Positions 1 through 49,267 of a DNA stretch of 49,267 nt are shown here, piece by piece. The first letter of the stretch is position 1, and each line of letters starts with the position of its first letter. This DNA is from Candidatus Woesearchaeota archaeon (GTDB lineage Archaea > Nanobdellota > Nanobdellia > SCGC-AAA011-G17 > JAGVZF01), in NCBI GenBank assembly GCA_018302785.1, contig JAGVZF010000014.1:1-49267 (forward strand). Direction: 5' to 3'. The position numbers and the translations under genes were made by a program. The notes under the pieces were generated by a model. It did not search any database, had not been told where the DNA came from, and saw only the letters and a program-made list of their open reading frames with translations.

Positions 1-402
1 TCTTTTTTTGAACTCAAACCAGAATTTGTCAAACTCGTAAACGTCTTTAACCCAGATCATTAAAACAAAGTCATAGACTGTTTCTATCCTTGCTAATACT
101 CCAACTCGTTGATCATTTTTAAGCCAATTGATTATTTCTTCTTCTTTTTCTATGGTTGTATTAAAAAACTTAAGATAGCTTCTAAAACTGAAATATCCTA
201 GTTTTGAATTGTCTATGACTGTGTAATATCCTAAGATAACCTTATTTTCCTCAAGTTTTTTTATCTTATAATTTATTGTGTTCTTATTGAGCCGTATTTT
301 TTTGCCTATTTCTGAATTGCTCTGCCTCGCATTTCTATCCAGTTCGTACAGGAGCTTTCTATCTTTTAAGTCAATCTTTATCGTCTCGTTTTTTTCTACC
401 AT
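1..402 (-). CDS. Lrp/AsnC-family transcriptional regulator (C-terminus cut by window edge)
   Basis: A minus-strand reading frame opens with ATG at 402 and runs without a stop to base 1, so 134 codons are visible and the C-terminus is missing. The first 60 residues form a typical Lrp/AsnC winged helix-turn-helix: LKDRKLLYELDRNARQS, then SEIGKKIRLNKNTINYKIKK as the recognition-helix region, then GYYTVID at the junction to the effector (RAM) domain, which continues with the start of its beta-alpha fold. Such proteins bind DNA as dimers or octamers and often respond to amino acids; the ligand here is unknown. It is transcribed divergently from the unit starting at 531, with a TATA-like TTTATATAC around 427-435 (minus). 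The shared 130-bp spacer contains a 7-bp inverted repeat that could be its operator, which is inference. An HTH fused to another domain cannot be excluded because the end is off-window. Confidence 0.85.
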   Translation of the reverse strand, partial: MVEKNETIKIDLKDRKLLYELDRNARQSNSEIGKKIRLNKNTINYKIKKLEENKVILGYYTVIDNSKLGYFSFRSYLKFFNTTIEKEEEIINWLKNDQRVGVLARIETVYDFVLMIWVKDVYEFDKFWFEFKKR

Positions 403-460
403 TTTAGTTTTTAGTATTAAATGTATATAAACTATTTAAATATTGCGTTTTGAACAAAAA

Positions 461-478
461 ATTAATAAGAATATTAAT
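461..478. promoter_or_regulatory. Inverted repeat in divergent promoter, candidate operator
   Basis: ATTAATA (461-467) and TATTAAT (472-478) are perfect 7-bp inverted repeats separated by AGAA. They lie between the divergent Lrp-like gene and the gene at 531, next to the AT-rich TATA-like stretch TTAATATATATG. The site could be an Lrp-type operator, but the very low GC content makes chance palindromes common. Confidence 0.3.
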
Positions 479-530
479 ATATATGTATAACTATTGAATA
501 GTAATAAATAAACGGAGGAAAATAACGAAA

Positions 531-986
531 ATGAAATTTATAAAACAATACTTTGAAAGAAGAAGTCAAAAGAAACTAGAAAAGGAAGAAGCAAGAAGAA
601 ATGAATTTATGGAAGACGGTCTTAGAATGCGTGAGAATCTTGTAAAAAGATTCGTAAGCTCTGCCAACGATTTTTTAAGGGATTACCAAACAGATTACGG
701 GTATTATCAAAATGATAAAATAACTTATAAGGGAAGAGAGGAACTCATGAGGCGTGCATGTGCATTCTCACAGTATATAGATCGCAGTCTACTTTCAGAG
801 ATAGAAAGGATTATACTAGATAGACTATCTCTTACAGAAAGAAATGGGCTTGTTGGATATGATACTAGATCAAAAGCAACTGAGTATATCTACTACTTAT
901 TTAGAAATTCTAAAGAACTTAAGCAAAGTGACATCGAACAAATTGTGAGTACTGAACTCATATATGGGGGATGTTTAGACCTTTAA
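531..986 (+). CDS. Hypothetical charged helical protein (151 aa)
   Basis: I do not recognise a family. The ATG at 531 is preceded by a strong Shine-Dalgarno sequence (CGGAGGAAA at 512-520), which is rare among the mostly leaderless genes here and fixes the start. The first 35 residues are very rich in Lys, Arg and Glu (RRSQKKLEKEEARRNEF) and should form a long basic/amphipathic helix. The remainder looks alpha-helical, with no signal peptide and no membrane segment. It is slightly less AT-biased than its neighbours. A small second frame (971-1066) overlaps its end, suggesting a translationally coupled pair. It lies divergent from the Lrp-type regulator, which may control it (inference). Confidence 0.7.
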   Translation: MKFIKQYFERRSQKKLEKEEARRNEFMEDGLRMRENLVKRFVSSANDFLRDYQTDYGYYQNDKITYKGREELMRRACAFSQYIDRSLLSEIERIILDRLSLTERNGLVGYDTRSKATEYIYYLFRNSKELKQSDIEQIVSTELIYGGCLDL

Positions 987-1066
987 ATAATGAATTACTC
1001 CAAGACTTATTGGCGCCAGCCATAGCTAAAATTGGAGCAAATCAAGCAAAGTCAGCAGAATCATAG
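971..1066 (+). CDS. Small overlapping ORF, 31 aa, hypothetical
   Basis: An ATG at 971 lies inside the last codons of the 151-aa gene and opens a 31-residue frame ending with TAG at 1064-1066. The peptide starts MFRPLNNELLQDLLAPAIAK and ends in a polar tail. It could form one amphipathic helix. The G-run at 966-970 directly before the ATG, and the 16-nt overlap with the upstream stop, would suit translational coupling. There is no known family, and it may be fortuitous. Codon use looks like the surrounding coding DNA, and the frame stops where the sequence becomes non-coding in character. Confidence 0.35.
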   Translation: MFRPLNNELLQDLLAPAIAKIGANQAKSAES

Positions 1067-1304
1067 ATAGTGTAGTTTTGGCGACTGGGTAAGTATGTAA
1101 TAATTCTTCTTTTCTTATTTCTCTTTATTTGGCACACTTAACTTAACAATGTACCGTTAAATCCCCAGAAATTTAGCTTTCCTTTACATGAAATTGGTTT
1201 TTCAAGTCTTTTTATATTATTTAAAATAAATCCATAATTGCCCCAATAAGAAGAAGCCAAATATAAATTCCTATTGACTCGAAATATTAATATTTTTTTC
1301 TTGT
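1067..1304. other. Intergenic region, nothing recognised
   Basis: AT-rich DNA between the convergent 971-1066 and 1305-1733 frames. No frame of useful length exists on either strand. T-rich runs (TTCTTCTTTTCTTATTTCTC from 1102) could terminate transcription from the left and (TTTTTTTC near 1292) from the right. No RNA gene or repeat is visible. Confidence 0.5.
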
Positions 1305-1733
1305 TTATTCTAAACTTTTTGTTAATAAAATTGGTTTTTCTTTAATTAAAATAGAATGTTCTGCTTGACTTACTAATCCTTTGCTTTTTTCCATTAAAAT
1401 AGGATATTGATAAAGAATATTTTCTCTTTCTAAAGTTGTTAATGCAATTTGAGCTTTTCCAGGACCGAATTTTTTTACAATCCATCTTTTTGCAAAAGGC
1501 ATTGTTTTAAATTCATCTTCAATGTATCTTAAGACTTCTCTTACAATAGGACTTCTTGTGGGTCTTTTATTAATAATTGCATATACTTCAGATAGCTTTC
1601 CTTCAGAGACTAAGCCAACTCCTGTTGATGCAAATGGTTCTATTGCAATTACTTTATCTTCTTCAATAATTTCATTACTTTTATTATCATAGTTTGGAAT
1701 ATTTGGTTTTGTATGAATTTTAAATAAATTCAT
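1305..1733 (-). CDS. map: Methionine aminopeptidase type 2, C-terminal fragment
   Basis: This frame matches the C-terminal half of archaeal type 2 methionine aminopeptidase, the cobalt/iron/manganese enzyme that removes initiator Met. Visible are KIHTKPNIPN (the segment with the second active-site His, LHAG-IPN in relatives), IAIEPFASTG (metal ligand Glu), the winged insert TMPFAKRW and SQAEHSILI (last metal ligand Glu). Its ATG at 1733 lies 14 nt inside the upstream N-terminal half, in another frame. About 20 family residues between the halves, including the NLSGH segment with a metal-ligand His, are missing from both pieces. This is therefore more than a simple frameshift. It is either a decayed gene, a real split enzyme with altered chemistry, or an assembly error. 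Family assignment is sure; function is doubtful. Confidence 0.7.
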   Translation of the reverse strand: MNLFKIHTKPNIPNYDNKSNEIIEEDKVIAIEPFASTGVGLVSEGKLSEVYAIINKRPTRSPIVREVLRYIEDEFKTMPFAKRWIVKKFGPGKAQIALTTLERENILYQYPILMEKSKGLVSQAEHSILIKEKPILLTKSLE

Positions 1734-2145
1734 TTACAACTTTGCCAATTTCATTTACTTTTAAATTTGGCCTTAAAATTTTAATTGCTTCTTGCAAAGC
1801 TTTTTCTGATGCTTCAATTAGTTCTTTATACTCAGAACTTTCTACACAAATTGTTGAGGCTGTATCTGCAATAGCTCCATTAATATGGACTCCTAAATCA
1901 ATTTTTACTATGTCATTTTTTCTAAAAATTGTTTTTTCATTTGTTAAACAAGAATAATGGGCAGCAATATCATTTATTGATAAATCTAGAGGAAAGGCTG
2001 GCTTGCCCCCCAAAGAAGATATTTTTTTTTCAATTAATTCTGTAATTTCTGATAAAGAACTTCCATCTTTAATTATTGTTTTTGCATAATCCCTAACTTG
2101 AGCAACAATTTGTCCTGCTTTTATCCAATCTTTTTCGTTTTCCAT
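1720..2145 (-). CDS. map: Methionine aminopeptidase type 2, N-terminal fragment
   Basis: This is the N-terminal half of a type 2 methionine aminopeptidase: KPAFPLDLSINDIAAHY (substrate pocket with the conserved His), then VKIDLGVHINGAIADTA, which holds the first two metal-ligand Asp residues. The whole archaeal enzyme is usually about 295 residues; this piece has 141 and stops (TAA at 1720-1722) just after VNEFI, where relatives continue into GFKP-NLSGH. Its ATG overlaps the polB stop codon (TAATG), so the two are translationally coupled in one minus-strand operon. An essential enzyme being broken in a reduced genome is surprising: look for a second map copy elsewhere before calling it dead. 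Confidence 0.7.
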   Translation of the reverse strand: MENEKDWIKAGQIVAQVRDYAKTIIKDGSSLSEITELIEKKISSLGGKPAFPLDLSINDIAAHYSCLTNEKTIFRKNDIVKIDLGVHINGAIADTASTICVESSEYKELIEASEKALQEAIKILRPNLKVNEIGKVVNEFI

Positions 2146-4616
2146 TATTTCAAAAACTCTTTAAGTTTAAGTTGTGATTTTTCTTCAATTAATTCTGATT
2201 TATCATAACCTACACTTTCAAATATTTTATCTACTGCAGGAAGAACTTGGTTCTCTATATAATATTTACTATCATAACTTTTACTTTCTTCTGGAAGTAC
2301 TGCTTTATCTCTAATAAGACCTTTTCCATCTTCAACTATATACCTTATTACAGATCCCGGAGGTACTAAAAGGCCTTTATCCTGCATTTTTTTAGCTATT
2401 ACAACATGGGGGCCTATTAAATCGTAATTTCCAACTTCTTTTTTTAATTGAGTTCTTATTATCATTAAATCATTAGAAATTTTTTTGTTTTTGATGTCTT
2501 CTATTACATTTTTTACATAATTAAAAGCGCCTTCTATGTCTTTATTCTTAAGAATTAGTTCTAGAACTTTTTTCTGAGTTTCTTTTGCAATATAACTCCA
2601 ATCCCTCCTTATTGTCTCAAAACCTCTTACCTTTATTTTTCCATCTTCTGATATTAAAGCATATTTTTTCTTTGCACCCTCTTCATTTTCTCCTTTTTTC
2701 ATTACAAAAATAGCTCTAGAATAAAAGTTTTCAAGTTCTAATTCCATAAAAGAAGGAAGTTCAATATTAATTTGTTTAATGAACTCTTTAATGAAATCTT
2801 TTGATTTATCTTCTAAAGAAATAAAAATTGAGTCTGTGTCAGCATATAAAATTTTTATATTTTTGGATTGTGCTTTTTCAATAACTTCTTGTATATACTT
2901 TCTGCCTAATGATGTTATAGACATTGCACATTCTTTACTATACCATCTTGCCCCAAAAAATGCAAAATAACCATATGTTGCATTTGCAACAGTTTTTAGT
3001 GCATAAGATCTTGATTCTAGAATAGGATCTTTATTTTGTTTTAGTAGAGCTTTAATTTTTGACCTTTTTAATAATACGTCTTTTAGAACAGTTGGAATAA
3101 ATCCGTCATATTTTGATGTAAAATAAAATTTTACTTTGGAATTATTTTCTAGTATTTCTGGAGTTTCAAATGAATTTTCTTCAAATTCATTTAATAATGT
3201 AGAGAGACATATATTATGAGAGACTATAATGCTTGGGTAAAGTGAAAGAAAATCAAAAACTGCTATATTTTCATACAAGCCAGGATTTGGATTAAAAACA
3301 AAAGCTCCTTGATATGTTTGAGTTTTTCTTAGTGATAATGTTCCTCTATCTGGTTTATTTGGATATAATTCATTATAGTCTTTTGAGCATTTTATTAGGT
3401 AATTTTCTACTAATTGAGAATAGCCCATTCTACATACATCAAAAGCAGGAGTACTTGTTAGTCTTACTAATTCTTCTATGTTAGGAATTATTTTATCTGC
3501 TAATTTTAGTACTAATATTGAGTCTTGTAAATTATATTCACAATATTTTTCTATTTCTTCATTTCCTAAATCCCAAGCTACTCCAATTAAATCTGGTCTT
3601 AAATCAATTTTTTTCTCTTTTAAAAGTTCTAATGAAACATTGTTTAATGTGTAATTATCTAGTCTTAGAGACCCTGCCATAATATTTTTTATGAATTTAA
3701 AAATGTCTAGATGTGAAATTCCTAGAATTTTAGCTATGGTTTCTCTTCCTTTAGTTGATATTTGTAAATTATGGTTGTTAAATATTAAGGGAATTTTATT
3801 TATTTTTGCTCTTGCTTTTATATATGGAAGATCAAAACCGTCTGAGAAATATCCAATTAAATAATCAGGATTGTAATCTAATAAAATTTCTTTAAATTTC
3901 AAAATTAATTCTGATTCATTTTTTACAAATTCTATGTAATCTTTATCAGTTTTAAATTCTTTCCAAGTGATTACTTTTTGAAAATTATCTCCTACTAAAG
4001 AAATCATTAAAATTGGGTCTTTATTATCTGATGGGTATTGGTTTTCCAAAGTATATACTTCAATATCAAAAGCCAATAATTTTAATTTTTCATTAGATTC
4101 TGTGGAAATAACTTGTTTAATATCTTTAGCTCTTATTACTAAATCTACATTTAAATCAGATCTTTCTATTAAATCTCCTTCTACTTTTGTCAGTAATGAA
4201 GGAACTAAATTTTTATCAATTAAGTATCTTCTAATAAATAATAAATCTGCCTCTCTAATTTCTTTAATTCCATTAATTAATTTTACCTCTCTTTTTAATT
4301 GAGGAACTGCACTTGGGTGATTTACATAAATTTTTAATGCATCTATTTCTTTTCTTAAAACTTTTTTCTTTACTTGCTCTATTTTTGTAACAAAGAATCT
4401 TGAATTATCTTCTTCATAACTTAATAATGATATTTGTCCGATAAGCCTAGTTATTAATTCATGATTTTCTGGAATTGCATAAAAATAAGGTTCAAAATTT
4501 GGATCTATAACACATATCTTTTCATTATTAATTGTTCTTCCAAATAACTGAATAGCTGCTCTTCCAACAATATTAGTTTCGTAAGCTAAATCTATAGGGA
4601 AAAAATCAAGTTCCAT
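2145..4616 (-). CDS. polB: Family B DNA polymerase (archaeal PolB)
   Basis: Replicative DNA polymerase of 823 residues, close to the usual length of archaeal PolB. The 3'-5' exonuclease domain shows Exo I (FDIE, residues 183-186), Exo II (YFSDGFDLPY, 256-265, with Ser where many relatives have Asn) and Exo III (YCEYNLQD, 358-365). The polymerase domain shows motif A (DFLSLYPSI, 455-463), motif B (K541 to YG, KTVANATYGY) and motif C (YADTDS, 591-596). All catalytic Asp residues are present, so polymerase and proofreading should both work. There is no intein, although motifs A-C are common intein sites. It heads a minus-strand unit with the broken map gene, coupled through TAATG. It would work with RFC (13796-15975) and a PCNA encoded elsewhere. 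Confidence 0.97.
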   Translation of the reverse strand: MELDFFPIDLAYETNIVGRAAIQLFGRTINNEKICVIDPNFEPYFYAIPENHELITRLIGQISLLSYEEDNSRFFVTKIEQVKKKVLRKEIDALKIYVNHPSAVPQLKREVKLINGIKEIREADLLFIRRYLIDKNLVPSLLTKVEGDLIERSDLNVDLVIRAKDIKQVISTESNEKLKLLAFDIEVYTLENQYPSDNKDPILMISLVGDNFQKVITWKEFKTDKDYIEFVKNESELILKFKEILLDYNPDYLIGYFSDGFDLPYIKARAKINKIPLIFNNHNLQISTKGRETIAKILGISHLDIFKFIKNIMAGSLRLDNYTLNNVSLELLKEKKIDLRPDLIGVAWDLGNEEIEKYCEYNLQDSILVLKLADKIIPNIEELVRLTSTPAFDVCRMGYSQLVENYLIKCSKDYNELYPNKPDRGTLSLRKTQTYQGAFVFNPNPGLYENIAVFDFLSLYPSIIVSHNICLSTLLNEFEENSFETPEILENNSKVKFYFTSKYDGFIPTVLKDVLLKRSKIKALLKQNKDPILESRSYALKTVANATYGYFAFFGARWYSKECAMSITSLGRKYIQEVIEKAQSKNIKILYADTDSIFISLEDKSKDFIKEFIKQINIELPSFMELELENFYSRAIFVMKKGENEEGAKKKYALISEDGKIKVRGFETIRRDWSYIAKETQKKVLELILKNKDIEGAFNYVKNVIEDIKNKKISNDLMIIRTQLKKEVGNYDLIGPHVVIAKKMQDKGLLVPPGSVIRYIVEDGKGLIRDKAVLPEESKSYDSKYYIENQVLPAVDKIFESVGYDKSELIEEKSQLKLKEFLK

Positions 4617-4647
4617 AGAATATTATAAGTAAGAAATACATTTAAAG

Positions 4648-5289
4648 TTATTGAATGAAGCTCTTTAATTGCTTATTTCTTAAGATAACTGCTTCTTCTG
4701 GTTTAAAAACAAATGCATAAGCAGAATCAAAATAACCACATCTAAAATTTTCTAATGGTATTTTTGTTCTTTTACTTAACATTAAGGCATAAAAAAACGT
4801 TTGAGTTACAGCATATTTTTCATTCATAGCTCTTGGCTTATAATCCCAAATCCATATTTTATTATTTTCTATTCTTAAAACATCTATGTGGCCTGTTAAA
4901 GGTTCTTTAGAATTAAATATTAAATTATAATCCGGAATTTCATTATTTTCTAGCCATAATGGAAGTTCTACTGCTAAAGTTTTATTGTCATGTTGCAATA
5001 AGAATAATTCTACAATTGTATGAGCATCTCTTGTATTTCCATTTATTAATGCTTGAGATGCTAATTTTGAGATTTCATGACCTTCCATGCATTTTAATTC
5101 AAAGTCTAGTTTAAAGTGAAGGCTTGAAGATCTTGGACCTGTTAAAAAATATTTATGAGGACACTTATCTCCTATAGTTTCTATATAATCTTTTAAATTA
5201 TCATAACCGTTTGTTAATGATTTTGTTTTTTTTATGTGATATCTGTAAAAGTAAGGCATCCCGTGATTCATCATTATATTTTTAATCAT
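4648..5289 (-). CDS. PD-(D/E)XK nuclease, RecB/Cas4-like
   Basis: A 213-residue protein with the core signature of the PD-(D/E)XK nuclease fold of the RecB/Cas4 type: GHIDVL with Asp136, WDYKP with Asp149 and Lys151, then the QTFFYALM helix with Gln163 that follows the active site in this superfamily. An acidic residue before it (AVELPLW) and a helical N-terminal part complete the fold. There is no Cys cluster, so it should lack the Fe-S centre of Cas4. No CRISPR or cas genes are nearby. It lies 31 bp before polB on the same strand, so co-transcription with polB and a role in repair or end processing are plausible inferences. The start at 5289 is one of several close Met codons (residues 1, 6, 7). 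Confidence 0.8.
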   Translation of the reverse strand: MIKNIMMNHGMPYFYRYHIKKTKSLTNGYDNLKDYIETIGDKCPHKYFLTGPRSSSLHFKLDFELKCMEGHEISKLASQALINGNTRDAHTIVELFLLQHDNKTLAVELPLWLENNEIPDYNLIFNSKEPLTGHIDVLRIENNKIWIWDYKPRAMNEKYAVTQTFFYALMLSKRTKIPLENFRCGYFDSAYAFVFKPEEAVILRNKQLKSFIQ

Positions 5290-5384
5290 CTAGAATTTTG
5301 GATAATTATCTAATTATAAATTTTTTGTTGTTACTACTTATGTTTTGGATTAGATTTATATATTTGAATCTTTATAATTAAAAT

Positions 5385-6395
5385 ATGGGAGTTAAGATAG
5401 GAGACCTTATTCCAAGAAAAAAAGTTAATTTCGAAGATTTAAGTAATAAGAGAATTGCTATTGATGCTTCTAATATGTTATATCAGTTTTTATCAAGTAT
5501 AAGACAACAAGATGGAACTTTATTAATGGATAAAAAAGGAAGAGTAACAAGCCATTTAATGGGAACTTTAACTAGACTTACTAATTTAATGAATAAAGGT
5601 GTTAAGATAAGTGTTGTTTTTGATGGAAAAATGCCTATTTTAAAAATTAAAGAACAAGAAAATAGAGAATATAGAAAAAATATTGCAGCTGGGAAAATGC
5701 AACAAGCCTTAGAAGAGGAAGATTATGATGAAGCTTATAAGTATAGTAAGCAAACTTCTAGATTAACAAAAGAAATGTGTGATGAAGCTAAAAAATTAAT
5801 TGATTATTTAGGACTTCCTGTTATTCAAGCTGCTGGAGAAGCTGATGCACAAGCTGCTTTTATGTGTAAAAATAATGATGTTGATTATGTGGCTAGTAGT
5901 GATATGGATTGCTTGGTATTTGGAGCACCTTATTTAGTTACAAATTTAACATTATCAATGAAAAGAAAATTACCTTCTGGAGAAGTTATTTATATAAGGC
6001 CAGATTTAATCTCATTAAAAGAAGTTCTTTCTTCATTAGAAATAAATCAGGATCAATTAATTGTAATGTCTATTTTAATTGGAACAGACTATAATGTTGG
6101 TGGGGTAAAAAATATTGGGCCAAAAAAAGCATTGAATTTAGTAAAAAAATATAATGACTATGATAAGATGTTTAAAGAATTAAATGTAGAATTTGATTGG
6201 AAAGATGTTTTTGATGTTTATAAAAAACATGATGTAACTAAAAATTATAATTTAGAATGGAAAGAAATTAATAAAGAGAAAGTTATTAAATTTCTTGTTG
6301 ATGAACATGACTTTTCTTTAGAAAGAGTAGAGAAATTAGTATCTAAAGAAACAACTAAGTCAAAAAATGAAGGATTAAATAAATGGTTTAAGTAG
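5385..6395 (+). CDS. fen: Flap endonuclease 1
   Basis: FEN1/XPG-family structure-specific nuclease that removes 5' flaps during Okazaki-fragment maturation and repair. Length is 336, as usual. Metal-binding residues are visible: Asp27 (IAIDASN), Asp80 (VVFDGK), Glu152, Asp173 and Asp175 (SSDMDCLVFG), Asp235 (GTDYN). Position 154, normally a second Glu (SEGEAQ in relatives), is Asp here (GEADAQ). A helix-hairpin-helix follows (GGVKNIGPKKAL), and the last ten residues (KNEGLNKWFK) form a PCNA-binding PIP-like box. It is divergent from the nuclease at 4648 with a TATA-like TTTATATATTTG around 5355. Its 3' end overlaps the convergent small gene at 6388 by 8 nt. Confidence 0.96.
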   Translation: MGVKIGDLIPRKKVNFEDLSNKRIAIDASNMLYQFLSSIRQQDGTLLMDKKGRVTSHLMGTLTRLTNLMNKGVKISVVFDGKMPILKIKEQENREYRKNIAAGKMQQALEEEDYDEAYKYSKQTSRLTKEMCDEAKKLIDYLGLPVIQAAGEADAQAAFMCKNNDVDYVASSDMDCLVFGAPYLVTNLTLSMKRKLPSGEVIYIRPDLISLKEVLSSLEINQDQLIVMSILIGTDYNVGGVKNIGPKKALNLVKKYNDYDKMFKELNVEFDWKDVFDVYKKHDVTKNYNLEWKEINKEKVIKFLVDEHDFSLERVEKLVSKETTKSKNEGLNKWFK

Positions 6396-6543
6396 ACTTC
6401 TTTTTATTGAGTTTATTATTCTTCATTTCTTGGAATTGTCTCTTTAAGGCGTTTTCTCTTCCTTTTTTCCATATATTAAATAATTCTTTTTCTTCTTCTA
6501 TTGTTAATTTATTTTTCATTTCTTTATTAGGTTTTATGTTCAT
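6388..6543 (-). CDS. Small basic protein (51 aa), hypothetical
   Basis: A short Lys/Glu-rich frame whose best start is the ATG at 6543, one base after the stop of the upstream membrane-protein gene (6545), so the two form an operon. A longer version from 6600 would overlap that gene by 56 nt and is less likely. The central part (KLTIEEEKELFNIWKKGREN) is amphipathic helix; the C-terminus is a basic tail ending NKLNKKKST. No family recognised. It may bind nucleic acid or the membrane protein next to it, but that is a guess. Confidence 0.5.
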   Translation of the reverse strand: MNIKPNKEMKNKLTIEEEKELFNIWKKGRENALKRQFQEMKNNKLNKKKST

Positions 6544-6544
6544 T

Positions 6545-7186
6545 TTAATCTTTTTTAAGTCTAATGTCAAGTTCTGGTGTTCCTTGACTTCTTTTATCAT
6601 GAATCCTTTGATCTTCTGCTTTGCTTAAATTTCTCCAACCATATTTAATTATTAAAAATGCAATTAGGCCTAGAAGAGCCCACATTGCATAAGCTCTAAA
6701 TGGTTGTGGTAATTTTATTCCTGATTTTTCTGAAAAAAATGCTATTAATGATATTACAACAACCAAAGTTATTATGAAAGACCAAAGACTTGAAATTTTA
6801 AAATGCTTTAAAAATAACATAAATAATGCTGCTAAGGCAATAGGAAAAATTATTGAAAAATTTGAAGCTACAAATGAAGAATCTCTTTGTACTTCCCAAT
6901 ATACCATAGTAAATGATAAAACTAGGCTTAATACAAATGCTAGTTTTACTCCTACTTCTCCAAATCTTAATTCTAAAATTACTCTTGTTGCCAAAAAGAA
7001 AATAATTAATAAAAGAATAAAATCTATAAATGCAAAGTTTTCTTCATAGAATGGAATAAAATTACTTAAGTTTGAAAAGAAACCTTGAGCAGAATATAAA
7101 ACATCATCAAAAGAAAGAGCATTAACAGTTGAAGTAAGAATTATTAGTAAAAATAATTGTATAATTGCTTTTTTTACTATTTGCAT
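6545..7186 (-). CDS. Multi-pass membrane protein, hypothetical
   Basis: A 213-residue protein with an N-terminal signal peptide or signal anchor (AIIQLFLLIILTSTVNA), a short extracellular stretch, then about five hydrophobic segments (FIDFILLLIIFFLATRVIL; LAFVLSLVLSFTMVYW; FSIIFPIALAALFMLFL; SLWSFIITLVVVISLIAF; MWALLGLIAFLIIKYGW). It ends in a charged cytoplasmic tail, KRSQGTPELDIRLKKD. I do not recognise a transporter signature; proteins of this style are common and uncharacterised in DPANN genomes. It is followed after one base by the 51-aa frame and shares a 99-bp divergent promoter region with 7286. Confidence 0.65.
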   Translation of the reverse strand: MQIVKKAIIQLFLLIILTSTVNALSFDDVLYSAQGFFSNLSNFIPFYEENFAFIDFILLLIIFFLATRVILELRFGEVGVKLAFVLSLVLSFTMVYWEVQRDSSFVASNFSIIFPIALAALFMLFLKHFKISSLWSFIITLVVVISLIAFFSEKSGIKLPQPFRAYAMWALLGLIAFLIIKYGWRNLSKAEDQRIHDKRSQGTPELDIRLKKD

Positions 7187-7285
7187 AGGATAAAAATTAT
7201 ATTTAGTCTTCTATTTAAACTTTTCTAAATATAATTTTTAAGTTATAATAACAATATTTAAATATTAAATAACAAAATTAAAAGT

Positions 7286-7711
7286 ATGCCTGAAATTGTA
7301 ATATGGCCTGCCATATATCTTGGATTAATCATTGGTATTTATGAAATAATTTTATTACAAAAAGATGTTCAAGTTCCTATGCATAGATTTAGTCATGCAA
7401 TTCAATCTTTTATATCTATAATCATAGCTGTTTTTGCTTCAATGAATGTTGATTTTATTTTACAAACATTTACATTCCTTCAAGGAATTCAATTTGTAAA
7501 TAATCCTCTTATTTTTAGGATAATTATTGGATTAATTGTTATAATTAAAATTCATTTAGTATCTGCTGCAGTTTCTGCAAGAGGTGTTGGTAGAGCATAT
7601 GGAATGAGGGAAAAATTTGTTCATACATTTATAATAGGAATATTAATAGTTGTTGCACCTTATATTTGGGGATTAATTAAACCAATAGTTAGTGAGTTCT
7701 TGCCAGTTTAA
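7286..7711 (+). CDS. Small membrane protein, hypothetical
   Basis: 141 residues with about four hydrophobic segments: IWPAIYLGLIIGIYEIIL, the SFISIIIAVFASMNVDFIL segment, LIFRIIIGLIVIIKIHLVSA and FIIGILIVVAPYIWGLI. Between segments three and four a conserved-looking cytoplasmic loop, ARGVGRAYGMREKFVHT, carries Gly, Arg and His. It resembles uncharacterised membrane proteins found throughout Woesearchaeota/Pacearchaeota; no function known. A TATA-like ATATTTAAATATTAA lies about 30 bp upstream. The gene is followed by trm5 after 10 bp, so they may be co-transcribed. Confidence 0.7.
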   Translation: MPEIVIWPAIYLGLIIGIYEIILLQKDVQVPMHRFSHAIQSFISIIIAVFASMNVDFILQTFTFLQGIQFVNNPLIFRIIIGLIVIIKIHLVSAAVSARGVGRAYGMREKFVHTFIIGILIVVAPYIWGLIKPIVSEFLPV

Positions 7712-7721
7712 TTTTCTTAAT

Positions 7722-8516
7722 ATGAAAAAATTAACAAGTAAAGAAATTAATAAAATTCCTAGAAGTTTTGATGTCATTGGAGATATATTAATATTTTCCA
7801 ACATTCCTGATGAATTAATAAAAAAGAAAAAAGAAGTTGGAAATTATATGATTTCTAAATTAAAGAATATTAAAGTTGTGGCTAAAAAAATTGGAATTCA
7901 TAAAGGAAAGTTTAGAACTAGAAAAATTAAAATCATTGCTGGAGAAAAAAGAAAAGAAACTATTTATAAGGAAAATAATGCTAGATTAAAATTAGATGTT
8001 GAAAAATGTTATTTTAGTCCTAGATTAAGCAATGAAAGATTAAGAATTGCAAGATCTATTAAAAAAAATGAAACTGTTTTAGTAATGTTTTCTGGAATTT
8101 CTGTGTATCCTTTAGTTATTTCTAAGAATTCTAAGGCTAAATTAATTTATGGAATTGAAATTAATAAGATAGCACATAAATATGGTGAAGAAAATTTAAT
8201 TTTAAATAAGGCTAAAAATGTTAAACTTATTCTAGGCGATGTTAAAAAAATAGTGCCTAAGCTAAAAATCAAATTTGATAGAATTTTGATGCCTTTGCCA
8301 AAAGAAGCTTATAAATACCTAGATTTAGTAGATTTAAAGCTTAAAAAGGGGGGAATTTTGCATTATTATGACTTTCTAAAAGAAGAAGAAATACCTCAAA
8401 AAGGCTTAGAAAGGCTCAAAAATGGCTTAGTAAGCTTTAAACTCCTTAAATATATAAAATGTGGGCATTTAGGACCAGGAAAATTTAGGGTTTGTTTTGA
8501 CGTCAAAATAATGTAA
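7722..8516 (+). CDS. trm5: tRNA (guanine-37-N1)-methyltransferase Trm5
   Basis: SAM-dependent methyltransferase that makes m1G at position 37, next to the anticodon, and keeps the reading frame. The N-terminal part has the Trm5 signature SFDVIGDILIFSNIP; then YFSPRLSNERLRIA, the SAM-binding Rossmann start VLVMFSGISVYPLVIS, the acidic end of beta-2 (YGIEINKIA) and the catalytic-loop motif RILMPLPKEA, all in family order. The ATG at 7722 begins MKKLTSKEINKIPRSF and gives 264 residues; an upstream GTG at 7692 would overlap the preceding gene and add ten unrelated residues. The relevant substrates would be tRNAs with G37. Confidence 0.9.
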   Translation: MKKLTSKEINKIPRSFDVIGDILIFSNIPDELIKKKKEVGNYMISKLKNIKVVAKKIGIHKGKFRTRKIKIIAGEKRKETIYKENNARLKLDVEKCYFSPRLSNERLRIARSIKKNETVLVMFSGISVYPLVISKNSKAKLIYGIEINKIAHKYGEENLILNKAKNVKLILGDVKKIVPKLKIKFDRILMPLPKEAYKYLDLVDLKLKKGGILHYYDFLKEEEIPQKGLERLKNGLVSFKLLKYIKCGHLGPGKFRVCFDVKIM

Positions 8517-8538
8517 CTACTTTTAAAGAGTAAAAATA

Positions 8539-8555
8539 GAAAGATTTATATATTA
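8539..8555 (+). promoter_or_regulatory. BRE/TATA promoter for 8601 gene
   Basis: GAAAGATTTATATATTA fits the archaeal BRE plus TATA box and matches the boxes at 17931 and 48881. Transcription would start near 8565-8575, leaving a short leader that includes the GGAGG ribosome binding site at 8592-8596. Confidence 0.65.
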
Positions 8556-8600
8556 GTTTTTCTTTTAAATTTTAATCAAATTTATGCTTATGGAGGAAAA

Positions 8601-8861
8601 ATGAGAAACGAGACAAGAAATAAAATTATTACAAGCGGTGGAGTCTTAGCAGTAGGTATTGCTGGACATATCGCAAATAAAGTATTTGGATTAGAAGGCG
8701 AAGTCTCAAGATATGTAACTATGCCATCTACAGCATTATCTGCTATTGGTGGTGGATTTACTATTTATTATGGTGCTAAGGCTGGCCTAGAATCATGGCT
8801 CGATAGATATAGAGACAGTACACCAATAGTACCTCCTGTTGGTGGAGCAGGGCATCCTTGA
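8601..8861 (+). CDS. Small Gly-rich membrane-associated protein, hypothetical
   Basis: 86 residues starting MRNETRNKIITSGGVLAVGI, with two weakly hydrophobic, Gly/Ala-rich segments (GGVLAVGIAGHIANKVFGL and STALSAIGGGFTIYYGAKAG) and a Pro/Gly-rich tail ending VGGAGHP. It has a good promoter and a clear Shine-Dalgarno (ATGGAGGAAAAATG context), suggesting high expression. No family recognised. It may be a two-helix membrane hairpin protein. It ends 3 bp before the convergent HerA-like gene. Confidence 0.65.
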   Translation: MRNETRNKIITSGGVLAVGIAGHIANKVFGLEGEVSRYVTMPSTALSAIGGGFTIYYGAKAGLESWLDRYRDSTPIVPPVGGAGHP

Positions 8862-8863
8862 AA

Positions 8864-11290
8864 TTAAATACTAAATAATGCTTTTTCTTTTTTTATTGCT
8901 GATGGAGAACTTCCACCGTGCCAGCTAAATCTAGGCCTAACTTGAATAGGATAAATTCTTTCACTATTATCATCTAGAACTATAGCAGATCCTTTTAGAT
9001 TAGGAAGTTTATTTAGATATTTTAAGACATCTGCATATAAGTAAGATTGCATTATACTATTTAAGGCTTCAATGTCTCTTTTTGCTGTTACTCTATGACT
9101 TATGACAATATCTGACTGAGTTAAAACGTCATTGTGAATTTCTCCAGGTTGTTGTGTAGCTAAAACTAGAGATATTCCTGGCTGTCTGCCTTCTCTTAAT
9201 ATTTGTATTAATGCATCAGAAGCTGCTGATTTTCCTTTTTTTGGGAGATATTCTGAAGCTTCATCAATTAAAAGCCAAACTAATGGCATTTCATTTTCAT
9301 TTGGCTTTGAAAATAATTGACTAGATTCTATTAAATTAACTTCTTCTAATTTTCTTTTATTAATTCTTTCAATTAATAATTTTTTTGAAATTATACTTAT
9401 AACTAGGCCTTTTACATTCCAGCTTCCTGTAAAATTTGTATAACAACTTAAGTCTATTATTGATACTTTTCCAGGCATTGTTAGTTGTTGTAATGAAATC
9501 CCATTTTCTGAGAATATTCCAAAAGATTTTGCTGAATTAAATCTATTTTCTACTGCATTTATTATATCTTTACTAAAGTCTTTTTGTTTTTTTACTTCTT
9601 CAATTATGTCATCAATTGTAAAATTAAAATCTTGTTTTTTTAAAATAGAAATTGCTTTATCTATTAAAATACCAATTTCACTTATTAAAGATACTTCAAA
9701 GATATTGCACCAATCAGAAACTTCTAAGTCACTTGTTGTAATTGTAAATTGCTTATCTACAGGAATATTATTTTCTTTATATTCTTTATAAAATCCTTGG
9801 GGGGCAAATATTGTAACATTAAGCTTATTTGGTTTTATTTCCCATTTTTTAAGTAATTGTTCATCTTGTGTATTTTCATATTTTGATGTCCAAAAAATAC
9901 CCATTGTATCAAAAATTATGATAGATAAATTTTTTGAGATTTCTTCTGGCAAATTTGCCATTTCTTCTGCCATAACTCCTAGACTGTGAGATTTTCCAGA
10001 ATTATGTGAAATTATGCCATTAGCTATAAAGGAATGATTTTTTGGTACAGAAAGGTCATATACTTCACTTAAACCGCTTACAAAACTAATTTTACGTATC
10101 CTCTTACAAACCAGGTTATCCCCGATATAATGAGTCTTCCTTCTTTTTGTGCCATTACTCATATGAAGGTTTAGTCTTTGTTGTTTTTTATTAATAATAA
10201 ATCCGATTTTTTTAAAATTTTCAACAGACGTATTATCCGTGATATGAAGTCTATAATTGGTGAATAAATTGCCATTTAATTTTGCTATTTTTGGTCTTAT
10301 TGTAGATTCAATCCCAAAATGAGTGAGTAGTAATTGGAGATCTAGCAAGAATTCCTTAGACTTTGAAGCATATTCTATTTGTCTTCCTGTTTTGTGAATA
10401 GATCCATCGCAACAAAATAATGCATTTATGAAATTAGCCTTAAAGGTATTTGAACTTTCAAAAACTATATTCGGAATTCTAATAATTTCCGATTTATTTC
10501 CAGAAGGGACCCCTAAGTCAATAAAATTGTTAACTACCTTTTGGTTCTCTACTTGAATTACTTCGCAATTGCAGTCGTTCCTTGAATAGCGCGTCGGGCG
10601 AATATTAAATTCAATTTCGAAATCTTGTTCTGCTTGTTCCAAAACTTCGGAATCAGCATTGTATATTCTAATTCGGGACTTTGTGCCATTGTAAAAATAG
10701 CCCCTACTATCTTTGAATACTCCTTTTCTGATGTTAATATTACCATCAGCAAGAGTATAACCTAAAAGTCTACTAATAGAATTACCTTTAGAAACATTAT
10801 TAACCTCGGGCAAAGTGGATGCCAAAACAACTTGGTCATTCACTTCAAATTCATTTGCATTCTTCCATAATATGTTTGTTCCATCTGAAGTTAATAAGGG
10901 ATGTTCTTGAGTAACTATAATTTCTCTTCCATCTGATAATTCGAATTTTAGCAAATCTTCATTTTTGATAGGATATCTTAATAACGTAGCATTTTCCCAT
11001 TCAAATTTTTTAGTATCTTTATTGAAAGAAAAGATCTTGTCCTGACTTTGATTAAAATTTTTGATTTTTTTATAACCCTTACCTGTAAAAATCATGGTAT
11101 CTCCATGTAGACATCCTCTTTTTCCTGCAAGTAAGATTACATGAGGTTTAGCTACGTCTAGGAGCACTCTATTGCTTAAAGAAACTACATTTCCCATCTG
11201 TACATAGTGCTTTCCTAAGAAGATTGTTGCTTTATTACTTAGCTCTTTTTTGTCTTTATCTTCTCTTCCTATGATAATTTCAAAGGTCAC
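8864..11290 (-). CDS. herA: HerA-like ATPase with in-frame intein
   Basis: 808-residue precursor; the host protein after splicing would be 437 residues. Extein features are HerA/FtsK-superfamily: a P-loop GKRG-SGKS interrupted by the intein after residue 59, Walker B LLIDEA (673-678), the sensor-type SLVLATQQPGEIHNDVL (707-723) and an arginine-finger region SHRVTAKRD (731-739). HerA proteins are hexameric DNA translocases that work with NurA and Mre11/Rad50 in end resection; no nurA, mre11 or rad50 is in the window. The N-terminal HAS-type barrel is short, so this could be a HerA paralogue of the DUF87 type rather than HerA itself. ATP binding requires splicing because the P-loop is split. 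It is divergent from the parvulin gene. Confidence 0.85.
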   Translation of the reverse strand: MTFEIIIGREDKDKKELSNKATIFLGKHYVQMGNVVSLSNRVLLDVAKPHVILLAGKRGCLHGDTMIFTGKGYKKIKNFNQSQDKIFSFNKDTKKFEWENATLLRYPIKNEDLLKFELSDGREIIVTQEHPLLTSDGTNILWKNANEFEVNDQVVLASTLPEVNNVSKGNSISRLLGYTLADGNINIRKGVFKDSRGYFYNGTKSRIRIYNADSEVLEQAEQDFEIEFNIRPTRYSRNDCNCEVIQVENQKVVNNFIDLGVPSGNKSEIIRIPNIVFESSNTFKANFINALFCCDGSIHKTGRQIEYASKSKEFLLDLQLLLTHFGIESTIRPKIAKLNGNLFTNYRLHITDNTSVENFKKIGFIINKKQQRLNLHMSNGTKRRKTHYIGDNLVCKRIRKISFVSGLSEVYDLSVPKNHSFIANGIISHNSGKSHSLGVMAEEMANLPEEISKNLSIIIFDTMGIFWTSKYENTQDEQLLKKWEIKPNKLNVTIFAPQGFYKEYKENNIPVDKQFTITTSDLEVSDWCNIFEVSLISEIGILIDKAISILKKQDFNFTIDDIIEEVKKQKDFSKDIINAVENRFNSAKSFGIFSENGISLQQLTMPGKVSIIDLSCYTNFTGSWNVKGLVISIISKKLLIERINKRKLEEVNLIESSQLFSKPNENEMPLVWLLIDEASEYLPKKGKSAASDALIQILREGRQPGISLVLATQQPGEIHNDVLTQSDIVISHRVTAKRDIEALNSIMQSYLYADVLKYLNKLPNLKGSAIVLDDNSERIYPIQVRPRFSWHGGSSPSAIKKEKALFSI
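10001..11113 (-). mobile_element. Intein with LAGLIDADG endonuclease in HerA-like P-loop
   Basis: Residues 60-430 of the HerA-like precursor (371 residues). It starts with Cys60 (CLHGDTMIFT, block A) and has the block B region (VTQEHPLL, with its His). The two LAGLIDADG helices are LLGYTLADGNI and INALFCCDGSI, block F is VYDLSVPKNHSFIANG, and it ends IISHN before +1 Ser431. Excision restores GKRGSGKS. The endonuclease motifs keep acidic residues, so homing may still be active. GC content is somewhat higher in part of the intein (around 10550-10700) than in the extein, consistent with horizontal spread. Confidence 0.92.
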
Positions 11291-11334
11291 AGAAAAAACA
11301 AAGATTTTTAAATTTATATAAGTTTGCCTTGGAG

Positions 11335-12342
11335 ATGGATAATAAAGAAAATTCAGAAAAAAAGGAAAATATTGAAATAAAAGAAGAGGATTTAAATAAA
11401 GTAAATAAAGAAAAAACAGATAGTTTTAAAGTTAAAAAAAGTCATTTAGTTATTGTTTTAGTTTTAATAATACTTGTTATAGGAGTTGTTATGGGGTTAA
11501 TATATTATGGTAAAAATTCTAATAAGGACTTGGCTGCAGAAGTTAATGGAGAAAAGATTAGTTTAGCTTCAATAAATAAAGAATATGAAAAAATTCCTGC
11601 GGACCAAAGACCTATGGTTAAAAGAATGGACTTATTAAATCAAACTATAGTTACAACTTTATTATTGCAGGAAGCAAAAAAGAATAAAATAGAAGTTAGT
11701 AATGAAGAAGTTGATAATGTAATAAATGGAATTCAATTGCCTGCTGGACAAAGTATTGAGGCTATTTTAACTTCACAAGGATTTACATTTGATGAATTTA
11801 AAGCAAAGATAAAAGAACAGTTAGTGATTCAGCAATTATTAAATAATACTATTAAAATTGATGTTAATGATACAGAAATTTCAGATTATTTTGATAAAAA
11901 TAAAGATCAATTAAAACAACAATTAAGTGTTAATGCAAGTCATATTCTAGTTAATAGTTCAGAAGAAGCAAACGAAATAATTAAAGATCTTAAGAAAGGA
12001 AAAAGCTTTGAAGAATTAGCAAAAGAAAAATCCATAGATCCGGGAAGTAAAGATAATGGAGGAAATTTAGGAGTATTTCCAAAAGGAGTTATGATAAAAG
12101 AATTTGAGGATTCTGCATTTGAATTAGAAGTTGGAGAGATTTCAAAGCCTGTTAAAACAACTTTTGGATATCATATTATTAAAGTTAATGAGAGATTTGA
12201 AGATAAAGATGCTACACTTGAAGATTCAAGAGATAAAATAATAGAAATAGTTAAAAAAGAAAAATCAGGTGATGCTGCAGTAGAATATATAAGAAATCTT
12301 TATACGAATGCAAAAATTAAGATTTATCTAAAAGAGGCATAA
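11335..12342 (+). CDS. Membrane-anchored parvulin-type peptidyl-prolyl isomerase
   Basis: 335 residues. After a highly charged cytoplasmic N-terminus comes one membrane segment (SHLVIVLVLIILVIGVVMGL). Outside follow a SurA/PrsA-like N-terminal helical chaperone region (VNGEKISLASINKEYEK onward) and a parvulin domain with SVNASHILVNS, the SIDPGSKDNGGNLGVFPKG segment and FGYHIIKVNER, the standard PpiC pattern. It would help fold exported proteins by isomerising prolyl bonds. The ATG at 11335 is chosen over an in-frame TTG at 11329; a TATA-like TTTTAAATTTATATA (11307-11321) lies just upstream, so the mRNA is nearly leaderless. The neighbouring HtpX protease on the same strand suggests a shared envelope quality-control role (inference). 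Confidence 0.92.
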   Translation: MDNKENSEKKENIEIKEEDLNKVNKEKTDSFKVKKSHLVIVLVLIILVIGVVMGLIYYGKNSNKDLAAEVNGEKISLASINKEYEKIPADQRPMVKRMDLLNQTIVTTLLLQEAKKNKIEVSNEEVDNVINGIQLPAGQSIEAILTSQGFTFDEFKAKIKEQLVIQQLLNNTIKIDVNDTEISDYFDKNKDQLKQQLSVNASHILVNSSEEANEIIKDLKKGKSFEELAKEKSIDPGSKDNGGNLGVFPKGVMIKEFEDSAFELEVGEISKPVKTTFGYHIIKVNERFEDKDATLEDSRDKIIEIVKKEKSGDAAVEYIRNLYTNAKIKIYLKEA

Positions 12343-12401
12343 TCTTTACTATATTATAACAGAATAAAGTTTAAATAAAAGATAGATAAAGTAATTAAGC
12401 T

Positions 12402-13217
12402 ATGATTTCAAATCAATTAAAGACATTTATATTGTTGACTTTATTAACTGTATTATTAATAGGAATTGGCTCTTTAATTGGGGGAACTATTGGCTTAGTT
12501 GTTGCTTTTGTTCTTGCTTTAGGCATTAATTTCTTTAGTTATTGGTATTCTGATAAAATTGTTTTAATGATTTATAAAGCCAAAGAAGTAAGTAAAGATC
12601 ATAAATTAAATGATATTGTTAGAGAAGTTGCAAATATGGCAAGCATTCCAAAGCCTAAAATTTATATTATTAATGATAAACATGCAAATGCATTTGCAAC
12701 TGGCAGAAATTATAAGCATGCAAGTGTTGTATTTACAGAAGGAATTTTAGAGTTACTAGATGAAGATGAATTAAAAGGTGTAATCGCTCATGAAATTAGC
12801 CATATAAGAAATAAGGATATCTTAATTGGGACTATAACAGGAGTTTTTGCAGGAGTAATTTCTTATTTAACATTCTTTACAAGATTTAATAATGAAGATA
12901 ATAAAGGAAGCATTATTAGTTTAATTTTAGTTGCTATTGTTGCCCCAATTCTAGCAACAATTATTAAATTAGCAATATCAAGAAACAGAGAATTTTTAGC
13001 TGATGAAACAGGAGCTAGAATAATTAAAAATCCAATATTTTTAGCAAATGCTTTAGCTAAATTACATTATGGAGTTAAAACACATAAATTAAAAATGGGA
13101 AATGAGGCAACTGCTCATTTATTTATTGTAAATCCTTTTGATGGGGTAAATAGTATGTTAAGTACACATCCCCCTATTTCTCAGAGAATTGGAAGATTGA
13201 GAAGCATGAAAATTTAA
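12402..13217 (+). CDS. htpX: HtpX-like zinc metalloprotease (M48)
   Basis: A 271-residue membrane protease. Two N-terminal membrane helices (FILLTLLTVLLIGIGSLIGG, TIGLVVAFVLALGINFFSY) precede the catalytic domain with the zinc motif HEISH at 130-134; Glu131 is catalytic. Further hydrophobic segments follow (ITGVFAGVISYLTFF and the SLILVAIVAPILATII region), with the third zinc-ligand region REFLADETGA behind them, and a C-terminal STHPPISQRIGRL typical of M48 proteins. HtpX degrades damaged membrane proteins. It follows the parvulin gene by 59 bp with its own TATA-like element. Its stop overlaps the convergent half-MFS gene by 4 nt. Confidence 0.94.
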   Translation: MISNQLKTFILLTLLTVLLIGIGSLIGGTIGLVVAFVLALGINFFSYWYSDKIVLMIYKAKEVSKDHKLNDIVREVANMASIPKPKIYIINDKHANAFATGRNYKHASVVFTEGILELLDEDELKGVIAHEISHIRNKDILIGTITGVFAGVISYLTFFTRFNNEDNKGSIISLILVAIVAPILATIIKLAISRNREFLADETGARIIKNPIFLANALAKLHYGVKTHKLKMGNEATAHLFIVNPFDGVNSMLSTHPPISQRIGRLRSMKI

Positions 13218-13789
13218 ACTTTTTTCTTTAATGGTTTTAAATGTTCTGCTGGAATTTTAAATAATACAAATGTTCCAATTACTGAGACTACAAATGTTAC
13301 TAAGAATAATGTGTCAAAACTAAATTTCTGAGCGACAAAACCTCCTAGAAATGCTGTAATAGCTGTTCCAAGACCAACAACAGTCCCATAAATACTCCAC
13401 TCATAAGCTGCTTTACTTCTATCAAGATATCTTAAAAATAATGCTCCAAATGCTGGGAATGCCATTGCTGCGCCAACACCATAGATAAATTGAATAAAAT
13501 ACAAATGGTATACAGTTTTGATGAAAAAGTAACCTAATGGAACAAATGAAATTATAAAAGTGCCTATAATAAGGAATCTTTTTTTACTGTTATGATCTTC
13601 AATTTTTCCAAAAGGAATTTCTAATAAAGATTTTACTAATAAGGCTACACTTATTGAAATACCTGCTGCAAAAGCAGTTCCTCCTACCAAGCTATCTTTA
13701 ATAAAAATAGCTAATATTGGAGAAATTAAACCAAAACTCATTATAATAAGTAAATCTGATAAAATTAATAATTTCAGCCCTTTTTTCAT
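13214..13789 (-). CDS. Half-size major facilitator superfamily protein
   Basis: 191 residues with six hydrophobic helices, matching the N-terminal half of an MFS transporter. The A-like loop between helices 2 and 3, EIPFGKIEDHNSKKRFLIIG, is the usual GxxxDxxGRR-like position with changed residues. Full MFS proteins have about 400 residues and 12 helices. The frame ends cleanly after a basic tail (KPLKKKV), and no second half lies downstream, where htpX converges. It may work as a homodimer or be a stable truncation. It begins 6 bp after rfcL on the same strand and is probably co-transcribed with rfcS-rfcL. Substrate unknown. Confidence 0.8.
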   Translation of the reverse strand: MKKGLKLLILSDLLIIMSFGLISPILAIFIKDSLVGGTAFAAGISISVALLVKSLLEIPFGKIEDHNSKKRFLIIGTFIISFVPLGYFFIKTVYHLYFIQFIYGVGAAMAFPAFGALFLRYLDRSKAAYEWSIYGTVVGLGTAITAFLGGFVAQKFSFDTLFLVTFVVSVIGTFVLFKIPAEHLKPLKKKV

Positions 13790-13795
13790 TTTTGT

Positions 13796-15028
13796 CTACT
13801 TAGAGAGATATGCTATATCCTCTATATTTAAATCTAACTCTTTTATAATTTCTTCATTATTATTTCTGGCGATTATTTTTAAATATGGATAAATATCTTT
13901 ATTTGTTCTTGAAATTGAAGTATGTGTTCTATTTGATATTTTTTTAAGTATTATTGTTTTTCTTTTACTTATTAATGACCATAATCTAAAATTTTGTTTG
14001 GGGGATCTAAAAGTTAAGGATAATTTTTGTTCATTATATTCTTTCATTAAAGTAGAAGCTGCTACTAAAGCATTAATATATATTAGCAAACGCCAATATT
14101 GAGTTTTAATTATTCTTCCTTTATTTACTTCTGATTTTGATAATAAATTTATTATATAATTTAATTCTTTAGGATTTATTTTAGGAAGATTTTCTTCAAG
14201 CCAGTAAAATAATGCATCTTCATTTGAAAAGACTATTGGTGACTTATTTATTTTAGAAATATCTGCTATTTCAACATCAAAATTGTTTATTAATTCTGAA
14301 TTTAACTTTAAGTTATTTGAGGAAAAAAGTTTATTTAAGCCATTGATTATTGTTTCTTTTTTATTTCTAACATTATTTAATATTTCTAATAAATCTTGAT
14401 TTATTTTATTGTTAATTGTAATAAGTTCTAAGTCAATAAGTAATGCTCTTATATCTCCATTATTTAGATTTATTAAATCTATTAATTGAGAATCTGTAGC
14501 TTTAATTTTTTCTTTTAAAATAATATCTTTTAAGAATAAAAATTGTTCTTGGTTTGTTGCAGGATTTAAATTTATACATACTGATTTTTTCTTTATGTCT
14601 TTTAATTTTTCTTCATTTAAGTCAGAGGTTGTTAAAATAATAGGAAAGGCTGTATTATCGATAATTTCGGATATTGTTGGATAAAAACCTCTGTCATTAA
14701 CTCCATAAATTCCTTCAATTTCATCTAGAAGAATTATTTTTGATTTAAAGAATAAACTTTGTTGCTTTGAAGCATTTCCAATAATCGATTTTATGGAATT
14801 TTCATCTCTAAAATCAGAAGAATTTAATTCTAAAATTTCTAGATTTAAATCATTAGATATTGCATAAACTATTGAGGTTTTTCCGCTTCCTGTAGGACCA
14901 TTAATTATTAATGATCTTTTTTCTTGATTTTTATAGTTTTTAACAAAATCTATTATTTTTTCTACTTCTTTTTTATTTGAAATTAGATCTTTTATATATT
15001 TAATTGAATATTTTTTTAATAAATTCAT
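13796..15028 (-). CDS. rfcL: Replication factor C large subunit
   Basis: AAA+ clamp-loader subunit. Walker A is GPTGSGKT (44-51), Walker B is ILLDEIEG at about 99-106, and sensor 1 is ILTTSDL. The C-terminal helical collar and an extended, Lys/Asn-rich tail bring the length to 410 residues, a little shorter than many archaeal RfcL. No Arg-finger SRC motif is present, as expected for the large subunit. No clear PIP box is visible at the C-terminus, though the family often has one. It overlaps rfcS by 4 nt (ATGA), so the two subunits are made from one mRNA and translationally coupled. Confidence 0.94.
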   Translation of the reverse strand: MNLLKKYSIKYIKDLISNKKEVEKIIDFVKNYKNQEKRSLIINGPTGSGKTSIVYAISNDLNLEILELNSSDFRDENSIKSIIGNASKQQSLFFKSKIILLDEIEGIYGVNDRGFYPTISEIIDNTAFPIILTTSDLNEEKLKDIKKKSVCINLNPATNQEQFLFLKDIILKEKIKATDSQLIDLINLNNGDIRALLIDLELITINNKINQDLLEILNNVRNKKETIINGLNKLFSSNNLKLNSELINNFDVEIADISKINKSPIVFSNEDALFYWLEENLPKINPKELNYIINLLSKSEVNKGRIIKTQYWRLLIYINALVAASTLMKEYNEQKLSLTFRSPKQNFRLWSLISKRKTIILKKISNRTHTSISRTNKDIYPYLKIIARNNNEEIIKELDLNIEDIAYLSK

Positions 15029-15975
15029 TTTTCTATAAAATTTGATAAAAGCGCTTCAAGTTGGACAAATTCATCAGAACCTTCTACTAACCTAAATTCT
15101 ATATCCCCACATTTATCAATTAATTGCATTTTCTTTTTGTCTTCTAAATTTAAGTTTAATATTTCTGACTGAATTGACTTTATTATATCAATGCCTGAAA
15201 GTCCTTCTTTAAGCATAAATTCTAATAATTTATTCCTGGCTTTTATAAAATCTCCAGAAATTGCAATTTCTAAGATATTTTTAATGTCTTCTGGATTTAC
15301 TTCTTTTACTATTTCTTTGACTAAATTCTCGTTAATATTTTTTGAAATTGATGAAGAACTTTGGAGAATATTTTCTGCTTTTCTAACATCTCCTTTTGAA
15401 GCACTAAAAATTAATTCTAAAGCTTTTTCTTCTATTTTTAGACCTTCTGTTTTAGCAATTTTTTTTAGTATTGTAAATACATCTTCTTTATTTAATGGTT
15501 TAAACCTAAAAATTGCGCATCTGCTAATTATTGGGTCTATTAATTTTGATGAATAGTTGCACGACAAAATAAATCTACAAGTATTTGAGTAATTTTCCAT
15601 TGTTCTTCTTAAGGCATGCTGGGCTTCTCTTGTTAAGGCATCACTTTCATCTAATAGAATAATTTTATATGGGACATCAGAAAATGGTTTTGTTCTGGCA
15701 AAATCCTTTATTGTTTCTCTTACTACATTAATGCCTCTGTCATCAGACCCATTTAATTCCAAGAAATTTTCTCGCCAATTTTCTTTAAACATATCTCTTG
15801 CTATTATCAAAGCTAAAGTAGTTTTTCCAACGCCAGGAGATCCTGCAAAAATTAAATGAGGTAAATTTTTATTTTCAACAAAAGATTTTATTCTATTGAC
15901 TATTATATCTTGACCTACAAATTCTTCAAAATTTTTTGGTCTATATTTCTCAATAAATATTGATGAATCTGACAT
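15025..15975 (-). CDS. rfcS: Replication factor C small subunit
   Basis: AAA+ clamp-loader ATPase that opens PCNA with RfcL. Starts SIFIEKYRPKNFEEFVGQ, a hallmark of the family. Walker A GSPGVGKT (45-52), Walker B ILLDESDAL, sensor 1 FILSCNYSSKL and the SRC arginine-finger motif (ISRCAIFRF) are all present. Length is 316, normal for the family. It is the first gene of the rfcS-rfcL-MFS unit. Immediately upstream on the same strand lies the DGR-template-like repeat, so rfcS borders the accessory island. Confidence 0.97.
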   Translation of the reverse strand: MSDSSIFIEKYRPKNFEEFVGQDIIVNRIKSFVENKNLPHLIFAGSPGVGKTTLALIIARDMFKENWRENFLELNGSDDRGINVVRETIKDFARTKPFSDVPYKIILLDESDALTREAQHALRRTMENYSNTCRFILSCNYSSKLIDPIISRCAIFRFKPLNKEDVFTILKKIAKTEGLKIEEKALELIFSASKGDVRKAENILQSSSSISKNINENLVKEIVKEVNPEDIKNILEIAISGDFIKARNKLLEFMLKEGLSGIDIIKSIQSEILNLNLEDKKKMQLIDKCGDIEFRLVEGSDEFVQLEALLSNFIEK

Positions 15976-16048
15976 GATATCTCACAAACTGATAACTTTT
16001 ATAAAGATTGTTGTATGATACGTCTATTATCTTCATATTAGGCCTAGC

Positions 16049-16146
16049 TTGCTGAGCTATTCTGCCATCAGAGTTCGAGTTGTCAAGGTTGTTGTTGCCA
16101 TTAAGGTCGTTGTTGTAGTTGTTGCCAAGATAGAGCAAACGCCCGA
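16049..16146 (-). repeat. Template-repeat-like segment of a DGR (candidate)
   Basis: GC-rich patch (about 46% over 16041-16160 in a roughly 30% GC genome). On the minus strand it is a series of AAC codons; the frame reads NNYNNDLNGNNNLDNSNSDG followed by RIA. About ten of twenty codons are AAC or AAT, the composition expected of a DGR template repeat. A 31-bp core (16058-16088) aligns with 16437-16467 in the neighbouring gene. Of its ten minus-strand adenines six differ, while only two of 21 other bases differ. The left part aligns poorly, so it is a relative rather than a cognate template. No reverse transcriptase is in the window. A TTG-initiated 62-codon frame runs through it, but its unrelated tail overlaps rfcS; I do not call it a gene. 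Confidence 0.5.
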
Positions 16147-16292
16147 TTGTAGCCTATTAATTAAATGTAAATCACCACCACTCCATATTTCAATTTTTAA
16201 TTTACTTAATGTTGTGGTTGAATTTTATGACATTTAGACTTATTAGAGTCCATGTGCTATTAATAGGCGTGAAAAAGAAATTAAAGGAATTT

Positions 16293-17153
16293 TTATTGTT
16301 TTCCTTTTAATATTTGTAAGGCTTTTTCTTTTCTTTGGTTAAGCTCATTTAATTGGGTTTCATATTCCCTAGTTATTTCTGTTTGAGCTTTTTGATAGTC
16401 AAAATTTTTCGGCGCGACTGCGTCGCTGACGACGACTACCCGACCATCAGAGTCCGAGACATCAAGGAGGTACCTGTAGGAGTACAAGTCCAGATTCCTG
16501 CTCAAGAACAACCCAGAAAGGCCGTCTTGTCTTGTGTATAAGTGTCTGTTTCCATCACTTTCTAATTTTCTTGGAAGGCCAGTTTCTTCATTTATATCTT
16601 CACTTCTAAAACTACCATCTTTAACTAAGATTTGTGCATAAATTACCTCTGCATCTTCTCTTAATCTAAATGATAAACCATAAGATGAATCTTGATCTGC
16701 TTGTAATTCTAAACCATTTAATGGAATTATTACTGGATATTCTATCTTTGCATTTCTTGCTTTTACTTGTTTATGTAAACTTCTAGATAAATGATCATTG
16801 GGTTGATATGAATCAGCTTCTGATCTTAATACTAAGGATGAGTCTTCATAATGACCTTTTAAGTCTAAAACTCCTAACTTTAGTGTTTTTTCTAAGTTTG
16901 CTTGTGTAGCTGTTCTTAATCCTTCTTGTCTTAGTACTTCATTTACAGCTACAACATAAAATGGATTGCTTCCTTGAATAACTTCATTTTGATAATTTAT
17001 ATTTGAAATATTTGGTAAATTTGGATGTCTAGATCTTACTTCTTGATCTACTTCTCTTCCTAAATCTCCTCTTAAGAAATCTACTTGAGGTATTGCTTTA
17101 GGTACTTCTACTAAAGGTTTTCCTTGAAATTTTGGTAATGATTTTGTTTGCAT
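16293..17153 (-). CDS. Putative DGR variable (target) protein
   Basis: A 286-residue protein without signal peptide or membrane segment. The N-terminal two thirds are mixed alpha/beta with no family I can name; PVIIPLNGLELQADQDSSYG and YGLSFRLREDAEVIYAQIL look like beta-rich ligand-domain strands. Residues about 211-245 (GLSGLFLSRNLDLYSYRYLL followed by DVSDSDGRVVVVS) are encoded by a sharply GC-rich segment with many NAC, NTC and NNC codons, as left by adenine mutagenesis of AAC-rich templates. A charged coiled-coil tail follows (EYETQLNELNQRKEKALQIL). The start is supported by AAAGGAG 9 bp upstream, a promoter and a palindrome. It lies in an accessory island with toxin-antitoxin pairs. Binding of a varying partner is inference. 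Confidence 0.6.
   Translation of the reverse strand: MQTKSLPKFQGKPLVEVPKAIPQVDFLRGDLGREVDQEVRSRHPNLPNISNINYQNEVIQGSNPFYVVAVNEVLRQEGLRTATQANLEKTLKLGVLDLKGHYEDSSLVLRSEADSYQPNDHLSRSLHKQVKARNAKIEYPVIIPLNGLELQADQDSSYGLSFRLREDAEVIYAQILVKDGSFRSEDINEETGLPRKLESDGNRHLYTRQDGLSGLFLSRNLDLYSYRYLLDVSDSDGRVVVVSDAVAPKNFDYQKAQTEITREYETQLNELNQRKEKALQILKGKQ
16420..16526 (-). other. Variable-repeat-like segment inside the 16293-17153 gene
   Basis: About 56% GC over 16411-16530, almost double the flanks of the same gene. The boundaries are abrupt on both sides. Codons such as TTC, AGC, GAC, TAC, TCC, CTC and GTC could all derive from AAC by changes at the adenines only. It shares the SDGR core with the template-like copy at 16049-16146. 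The segment is internal, with 45 or so codons after it, whereas classical variable repeats sit at the very 3' end. Confidence 0.5.
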
Positions 17154-17174
17154 TTTTATTCTCCTTTATTTTTA

Positions 17175-17209
17175 ACTACTTTTTAGTAGTATAACTTATA
17201 TATAAAGGT
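17175..17209 (-). promoter_or_regulatory. Promoter and palindrome of the putative variable-protein gene
   Basis: On the minus strand a TATA region AACCTTTATATATAAG (about 17194-17209) precedes a perfect palindrome: ACTACT (17175-17180) and AGTAGT (17185-17190) around TTTT. A Shine-Dalgarno AAAGGAG follows at 17160-17166, before the ATG at 17153. The palindrome falls at the expected transcription start, so it could be an operator or a 5' UTR hairpin. Confidence 0.5.
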
Positions 17210-17289
17210 TTCTGTTGGGCTTATTTTGGCTTTTGGTAGACTATTACAAATAAAAACTTTTATTAACTATTGTACATATCACTTATTTT

Positions 17290-17469
17290 ATGGAAGAAAC
17301 AATAACAATAAAGAAAAAAGCAATACAAGACTTAGTTAAGGTTAAGGATGAATTTGATTCGATAATTGAATCTCTAGAATTAATGAGTGACAAGGAATTC
17401 ATGAAGTCTTATAAAAAAGCAAAAGAAGATATTAAAAATAGAGATTTTGTTGAATGGAATGAGCTTTAA
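17290..17469 (+). CDS. Antitoxin of RelE-type pair (59 aa)
   Basis: Short ORF starting MEETITIKKKAIQDLVKVKD and ending EWNEL. Predicted to be mostly helical and acidic toward the C-terminus (KKAKEDIKNRDFVEW), the pattern of small RelB-like antitoxins whose C-terminal helix wraps the toxin. Its stop (TAA at 17467-17469) overlaps the RelE start at 17459 by 11 nt, the standard coupled layout. Identification rests mainly on context and size. An AT-rich palindrome, AATAAA-AACT-TTTATT, lies about 40 bp upstream and may be the autoregulatory site. Confidence 0.75.
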   Translation: MEETITIKKKAIQDLVKVKDEFDSIIESLELMSDKEFMKSYKKAKEDIKNRDFVEWNEL

Positions 17470-17713
17470 AATATTTCCAACTAAAGAATTCTCAAAAGAT
17501 TTTAATAAACTAGATAAACATTTACAAGAAAGAATAAAAAAGAAGATTGAAGAAGTAGCAGAAGATCCTACAAGATATAAGCACCTTAATTATGATTTAA
17601 GTGGCAGCTGTCGGTTATGGATTGGAAAACTGAGAATAATTTTTTCTTATGATTTAGAGAAACAAGAATTTTACTTGGAAAAGATTGTATTTGGGCATAA
17701 ATACCAAGAATGA
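17459..17713 (+). CDS. RelE/ParE-family toxin
   Basis: 84 residues. MSFKIFPTKEFSKDFNKLDK, then the helical hairpin with KKKIEEVAEDPTRYKHL, then LSGSCRLWIGKLRIIFSYDL and KIVFGHKYQE: the typical RelE fold, with the basic/aromatic groups needed for ribosome-dependent mRNA cleavage near the C-terminus (Arg, Tyr, His). The ATG at 17459 is preferred to a TTG at 17447 because it gives the family's normal start. It is paired with the antitoxin at 17290. A DNA-gyrase-type ParE activity cannot be excluded, but RelE is more likely from the GHKY ending. Confidence 0.85.
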   Translation: MSFKIFPTKEFSKDFNKLDKHLQERIKKKIEEVAEDPTRYKHLNYDLSGSCRLWIGKLRIIFSYDLEKQEFYLEKIVFGHKYQE

Positions 17714-17733
17714 ATTACTTCTTCTAGCTATCT

Positions 17734-17886
17734 TTGAAAACAAATAACTATGCAGAAACTTCTGTAGAAAGTTCTATTGAAGCAGGGGATAGTGTAGAAA
17801 TATCTTCTAGTGCTGATGTAAGTTCAAGTAGTTCTGATTCAGGTTCATCTGTTAGCTCAGATGCTTCTGTTAGTGTTGGGCTTTGA
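17734..17886 (+). pseudogene. Ser-rich fragment, probable gene remnant
   Basis: A reading frame with no ATG (TTG at 17734 is the only possible start) encodes about 50 residues, over a third of them Ser, with alternating Asp, Val and Ala (VEISSSADVSSSSSDSGSSV) and ending SVSVGL. Such low-complexity tails occur at the ends of secreted or surface proteins and glycosylated linkers. There is no promoter or ribosome binding site, and the frame is blocked upstream by a TAG at 17725. It looks like the 3' stub of a lost gene within the toxin-antitoxin island. Confidence 0.35.
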
Positions 17887-17930
17887 AATTAATTTAGATA
17901 AAATTTAGTATTTTTCATGACTTTAAAATA

Positions 17931-17966
17931 GAAAGGTTTATATATAACCTATAACTATATAATTAT
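17931..17966 (+). promoter_or_regulatory. TATA promoter and near-palindromic operator before vapB
   Basis: GAAAGGTTTATATATAAC (17931-17948) is a BRE/TATA box. It is followed by ATAACTATATAATTAT (17951-17966), which matches its own reverse complement at 14 of 16 positions and ends directly before the vapB ATG at 17967. The position suits autorepression by a ribbon-helix-helix antitoxin and a leaderless mRNA. Confidence 0.55.
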
Positions 17967-18167
17967 ATGGTAACTACAATTCAAATTAATGAAAAAACGT
18001 TAAAAGTATTAAAGAAAATTAAAGATGAAACAAGATCATCTTCTTACGATGAAGCTATAAATAAATTAGTTTCACATCAAAACTCCGAATCATTGGCTGG
18101 TTTTCTAGGGAAGAGGCCAATAAAAGAATTGTTGAAAGATTTGAGAGACAAGAATGGCAGATTCTAA
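17967..18167 (+). CDS. vapB: VapB-type antitoxin, ribbon-helix-helix
   Basis: 66 residues. MVTTIQINEKTLKVLKKIKD followed by SSSYDEAINKLVS is a ribbon-helix-helix DNA-binding domain; the C-terminal part (GFLGKRPIKELLKDLRDKNG) is the toxin-wrapping helix. It should neutralise the PIN toxin encoded next and repress the operon. Overlap with vapC is 14 nt. Promoter and a near-palindromic operator are immediately upstream. Confidence 0.87.
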   Translation: MVTTIQINEKTLKVLKKIKDETRSSSYDEAINKLVSHQNSESLAGFLGKRPIKELLKDLRDKNGRF

Positions 18168-18525
18168 GCTTATTGATTCCTCTATATGGATAGATTACTT
18201 TTTTAATGGCAAACATTCTGAATTTATAGATTCTGGAGAACTTCTTTTATTATCGTCTTTGTCTATATTTGAGATTAAAAATAAATTGAAAAAAAGCAAA
18301 GTTGATGATTTTAAAATAGAAAGAAGTCTTGAATTAATTAAGAAAAGAAGTTTAATTATTGAGGTAAACCTTGAAATTGCAGAAAAAGCTGTGGAATTTT
18401 CAATGAAAAATAATTTGTCTATTGTAGACTCACTTATTTATACTTCTGCAATTTTGAACCAAGCTAAACTCTTAACTTTAGATAATGATTTTAGAGGACT
18501 TAAAGATGCTATAGTATTGTCTTAA
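18154..18525 (+). CDS. vapC: VapC toxin, PIN-domain ribonuclease
   Basis: 123 residues with the PIN pattern: LIDSSIWIDYFF (first Asp), LSIFEIKNKLKK (Glu), LSIVDSLIYTSAI (Asp) and LLTLDNDFRGL (last Asp). The four acidic residues bind the metal used to cut RNA, usually tRNA or rRNA. It is translated from an ATG inside the antitoxin gene. It is convergent with a second, unrelated VapBC pair; the two toxins face each other with a gap of 17 bp. Confidence 0.92.
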   Translation: MADSKLIDSSIWIDYFFNGKHSEFIDSGELLLLSSLSIFEIKNKLKKSKVDDFKIERSLELIKKRSLIIEVNLEIAEKAVEFSMKNNLSIVDSLIYTSAILNQAKLLTLDNDFRGLKDAIVLS

Positions 18526-18542
18526 TATTTGAAATCATTAAT

Positions 18543-18911
18543 TTATTTTACAAATTCAACATTTTTTAGATCTTTAAATTCTTTATCTCCAGTAAGAAAT
18601 ATTAAATTATTCTTTAGAGCATAAGTATAACCAATACAGTCTGCATAAGAAAGATTCTTGGATTTGTACTTTTTTCTAAATTTTATAGCTTCTTTCAGAA
18701 CATCATCAGATATTTCAACAACACATAATGAGTATTTTTCAAATATTTGGTCTGCTTCATCGTCCTCTAAATTCTTTATTGCTGCCCAGTAAATTTCTGC
18801 TAGGTTAAAGATGGTTATAGTAGCAGGTTCATTTATATATTTAGCATAGTTCGAGTTTCCCGATACAATTTCCACTATAGCGTAACTATCAAAAAAATAA
18901 TTCAATCCCAT
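18543..18911 (-). CDS. vapC: VapC toxin, PIN-domain ribonuclease (second pair)
   Basis: 122 residues, PIN fold: YFFDSYAIVEIVSG (Asp), FNLAEIYWAAI (Glu), LSYADCIGYTYAL (Asp) and IFLTGDKEFKDL (Asp). All four acidic positions are kept, so it should be an active RNase. It overlaps its antitoxin gene by 10 nt. Its sequence differs clearly from the VapC at 18154, and its antitoxin is of a different fold (AbrB-like rather than ribbon-helix-helix), so this is not a local duplication. Confidence 0.91.
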   Translation of the reverse strand: MGLNYFFDSYAIVEIVSGNSNYAKYINEPATITIFNLAEIYWAAIKNLEDDEADQIFEKYSLCVVEISDDVLKEAIKFRKKYKSKNLSYADCIGYTYALKNNLIFLTGDKEFKDLKNVEFVK

Positions 18912-19120
18912 CCTTTTCTCATTTCATCCTTTAATTCCTGAGCTGTCTTTTTACCTTTAAATCTTGGAAATCTACCAAACATTTCCCCAGATAAAGGCCT
19001 TTTTTTTAATTCTATCGTTATTTCTTCGTTTTCCTTAATTTTATTTTGCTCTACTATTTTTTTTGGCAAAATTACACCAATTGAACTTCCCCATTTCCTA
19101 GTTGTAACCTTTACTTCCAT
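18902..19120 (-). CDS. vapB: VapB-type antitoxin, AbrB/MazE fold
   Basis: 72 residues. VKVTTRKWGSSIGVILPKKI is the swapped-hairpin AbrB/MazE DNA-binding domain; the tail (GRFPRFKGKKTAQELKDEMR) should bind the PIN toxin. Directly before its ATG are two exact tandem copies of a 10-bp sequence that may be its operator. Confidence 0.9.
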   Translation of the reverse strand: MEVKVTTRKWGSSIGVILPKKIVEQNKIKENEEITIELKKRPLSGEMFGRFPRFKGKKTAQELKDEMRKGWD

Positions 19121-19124
19121 ATAA

Positions 19125-19144
19125 TTTAGTTATATTTAGTTATA
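19125..19144 (-). repeat. Two tandem 10-bp repeats before vapB, candidate operator
   Basis: TTTAGTTATA occurs twice back to back on the plus strand (19125-19134 and 19135-19144), one helical turn apart, starting five bases from the antitoxin start codon. Read on the minus strand they are TATAACTAAA twice and may double as the TATA region. A dimeric AbrB-type repressor bound on one DNA face is a reasonable inference. Confidence 0.45.
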
Positions 19145-19213
19145 TTTAAACTTTGTTATTTATGCAATAAATATAACAAAAGCTATTTAAATTGCTTCTA
19201 ATAAGTTTAATTT

Positions 19214-22111
19214 ATGTATGATTTTAAGAAGATTGAAGAAGAATCAAGAGAATTTTGGAAGAAAATAAATTTACTTAAGCTTTTAGAAGAAAAAAATAAA
19301 AAAGGAAAAAACTATTTCCTTTTAGATGGGCCCCCTTATGCTAATGATGTGCCTCATGTCGGGCATATAAGAAATACTGTTTATAAAGATCTTAGTATAA
19401 GATTAGCTTTTCAAAAAGGATATAATGTATTATTTCAGCCTGGTTTTGATACTCATGGATTACCTGTAGAAAATAAAGTTGAAAAGAAATTAAACATTAA
19501 GGATAAAAAAGAGATTTCTGAAATGGGGATTAAGAAATTTACTGATTTATGTAAAGCTAGCGCTGCAGACAATAAAGATTTATGGTTAGAAGTTTACGAC
19601 AAATTAGGAAGCTGGTATTCTTGGAAAGAACCTTATTTAACTTATGATAATAATTATTTAGAAAGTGCTTGGTGGACTTTTAAAGAAATATGGAACAAAG
19701 GCTTAGTTTATGAGGGAAAAAAATCAATATTATGGTGTAGTCATTGTCAAACAGCATTATCCGGATATGAAGTTACAGATAGTTATGCTAATTTAAAAGA
19801 TCCTTATGTAATTGTTAAATTTAAAGTTAAAAATGCAAAGAATGATTATTTATTGGTTTTTACAACTACTCCTTGGACATTAATAAGTAATGTTGCAGTT
19901 GCAGCAAATCCTAAAGAAGATTATGTTAAAGTTGAAACTTCTCAAGGAAACTTAATTTTAGCTAAAAAAAGACTAGAAGTTCTAGAAGAAGCAGAAGTGA
20001 AATATAAAATAATTCAAGAATTTGAAGGTAAAAAATTAGAAAACTTAGAGTATGAAAGTTTAATTGATGTTCCTGTTCAACAAGAATTAAAGAAAAATCC
20101 AAAGGCACTTAAAGTTATTATGAGTATTCCAATACTTAAAGAGAGAGTTCCTGCAAAATTAAGAACTAAGAAAGGGGCAACTGGAGAAGATGTTTTTGAA
20201 GATTTTGCCACAGTTACAGAAGGAACTGGGTTAGTTCATACTGCACCAGGGCATGGTAAAACAGATAATGAAATCGGGAAATATTATAATTTACCAGAAC
20301 CTAGTCCTTTAGATGATGCTTGTAAATATACAGATGAAGCAGGTCAATTTAAAGGAATGTTTGTTAAAGATGCTGATAATGATATTTTAGATTTGCTTGA
20401 AAAAACTGGAAAACTATTCTTTAAGGATAAAATTGAACATAAGTATCCATTGTGTTGGAGATGCAAAACCCCATTAATATTTAGAATGAGTAATCAGTGG
20501 TTTATTAAAATTAACACTATAAAAGATAAAATGATAGAGGATAATAAAAAAGTTAAATGGTATCCCGATTTTGCAAGAGAAAGATTTGATAACTGGATAT
20601 TAAATGCTGATGATTGGAACATTTCTAGGCAAAGATATTGGGGAACTCCAATGCCTATTTGGAAATGTAGTTGTGGAGAAATAAAAGTAATAGGAAGTCT
20701 AGAAGAACTTGAGAAAAATGCAATTAATAAAATACCAAAGAACTTTGATTTACATACTGCTTCAGAAATAACTTTAAGATGCAAATGTAAAAAAGAAATG
20801 AAAAGAATTATTGATATATTTGATGTGTGGTTTGATTCTGGAGTTGCTCCATGGGCGCCTTTACATTATCCTTTTGAAAACAAGAAATTATTTGAAGAAC
20901 ATTTTCCTGTAAGTAGAATTAATGAAAGCCAAGACCAAATTAGAGGATGGTTTTATCATTTAATGTTTTGTGGAACTGCAACTTTTGACAAAGCTCCTTA
21001 TTTAGAAGTTTCAATGCCTGGCTGGGTTGTAGATAATAAAGGAGAAAAAATGAGCAAAAGTGTAGGGAATGTAGTCTATGCTAAAGATGCTATTGAAAAT
21101 GTTGGGGCTGATAATTTAAGATTTTATTATATGTTGGATATTGCGCCTTATGAATTACAGATGTTTAATGTAGAAGTAATTAAAAAAGAAGTCTGGAAAG
21201 TTTTTAATATCTTAATTAATGTTAATACTTATTTACTAACTCAAACAAATAAAGTTACAAAATTAAAAGATTTAGAAATCGAAGATAAATGGATAATCTC
21301 TAAGTTAAATTCATTGATTAAAGCTTATAATGAAGATATTGGAAATTTTGAATATCATTATGTCGGAAGAAATTTAAGTGATTTCATTGTCAATAATGTT
21401 AGTAGAGAATATATTCAATTTATAAGGGAAAGAGTTGATAAAAATGATGAAAGAGTATTTAATGTTCTTTTTGAGATTTTAAGTAAATATGTTGTTTTAT
21501 TAGCACCAATAAGTCCTCATATTTCTGAGTTTATTTATCAGAAATTAAAAGAAAAATTTAAAATTGAAGAAAAATCAGTTCATTTATTTAATCTTCCTAA
21601 GGTAGATGAAGATAAAATTGATTCAGATATAGAAGAATCTATGGAAGATGCAAAAAAAATAATTCAAGAAATTTTAGCACAAAGAGAAAAAGTACAGTTA
21701 GGAATAAGATGGCCATTATTAAGTGCAGAAATTAAAACAGAGAATACTAAAGGGATAAAAGAACTTGATGAAGTTATAAAAAGAAAAACTAATATTAAGA
21801 AATTAGATATTAAAAAAGGAGAATTTAGTGTAAAACTAGATACAAAATTAACTAAAGAATTAGAACAAGAAGGTTATGCTAGAGAAATTATGAGAGCAAT
21901 ACAAGATTTAAGGAAAAAAGAAAAACTTGAGAAAAAAGATAGGATTGAATTATATATTGATTCAAATTATGACTTAAGTAGATTTGCAGATGAGATTAAA
22001 GATAAAGTTGGTGCTGAATCTTTAGAATTTAAAGAACATAAAGGACAGCATTCAAGTAAAGAAAAAATTAAAAATCAAGAATTTAATGTAAGTTTTAATC
22101 TGTTGAAGTAG
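19214..22111 (+). CDS. ileS: Isoleucyl-tRNA synthetase
   Basis: Class I aminoacyl-tRNA synthetase, 965 residues. LLDGPPYANDVPHVGHIRNT holds the HIGH-type motif HVGH (48-51); KMSKS is at 612-616 (GEKMSKSVGNV). The editing (CP1) domain contains LVFTTTPWTLISN and VHTAPGHGKTD, the threonine-rich and HAPG-like signatures of Ile/Val editing. Zinc-type Cys pairs follow (CWRCKTPLIF; CSCGE; CKCKKE). A C-terminal anticodon-binding domain completes it. The ANDVPH- rather than PNVTG-type sequence and the WWTFKEIW segment favour IleRS over ValRS. The gene has its own promoter region; the 3' end overlaps the convergent lipoprotein gene by 17 nt. Confidence 0.95.
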   Translation: MYDFKKIEEESREFWKKINLLKLLEEKNKKGKNYFLLDGPPYANDVPHVGHIRNTVYKDLSIRLAFQKGYNVLFQPGFDTHGLPVENKVEKKLNIKDKKEISEMGIKKFTDLCKASAADNKDLWLEVYDKLGSWYSWKEPYLTYDNNYLESAWWTFKEIWNKGLVYEGKKSILWCSHCQTALSGYEVTDSYANLKDPYVIVKFKVKNAKNDYLLVFTTTPWTLISNVAVAANPKEDYVKVETSQGNLILAKKRLEVLEEAEVKYKIIQEFEGKKLENLEYESLIDVPVQQELKKNPKALKVIMSIPILKERVPAKLRTKKGATGEDVFEDFATVTEGTGLVHTAPGHGKTDNEIGKYYNLPEPSPLDDACKYTDEAGQFKGMFVKDADNDILDLLEKTGKLFFKDKIEHKYPLCWRCKTPLIFRMSNQWFIKINTIKDKMIEDNKKVKWYPDFARERFDNWILNADDWNISRQRYWGTPMPIWKCSCGEIKVIGSLEELEKNAINKIPKNFDLHTASEITLRCKCKKEMKRIIDIFDVWFDSGVAPWAPLHYPFENKKLFEEHFPVSRINESQDQIRGWFYHLMFCGTATFDKAPYLEVSMPGWVVDNKGEKMSKSVGNVVYAKDAIENVGADNLRFYYMLDIAPYELQMFNVEVIKKEVWKVFNILINVNTYLLTQTNKVTKLKDLEIEDKWIISKLNSLIKAYNEDIGNFEYHYVGRNLSDFIVNNVSREYIQFIRERVDKNDERVFNVLFEILSKYVVLLAPISPHISEFIYQKLKEKFKIEEKSVHLFNLPKVDEDKIDSDIEESMEDAKKIIQEILAQREKVQLGIRWPLLSAEIKTENTKGIKELDEVIKRKTNIKKLDIKKGEFSVKLDTKLTKELEQEGYAREIMRAIQDLRKKEKLEKKDRIELYIDSNYDLSRFADEIKDKVGAESLEFKEHKGQHSSKEKIKNQEFNVSFNLLK

Positions 22112-22481
22112 CATTGTAAATTATGGTATTTCTTGCCTCTTTTTTTAGGTAATTCCATGCTTCCTCTTCTCGATCATAATATGAAAAATAATTAAATTGT
22201 GATTCTCCAGCCTTATATCTTATCAATATGGCCAATAATTCTTCTTCACATTCTGAGAGATCTTTAAGTCTTATTTCATAATCATATTTTATTTCATATT
22301 GTGCTATTTGTGTAAGTAATTTCTTTGCTAATAACAATTTTAGTGTATCTGAAGAATCTGCAAAGCAGCTTGTTAGTTGTTGTTCTTCATGTGTGGGACT
22401 TGAAGGATTGAATTTAGGAATTTCTCTTGAAGAACAAGAAGCTACAATTAATGCTAACCCTACTAATGTAGTTACTTTCAT
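22095..22481 (-). CDS. Putative lipoprotein, hypothetical
   Basis: 128 residues beginning MKVTTLVGLALIVASCSSRE: a short signal peptide followed by a lipobox-like VASC, so Cys16 would be the lipid-attached N-terminus. The mature part is helical and acidic (SDTLKLLLAKKLLTQIAQYE; RLKDLSECEEELLAILIRYK). I know no family. Lipobox-bearing proteins occur in archaea and in DPANN genomes. It overlaps the end of ileS by 17 nt and is divergent from the TBP gene. Confidence 0.65.
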   Translation of the reverse strand: MKVTTLVGLALIVASCSSREIPKFNPSSPTHEEQQLTSCFADSSDTLKLLLAKKLLTQIAQYEIKYDYEIRLKDLSECEEELLAILIRYKAGESQFNYFSYYDREEEAWNYLKKEARNTIIYNATSTD

Positions 22482-22701
22482 GTAGACTAAAGTATATGAA
22501 AATTATTTAAAGATTTATATTATAAAATTGTTATATAAAAATTTAGCTAAAAAATTTAATGATTTTTTAAGAACGGTCTAAATAGGCCTTTTATTTAATT
22601 TATGTTCAAAAGTTGATTAATATTCAAAATTTTTTCGAAAACCTTATAAGCAGCTTTATAAACTTATCTATTTTGTTTATAAAGAAGAGGTGGGGGTTGT
22701 T

Positions 22702-23241
22702 ATGGTCAAAAGAGAAATTAAACTTGTAAATATTGTGGCTACTGCAAATTTAGAGCATGATATACCATTAATAAAATTAGCAGAAGCACTACCAAATACA
22801 GAATATAATCCTGAGCAGTTTCCTGGATTAGTAATGAGAATAAGAGATCCTAAAACAAGTGCTTTAATTTTTAGTTCTGGAAAAATTGTTTGTACTGGTG
22901 CAAAGTCAATGACTAAAGTTAAAGAAAGCATAGTAAATATAATAAAAAATATTGAGAAAATTGGAATAAAGATTAAAGTTAAGCCAATAATTAAAGTTCA
23001 AAATATGGTTGCTTCTGGAGCTGTTGGGATGGACTTAAATTTAAATGACCTAGCTATGAAATTAGAAAATACAGAATATGAACCAGAACAATTTCCAGGA
23101 TTAGTTTATAAATTAGATGGAACAAGAGCCACTTTCTTATTATTTAGTAATGGAAAAATTGTTTGTACTGGTACTAGAAGTGAAGCTAAGCTTAGAGAAG
23201 CTTTAGATAAATTAATAGTGAATTTAAAGAATTTAAAATAA
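22702..23241 (+). CDS. tbp: TATA-box binding protein
   Basis: General transcription factor of 179 residues that bends the TATA box and recruits TFB. Two direct repeats of about 90 residues form the saddle: EYNPEQFPGLVMRI with LIFSSGKIVCTGAKS, and EYEPEQFPGLVYKL with LLFSNGKIVCTGTRS. The ATG at 22702 is chosen over a GTG at 22690 because a purine-rich Shine-Dalgarno (GAGGTGGGGG, 22687-22696) lies just before it. A TATA-like element (CCTTATAAGC or CTTTATAAAC, 22642-22663) lies 40-60 bp upstream. It is followed by a tiny 12-codon frame (23244-23282), probably without meaning. Confidence 0.97.
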   Translation: MVKREIKLVNIVATANLEHDIPLIKLAEALPNTEYNPEQFPGLVMRIRDPKTSALIFSSGKIVCTGAKSMTKVKESIVNIIKNIEKIGIKIKVKPIIKVQNMVASGAVGMDLNLNDLAMKLENTEYEPEQFPGLVYKLDGTRATFLLFSNGKIVCTGTRSEAKLREALDKLIVNLKNLK

Positions 23242-23365
23242 GGATGTACCAAATGGGTGACGATTGTAGCGGTCCTGGTTAAATAGGTAAAAATACTAAT
23301 TTATAATATATTTCAATTACTTTATATTACACCATAACTATCTTTAAATTCATTTACTTTTTTTT

Positions 23366-25153
23366 ATGTTTATGGATAATATACAAGGATTTTCTCTTAA
23401 TTCGCAAGAAATTAGAGAAAAAATTGCTAAGGGATTTATAATTACACCAAATATTAGTATTGAAGATAGAATACAACCTGCTTCATTTGATCCTGTTATT
23501 GGAGATGAAATATTTATTTTAGAATCGGAAGTAGCTGGACTTTTTAGACCTGGAAAAAATGAGACAGTTTATAGAACATTACTTCAACTTCCTAAAAGAT
23601 ATAGACAAAGACATTCTATGGAAGAATTTGAGATTAAAAAAGGATTTACTTATCTTATACCTTTAGAAGATAGGATAAAAATAACAGAAGAAGAAAATGT
23701 AAGATCTTCCCCAAAAAGTAGTATTGGTAGAGTTTTTATAAATACGAGATTACTTACAGATTATAATGTTTGTTTTGATGAGATAAATCCTGCATATAAA
23801 ACAAATGAGTTTCTTAGGTCTTGGTTATTAGTTCAACCTTTAGCATTAAATGCCATTTTACATTCAGGGATATCATTAAATCAGCTTAGATTCTTTCATG
23901 GATTGGATGCACAATTGAATACTAAAGAAACAAAAGATGAATTAAGCAAAGATAATCTACTTTATTTGAGAAATGAAGATGAATCATTTACACCAAGTGA
24001 TTTGTTTTTAACTGATGGGATACAGGTACATCTTGATTTAACTGGAAGCCACACTGATGGAATTGTTGGTTTAAGAGTCAGGCATAATCCAAATCCTATT
24101 GATTTAGGTAGGATTGAAAGTTACGAAGCAGAGGATTTCTTTGAACCAATAATAAGAAAGAATGGAGTTGTAGAAATTAAAAGGGGGGAATATTATCTTT
24201 TTGCTTCAAAAGAAGTCTTAAAAATTCCTGGGCATTTAAATGCAGAATTAAAAAGAACTTCACATATAGGATTAATAGGTGATATTCATTTTGCAGGGTT
24301 TATTGATCCTGGCTTTGCAGGAGATCTTGTTTTAGAAATTAGAAGTCATGAAATAGGAAACGTTGCCTTAACAGAAGATAATATTCCAATAAGTAATATC
24401 CATTTATTTAGAAATAAAAAACCAGATAAATTATATGGTATAAATATTGGATCACATTATCATGGGCAGTTAGGATCTAAACCAGCCAAGTACTTTAAAA
24501 AATTTGATTATAAATTCGCGGCTAGAGATTATGGTAAACTTTCAAGATTAGTTCTTACACAAGATACAAAGGTGCTTCTTAACCGAAGAAAAAATAAATC
24601 TGGATTTGAATTCATAGAAAGAGATAATGTAATACCAACTATTCATGATGTACAAGAAGGCTTCTTTCACTTTAGATATGATTGTGAATTTGATGAAGAT
24701 GTTTTACAAGTAATACCTTATGTATTAATATTTGACAAAGATAAAAGAATTTTTTCTTATGTAAGGGCAAATAATATTGAAGATTATGGAGATAGAAGGC
24801 TTTTTGGCAAGCATTCTATTGGTGTTGGTGGCTATATTATACAAATAGATGGCTCTGATTATGTAAGAAATGGATTAGAAAGAGAATTAAGAGAAGAAGT
24901 TGATATAACTTGGAGAAGATCAGATCCTAAACTGCTTGGAACATTAATGGCTTATGATGTTCCTGTTGATGGTGTTCATTTTGGTCTTGTTTATTCTTTA
25001 CATTGTGATAGTGTAAAACAAAAAGAATCATCAATGCATTCTGGAAGATTAGTTTGTATAGAAGATCTTTTAAAAGATCCGTCAATTGATGAAAAATATG
25101 AAACTTGGAGCAGAATATTAATACCAAGACTTCAAGATCTTGCAGCTATATAA
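23366..25153 (+). CDS. dCTP deaminase-like protein fused to a Nudix hydrolase domain
   Basis: 595 residues in two parts. Residues 1 to about 360 resemble the long, duplicated form of dCTP deaminase (dUTPase-like beta fold): RIQPASFDPVIGDEIFIL near the start, VRSSPKSSIGRVFINTRLL (the SSxGR nucleotide-binding motif), and in the second half HLNAELKRTSHIGLIGDIHF and AGFIDPGFAGDLVLEIR, with the conserved FxDPGFxG. From about 385 a Nudix domain follows: GVGGYIIQIDGSDY, then NGLERELREEVDI, which contains the REUxEE core. The deaminase would make dUTP from dCTP; the Nudix half would hydrolyse a nucleotide or damaged nucleotide. Joining the two on one chain is unusual. The alternative ATG two codons later (23372) is equally possible. 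Confidence 0.82.
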   Translation: MFMDNIQGFSLNSQEIREKIAKGFIITPNISIEDRIQPASFDPVIGDEIFILESEVAGLFRPGKNETVYRTLLQLPKRYRQRHSMEEFEIKKGFTYLIPLEDRIKITEEENVRSSPKSSIGRVFINTRLLTDYNVCFDEINPAYKTNEFLRSWLLVQPLALNAILHSGISLNQLRFFHGLDAQLNTKETKDELSKDNLLYLRNEDESFTPSDLFLTDGIQVHLDLTGSHTDGIVGLRVRHNPNPIDLGRIESYEAEDFFEPIIRKNGVVEIKRGEYYLFASKEVLKIPGHLNAELKRTSHIGLIGDIHFAGFIDPGFAGDLVLEIRSHEIGNVALTEDNIPISNIHLFRNKKPDKLYGINIGSHYHGQLGSKPAKYFKKFDYKFAARDYGKLSRLVLTQDTKVLLNRRKNKSGFEFIERDNVIPTIHDVQEGFFHFRYDCEFDEDVLQVIPYVLIFDKDKRIFSYVRANNIEDYGDRRLFGKHSIGVGGYIIQIDGSDYVRNGLERELREEVDITWRRSDPKLLGTLMAYDVPVDGVHFGLVYSLHCDSVKQKESSMHSGRLVCIEDLLKDPSIDEKYETWSRILIPRLQDLAAI

Positions 25154-25252
25154 TTTTATACGAACATTAATAGCAAAAATATTAACTATAGCATATAATT
25201 AAAACCTAAAGCTTATATTCTTATCTATCTTTATATAGAAGAGGCAAAAAAA

Positions 25253-27274
25253 GTGGCTATAGACAGTGCTAAACAAATTGAAAAATTCAAGGATTTTGTA
25301 GAAGTGAGCTACAAAAAGAAGCTTTATGAACTTACTAAAAAAGGAGAGAGCCATTTACTTATTGATTTCTCTGACTTACTACAATATGATCATGAACTAG
25401 CAGATGAATTACTAGAAGAGCCTGAAGAAACTATTAAAGCTGCTGAAATTGCAATTAGTTTTTTAGAGCTTCCAAATGATGTCTTAAAAAGAATTAGGTT
25501 TAGGAATTTGCCTGAATCACAAAAAGTATTTATCAAAAATATAAGAAGTAGTCATATAAATAATTTTTTTATTGTTGAAGGTATTGTAAGACAAAGTAGT
25601 GATGTAAGACCACAAGTTACTTTAGCTAAGTTTGAATGCCCAAGTTGTGGTAATTCTATTTCAATTCCACAGTTAGATACTAAGTTTAAAGAGCCAAGTA
25701 GATGTAGCTGTGGAAGAAGAGGTAAATTTAGATTATTAAGCAAAGACTTAGTTGATGTTCAAAGATTAATTATTGAAGAAAGTCCTGAATCTTTAGAAGG
25801 TGGAGAACAACCAAAAAGAATGGCTGTTTTTGTTAAAGAAGATTTAGTGGAACCAAAAATGGAGAAAAAAACAACTCCTGGGACAAAGATTAGAGTTTAT
25901 GGAGTTATAAAAGAAGTTCCTTTAATTTCTAAAACTGGGGGGCAGAGCACTAGATATGATTTAATGATTGATTGTAATTACATAGAACCTATTGAAGAAT
26001 CTTTTGATGAAATAGATATTAATGAAGAAGATCAAACTAAAATTATAGAATTGTCAAGAGATCCACTACTTTATGATAAATTGATTAATAGTGTTGCTCC
26101 GTCCATTTATGGGCATTTAGATATTAAAGAGGCAATGATTTTACAATTATTTGGTGGAGTAAGGAAAATAAAAGATGATGGAACTAAAACAAGAGGAGAT
26201 TTACATATGCTTCTTGTTGGTGATCCTGGAACGGGCAAAAGTCAGATCCTACAATTTATTACTAAAATTGCACCAAAGGCCAGATTCATTAGTGGCAAGG
26301 GAGCAACTAGTGCTGGGATTACAGCATCAATAGTTAAAGATGAATTTCTTAGAGGTTGGGCTTTAGAAGCAGGAGCAATGGTATTAGCAAATAAAGGAAT
26401 AGCAATAATTGATGAACTTGACAAAATGGGAAGTGAAGATAGAAGTGCATTACATGAAGCAATGGAGCAACAACAAATTACAATTAATAAAGCAAATATT
26501 CAGGCAACATTAAGAGCGGAGACTACTGTACTAGCTGCAGCAAATCCTAGACTTGGAAGGTTTGATCCTTATCAACCAATTGCTGCTCAAATTGATTTAC
26601 CCCCAACTTTAATTAATAGATTTGATTTGATTTTTCCAATTAGGGATATGCCAAATAGAGATATAGATGATAAGATTGCAACTCATGTTTTGGCAATGCA
26701 TAAAAGTCCTACTTCTATTGGATCGCCAATTGAGCCCAAACTACTTAAAAAATATTTGTCTTATAGCAAGCAAAGAGTTTTCCCTAAATTAAGTAATCCT
26801 GCAATAGAGGAGATTAAAAGTTTTTATGTTGGATTAAGAAATAGCGGACAAGCAGATGAAGGTATTAAAGCAATTCCTATTTCAGCAAGACAATTAGAAG
26901 CTTTAGTTAGATTAGCAGAAGCTAGTGCAAGAGCGAGATTAAGTGATATTGTTACAAAAGAAGATTCTCAAAGAGCAATTAGATTATTAAAACATTGTTT
27001 AATGCAAGTTGGTTTTGATTATGAAACAGGAAGAATTGATATTGATAGAATATATACGGGAATTACAGCATCAACAAGAAGTAAAATTGCTGTTATTAGA
27101 GAAATAATAACTGATATTGAGGGAAAAGGAAATAAAACTATTTCTATTGATGAAATTGTTGGAGAAGCAACTAAAAGAGGTATTGATACAAGTAGTGTTG
27201 AAGAAGTTGTAGATAGGATGAAGAAAGAAGGCTTAATTTTTGAACCTAAGAGAGGATTTATTCAAAAAATATAG
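25253..27274 (+). CDS. mcm: MCM replicative helicase
   Basis: 673-residue archaeal MCM, which forms a hexamer that unwinds DNA 3'-5' at the fork. The N-terminal domain has a zinc site (CPSC at 129-132 and CSCGRRGK about 25 residues later). The AAA+ core has Walker A GDPGTGKSQ (from 323), Walker B IAIIDELDKM, sensor 1 VLAAANPRLGRFDPY and the arginine-finger region INRFDLIFPI. A C-terminal winged helix ends the protein. The start is GTG at 25253 (GTGGCTATAGAC), supported by AGAAGAGGC upstream; no ATG is close. The RPA-like gene follows after 2 bp, so both are co-expressed. Confidence 0.96.
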   Translation: MAIDSAKQIEKFKDFVEVSYKKKLYELTKKGESHLLIDFSDLLQYDHELADELLEEPEETIKAAEIAISFLELPNDVLKRIRFRNLPESQKVFIKNIRSSHINNFFIVEGIVRQSSDVRPQVTLAKFECPSCGNSISIPQLDTKFKEPSRCSCGRRGKFRLLSKDLVDVQRLIIEESPESLEGGEQPKRMAVFVKEDLVEPKMEKKTTPGTKIRVYGVIKEVPLISKTGGQSTRYDLMIDCNYIEPIEESFDEIDINEEDQTKIIELSRDPLLYDKLINSVAPSIYGHLDIKEAMILQLFGGVRKIKDDGTKTRGDLHMLLVGDPGTGKSQILQFITKIAPKARFISGKGATSAGITASIVKDEFLRGWALEAGAMVLANKGIAIIDELDKMGSEDRSALHEAMEQQQITINKANIQATLRAETTVLAAANPRLGRFDPYQPIAAQIDLPPTLINRFDLIFPIRDMPNRDIDDKIATHVLAMHKSPTSIGSPIEPKLLKKYLSYSKQRVFPKLSNPAIEEIKSFYVGLRNSGQADEGIKAIPISARQLEALVRLAEASARARLSDIVTKEDSQRAIRLLKHCLMQVGFDYETGRIDIDRIYTGITASTRSKIAVIREIITDIEGKGNKTISIDEIVGEATKRGIDTSSVEEVVDRMKKEGLIFEPKRGFIQKI

Positions 27275-27276
27275 AC

Positions 27277-27963
27277 ATGGAAGAAAGAAAAAGATTAATT
27301 GCCTATAAAGTGTGGATTAATGATATTTTAAATAGTGAGGTGTATAAAGACGATAGTGAATTTCCAATTTCTTATATTCAAGTTGATGATAAAAAAATTT
27401 CTAAAGTAAATATTATTGCAAATGTGGTTGAAAAATTTCTCAGTGAAGATAAAAATTTTGCTTCTATTACTTTAGATGATGGAAGTGGAGCTATAAGAGT
27501 GAAGACATGGAAAGAAGATACTATGAAAATTGAAAATTTTAATGTTGGAGATATTATTAATATAATTGGAAAGCCAAGAACTTATAATGAAGAAAGTTAT
27601 ATTATCCCAGAGGTTATAAAAAAAATTGAAGATCCTAATTTTGAGATTGTTAGAAAATTAGAATTGCTTAAGTTATATGGTAAGCTTAAATTAAATGGAA
27701 TAAAAATGGAAGCTAAAGAAATTAAGGAAAATAAAGTTGATGATTATGTGGAAGAAATTGTTGTTAATGAATCTAGCGAAAATAGTAGGCAGTTAATTAT
27801 TAAGTTAATTGAAAGATTAGATGACGGAAATGGAGCAAATATTAATTTGGTAATTAGTAATTCTAATATTGAAAAAGAAAACGTTTATAGCATTATTAAT
27901 GAATTACTTACAGAAGGAGAAATTTTTGAAATTAAAGAAGGTTTTGTAAAGTTATTAGGGTGA
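27277..27963 (+). CDS. rpa: RPA-like single-strand DNA binding protein (RPA32-type)
   Basis: 228 residues. An OB fold spans roughly residues 40-120: SKVNIIANVVEKF, FASITLDDGSGAIRVKTWKE, FNVGDIINIIGKPRTY. The C-terminal third (RQLIIKLIERLDDGNGANIN onward to EGEIFEIKEGFVKLL) is a winged helix as in RPA32. This arrangement matches the archaeal RPA32-like subunit that coats single-stranded DNA; the large partner is not in the window. Tight linkage to mcm (2-bp gap) supports a role at the fork. Confidence 0.88.
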   Translation: MEERKRLIAYKVWINDILNSEVYKDDSEFPISYIQVDDKKISKVNIIANVVEKFLSEDKNFASITLDDGSGAIRVKTWKEDTMKIENFNVGDIINIIGKPRTYNEESYIIPEVIKKIEDPNFEIVRKLELLKLYGKLKLNGIKMEAKEIKENKVDDYVEEIVVNESSENSRQLIIKLIERLDDGNGANINLVISNSNIEKENVYSIINELLTEGEIFEIKEGFVKLLG

Positions 27964-27984
27964 TTTTTATATATTACTTGTAGA

Positions 27985-28071
27985 ATGGTACTAGTAAATC
28001 TTAAATTATTATTAAATGTTACTGAAAATGCAGCTCTTAATACAAATGCTTTAAAACAGAAATGGTTGTAA
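27985..28071 (+). CDS. Possible 28-aa leaderless ORF
   Basis: ATG at 27985 opens a frame (MVLVNLKLLLNVTENAALNT and eight more residues) ending in TAA at 28069-28071. A TATA-like TTTTTATATATTA lies at 27964-27976, somewhat too close for a leaderless start at 27985. It could equally be chance coding in the 145-bp mcm-slipin spacer. Confidence 0.2.
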   Translation: MVLVNLKLLLNVTENAALNTNALKQKWL

Positions 28072-28108
28072 AAAGAAGATTTAAATAATCATTCATATAA
28101 CTAGGTTT

Positions 28109-28852
28109 ATGGCTGTTTGGCAAGTATTATTAGTTATTGTCATTTTATTTATTTTTTCTGGATTAAGAGTAATTAATCAATATCAAAGAGCAGTTAAATT
28201 CAGACTCGGAAAATATGGAGGTACACTACAGCCAGGTTTAAGATGGATAATACCTATAATTGAAAGAATTATTAAAGTTGACATAAGAGTGATTACTGCA
28301 GACATACCTGCACAAGAAGTTATAACTAAAGATAATGTGCCTATGAAAGTAAATGGAGTTGTGTTTTTTAAAGTTATAAATTCTGACAAAGCAGTTCTAG
28401 AAGTAGAAGATTATAAATTTGCTATTTCTCAATTAGCGCAGTCTGCACTTAGAGATATGACAGGAAAGGCAGAGTTAGATTCAGTATTGGCAAAAAGGGA
28501 AGAGATAGGGAACCAAGTTCAAAAAATAGTAGACTCTGAAACAGATCCATGGGGTATTAAAGTTACTGATGTTAAGATTAAAGATATTGAATTGCCTGAA
28601 AATATGAAAAGAGCAATGGCTCATCAAGCAGAAGCAGAAAGGGACAGGAGAGCTAGAGTAATAAATGCAGAAGCAGAAAAACAAGCATCGCAAAAATTAC
28701 TTGAAGCAGGTAGGATAATAGAAAAATCTCCTGCTGCCTTAAAATTAAGATTCTATCAGACCTTGAATGATATCTCTGAAGAAAAGAACTCAACAATAAT
28801 ATTACCTTTTCCCGAAGACTTTATTGACTGGATAAGAAAAAAAGAAAAATAA
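28109..28852 (+). CDS. Slipin (stomatin/prohibitin-like SPFH protein)
   Basis: 247 residues. One N-terminal membrane helix (VWQVLLVIVILFIFSGL) anchors the protein; the SPFH core follows with QYQRAVKFRLGKYGGTLQPG, LRWIIPIIERIIKVDIR and DIPAQEVITKDNVPMKVNG, close to slipin consensus, then an Ala/Glu-rich coiled coil (AEAERDRRARVINAEAEKQA). Such proteins form ring or scaffold assemblies on membranes, often with an NfeD protein and a membrane protease. No nfeD gene is beside it. It is convergent with cdc48 (18-bp gap). Confidence 0.93.
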   Translation: MAVWQVLLVIVILFIFSGLRVINQYQRAVKFRLGKYGGTLQPGLRWIIPIIERIIKVDIRVITADIPAQEVITKDNVPMKVNGVVFFKVINSDKAVLEVEDYKFAISQLAQSALRDMTGKAELDSVLAKREEIGNQVQKIVDSETDPWGIKVTDVKIKDIELPENMKRAMAHQAEAERDRRARVINAEAEKQASQKLLEAGRIIEKSPAALKLRFYQTLNDISEEKNSTIILPFPEDFIDWIRKKEK

Positions 28853-28870
28853 CAATCGAAAAATAGAAAA

Positions 28871-31800
28871 TTATCCGAGATAACTTGGTATTTCTTGTTT
28901 TGCTTGTGTATTTCTTGCCATTTTAAGTTCTTCTTCAATTTCTTGATATCTTTTTCTATCATCAATACTTAATGAAGGCCCTGTTTTTTGCAATGCTTGT
29001 AAAAAGTGGTCCATTCTAATTTCTTTTGCTTTTATTGATTCTCTTAATGAAAGCATAGCTGCTTCTCTGCATACTGCTTCAATGTCTGCACCACTGTAGT
29101 TTTCAGTTAAGTCAACTAACTTATTTAAATTGACATCTACAGACAAGACATCTTTCATAAGTTGAGTATGTATATTGAATATTTCTAATCTTGATCCCTT
29201 ACCTGGCATTTGTGTACTTATAATTCTGTCAAATCTACCTGGTCTAAGTAAAGCAGGATCTATAATATCAGGTCTATTTGTTGCTCCAATAACAACAACA
29301 TCATTTAATTCTTGCAAACCATCCATTTCTGCTAATAATGTGTTTAACATTCTTTCAGTAACCTTTGTTCCTGCAGAAAGTCCTCTTCTAACTGCAATTG
29401 AGTCTATTTCGTCAAAGAAAATTATTGTTGGAGCTACTTGTCTTGCTTTCTCAAATATTTGTCTTATACCTTTTTCAGATTCACCAACCCACATGTTTAA
29501 TAATGATGGACCTTTAATATTGATGAAATTTGCTTCTGATTCATTTGCTACTGCTTTTGCTAGTAAAGTTTTACCTGTTCCAGGGGGGCCATACATCAAT
29601 ATTCCTCTTGGAGGTCTTATTCCTAATCTTTTAAATGCATCTTTGTGTTTGAGGGGCCATTCCACAGCTTCTTTTAATTCTTGTTTTAATTCTTCTAGAC
29701 CACCAATATCTTTCCAGTTAACATTTGGTTTTTCAATTGAGACTTCTCTTAGTGCAGAAGGTCTTACCATTTTAAGTGCATCATTAAAATCTTCACTTGT
29801 GACCCTTAGTTTTTGAAGAACATCTTCAGAAATTGGTTCTTTTTCATTTAAATTTAAATCAGGAAGTATTTTCCTTAATACATTCATTGCTGATTCTTTT
29901 GTTAATGCGCTTAAATCAGCTCCTACAAAACCGTGTGTTTTTTCTGCAAAATAGTGTAACAATTCAAGTTTAGAATCTTTCCTTATTTCGTCTAAAAGAT
30001 TATCTGAAACAATACCAGATGTCAATAATGGTTCTATTATTTGCATAATTTCTTTTTCTTTTAATTCACGTGTAGCAAATTTATTACGTGAGTCATTTGG
30101 TTCCACTAAATCTTTTGCGTGTTTTACATTTTCTAAGCGTTTTAAAATCTTATCCAAAATCTCTTTACTTCTATTGACTTTTGGAATAACAATGTTCTTT
30201 ATTTCTCCCTTGTCTATCTCTAGATTTTCAATTTCTTTAGAATAATCAGATATTTTTTGTTTTGATTTGTTAATCTTATCTTTGGTTTCTTCTTCAAAAG
30301 CAATTATTTTTTCTTGAAGGTTTTTTGATTCTCTAACTTTTGTTTTTAACAAATCTTCTTGCCCCATTAATTCATCTTTTTTGAACGACAATAATTGGAC
30401 AATTTTTCTAAATTGCGATTCAGCAACAATTGTTTTTTGTTGTTCTAATCTTTTAACTTCTAATTTTATTTTATCAATATCATCATTAAGTTGTTTTATT
30501 TCAATATTCATTTCTGAGATTTTTGAATTCTTTTCAGCAATTTTCTTAGTTATTTCGGTATTAAGTTGTTTTATTTCAATATTCATTTCTGAGATTTTTG
30601 AATTCTTTTCAGCAATTTTCTTTTCGGCTTCTTGTGGGAAGTTCATTATTCTCTTCTTTGTTATCTTTGCAGCACTAAGATTGTCCCAATGTTCAATAGG
30701 CATATTTCTTGAATGAATTTTTAAAATTTCTAATCTTCCATTTTTATCTGGAACATTAATTGAGATTTCTCTGTCAAATCTACCAGGTCTTCTTAATGCA
30801 GGATCTACTGCATTAGGTCTATTTGTAGCTGCTATAACAATAACATTTTTTCTTGATTTTAATCCATCCATCATGGTGTTATGGACTACTATTGGTGTAT
30901 TTCCTGCAAAGAAATTAGAATTTTCTGTAGTTAAATCATACATCTCCCCACCAACAATTTGTTCTACTTGCGTTATTTGACAAGGAATTACATCCGAAGT
31001 ATATACTTGTTTCAGTTCTTGAATGAATTGACTTTCTATATTTCCAAATTCTTGCACAAAATATCCAAGTACATTGGAGTTAATTTGGTAAGGAAGGTTT
31101 GGCGATAGATATCTATACATGCTGTCGTCAATTCTAATTTTGTTTTTATCTCTAATTTCTTTTAAAAAGGATTTTACAGGATATATTATTGTAGATACTT
31201 TCTTTATTCTATTTGTGAATTTCATTAAATTTTCTTTTTTTCTATTAAGCTTCATATATGGTAGAATATTATTTGAAAATCTTTGGAAACTTTCAAATCC
31301 ACCATTAATTTTTACCTGATAACAATTATAGTTGGATATCTTCGATGTTATACCTAGCTGAAGCAATAATCTTGATATCCCCAATGCAAGTTCTTTACTT
31401 TTAGTACTAAATATTATACTTTCTTTTATAGTTCCATCTCCTTCTAGTAGCCCAGCTAGAAATGCACTTTTTACAGAAACTGGAGATTTGTAGATCTTAT
31501 CTGGGACTTTAACAGTAAATGATTTTTTTCCTATAGGTACACCAAAATATTCATTTATAAAGTAACTTAAAGGTTTAGAATAAATATCCATACGTTGATT
31601 ATTTTTACTAATTGAAATATTTTTATTGAATAACATTTTAGCTATGTCATACGCTATAGGGGTTGTTTCTCCGTATATATTCACTCTATTATTAGTTAAA
31701 TTTCCATCACTAATTAAAAGACCCAAAAACTTAGCTAAATCTTCGTCTAATATCTTTGGTATAGTAACAAAATAGTTTTCTTTAATAGGGTAAACTTCTT

Positions 31801-33544
31801 TGTTTTCTTTTCTTGCTATTGAAATGATTTCATGGTCTAAATTATCCAAATGCAAAATTAATTGCAATTTATCCTTACTAATTTCAATTACTTTTGATTT
31901 TATTAAAGGCTTAATGTAGTTATTTAGTGATTTTCTAGTAATTTTTAGTTCCTTTTCAATTTCAGTTTTTGATAATTCTTTTTTATTAAGAAGTAGATTT
32001 AATATTTTATTTCTAGTAGTGGATTCATTAAGTTTATTGCTATCTCTTAAATTTATTAGATCTGAAAGAAGGATATATTTTTTGTTTAGTAGTCTATACA
32101 AACTACTATCTTCTTTTAATTTTAATACCCATTTATTTTTTTCTTTAAGGTCAAATATACTTATTTTTTGGATTTCGTCGCTATTTTCTAATTTTCTTGG
32201 TATTAATATATAATCAAACGCATTTAATTCTGATGCATTTTTCCAGTTTATTCCATTATCATCTATTGCTAGGAATTTAGTAATTTCTGAGGATATTATT
32301 TCATTTCCATTATTTAGATTTATTTTAAATGCTTTGGGTGCATTAGTTTTGGTTAGTGTAATTATTCGGTTGTTATTTACCTTTCCTAAGACTGACAAAC
32401 CTTGTGCATATATTTCATTATTAGGTGTTTTAAAAGTTACTCCATTTTCAGTAAATGTTTCTCCCTCAGTTTCATTAAATAAATTTTTTATTGTTTTGAT
32501 TCCATCTTTTAGATAGACTGGTGTAGAGGGATGTAAACATAATAATTGTGCAACAACTCTTCTCTCAACTTCTCCTCTTGTTTCTTCTCTTTTAGGAGCA
32601 ATAGCATCAATTTCATCAATGAAAATAATTGATGGAGCATTTTTCTCAGCTTCTTCAAAAATATCTCTAATTCTTTTTTCACTTTCCCCATAAAATTTAT
32701 TCATAATTTCGGGCCCATTTATTAACATGAAATTTGCTTCTGATTCATTTGCTACAGCTTTAGCAAGTAAAGTTTTTCCAGAACCAGGAGGGCCATGTAA
32801 TAAGACTCCAGAGGGAGGTTCTATCCCCAATCTTGTAAATATTTCAGGATGTTTTAATGGTAACTCAACCATCTCCCTTATTTTTTTAATTTCTTCATCT
32901 AGACCTCCAAGATCTTCATAATTAACTTCAGGAATTTTTTCGTCAGATACTTCAACTGCTTTTTGAGTTACATTTATTATTGTAATTTCAGAAACTATTA
33001 CAGCTTGTTTTGGATTACTATCAACTACTACAAATTTTAATGATGGAAGTCCAAATGATCCCATAAATCCTTCTTCAAATACATTAAAGATTTCTTCAAA
33101 TGGGGAATCTTCCATTGTTCTTCGTCTTCGTCTTGCTCCACCTAATGAAATTATGTCGCCTTTAACTACTGCTCTTCCTAATAGACCTCTTCTAAACAAT
33201 TCTGGAGATGCTTGAATAACAATACCTTGTTGAGAAGGAGCTATTGTAATTGATTTTGCTTCTAGAACATTTGCTTTTCTTATAATTATAATTTCTCCAA
33301 TGCTTGTTTTTGCATTTCTTCTAATAATACCATCCATTCTAATGACTTGTTGACCTACATCTGTTGGATAAGCTCTATCTACAATACCTACTGTTTTTCT
33401 TTGGCCTTCTATTTCTATAATGTCTCCTGGTCTTACTCCAATAACATGCATTGTTTCAGAGTCTACTCTTACAATCCCTTTATATGCTTCTTCTTGTAAT
33501 GCTTCCATTACTTTTAATTTTACTTCATTAATGTCTTTAATCAT
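28871..33544 (-). CDS. cdc48: CDC48/VCP AAA+ ATPase with intein and coiled-coil insertion
   Basis: 1557-residue precursor. The N-terminal double-psi barrel and four-stranded domain (1-200) is typical ([19 protein letters not shown]). D1 AAA: Walker A GPPGSGKT (251-258), Walker B FIDEID (308-313), then an intein (336-889), then sensor [21 protein letters not shown]2 [11 protein letters not shown] (1319-1326), FFDEID (1376-1381) and the arginine fingers in RPGRFDR. Within the D1 lid, between HSRNMPI (950) and [12 protein letters not shown] (1199-1210), relatives have about 15 residues but this protein has about 245, largely heptad-like coiled coil with a 25-residue exact repeat. CDC48 unfolds substrates for degradation; the arm may recruit substrates or span the ring (inference). 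It follows a zinc-ribbon gene by 22 bp. Confidence 0.95.
30485..30622 (-). repeat. Tandem 75-bp duplication in the CDC48 coiled-coil insertion
   Basis: A 63-bp sequence at 30485-30547 recurs without a mismatch at 30560-30622, offset by exactly 75 bp (25 codons). The encoded repeat starts [20 protein letters not shown], so the reading frame and a roughly heptad-compatible phase are preserved. Complete nucleotide identity implies a very recent duplication, gene conversion, or a collapsed/expanded repeat in assembly. Confidence 0.93.
30878..32539 (-). mobile_element. Intein with LAGLIDADG endonuclease in CDC48 D1
   Basis: Residues 336-889 of the CDC48 precursor (554 residues), between VVAQLL and TMMDGL, a D1 site just after Walker B. 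It begins [15 protein letters not shown] (block A) and ends NTPIVVHN before +1 Thr890; block F is [27 protein letters not shown] helices are [11 protein letters not shown] (606-616) and [12 protein letters not shown] (695-706). Between the splicing N-part and the endonuclease is an extra helix-turn-helix ([20 protein letters not shown]), probably part of DNA recognition. Acidic catalytic residues are retained, so homing activity is possible. Confidence 0.93.
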
Positions 33545-33566
33545 TTTTTTATTTAAGATAAGTAAT

Positions 33567-33914
33567 TTAATAAATCTTTCTTAGCCTTGAAAAAACTAAA
33601 GTTAACTTACCTGGTTCTTCAAGAGACATTTCAATTATCTTATTTAACCTCCGTTCTATATCTTCAAATTCTATTATTTCTCTTGGAATTGAAACAATAT
33701 ATGAATTTCCAACATATCTTAATTTAACTTTAAATGGTTTTGATCTTAATTTTATATATTCAATATAAGCTTCTTCATCTTTGGGATGAAACCAAACTTT
33801 ATTGCAATTTGTACATGTAAATGATCTTAATTTAAAACCATCTTTATTTACTATAGTTCTTTCTGTTTCTTTATTGCAATTCTTACAAACTATGATGTTA
33901 TCAAATATGTCCAT
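33567..33914 (-). CDS. Zinc-ribbon protein with AbrB-like segment
   Basis: 115 residues. Two CxxC pairs, CKNCNKETER and CTNCNKVWFHP, form a zinc ribbon. The second half contains RYVGNSYIVSIPREIIEFE, which has the look of an AbrB/SpoVT swapped-hairpin (usually GNSLxVxIPKEIv-), then a helix and a beta-like end. A zinc ribbon joined to an AbrB-like element suggests a DNA-binding regulator. It starts from a promoter region with a GTATAC-containing inverted repeat (33921-33940) and runs 22 bp into cdc48, so it is probably co-transcribed with cdc48 and may control it (inference). Confidence 0.65.
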   Translation of the reverse strand: MDIFDNIIVCKNCNKETERTIVNKDGFKLRSFTCTNCNKVWFHPKDEEAYIEYIKLRSKPFKVKLRYVGNSYIVSIPREIIEFEDIERRLNKIIEMSLEEPGKLTLVFSRLRKIY

Positions 33915-33920
33915 TTTAGT

Positions 33921-33940
33921 GTATACTTAAAGGTATATAC
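33921..33940. promoter_or_regulatory. Imperfect inverted repeat before the zinc-ribbon gene
   Basis: GTATAC begins at 33921 and GTATATAC ends at 33940, flanking TTAAAG; the two arms read as an imperfect palindrome (GTATAC and its own complement). It lies 7 bp upstream of the ATG on the minus strand, next to the AT-rich AATATATAAATATTT at 33946 onward, which is the probable TATA region. Candidate autoregulatory site only. Confidence 0.3.
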
Positions 33941-34025
33941 TAACTAATATATAAATATTTCGAAATTTTGGGCTTTGCACAAATAGTAACAGTTTTGTAA
34001 ATGTTTTAATTGTTATGGATTAGAA

Positions 34026-34427
34026 CTATTGATGTACTTTTAGACCTTCTAATATGGTTCTTGCATAGGCAAAAGCCTTAGATGACTTTAACTTGTAATT
34101 TTCACTAGTTAATTCTTGAACTTTTTCAATAAGTGGACCAATTTTCTTTTTAGAAGCAAATTCTTCCCCTAGTACTATTTTATCATAAGTTGCCTTTAGA
34201 TACCAAGTAGATTTTGTACTAAAATCAGATATTCTGTCATCTGCGCATTCTACATCAACCTCAGCATAACAAAAATCAAATCTTATATCACTTAAAGAAC
34301 CGATGTAGTATGCTCCAACAACATCATGTGAGACATCATGTTTTTCTTCAGAAGTAGGTTCTCTCCAATCAGTCACATTGCTTGCAAGAGATACTAGTTC
34401 GTCTAATGAAAGTTTTTGAATTTCCAT
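34026..34427 (-). CDS. Hypothetical protein (133 aa)
   Basis: No family recognised. The sequence begins MEIQKLSLDELVSLASNVTD and has an acidic middle with several aromatics (RFDFCYAEVDVECADDR; STWYLKATYDKIVLGEEF), likely a small beta sheet, then a helical C-terminus (KKKIGPLIEKVQELTSENYK). Soluble, no signal peptide. It is divergent from the 137-aa unknown at 34550 through a 122-bp AT-rich spacer that contains TATA-like elements for both. The two are not clearly related in sequence. Confidence 0.6.
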   Translation of the reverse strand: MEIQKLSLDELVSLASNVTDWREPTSEEKHDVSHDVVGAYYIGSLSDIRFDFCYAEVDVECADDRISDFSTKSTWYLKATYDKIVLGEEFASKKKIGPLIEKVQELTSENYKLKSSKAFAYARTILEGLKVHQ

Positions 34428-34549
34428 AGTGTATTATACACCATATAGATTTAAAAATATATCTTTTTTATGTGAAATAATATTTTATAGATAATTTTAT
34501 AAGATTTTTGTGATTCTGATTAAATTTAAAAATAATTTGTACACCTAAA

Positions 34550-34963
34550 ATGGAAAATGTGCTTGAAAAAGTAAGGATGGTTGAAAAAGAAGAATTTTCT
34601 CTTAGTAGTGTGTGTTTAGCTGCTAAGCCTGTTTTTGGACATGGTTTTTGTCATGTTTCACTTTATGAAAGAGGAATAGAAAAACAAAATCTTATTAGGG
34701 AATTACAAATTTCATGCGACACTGAGAATTTAATTATGAGAAGTGTTAACTTAGGTTTAGAAGACAAATCTTTTGAAGAGATTATTGAAGCTTTTGAGAC
34801 TAATGGAAATAGACTTATGCATAGTAATGTTGAATTTAGATTATATTCATTTGAATTTGGGGGCAGCAGAGTCAATGCACCTATTTTAACATATGAACAA
34901 TGGATTTGTCTAGGAAAGCCAACAGCAATTTATAGAGAGATAACTTATGGCCCAATTAGTTAA
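34550..34963 (+). CDS. Hypothetical protein (137 aa)
   Basis: No family recognised. Starts MENVLEKVRMVEKEEFSLSS. Central alternating polar/hydrophobic stretches (VCLAAKPVFGHGFCHVSLYE; SNVEFRLYSFEFGG) suggest a small alpha/beta or beta-barrel fold; it has His, Cys and Glu residues but no obvious catalytic motif. Soluble. The ATG follows GTACACCTAAA; no Shine-Dalgarno, so the mRNA is probably leaderless. Confidence 0.6.
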   Translation: MENVLEKVRMVEKEEFSLSSVCLAAKPVFGHGFCHVSLYERGIEKQNLIRELQISCDTENLIMRSVNLGLEDKSFEEIIEAFETNGNRLMHSNVEFRLYSFEFGGSRVNAPILTYEQWICLGKPTAIYREITYGPIS

Positions 34964-35038
34964 TTTTGTATTAATAATCACTAGTATAATCATTTTATAC
35001 CAAAATTATTATAAATACATTTTAACCTATAAATTATA

Positions 35039-36487
35039 ATGAAAGTACTATTTTATTATAGAGGTACTGAAAATATTGCTATTGAAAGTATCTCAGCTGT
35101 ATTAAAAGAGGCTGGTCATAAGACTGACTTAATTTTTGATCCTGGATTAGATGATACTTTTTATTTTAAGTTTCCATTATTTAAGAAATTAAAGATTGAA
35201 GATAAATTAGTTAAAAAGGCTAAAAGATTTCAACCTGATTTAATTGCTTATGGTGGAGTTTCTAATATGTATCCTTATGTTAATAGCATAGCATCAAGAC
35301 TAAAAAAAGACTTAGATGTACCTACAATTGTTGGTGGAGTTCAAGCTTCTGCAGATCCTTCAGGAATTTTAGATAAAGAATATTTTGATATGGCTTGTAA
35401 AGGAGAAGGTGAAGAAGCAATTTTAGAATTAGTAGATCACTTAGAAAAAGGAAAAGATCATTCAAAAATACAAAATTTAGTTATTAAAAAAAATGGAAAA
35501 TATATTGAAAATCCTATAAGGCCTTTTATAGATAATTTAGATAAACTTCCATTTTTAGATAAGGATTTATTCTATAAGTATGGTGTTTTTAAACATAGAT
35601 TATTAACAATGATGAGTAGAGGTTGCGCTTTCAAATGTACTTTCTGCATTAATTCTATGAAAGGAATTCCTCCTTTAAGATACAAAAGTCCAAAAAGAGC
35701 TTTAGAAGAACTTGAGTATTATAAAGAAAAATATAATCCTAAGATAATAATGTTTGAGGATGATTTATTTCCATATAATGTTAAATGGCTACAAGAGTTT
35801 GTTCCAGAGTATAAGAAAAGAGTTGATGTTCCATTTTATGGAAATGTGCATCCATTAACTGTTAACGAAGAGAATATTAAATTACTAGCTGAAGCAGGCT
35901 GTATGAATTTATCAATGGGCGTTCAATCTGGAAATGAGCATATAAGAATTGATATCTTTGAAAGATACGGAACTAATGAACAAATAAAAAAGGCAGCAAG
36001 TATAATTAAGAACAATAATATTAAATTACAAACTGAATTTATATTCGGAAATCCTGAAGAAACTCCTAAAGAAATGTGGGAAAGTGTTGATTTAAATTAT
36101 GATTTAAATCCTAATAGTACTGCATCATTTATTTTGTATCCTTTTCCAGGAACTAAACTAGCCGATTATTGTGAAAAAAATAATTTATACGAAAAGGAAG
36201 ACTTAGAAAAAGTTAAATCTGGAGAAGGTTCTTATCATATGACAAGTATGTTAAAATCAGATTATAAAGATGAAGCTTATAAGTTTAATTCTCTAATGCC
36301 CATATTTGCAGCAATGCCTAAATCATTTAAACCTATTTTTAAATTCTTAGTTAATAGAAAATATGGATTTTTCCATAAAATGTCTTATTATGCTTCAATT
36401 CCGTTTATTTATCCTGTTGAATTTAAAAACGTTTTAAGAAATTATCCAAGATTACTATATAAGTCTATAAAAGAAGTTAATAATTAA
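35039..36487 (+). CDS. B12-binding-type radical SAM protein
   Basis: 482 residues. The N-terminal 140 residues are a cobalamin-binding-like Rossmann domain (MKVLFYYRGTENIAIESISA, TIVGGVQASADPSG, FDMACKGEGEEAI). The radical SAM core follows, with its 4Fe-4S Cys at 196, 200 and 203 (RGCAFKCTFC). Further SAM/barrel features are PKIIMFEDDLFPYN, GCMNLSMGVQSGNE and LQTEFIFGNPEET. This is the BchE/magnesium-protoporphyrin oxidative-cyclase-like clade, used for methylations and ring closures on lipids, peptides or cofactors. The classical cobalamin DxHxxG motif is not visible, so B12 may not bind through the usual His. The substrate cannot be told from context. Confidence 0.88.
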   Translation: MKVLFYYRGTENIAIESISAVLKEAGHKTDLIFDPGLDDTFYFKFPLFKKLKIEDKLVKKAKRFQPDLIAYGGVSNMYPYVNSIASRLKKDLDVPTIVGGVQASADPSGILDKEYFDMACKGEGEEAILELVDHLEKGKDHSKIQNLVIKKNGKYIENPIRPFIDNLDKLPFLDKDLFYKYGVFKHRLLTMMSRGCAFKCTFCINSMKGIPPLRYKSPKRALEELEYYKEKYNPKIIMFEDDLFPYNVKWLQEFVPEYKKRVDVPFYGNVHPLTVNEENIKLLAEAGCMNLSMGVQSGNEHIRIDIFERYGTNEQIKKAASIIKNNNIKLQTEFIFGNPEETPKEMWESVDLNYDLNPNSTASFILYPFPGTKLADYCEKNNLYEKEDLEKVKSGEGSYHMTSMLKSDYKDEAYKFNSLMPIFAAMPKSFKPIFKFLVNRKYGFFHKMSYYASIPFIYPVEFKNVLRNYPRLLYKSIKEVNN

Positions 36488-36492
36488 AAAAA

Positions 36493-36873
36493 TTAATTTT
36501 TTGACACTGCTAATTTTCCTGGGCCTAGCAACATTAAAGCTATTAAGCTCATAAATATTGACCAGTCTTTTAATAATCCTTGTTGTGTTCCAGGCAATCC
36601 TTTTAATTGAACTGTTACTAAGGCAATAAGTATTATAATTATTAGTGGAATTGTTGTGAATTTAACTTTAAATCCAATTAAAATTGCTGCACCAAATATT
36701 ATTTCTGATAAAAGTAAAATCCATGTCCAGAAAATAGCAACTGGAAACCCTATATTTTGAAGCATTCCAGTTACTCCAGAAGGATTTTGAAATTTTCCTA
36801 TTCCCATAAATATAAATAAAATACCAAGACCTAGTCTTAAGAAAGTAGGTCCGTAATTTTTTGCGTCTGCCAT
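36493..36873 (-). CDS. DoxX-family membrane protein
   Basis: 126 residues with four hydrophobic helices. Starts MADAKNYGPTFLRLGLGILF with IFMGIGKFQNPSG, the typical DoxX opening (R-x-x-x-G-xx-F and GxxKFxxP), then FPVAIFWTWILLLSEIIFGAAIL and two more helices. DoxX proteins are small membrane subunits linked with redox or thiosulfate metabolism; the specific role is unknown. A Shine-Dalgarno (GGAGGG) lies 7 bp before the ATG. It ends 6 bp from the convergent radical SAM gene. Confidence 0.85.
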   Translation of the reverse strand: MADAKNYGPTFLRLGLGILFIFMGIGKFQNPSGVTGMLQNIGFPVAIFWTWILLLSEIIFGAAILIGFKVKFTTIPLIIIILIALVTVQLKGLPGTQQGLLKDWSIFMSLIALMLLGPGKLAVSKN

Positions 36874-36930
36874 TAATATCCCTCCAATTTTTTACTTAAA
36901 ATATTTATTAAATTTCTTTTTAATTTTAAA

Positions 36931-37296
36931 TTAGTCTTTCTTTTCCAATTTAATTAATTGTTGAGCTACCCAAAATATATGACCATCAGGATCTTTAAAA
37001 GATGCAATTAATAAATCTCCTTCTTCTTTTATGTTTGTGTTTAATCTAGCCCCACTTGCCATTAATTTGTTAAATATATCATGAATATCTTCTACACCAA
37101 AACCAAATGATATAAACTTTGATGGATTTACTGTTTCTTTAGTGAAATGTAATGCTAAGGTTGTTGTACCTGTTTCTAGTTCAGACCATGCATCTGACTT
37201 AAATTTAATTTTAAATCCTAATGTATGGTTATAGAAATTAATTGATCTTTCTATATTATTTGTATGGAGCATTAAATAGTCTATTTTATTAAACAT
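36931..37296 (-). CDS. Glyoxalase/VOC-family protein
   Basis: 121 residues with the VOC (beta-alpha-beta-beta-beta) repeat: MFNKIDYLMLHTNNIERSIN, FYNHTLGFKIKFKSDAW, LALHFT, then ISFGFGVEDIHDIFNKLMAS and FKDPDGHIFWVAQQ. Metal-ligand candidates are His11 and a Glu/His in the second half. Substrate is unknown; homologues include glyoxalases, dioxygenases and resistance proteins. Confidence 0.88.
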   Translation of the reverse strand: MFNKIDYLMLHTNNIERSINFYNHTLGFKIKFKSDAWSELETGTTTLALHFTKETVNPSKFISFGFGVEDIHDIFNKLMASGARLNTNIKEEGDLLIASFKDPDGHIFWVAQQLIKLEKKD

Positions 37297-37388
37297 AAAT
37301 ATCTAGAAATAGTCACATATTTAAAATTTTCTGTGTAAATTCATATGTAATAAGATAGCTTTTTATATTAAATCCAGGAATATATATT

Positions 37389-38021
37389 ATGCTTAGTTGT
37401 GGAAATAAAGACTTTAATGCGTTTTTGAATGTAGGTATTAGTGGAATTACAACAATCTATGGAAAAGCTGGAACTGGAAAAACATGTTTTTGTTTGATGG
37501 CAGCTGTTGAAAATGCAAAAAATAAAAAAAAGGTTTTATTTATTGATACTGAAAATGGATTTTCAATAGATAGAATACAACAAATTGCAAAAGAAGATTA
37601 TCAAAAAGTAACTGATAACTTAATATTATTAAAGGCGGATAGTTTTCATGAACAACATAAAAGAATAACAGAGATTGATAAATTAACAAAAAATGTTTCT
37701 TTAGTAATTATTGATACTTTAAGCAACCATTATAGAATATTTATGAAACATGATAAGGAATTAGCTATAAATATGTTAAATTTACAAGTAAAAAAATTAG
37801 GTGATCTAACAAAAAAAGGAATTGATGTTATTACAACAAATCAAGTATTTTCCAATACAAATTTAAATAAAATTGAGATGGTTGGATATAGTGTTATATT
37901 TCCTTATTCTAAAAAAGTTATTGAGTTTACAAAAAATAGTAAAAGAATTGCTTATTTAAGAAAACCTGGTCTAAGTGAATTTATTTTTGATATTAAAGAA
38001 GAGGGGATAGTTAGTTGTTAA
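37389..38021 (+). CDS. radB: RadB recombinase paralogue
   Basis: 210 residues, a RecA/Rad51-fold ATPase without the N-terminal DNA-binding domain of RadA, which is the RadB pattern. Walker A GKAGTGKT (25-32), Walker B SLVIIDTLSNHY, VLFIDTENGFSIDRI and VITTNQVFSNT for the L1/L2 region. RadB assists RadA in recombination repair and has weak ATPase. Its stop overlaps the convergent topoisomerase gene by 11 nt. A TATA-like CTTTTTATATTAA lies about 25 bp upstream. Confidence 0.93.
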   Translation: MLSCGNKDFNAFLNVGISGITTIYGKAGTGKTCFCLMAAVENAKNKKKVLFIDTENGFSIDRIQQIAKEDYQKVTDNLILLKADSFHEQHKRITEIDKLTKNVSLVIIDTLSNHYRIFMKHDKELAINMLNLQVKKLGDLTKKGIDVITTNQVFSNTNLNKIEMVGYSVIFPYSKKVIEFTKNSKRIAYLRKPGLSEFIFDIKEEGIVSC

Positions 38022-40071
38022 GACTTTCTTGATATTCTAATTTCTTCTTGCAGTTTTTATTAATGCAAAATTCATAAGGCCTTTTTCCTTTTCTTATCAT
38101 TTTAATAACTGGATATTTACATTCCCCACAAAATTTCCCTGATGGTTTTGGTAAAGCATATTTTGGTATTGAAAATATTGCTTTACAATCTGGGTACTTA
38201 TTACAAGAAATAAAATATGATTTATTTTTCTTAGAGTAATTTATTTTTAAACTTCCTTCACAATCATAACATTTTCCTACAATAGTTTGGGTACTGAGGG
38301 TTTCTTGGTTTGCTTCATAAAGGCTTTTTCCAATTTTATCTTCATTTTCTTTAAAGTGTTTAAACATTTTAATCAAAACTTTCTTAGCTTCTTCTATAAC
38401 GTCTTCTCTTTTCTTTTTTTCATCTTGAATTTGTTCCATTTCCTCTTCAAAATGTCTTGTTAATTTTTCATCTACTATTTCTACGCAATATTTTTCTAAG
38501 GTTTCTATTGTTTTTATCCCTAAAGAAGTTGCTTCTATAGATTCATTGTTAACATAATTTCTATCAAATAAAGTTTCTACAATTGAAGATCTAGTAGACT
38601 TTGTTCCAAGTCCAAGTTGCTCTAACTTTTTTATTATTGAAGCAGGAGTATATCTTTTAGGAGGTTGTGTTTCTTTTGATAATAAGTTTAATTCTATTAC
38701 TTTTACTAAATCATCTTTTTTAGTTTCCGGAATTTCTTCGTCCTTATACGGATTAAATTTTCCATAAACTGCCAGCCAGCCAAATGTTTCTGTTCTAGAG
38801 CCATTTGTTACAAATATTTCTTTTTTAACATCTATTTTTAAATTTATTATTTCTCTAATTGCTTGTGATGAAAAACTTGCAAGAGTTCTTCTTACAATTA
38901 AATCATATAAATTTTGGGCTTCTTGTGTAAGTTTTTCTGGGATTTCTCCAGTAGGATGAATTGCGGGATGTGCTTTATCTGTTTTTTTCCCATTATTTGG
39001 TTTAAGTTCCTTTAAGGAAAGTAAGTTTTTGCAAATATCTTTATATTCGGTTTGTTTAGATAATTTTGAAATTATTTCCTTGTAGTTTAATGATTCTGGA
39101 AGTTGTTGAGAGTTAGTTCTAGGATAACTAATAAGACCTGTTAAATATAAATTTTGAGCAATTTCTAAAGTATTTTTTGGTTGAATTCTTAAAGTTCTAT
39201 AAGCTTCTATTTGTAAAGAAGTTAAATCAAATGGAGAGGGCGGTTTTATGGAAGTTTTATCTTTTTTAATTTCATGAACTTTTCCATCGTTACCTTTTAT
39301 TTTCTCATAAATATCTTTAGCTTCTTTTTCATTATCAAATCTATTTTTTTCATGGAAAAATTCTAGAGTTTTTGATTTTATATTTCCAAGTAATTGAAGT
39401 TGCCAATATGGAACTGGGATAAATTTTTTAATTTCTAATTCTTTATCTACTATAATTTTTAAAGTGGGTCCTTGGACCCTTCCTGTAGACATTATTTTAT
39501 ATCTGCCTGTTGCATTTTTTATGGAATTAGTTAATGCACGAGATGTACTAATACCCCATAAAAAATCAAGTTCATGTCTTGTTTCTCCTGCTTCTATTTG
39601 AGGAAAATCTAGGTGTTTTGATGCAGTCTCATAAGACTTTATTAATTCATCTTTTGTTAATGTTGAAAATTTCATTCTTTTAGCATCTTTTTTATTACAA
39701 ATGTATTTTACTATATTTGCACCTATAACAGAACCTTCTATATCATAATCTGTTGCAACAGTAAATTCATTAGCTTGTTTGCTTAATTTTTTAAGAACAT
39801 CATAGTATTTTTTTGTAAAGCTTGAATTCTTGGAAGCTAAGTAACTTGGTTTCCATTCTACTTCAGATACTGGATATGTATTGGATTTTATTTTTTCCGA
39901 TAAAATGAATATATGGCCTACTGCACTAGCAACTAGTATTTCTTTTCCCTTATGATTTATTTCGTAATATGGAACTCCTTTTTCTGATTTTTTTTCTAAT
40001 TTACCTTCTGATAAAGCAGTAGCTATTTTTTGGGCTGCTAAAGGTTTTTCAGTTATAACTAATTCTGCCAT
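38011..40071 (-). CDS. topA: DNA topoisomerase I (type IA)
   Basis: 686 residues. Toprim domain with AELVITEKPLAAQKIA and ATDYDIEG (107-114), the topoisomerase core including FLWGISTSRALTNS, and active-site Tyr316 in GLISYPRTNSQ. The Tyr forms the transient 5'-phosphotyrosine. Two C-terminal zinc ribbons are seen (CYDCEGSLKIN to CNKYPDC; CGECKYPVIK to CINKNCKKK). It relaxes negative supercoils. There is no helicase domain, so it is not reverse gyrase; the organism is probably not a hyperthermophile (inference). Confidence 0.96.
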   Translation of the reverse strand: MAELVITEKPLAAQKIATALSEGKLEKKSEKGVPYYEINHKGKEILVASAVGHIFILSEKIKSNTYPVSEVEWKPSYLASKNSSFTKKYYDVLKKLSKQANEFTVATDYDIEGSVIGANIVKYICNKKDAKRMKFSTLTKDELIKSYETASKHLDFPQIEAGETRHELDFLWGISTSRALTNSIKNATGRYKIMSTGRVQGPTLKIIVDKELEIKKFIPVPYWQLQLLGNIKSKTLEFFHEKNRFDNEKEAKDIYEKIKGNDGKVHEIKKDKTSIKPPSPFDLTSLQIEAYRTLRIQPKNTLEIAQNLYLTGLISYPRTNSQQLPESLNYKEIISKLSKQTEYKDICKNLLSLKELKPNNGKKTDKAHPAIHPTGEIPEKLTQEAQNLYDLIVRRTLASFSSQAIREIINLKIDVKKEIFVTNGSRTETFGWLAVYGKFNPYKDEEIPETKKDDLVKVIELNLLSKETQPPKRYTPASIIKKLEQLGLGTKSTRSSIVETLFDRNYVNNESIEATSLGIKTIETLEKYCVEIVDEKLTRHFEEEMEQIQDEKKKREDVIEEAKKVLIKMFKHFKENEDKIGKSLYEANQETLSTQTIVGKCYDCEGSLKINYSKKNKSYFISCNKYPDCKAIFSIPKYALPKPSGKFCGECKYPVIKMIRKGKRPYEFCINKNCKKKLEYQESLNN

Positions 40072-40122
40072 TATTAGAATTCAAACAAATTGTTTTATAA
40101 AATTAACTAAATTTATTAATTT

Positions 40123-40866
40123 CTATAATTTCTTGCTTCTCTTCCAAACTTCCTCGAAGTATCTTTTTTGATTTTCTGCCATTTGTTCATCTTCTATTAA
40201 AACAGCAAATGGGTCTTTTGTCCAGGATTGAAGAACAACTTTATTTTGATATATAATTGTAGCTGTAGGTGACTCTAATTCTATGGGCATAAATCTATAG
40301 ATTGCGTATTTTAATGATTCTGACCTTTTCCTTGCTTTTTCTCTTGCTCCTTTTGTGTTATTATATAAAATTTTCATTGTTACTTTCTGTTTGATCCTTT
40401 GTTTATGCCATTCATCCATAAATGCAGGAATAACTTCAAATGATGACCTTGAACTACCATATGCAAGAAACTCTTTTGCTCCAGAACGCAGAATGTCATT
40501 CATTATCGTTTTCATTCCTTCTTTCCCTTCATATACCTCTACTTTAGGTCTTTTCACTCCTTTTATTTTCTGTAATCTTTTCAATTCTGGCAATGCTTCG
40601 TTTATTGCTTCTTCTTTCTCGTGTACTATCGTAAGAAATTCTTCTGGATCAGATGCTCTAAATACTTTCTTATGTGTTTTAATAGAATACGATATCAATC
40701 CTAAATCTATTAATCTCTCCAGTATATCGTAAACCAATGTTCTTGGTAGATTGCTTTTTATTGCTATATCACTTGCTGTAGTTTCTCCTAACTCTAAACA
40801 ACTTAAGTATACTTTTCCTTCCTTTTCTGATAGTCCGAATTTTTTTAGAGACTGTATAAGTTCCAT
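40123..40866 (-). CDS. TrmB-family transcriptional regulator
   Basis: 247 residues. The N-terminal winged helix, FGLSEKEGKVYLSCLELGET then ASDIAIKSNLPRTLVYDILE, with RLIDLGLISYSI in the wing, is the TrmB/DUF118-type HTH. A coiled coil and a C-terminal sugar-binding-like domain follow (KTIMNDILRSGAKEFLAYGS; EEVWKRSKKL at the end). TrmB proteins often control sugar uptake or central carbon metabolism; the ligand is unknown. It is divergent from the hypothetical gene at 40961 and may regulate it. Confidence 0.9.
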   Translation of the reverse strand: MELIQSLKKFGLSEKEGKVYLSCLELGETTASDIAIKSNLPRTLVYDILERLIDLGLISYSIKTHKKVFRASDPEEFLTIVHEKEEAINEALPELKRLQKIKGVKRPKVEVYEGKEGMKTIMNDILRSGAKEFLAYGSSRSSFEVIPAFMDEWHKQRIKQKVTMKILYNNTKGAREKARKRSESLKYAIYRFMPIELESPTATIIYQNKVVLQSWTKDPFAVLIEDEQMAENQKRYFEEVWKRSKKL

Positions 40867-40960
40867 ATATATTTTAAGACTTCAAACTATTTAAGTCCTT
40901 CTATTTGTCGTAAATTATTTACAGCAAACATTTAAATATTATATATTATATAGTAATTCT

Positions 40961-41422
40961 ATGGTGGTTAAAATGGAAACAGAAGAACGCGTAAAGCAGA
41001 TAATAAGAAAGTGGAAGAGAGAAGCAGAAAGAGCGAATAAAATACATGAAGATATAAATTTAGATGACGCTAAAATACCTGACCTTGTTCTTACATATAG
41101 TTTGGATTGCAATTGGGGATGGGCATATAAACCTTTCTTTGTAATTGCATCAAGAAATCCTGATTTAGTCAGAAGTGCCAATGCAGTGAATGAGTGTAGT
41201 TTCTTACGTCAAGCACCATATTGGGCGTGGAATGATGAGTCTGCCTGGTATGGCTCTTCTGGGGGTTTGCCTTCAGAACTAGAAAGTGCGGTTGTATCAT
41301 TTTATCAAGAAAAGGAAATTCCTAAAGAGACAAAAGGAGAAATGTTAGCGCATTATGGAGCTATAATTAAAGTAGTAAAATATTGTGCTAGAAACGAAAC
41401 AGATAGCATCCCCTCGCTTTGA
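40961..41422 (+). CDS. Hypothetical protein (153 aa)
   Basis: No family recognised. The N-terminus is a basic helix (EERVKQIIRKWKREAERANK); the middle is rich in Trp, Asn and Ser (SLDCNWGWAYKPFFVIASRN; APYWAWNDESAWYGSSGG), unusual for this AT-rich genome, and the C-terminus is helical. Two starts are possible: ATG 40961, or ATG 40973 with GGTGGT about 8 bp before it; TATA ATATTATATATTATA is near 40936-40950. GC content is higher than that of neighbours, perhaps recently acquired. It may be regulated by the divergent TrmB-type protein. Confidence 0.6.
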   Translation: MVVKMETEERVKQIIRKWKREAERANKIHEDINLDDAKIPDLVLTYSLDCNWGWAYKPFFVIASRNPDLVRSANAVNECSFLRQAPYWAWNDESAWYGSSGGLPSELESAVVSFYQEKEIPKETKGEMLAHYGAIIKVVKYCARNETDSIPSL

Positions 41423-41541
41423 ACGTTTTAAATAGAATGACGTTTAAACAACCGAGTTTGCCCCCATAGATATTAACTGTTTTCTCTTTTCTTAGTATAC
41501 TAAATTTTTTGTCCGTTATACCCCTTAGAGTTTACATTACA

Positions 41542-42153
41542 CTAAATATTTACAATAACTCCTTCTTTACAAACATTAATCAATTTTGTACTGCCAATTA
41601 TCTCTTCAATTCCTTGAGCTTCATGTACATGGCTATATAAAAGCAAATTAGGTTTAAATTGATCTATTGCCTTTCTAATACTTTTACTAGCTTTTATTAT
41701 TGGATGTGCTAAATTTTCTCCTATTGAACCTTTAGGATGTGCATGAGTAACCATAACTTTTTTACTTAAGAATTTTATTTTGTCATGGCCTTTTTTTAAT
41801 TTATCAAAGATTTCTTCTTCTGTTATTGTTAAATTAGGGCCTACATATGGAGCGCCACCACAACCAAAAAAACCTATACCTTTTATATTTACAGAATTAC
41901 CATGTAAATTAGTTATTTTATATAAATCTTGTAGAAGATACATAGTTGCTATAGAATCATGATTTCCAGGAACAAATACTACTTTCTTATTTTTCTTTAA
42001 AAATGGACCTATTAAGTTTTCTGAAGATGTATCTGCATAAGTAAGATCTCCACATAAGACTACTAGGTCTACTTCTTCCTTTTCTGCTTTTTCTGCTAGT
42101 TTTCTGACTTTTAAAATGTCCCCATGGATACAACCAACTGCTAAGATTTTCAT
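41542..42153 (-). CDS. Calcineurin-like metallophosphoesterase
   Basis: 203 residues. Motifs in order: AVGCIHGD, VVLCGDLTYAD, FVPGNHDS, VTHAHPKGS and YSHVHEAQG. The first motif is normally DxH; here the Asp position is Cys (GCIHG), so the first metal site has an unusual ligand or is weakened. All other Asp, Asn and His ligands are visible. It may be a phosphodiesterase or nucleotide phosphatase; the substrate cannot be told. Confidence 0.88.
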   Translation of the reverse strand: MKILAVGCIHGDILKVRKLAEKAEKEEVDLVVLCGDLTYADTSSENLIGPFLKKNKKVVFVPGNHDSIATMYLLQDLYKITNLHGNSVNIKGIGFFGCGGAPYVGPNLTITEEEIFDKLKKGHDKIKFLSKKVMVTHAHPKGSIGENLAHPIIKASKSIRKAIDQFKPNLLLYSHVHEAQGIEEIIGSTKLINVCKEGVIVNI

Positions 42154-42213
42154 TTTAGTAACTTTAGTAAAATTCTAGTTAGTTTTATATATATTTGAGT
42201 ATTTATAAATCTG

Positions 42214-42357
42214 ATGGAAAGGCTTGAAAAGTGTCAAATTTGTGGCTTGAAAATAGCAGTAAATTCATGTAAAAAATGTGGGAAAGGTGTATGTGAAAAT
42301 TGTTTTCATAAAGCTTATAATGTTTGCCTGGCTTGTTTAAAAACTGTAAATAGATAA
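42214..42357 (+). CDS. Small double-zinc-finger protein (47 aa)
   Basis: Compact Cys-rich peptide starting MERLEKCQICGLKIAVNSCK and continuing with a second CxxC, CENC, a His and CLAC. Spacing CxxC-x8-CxxC-x4-CxxC-x8-CxxC suits a cross-braced two-zinc unit of the B-box or zinc-ribbon kind. The TATA element TTTTATATATATTTGAG is upstream at 42183-42199. Stop (TAA at 42355-42357) is one base before the GTG of the Nudix gene. Probably binds protein or nucleic acid; no known family. Confidence 0.65.
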   Translation: MERLEKCQICGLKIAVNSCKKCGKGVCENCFHKAYNVCLACLKTVNR

Positions 42358-42358
42358 G

Positions 42359-42778
42359 GTGTTAAGCTTGAAAAGTGTTAGTTGTGGAGCAATAATCTTT
42401 AGGGAAAATAGTGAAAGGAAATTTCTTCTTCTATTAAATGGGAAATATTTCAAATTTGTTACAGGCCGTATTGAGAAAGGTGAAGAAGAAAAAGATACTG
42501 TAAAAAGAGAAATTGAAGAAGAAACAGGAATTACCGATATTAAGTTTATTGATGGATTTAGGGAAATTTATAATTTTACTTATAAACTTAAAGGGGATTT
42601 AATACTAAGAGAGATAGTTTTGTATTTAGTTGAGACTAAGACTGAGGATGTAAGAATATCATATGAACATGATTCTTTTAAATGGCTTACTTTTGAAGAA
42701 GCTATTGAACTTATTAAATTTAAAAACATGAAAGAATTACTAATTAAAGCAAATGACTTTATAAATAGCTCATTGTGA
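42359..42778 (+). CDS. Nudix hydrolase (diadenosine-tetraphosphatase-like)
   Basis: 139 residues. A complete Nudix box is present: GRIEKGEEEKDTVKREIEEE followed by TGI, matching Gx5Ex7REUxEExGU, so the metal-binding Glu residues are intact. SVSCGAIIFRENSERKFLLL in front is the usual first strand of Ap4A hydrolase-like members. The start is GTG at 42359, with AAGGTG around it; TTG 42368 is an alternative. It is coupled to the zinc-finger gene and overlaps the convergent serS end by 9 nt. Confidence 0.92.
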   Translation: MLSLKSVSCGAIIFRENSERKFLLLLNGKYFKFVTGRIEKGEEEKDTVKREIEEETGITDIKFIDGFREIYNFTYKLKGDLILREIVLYLVETKTEDVRISYEHDSFKWLTFEEAIELIKFKNMKELLIKANDFINSSL

Positions 42779-44059
42779 ATATTTTTTTGAAATTATTTTC
42801 TTTTTCCCATACATATATTTTTGAAGGACGGTTGGGATTTTTATGCTTCCATCTTTTTGTTGGTAATTTTCTAGAATTGCAACCATTGCTCTTGAAGTGG
42901 CTACCATAGTATTGTTTAAAATATGAACATGCTCTTTTTCGCCTTTATATTCAAACTTTATATTTAATCTTCTTGCTTGATAATCTGTACAATTTCCACA
43001 GGAAGTCACTTCTTTGTATTCATTTTGTCTTGGGAACCAAGCTTCTATATCATATTGTTTTGAGAATTTCCCACCTAGATCTCCTGAACAAATTTCTATT
43101 ACCCTAAACGGAATTTTTAAACTTTTGAAGAATTTTTCTGTAATAGATTGCATTAACTCAAGAACTTTTGAAGAATCATTTGGATGGCAATAAACTACTT
43201 GTTCTACTTTATTAAATTGATGCATTCTAAAAAGTCCTTTTGTATCTACTCCATGGCCACCAATTTCTTTTCTAAAGCAAGGAGTTAGAGCAGTAACTTT
43301 AATTGGTAGATCTTCTTTTTTTAATATTTTATCTTTAAACATTGAAACTAAAGAGTGTTCAGCAGTTCCTACTAAATATAAATCTTCATTTTCAACTTTA
43401 TAGATTACTTCCTCAAAAGCAGATAAGTCTACTGCACCACTTAAAGTATCTTTATTCAGCATTAATGGGGGCACTACTAAAGTAAACCCATTTTTTAAAA
43501 CAAAATCTACACCATATCTTTGTAAGGCATGATCTAGAAGAGCCATATCATCTAATAAATAGTTAAATCCTTGACCAGATACTTTTCTTCCAGCATCAAA
43601 ATCTGCCAAACCCAAATGTTCAATTAATTCAACATGATTTTTCAGTTCAAAACTAATTTTAGGTACTTTTCCAAATTTTCTGATGACTTTATTTTCAGAA
43701 GCATCTTTTCCAGTAGGCACTGTTTTGTCCAAATAATTAGGGATTCTTATCAGATAGTAATCTAATTTTTTAGAAATTGATTCTTGTTTTTCTTCAATTT
43801 GTTTAATTTTATTAGGGATTGATTTTGCTTCTTCTAAAATAGGTTTAAGATCTCTTTTTTCTTTTTTGGCATTATTTATTTCTAAAGAAAGATTGTTTCG
43901 TTTATGCCTTAAATCTTCTGCTTGTTTTTTTAAGTTTTTAGATTCTTTGTCTAATTTTATAATTTCGTCAATCCATTTGATTTTGTCTTTTTGGTCCCTT
44001 TTTTCTAGGTCTTTTTTAATTCTTGATTGATCTTCCCTAATTGATCTTAAATCTAGCAT
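42770..44059 (-). CDS. serS: Seryl-tRNA synthetase
   Basis: Class II synthetase, 429 residues from the ATG at 44059 (MLDLRSIREDQSRIKKDLEK), the normal SerRS start; an upstream ATG at 44083 would add eight residues. The N-terminal antiparallel coiled coil that reaches the long variable arm of tRNA-Ser covers about residues 20-100. The core includes motif 2 (LTPCFRKEIGGHGVDTKGLF with R and E) and motif 3 (MVATSRAMVAILENYQ). It is the standard (bacterial/eukaryotic-like) SerRS type rather than the rare methanogenic type, as the coiled-coil N-terminus shows. Confidence 0.96.
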   Translation of the reverse strand: MLDLRSIREDQSRIKKDLEKRDQKDKIKWIDEIIKLDKESKNLKKQAEDLRHKRNNLSLEINNAKKEKRDLKPILEEAKSIPNKIKQIEEKQESISKKLDYYLIRIPNYLDKTVPTGKDASENKVIRKFGKVPKISFELKNHVELIEHLGLADFDAGRKVSGQGFNYLLDDMALLDHALQRYGVDFVLKNGFTLVVPPLMLNKDTLSGAVDLSAFEEVIYKVENEDLYLVGTAEHSLVSMFKDKILKKEDLPIKVTALTPCFRKEIGGHGVDTKGLFRMHQFNKVEQVVYCHPNDSSKVLELMQSITEKFFKSLKIPFRVIEICSGDLGGKFSKQYDIEAWFPRQNEYKEVTSCGNCTDYQARRLNIKFEYKGEKEHVHILNNTMVATSRAMVAILENYQQKDGSIKIPTVLQKYMYGKKKIISKKYSQ

Positions 44060-44283
44060 AAAGTTTAAGATGATTAAACTCAATTTAAATCTTTTGATTG
44101 ACAGGAAGTATTAATTATTAACAAAAGATAATTGAAAAATCTAATTTTTTAGAGAATTTTTAGCTAAAGCTTTATAATATTATAGTAGCTTAAAAAATAA
44201 AGCAATAAAAAAACATATCTATTGCAATATATAAATCTTTAAATATATTTGAGATTTATTTGTTACACAGAGGTAGAGATTAA

Positions 44284-44556
44284 ATGGCTAAGAAAAAAGA
44301 AATATTTGAAGTGTTTTTTAGAAAAAAACCAGCAATGATTTTGGTGGCTTTAAGAAAGAGTAGTAAGAATAGATATGGGAGTATTTTAGCAAAAGAAGTA
44401 GACTGTACTTATTCACATGCTGTTAAAATTCTTCAACAAATGGAACAAGCAAGGCTTGTGAATTTTGAAAAGCAAGGTAGAATTAAAATTATTAGATTAA
44501 CAGAAAGTGGCGATAAAATAGCTGAGAGTATTGAAAGGATAAAAAGTCTACTTTAA
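44284..44556 (+). CDS. Winged helix-turn-helix protein
   Basis: 90 residues forming a single winged helix: FFRKKPAMILVALRKSSKNR, SILAKEVDCTYSHAVKILQQ (recognition helix), MEQARLVNFEKQGRIKII as the wing, then a helix (GDKIAESIERIKSLL). Similar small MarR/ArsR-like archaeal proteins are common regulators. It may act as a dimer through the last helix. GAGGTAGAG 9 bp before the ATG and TATA TAAATATATTTGAG nearby support the start. Confidence 0.85.
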   Translation: MAKKKEIFEVFFRKKPAMILVALRKSSKNRYGSILAKEVDCTYSHAVKILQQMEQARLVNFEKQGRIKIIRLTESGDKIAESIERIKSLL

Positions 44557-44603
44557 AAGCAACAAATAAAAGCTCTATTAAATATTTCTATGTTAATATC
44601 TTT

Positions 44604-44867
44604 ATGGTAGATATAGCTAAGAATGAGGCATTAGAAAATTTATTAAAACAAATAGAGCTTTGCTTTATTGCAGATTCTATAATTGTTGAGATTCCTTTGT
44701 ATGATCCTGAAATTGAAGTTGTGGAACTAACTAGGAGTTTTTACGAAATTCTACATAAAATTTCAAGTATGGACAAAACTTATTATGAAAAGAGATTAAC
44801 AGATATTGAATATTACTGGGGGTATACTAAAAAGAAACCTAAGGGAATAAGAGGGATTTCTGGTTAG
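44604..44867 (+). CDS. Hypothetical protein (87 aa)
   Basis: Short acidic, helical protein beginning MVDIAKNEALENLLKQIELC, with DSIIVEIPLYDPEIEVVELT in the middle and a basic tail ending KKKPKGIRGISG. No family recognised. It follows the winged-helix gene by 47 bp on the same strand and may be part of the same unit. Its last 29 nt overlap the convergent Toprim gene. Confidence 0.55.
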   Translation: MVDIAKNEALENLLKQIELCFIADSIIVEIPLYDPEIEVVELTRSFYEILHKISSMDKTYYEKRLTDIEYYWGYTKKKPKGIRGISG

Positions 44868-45213
44868 TATTGTTATAGTAAGTTAATAATCCCTCAATAT
44901 TTGTTAAATTAGTTCTTTTGTAAAGAAAATTCCTAAAATTATCATTAGTTTTAACTCCATTTCTTTGCAGATCTTTTTTTAATTTTGAATAAAGAATTTT
45001 TCCTTTTTTATCTAAATCAGTTAATAAAACACATTCTTTATAATTACTAGAAATATTTTCAACAATTTCAAATAATGGCTTATTTAAAGTTATGATATTT
45101 TTAATACCTAATAATTCTAAGGCATGTTTGTCTTTTTTTCCTTCAACAATTATTATCTTATTAGAGCCTCTTAAATTTTCTATCCATGAGTTAATATTGT
45201 TAATTAGAACCAA
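44839..45213 (-). CDS. Small Toprim-domain protein
   Basis: 124 residues consisting essentially of a Toprim fold: KIIIVEGKKDKHALELLGI (catalytic Glu and nucleotide-like loop), ITLNKPLFEIVE and CVLLTDLDKKGKILYSKLKK with the DxD metal pair. Stand-alone Toprim proteins of this kind resemble the primase/ribonuclease M5 type and are widespread in archaea; the biological role is unsettled. It is convergent with the 87-aa gene and overlaps it by 29 nt. Confidence 0.85.
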   Translation of the reverse strand: MVLINNINSWIENLRGSNKIIIVEGKKDKHALELLGIKNIITLNKPLFEIVENISSNYKECVLLTDLDKKGKILYSKLKKDLQRNGVKTNDNFRNFLYKRTNLTNIEGLLTYYNNTNQKSLLFP

Positions 45214-45266
45214 TTTGTTAATTTAATGATAATTACATATTTAATAATTTCTAATTTTAATAGACA

Positions 45267-45371
45267 TGGGCCCGGAGGGATTTGAACCCTCGACCCCTTG
45301 GTATCTCCTTATGTTAGCTAAGAGCCAAGTGCTTTGGTCCTAAATGTCTAACCAAGCTGAGCTACGGGCCC
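45267..45371 (-). tRNA. tRNA-Lys (anticodon CUU) with two introns
   Basis: On the minus strand: acceptor GGGCCCG (45371-45365) pairs with CGGGCCC (45274-45268); D arm GCTC-AGCTTGGTTA-GA..GC; anticodon stem CTTGG (45329-45325) pairs with CCAAG (45301-45297) around loop CTCTTA..A, anticodon CTT; T arm GAGGG-TTCAAAT-CCCTC; discriminator A at 45267, no encoded CCA. Two insertions must be removed to obtain a normal 75-nt tRNA. One, about 14 nt (45333-45346), interrupts the 3' strand of the D stem; the exact edge is ambiguous by one A. The other, 16 nt (45303-45318), sits at the canonical 37/38 position. Splicing by archaeal endonuclease is expected. Confidence 0.85.
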
Positions 45372-45411
45372 TTAAAATAAGGTCTTGTAGCTCAATTTAA
45401 AAATATTGTTA

Positions 45412-46032
45412 TTAACCAATTCCCCTAGTAAAATTAAACCATAAATACCCCATTACTAATAAGAATATAATAAATAAAGCTTGTATTATCCATAAAAATA
45501 CTTTCTTAAAACTAACGAAATTATAGATTAATACTATTATTAAGGATGTTATTAATCCTATTATTATTGATAAAAGTAATTTTTGTTTTGCAAAGTCTAG
45601 TGCATGATCTCTTAAATCTGAGCAGTTTTCATATATACAAGTTTTTTTCAAATTAGTGCCTGATGTTGGATCATATACACTATAATCCATGACTCCTTGC
45701 ATGTAAAAGAAAACTAGAGCTGTAAAAGTTAGAATAGATGCAATAACTAAAAACATTATTAAACTTATGATTAATGTATGACTGTCAAAACTTGGTCTTT
45801 CAATAGCTGATTTTTCTGAAATGTTTTTTATTTGTTCTACTGTTGGAGTTTGAGCTTGAGTTATTAAAGGAGTTAAACTTTCAATGTTAATTTGTCTTTT
45901 TGCTTCTTTTATAGAATCATCTATAGTAGGAATTGGCCAACCTTTTGTAATTAATCCTTGTCTTAGAAATTCTTCAGAGTGCCTATTTTTCAACTCTTTT
46001 TTTAAAAAATCAATTAATCTGGGATCAATCAT
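45412..46032 (-). CDS. Membrane protein with N-terminal helical domain, hypothetical
   Basis: 206 residues. The N-terminal 50 residues (RLIDFLKKELKNRHSEEFLR through GWPIPTIDDSIKEAKR) form a small two-helix module with the pattern 'G...EEF....L...GWP...I', seen in front of membrane segments in many DPANN proteins. A linker follows, then three membrane helices (LIISLIMFLVIASILTFTAL; LLLSIIIGLITSLIIVLIYN; FLWIIQALFIIFLLVMGYLW) and a loop with two Cys (TCIYENCS) that could form a disulfide outside. No function known. Confidence 0.7.
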   Translation of the reverse strand: MIDPRLIDFLKKELKNRHSEEFLRQGLITKGWPIPTIDDSIKEAKRQINIESLTPLITQAQTPTVEQIKNISEKSAIERPSFDSHTLIISLIMFLVIASILTFTALVFFYMQGVMDYSVYDPTSGTNLKKTCIYENCSDLRDHALDFAKQKLLLSIIIGLITSLIIVLIYNFVSFKKVFLWIIQALFIIFLLVMGYLWFNFTRGIG

Positions 46033-46141
46033 TAATTTTTATAAAATAGTTAGTGTTTTATATAGTTTTCCAATTCATGCTCCTTTTATTATATGTAAAA
46101 TACAAAAGTATTTAAACAACTTACACCAAACAATAGATAAA

Positions 46142-46873
46142 ATGAGGATTGAGTTAACAGAAAAACCACAAGGTGTAATTTTAATTGAAGGTTTTCCAGG
46201 TTATGGTTTAATTGGAACTATTACAACTGAATTTTTGATTTCTCATTTAAATGCTAAGCAAATTGGAAGAATTCAAAGTGATAAAATAAATCCTGTTGTT
46301 ATGGTCCATGATGGAAAAGTTATAGATCCTATTGGTATATTTTATGCTAAGAAAAATAAGATTGTTATTTTACATGCATTAATTAGTGTTACAGGTATGG
46401 AATGGGAACTAGCAGAAATTATTAATGACTTAAGTAAGCAACTAAAAGTTAAAGAGATTATAAGTATAGAAGGAGTTGGTAGTGTAAAAGAAGAAGTTAC
46501 TGGAAAAGAAGTTATTGTTAATACTTATTATTATTCTCAAAGTAAAGAAAAATGGAAAAAAACCGGAAGTAATCCATTAGATGAAGGTGTGGTAATGGGC
46601 GTTACTGGTGCTTTATTATTGAAGAAAGGATTACCGTTATCATGTGTTTTTGCAGAAGCTCAAAGTAAATTACCAGTCCCTGATTCAAGAGCGTCTGCAA
46701 AAGTTATTGAGATTTTAGATAAATATTTAGGATTAAATGTTGATTATAAGCCTTTACTTAAAAAAGCTGATGAATTTGAAGGGAAATTAAAGACTTTATT
46801 AGAAGGAAGCAAGAAAGCATTAGATTCTAAGAAAGAAAAAGAATCTAATTATGAGTTAGATTATTTGGGTTAA
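46142..46873 (+). CDS. PAC2-family protein (proteasome assembly chaperone-like)
   Basis: 243 residues. IEGFPGYGLIGTITTEFLIS is the conserved start of PAC2/DUF75 proteins, followed by QIGRIQSDKINPVVMVHDGK, then VKEIISIEGVGSV and NPLDEGVVMGVTGALLL. Archaeal PbaB-like members bind proteasome subunits or act as ATP-independent chaperones. The ATG at 46142 is used; it follows a TATA region GTATTTAAACAA (46108-46119), and an upstream extension is non-homologous. The C-terminal tail is charged and helical. No proteasome gene is in the window. Confidence 0.88.
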   Translation: MRIELTEKPQGVILIEGFPGYGLIGTITTEFLISHLNAKQIGRIQSDKINPVVMVHDGKVIDPIGIFYAKKNKIVILHALISVTGMEWELAEIINDLSKQLKVKEIISIEGVGSVKEEVTGKEVIVNTYYYSQSKEKWKKTGSNPLDEGVVMGVTGALLLKKGLPLSCVFAEAQSKLPVPDSRASAKVIEILDKYLGLNVDYKPLLKKADEFEGKLKTLLEGSKKALDSKKEKESNYELDYLG

Positions 46874-47089
46874 TTTTTGTTTTTTGTTGAAAATTTGTGT
46901 CTAAATTTTATGATTAATGATTAAAACTTACTAGCAATTTATTACTTAAATATTTTAGTTTATTATTATAATATTTAGTTTTATTATTGCTTAAAAGTTT
47001 TTGTATTTAATAAGAATATTTTAGCTTTAGAAAATTTGTTATTTTCTATTTGAGTTAAATTTAAATATAGATTAATATTTATACTCGAC
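46874..47089. other. AT-rich intergenic region
   Basis: 216 bp of very AT-rich DNA (TTATTATTATAATATTTAG and similar). Promoter elements for 47090 lie at its right end (TTAAATATAGATTAATATT). T-runs directly after 46873 may terminate transcription. I see no RNA gene. Confidence 0.4.
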
Positions 47090-47488
47090 ATGTCTTTAAA
47101 AATAAAGGTAAAAAGAGTTGAAGTGAAAAAGTTTGATTTTAGAAATAATTCATTGGAATTAACGTTCTTATATCTCGAGGGGGATAAACAATATACTATT
47201 AAAAAGCCGTTTAGTTTAAATGAAAATAGTATGTTATTTGTTAAAAATTTAATGCAAGAACTAAAAAAATCTGCTAAAGTTAAGTATAATTTAGATAATG
47301 ATGAGTCTTTTAATAATATAGTTAATGTATTATTTGATGAATCTGAAGACGGAGATACAGAAGAAAAATTAATTTCTGTTATGGATAAATTAAAAGATAA
47401 AGTAAAGGGTTTTAAGAAGGTTAGAAGTGCAGAAAATTATTTAGATAAACATTATGAAATTAATAATTTAGTTATTGATATAAGATAA
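47090..47488 (+). CDS. Hypothetical protein (132 aa)
   Basis: A 132-residue soluble protein. MSLKIKVKRVEVKKFDFRNN begins with beta-like strands; LELTFLYLEGDKQYTIKKPF continues them; then a helix (SMLFVKNLMQELKKSAKVKY), an acidic loop (DESEDGDTEEK) and a helical end. No family recognised. Its stop is adjacent to the stop of the convergent gene at 47489. Confidence 0.6.
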   Translation: MSLKIKVKRVEVKKFDFRNNSLELTFLYLEGDKQYTIKKPFSLNENSMLFVKNLMQELKKSAKVKYNLDNDESFNNIVNVLFDESEDGDTEEKLISVMDKLKDKVKGFKKVRSAENYLDKHYEINNLVIDIR

Positions 47489-47977
47489 TTACTGAGAGAG
47501 GTCTTCTAAAGTAGATTTAGGAATCTTTAGTACAACAGGGTAATTAGTTAGTCTTACAGGATAATAATGTGGAAAATTTGATTGGGCTAGAACCCCATCA
47601 ATTGTTCCTTCTGAAAATGATATAATGGGTGATGCTCTTTGAGCAAGTCTTCCTCTTAACGCTCTGGTTACTCTACTGTATTCCTGTGATCTTGGTTTAA
47701 CTGTTTCGAATTCATATGAGGATCTTAAATGAGCAAAAATAAACAAATCCTCCAGTGTTGTAGTTCTGACCTCTGTGGCACCATTACTTGAGGATTCTAG
47801 ATACCCCTCATGTAAAGTCTTTAGCTCTTCCAAAGAGATTCTCAATAGCCAACGAGAAAAACCGTCGACAGCTATATTGTAAGCACCAGTATTTGGATTG
47901 TACCTTGCTGCGACTAAAAATAGAGTAGGGTTATCTTTTCTTCCTAACCATCCGTACAAATATGTTAATTTTGACAT
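47489..47977 (-). CDS. Hypothetical protein (162 aa)
   Basis: 162 residues, GC richer than its neighbours and with more Arg than Lys, suggesting different origin or composition. MSKLTYLYGWLGRKDNPTLF opens an alternating pattern; RYNPNTGAYNIAVDGFSRWL looks like antiparallel beta sheet. The middle is helical (EYSRVTRALRGRLAQRASP), and the end is beta/helix (YPVRLTNYPVVLKIPKSTLE). No family recognised. It has no membrane segment. Confidence 0.55.
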   Translation of the reverse strand: MSKLTYLYGWLGRKDNPTLFLVAARYNPNTGAYNIAVDGFSRWLLRISLEELKTLHEGYLESSSNGATEVRTTTLEDLFIFAHLRSSYEFETVKPRSQEYSRVTRALRGRLAQRASPIISFSEGTIDGVLAQSNFPHYYPVRLTNYPVVLKIPKSTLEDLSQ

Positions 47978-48018
47978 TTGAGCACAGAAATTACTAAATT
48001 AAATGCTTATAAATCTTA

Positions 48019-48825
48019 TTAAATCAGATCTAGAGGGCTTTTGATTTTTTTTAATTGCTCTCGAGAAACATGAGTATAAATCTGAGTTGTGTTTAAATTT
48101 GCATGACCAAGTAATTCTTGAATTAATCTTATATCGGTGCCATTATCTAATAAATGCGTGGCGAAAGTGTGGCGGATCGAATGTGGCGATACTCTTTTGT
48201 TAATATTTGCTTTTTTGGCAGTTCTTTGAATTATTTTTTGAATATTTCTAGGAGATAAAGATCCTTTTGGACCTTCAAATAAGTATTTTTGTTTGTTTTC
48301 TATTAAGTAATCTTTTAAATGTTCAACTAATTTTTCTGATAAAATAAACATTCTGTCTTTAGATCCTTTTCCTTTTCTTACCCAGCCTGTTTTAGAGTTT
48401 AATTCTAAGTCATTTATTTTTAAATTACATAATTCAGACACTCTTAAGCCAGAGGAATATAAAAGTTCTATGATTAATTTTGTTTTTATTGAACCTGCAT
48501 TCTCTATTAATAATTTAATTTCTTCCTTTGTTAGGAAATTAGGAAGTTTTTTTTGAGCTTTAGGAGTTTTAAAGTCAACTATGAATTTATTTAAGATTTC
48601 ATGATAGTAAAATTTTAATGCAGCTTTTTTTAATGTAATTGAGTTTGGACTTAGATTTTTTTCCGAGATTAAATTACCTAAATATGATTTAATATCATCT
48701 TTTGTTGCTGTATTAATATCTTTTTTGATAAAATTTGAGAATAATTTTATTTGTAAAGTGTAACTCTTTATTGTTTGCTTTGAAAAACCTCTTAATTTTA
48801 GTTCATTATCTAGTTTTTGAAGCAT
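48019..48825 (-). CDS. xerA: XerC/D-type tyrosine recombinase (archaeal XerA-like)
   Basis: 268 residues, slightly short for the family. The N-terminal core-binding SAM-like domain (FSKQTIKSYTLQIKLFSNFI) precedes the catalytic domain with the Arg in YSSGLRVSELCNL, the Lys hairpin RKGKGSKDRMFIL, the HxxR box HSIRHTFATHLL, and LLGHANLNTTQIYTHVS with His and the nucleophilic Tyr. All five key residues are present. A chromosomal dimer-resolving XerA role is likely; an element integrase is the alternative. No att repeats are visible next to it. Confidence 0.92.
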   Translation of the reverse strand: MLQKLDNELKLRGFSKQTIKSYTLQIKLFSNFIKKDINTATKDDIKSYLGNLISEKNLSPNSITLKKAALKFYYHEILNKFIVDFKTPKAQKKLPNFLTKEEIKLLIENAGSIKTKLIIELLYSSGLRVSELCNLKINDLELNSKTGWVRKGKGSKDRMFILSEKLVEHLKDYLIENKQKYLFEGPKGSLSPRNIQKIIQRTAKKANINKRVSPHSIRHTFATHLLDNGTDIRLIQELLGHANLNTTQIYTHVSREQLKKIKSPLDLI

Positions 48826-48880
48826 TTATTTATAATTTAATGCTAAAGATATAAAGTTATTGTTTATGCGAACTTTTATA

Positions 48881-48917
48881 GAAAGATTTATATAGCTAGT
48901 AAGATAGGTCTTACTAG
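48881..48917 (+). promoter_or_regulatory. TATA promoter with perfect 9-bp palindromic operator
   Basis: GAAAGATTTATATA (48881-48894) is followed directly by CTAGTAAGA (48896-48904) and TCTTACTAG (48909-48917), a perfect 9-bp inverted repeat around TAGG. The repeat starts at the TATA end and covers the expected transcription start, where a bound dimer would block RNA polymerase. It most probably serves autorepression by the AbrB-type antitoxin at 48926. Confidence 0.75.
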
Positions 48918-48925
48918 TGATCAAA

Positions 48926-49192
48926 ATGGATGTAGCTATAACAAAAATAAGTTCTAAAGGACAAGTTGTAATCCCTGCTAAAATGAGGGAAGATCTTAGG
49001 GAAGGAGATAAATTGTTAATTATTAAGACTAAAGATCAAATTATTCTTAAAAAGGCTTCTAAACTAGACAAAAATTTAAAAGAAGATTTGGAGTTTGCAA
49101 GGAGAACTGAGAAAGCTTGGAAAAGTTATGAGAGAGGCGAATTCGTTTCCAAATCTGCAGATGAGTTTCTTAAAGAATTAGAGAAATGCTAA
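48926..49192 (+). CDS. AbrB/SpoVT-type antitoxin
   Basis: 88 residues. MDVAITKISSKGQVVIPAKM is a classic AbrB swapped-hairpin start (GQVVIPxxxR). The remaining part (KLDKNLKEDLEFARRTEKAW; DEFLKELEKC) is an acidic/basic toxin-binding helix. ATG 48926 is preferred to a GTG at 48917, which falls in the operator. Its stop overlaps the start of the toxin frame (ATGCTAA, 49186-49192). Confidence 0.88.
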   Translation: MDVAITKISSKGQVVIPAKMREDLREGDKLLIIKTKDQIILKKASKLDKNLKEDLEFARRTEKAWKSYERGEFVSKSADEFLKELEKC

Positions 49193-49267
49193 ATATTGAA
49201 CACAGTCAGAACTTCTTGAAAGTAATCAACAAGATCAGAGATAACTCGACAAAACAGAAAATTAAGG
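49186..49267 (+). CDS. RelE/ParE-like toxin, cut by window end
   Basis: 27 codons are visible from ATG 49186: MLNIEHSQNFLKVINKIRDN followed by a Lys-rich stretch (STKQKIK). This fits the first strand and helical hairpin of RelE-type toxins, and the 7-nt overlap with the AbrB-type antitoxin is the usual arrangement. The catalytic part lies beyond the window. AbrB antitoxins more often pair with PIN or MazF toxins, so the assignment is tentative. Confidence 0.6.
   Translation, partial: MLNIEHSQNFLKVINKIRDNSTKQKIK

Follow-up and report, generated by a model that had tools for sequence, protein, structure and literature searches.

The DGR cassette in the window

The window, a 49,267-nucleotide stretch of DNA, is contig C18 of a Candidatus Woesearchaeota archaeon whose genome assembly comprises 953 kb in 48 contigs (96% complete, 6% contamination). 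It contains the following features of a diversity-generating retroelement (DGR) and its surroundings:

16293..17153, minus strand: DGR target gene, 286 aa, with homologues that are DGR targets in relatives
16437..16515, minus strand: variable repeat (VR) in the target gene, with its 3' end (IMH) CGGGTA at 16437-16442
16441-16512, minus strand: 72-bp core of the VR, common to a target on contig C39
16414..16434, minus strand: short inverted repeats GCGAC-GCA-GTCGC and CGTCG-TCAG-CGACG, directly after the VR
16144..16305, minus strand: RT-16 RNA (Rfam RF03019), 77.3 bits
16057..16135, minus strand: template repeat (TR), AAC-rich, with IMH* AGAATAG as its 3' end
16041..16048, minus strand: GCTAGGCC, located where a long-range helix would have its 3' strand; the 5' partner of that strand is missing in the window
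15995..16036, minus strand: possible eroded start of a reverse transcriptase (RT), ATGAAGATAATAGACGTATCATACAACAATCTTTATAAAAG, resembling the first codons of the RT on contig C20
15025-15975: RFC small subunit gene, following the possible eroded RT start

The initial annotation had drawn attention to two GC-rich segments and proposed a DGR target gene with a template-like repeat nearby. Both segments are real (46% GC at 16050-16149 and 53% at 16400-16499, in surroundings of roughly 20-35%), and in the 31-bp core that pairs 16058-16088 with 16437-16467 on the minus strand we recovered the reported bias, with changes at 6 of 10 template adenines and 2 of 21 other bases (Fisher p = 0.006). An adenine-aware scan of both window strands ranked this pair first after the self-match, with a score of 18.2 and 10.3 for the next; 60 shuffled templates reached a mean of 10.8 and a maximum of 15.8. 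The best-scoring segment of the pair is 36 bp long and has changes at 8 of 13 adenines and at 2 of 23 other bases, so that TR and VR do not differ by adenines only along their whole length. The window also has no RT beside the TR and the target, the TR being followed by the RFC subunit gene. As a complete DGR, the locus thus fails two tested features, RT adjacency and a whole-length adenine-only match. The IMH/IMH* pair is present, with CGGGTAG in the VR and AGAATAG in the TR, the same as in relatives. At the site after the VR, other DGRs of the group have a hairpin with a GAA loop, where the window has 5-bp inverted repeats without that loop.

No Pfam, NCBIfam or PHROG family could be assigned to the target gene. 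Its AlphaFold model (pLDDT 83) found no match below an E-value of 0.001 in the PDB or in a viral library (best E 0.44 and 0.0067, respectively); the weak matches, all above that threshold, include lectin domains and TaqVP. Comparison across relatives, as had been proposed, identified its homologues as DGR targets. A homologue also occurs in a genome of the same genus (G001:C71, L131), in which we found neither an RT nor an RT-16 RNA.

Other DGR loci in the genome and the origin of the template repeat

The absence of an RT from the window, already reported from its sequence, was confirmed, and the suggested search of the rest of the genome for a DGR-type RT found two, on contigs C20 (L001) and C4 (L002). 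Each locus has the canonical order of target, leader RNA, TR and RT, and the RTs carry the motifs LGNLTSQ and YVDD. The C4 RT has an open, intact reading frame, and its best PDB match (3e-44) is 8ub7, which we take to be the RT of Bordetella phage BPP-1. The C20 RT (L001:1272-1390) has a 19-bp tandem duplication, AGCTAGAAAAGGAAAAACA, that shifts the frame near codon 30, the remainder being open. Differences between TR and VR are confined to adenines at both loci, at 15 of 24 adenines and none of 40 other bases over 64 bp in C4, and at 7 of 30 adenines and none of 64 other bases over the matched span in C20. The genome apparently has at least one intact DGR, that on C4. Named genomes with relatives of the genome's RT are mostly Candidatus Pacearchaeota, Woesearchaeota and other Nanoarchaeota; no RT relative was found in viral contigs by the patterns used.

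On C39, a fourth locus consists of an orphan target whose VR is 88% similar to that of the window over 136 bp; it has neither an RT nor an RT-16 RNA. Between the two VRs, 11 of 72 sites differ; each of these is compatible with a template adenine, 9 have A in one of the copies, and there is no C/T change. Their shared pattern fits no other place in the assembly, which has no template for them within 3 mismatches; among 190 relatives, the C39 VR found diverged homologues only. The initial annotation had hedged that the repeat might be a remnant, with the true template and RT elsewhere in the genome. This comes close to our result in that RTs do lie elsewhere, while a template fitting the window VR is missing from the assembly.

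The claim that the adjacent repeat is the template of the window VR did not hold. The window TR is C4-type down to 16079 and VR-like beyond. Window and C4 cassette are 94% identical over 82 BLAST-aligned bases and stay closely similar from 16271 to 16079, after which they diverge abruptly: past a shared AACCTTGACAAC, the window TR departs from C4 and resembles the local and C39 VRs, its 3' half matching the C39 VR over 27 bp at 96%. By these alignments the window TR is a mosaic, because of which the left halves of TR and VR do not align, as the initial annotation had also remarked. No VR in the assembly fits this TR within 3 mismatches. Relative to C4, about 62 nt are absent between TTTTTC and ACGCC, corresponding to the RNA's 5' hairpin. 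We considered misassembly of a C4 copy into C18 and rejected it, since about a dozen sites and a 3-nt gap distinguish the two versions of the shared segment.

RT-16 RNA and RT-less cassettes in relatives

The window RNA matches positions 1-158 of the RT-16 model, its 77.3 bits comparing with an Rfam gathering threshold of 50. Its core (16148-16271) is well kept and its 5' hairpin part (16272-16305) is lost; the pairs of the first stem are non-canonical throughout, and a weak alternative fold reaches -4.7 kcal/mol. In the RT-bearing loci that we read, an RT-16 RNA directly precedes the TR. Across 190 relatives, RT-16 occurs in 52 genomes, an RT in 53 and both in 49 (Fisher p 7e-37), and in a wider draw the RNA was present in 106 of 378 class members. 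The family reportedly goes back to Weinberg et al. 2017. A literature text search for RT-16 returned only the Rfam 15 paper, the family's original description lying outside the search.

In relatives, the 5' strand of the 5' hairpin also pairs with a site that follows the TR within a few bases, enclosing both RNA and TR in a long-range helix. Examples are GTCTTGGCA with TGCCAAGAC in C4, ATGTCTTAGTAA with TTGCTAAGACAT in C20, and a helix of 18 pairs in G105. The helix covaries across 45 RT-16 loci, where own partners give a mean pairing score of 20.7 against 14.8 +/- 0.46 for re-dealt partners (z = 12.9, reached by 0 of 20,000 permutations); kinship among the loci may inflate this score, yet C4 and C20, within one genome, have different matching helices. 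The window has lost one strand of the helix, which is absent there.

Defining a cassette as RT-less when no RT follows within 450 nt downstream on the same strand, we counted 17 such cases, the window among them, in the 82 RT-16 RNAs of the 190 relatives; the 17 include one at a contig end and some with an RT near but inverted (G051, G004, G023:C106) or 1.4 kb further on (G028:C13). Eight of the RT-less cassettes have a VR nearby, and their pooled TR/VR differences affect 125 of 204 adenines and 4 of 469 other bases. The alignment score itself favours adenine changes, but the scores of these eight pairs lie between 45 and 73, while shuffled window templates did not exceed 15.8. Three of the four non-adenine changes fall in G042, where no RT was found.

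Diversification of RT-less cassettes in trans looks real from these repeats, and the relatives' undamaged cassettes appear to work with an RT made elsewhere in the genome. Recent loss of an RT could be another source of such adenine-only pairs. The fetched flanks of G044, G076, G017 and G042 contain no RT match, an argument for longer use in trans, although in G017 a few codons of an RT start survive. In another relative (G056:C51, L092), behind a window-like target come an RT-16 RNA and a TR of C20 type, along with the remnant of an RT start; on sequence comparison this is a second case of a template not fitting its neighbour target. In G028:C13, the left half of the TR (L098:770-870) looks partly adenine-mutated, with GTTGCGGTTTCC in place of the AATGCGAATTCC of other TRs, as if mutated cDNA had homed into the template.

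Interpretation of the window locus and relation to known systems

That the window locus is a derived part of the RT-16-type DGR group is well supported. The initial reading as a DGR target with a template gains support from the RT-16 RNA before the TR, the two DGRs elsewhere in the genome and the adenine-only pairs of C4 and C20. We think it likely that the window holds an RT-less, damaged cassette of an RT-16-type archaeal DGR. On this reading, adenine-mutagenic reverse transcription and homing would have produced the VR from a template that C39 shared. Subsequently the window locus would have lost its RT, a C4-type cassette may have recombined with it at the shared AACCTTGACAAC and supplied the present RNA and left TR half, and about 62 nt with the RNA's 5' hairpin were presumably deleted. 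With that hairpin and one helix strand gone, the cassette is probably an inactive, damaged remnant. An RT encoded elsewhere, such as the intact one of C4, could in principle act on it in trans, but nothing in the assembly indicates that the present TR has written any VR. Several observations weigh against this reading: the RNA scores far above the Rfam cut-off and neither TR nor IMH* looks damaged, so the cassette may retain some function; with 96% completeness and 48 contigs, a matching template, a VR or a third RT may be unassembled; and the putative RT start is short enough to be due to chance.

A rival reading is a working non-autonomous cassette, whose RNA and TR the C4 RT would use in trans and whose mosaic TR would be recent and not yet have overwritten the VR. 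The intact C4 RT, the well-kept RNA core and the adenine bias of the eight RT-less cassettes with a nearby VR all fit this, but we consider it unlikely: the 5' hairpin and the long-range helix, present in nearly all other loci read, are missing from the window, and VR and TR have many non-adenine mismatches in the left half. Less probable still is that the VR is part of a third DGR that escaped assembly and from whose template both C18 and C39 are diversified in trans; the C18 TR would then play no part in it. The common backbone of the two VRs and the lack of a matching template in a 96%-complete assembly would be explained, but the VR backbone still has a match in the 3' half of the C18 TR, suggesting that the original template lay at this locus. 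Coincidence, or an ordinary repeat within an unrelated gene, could be argued from the short aligned core (31-36 bp) and its two non-adenine changes; it is refuted by the RT-16 RNA, the IMH/IMH* pair, the cassette homology to C4 and the DGR target homologues, none of which it would lead one to expect, and we give it virtually no credence.

The nearest known systems share some features with the window locus and differ in others. Like the DUSEL4 nanoarchaeal DGRs (PMC4372165), those studied here occur several to a genome, have targets of orphan families and include partial DGRs without an RT; they also share an IMH ending in GGGGT against an IMH* ending in GGAAT and, though not clearly in the window, a short hairpin inside the target gene. 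The DUSEL4 partial DGRs reportedly consist of target, VR and cis elements only, whereas the RT-less window locus keeps its own TR, which is mosaic, and an RT-16 RNA. The leader at 16144-16305 matches the full length of RF03019, a family that precedes the TR in these DGRs; the Rfam consensus has only the local 5' hairpin, to which relatives add the long-range helix from the 5' strand to the site after the TR, and this is the part that the window has lost. With the DGR of Bordetella phage BPP-1 the group shares the RT family, adenine-specific changes, the direction from TR to VR, and an IMH and, less clearly in the window, a hairpin after the VR. Unlike in BPP-1, the loci read showed no Avd gene between target and RT. 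Here the conserved RNA precedes the TR, whereas in the Bordetella phage system a structured RNA trails it (PMC8867640).

The window is ordinary for its DGR group; of more interest is the wider pattern. Whether nanoarchaeal DGR fragments without an RT are fossils or are diversified remotely was left undecided by Paul et al. 2015 (PMC4372165). The near-perfect adenine-only TR/VR pairs in RT-less cassettes of several relatives, each with its own RNA, favour diversification in trans, and the window provides an example of a broken cassette. We tentatively propose, at somewhat short of even odds, that DPANN archaea carry non-autonomous DGR cassettes, made up of a target and a portable module of RT-16 RNA and TR within a long-range helix, that are reverse-transcribed in trans by an RT encoded elsewhere; such modules would recombine or move between targets, leaving templates that are mosaic or non-cognate, of which the window and G056 would be examples. 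The link between RT-16 RNA and DGR templates offers a search handle for templates without a neighbouring RT, which escape surveys centred on the RT. The helix enclosing the TR suggests a testable way in which the RT might recognize its template.

Three of the four DGR targets of the genome have genes of toxin-antitoxin type (ParE-like, PIN, PemK/MazF-like and PIN) nearby, at 17290-17713 and 18154-18525 in the window, at L029:6538-7112 and at L001:2419-3004.
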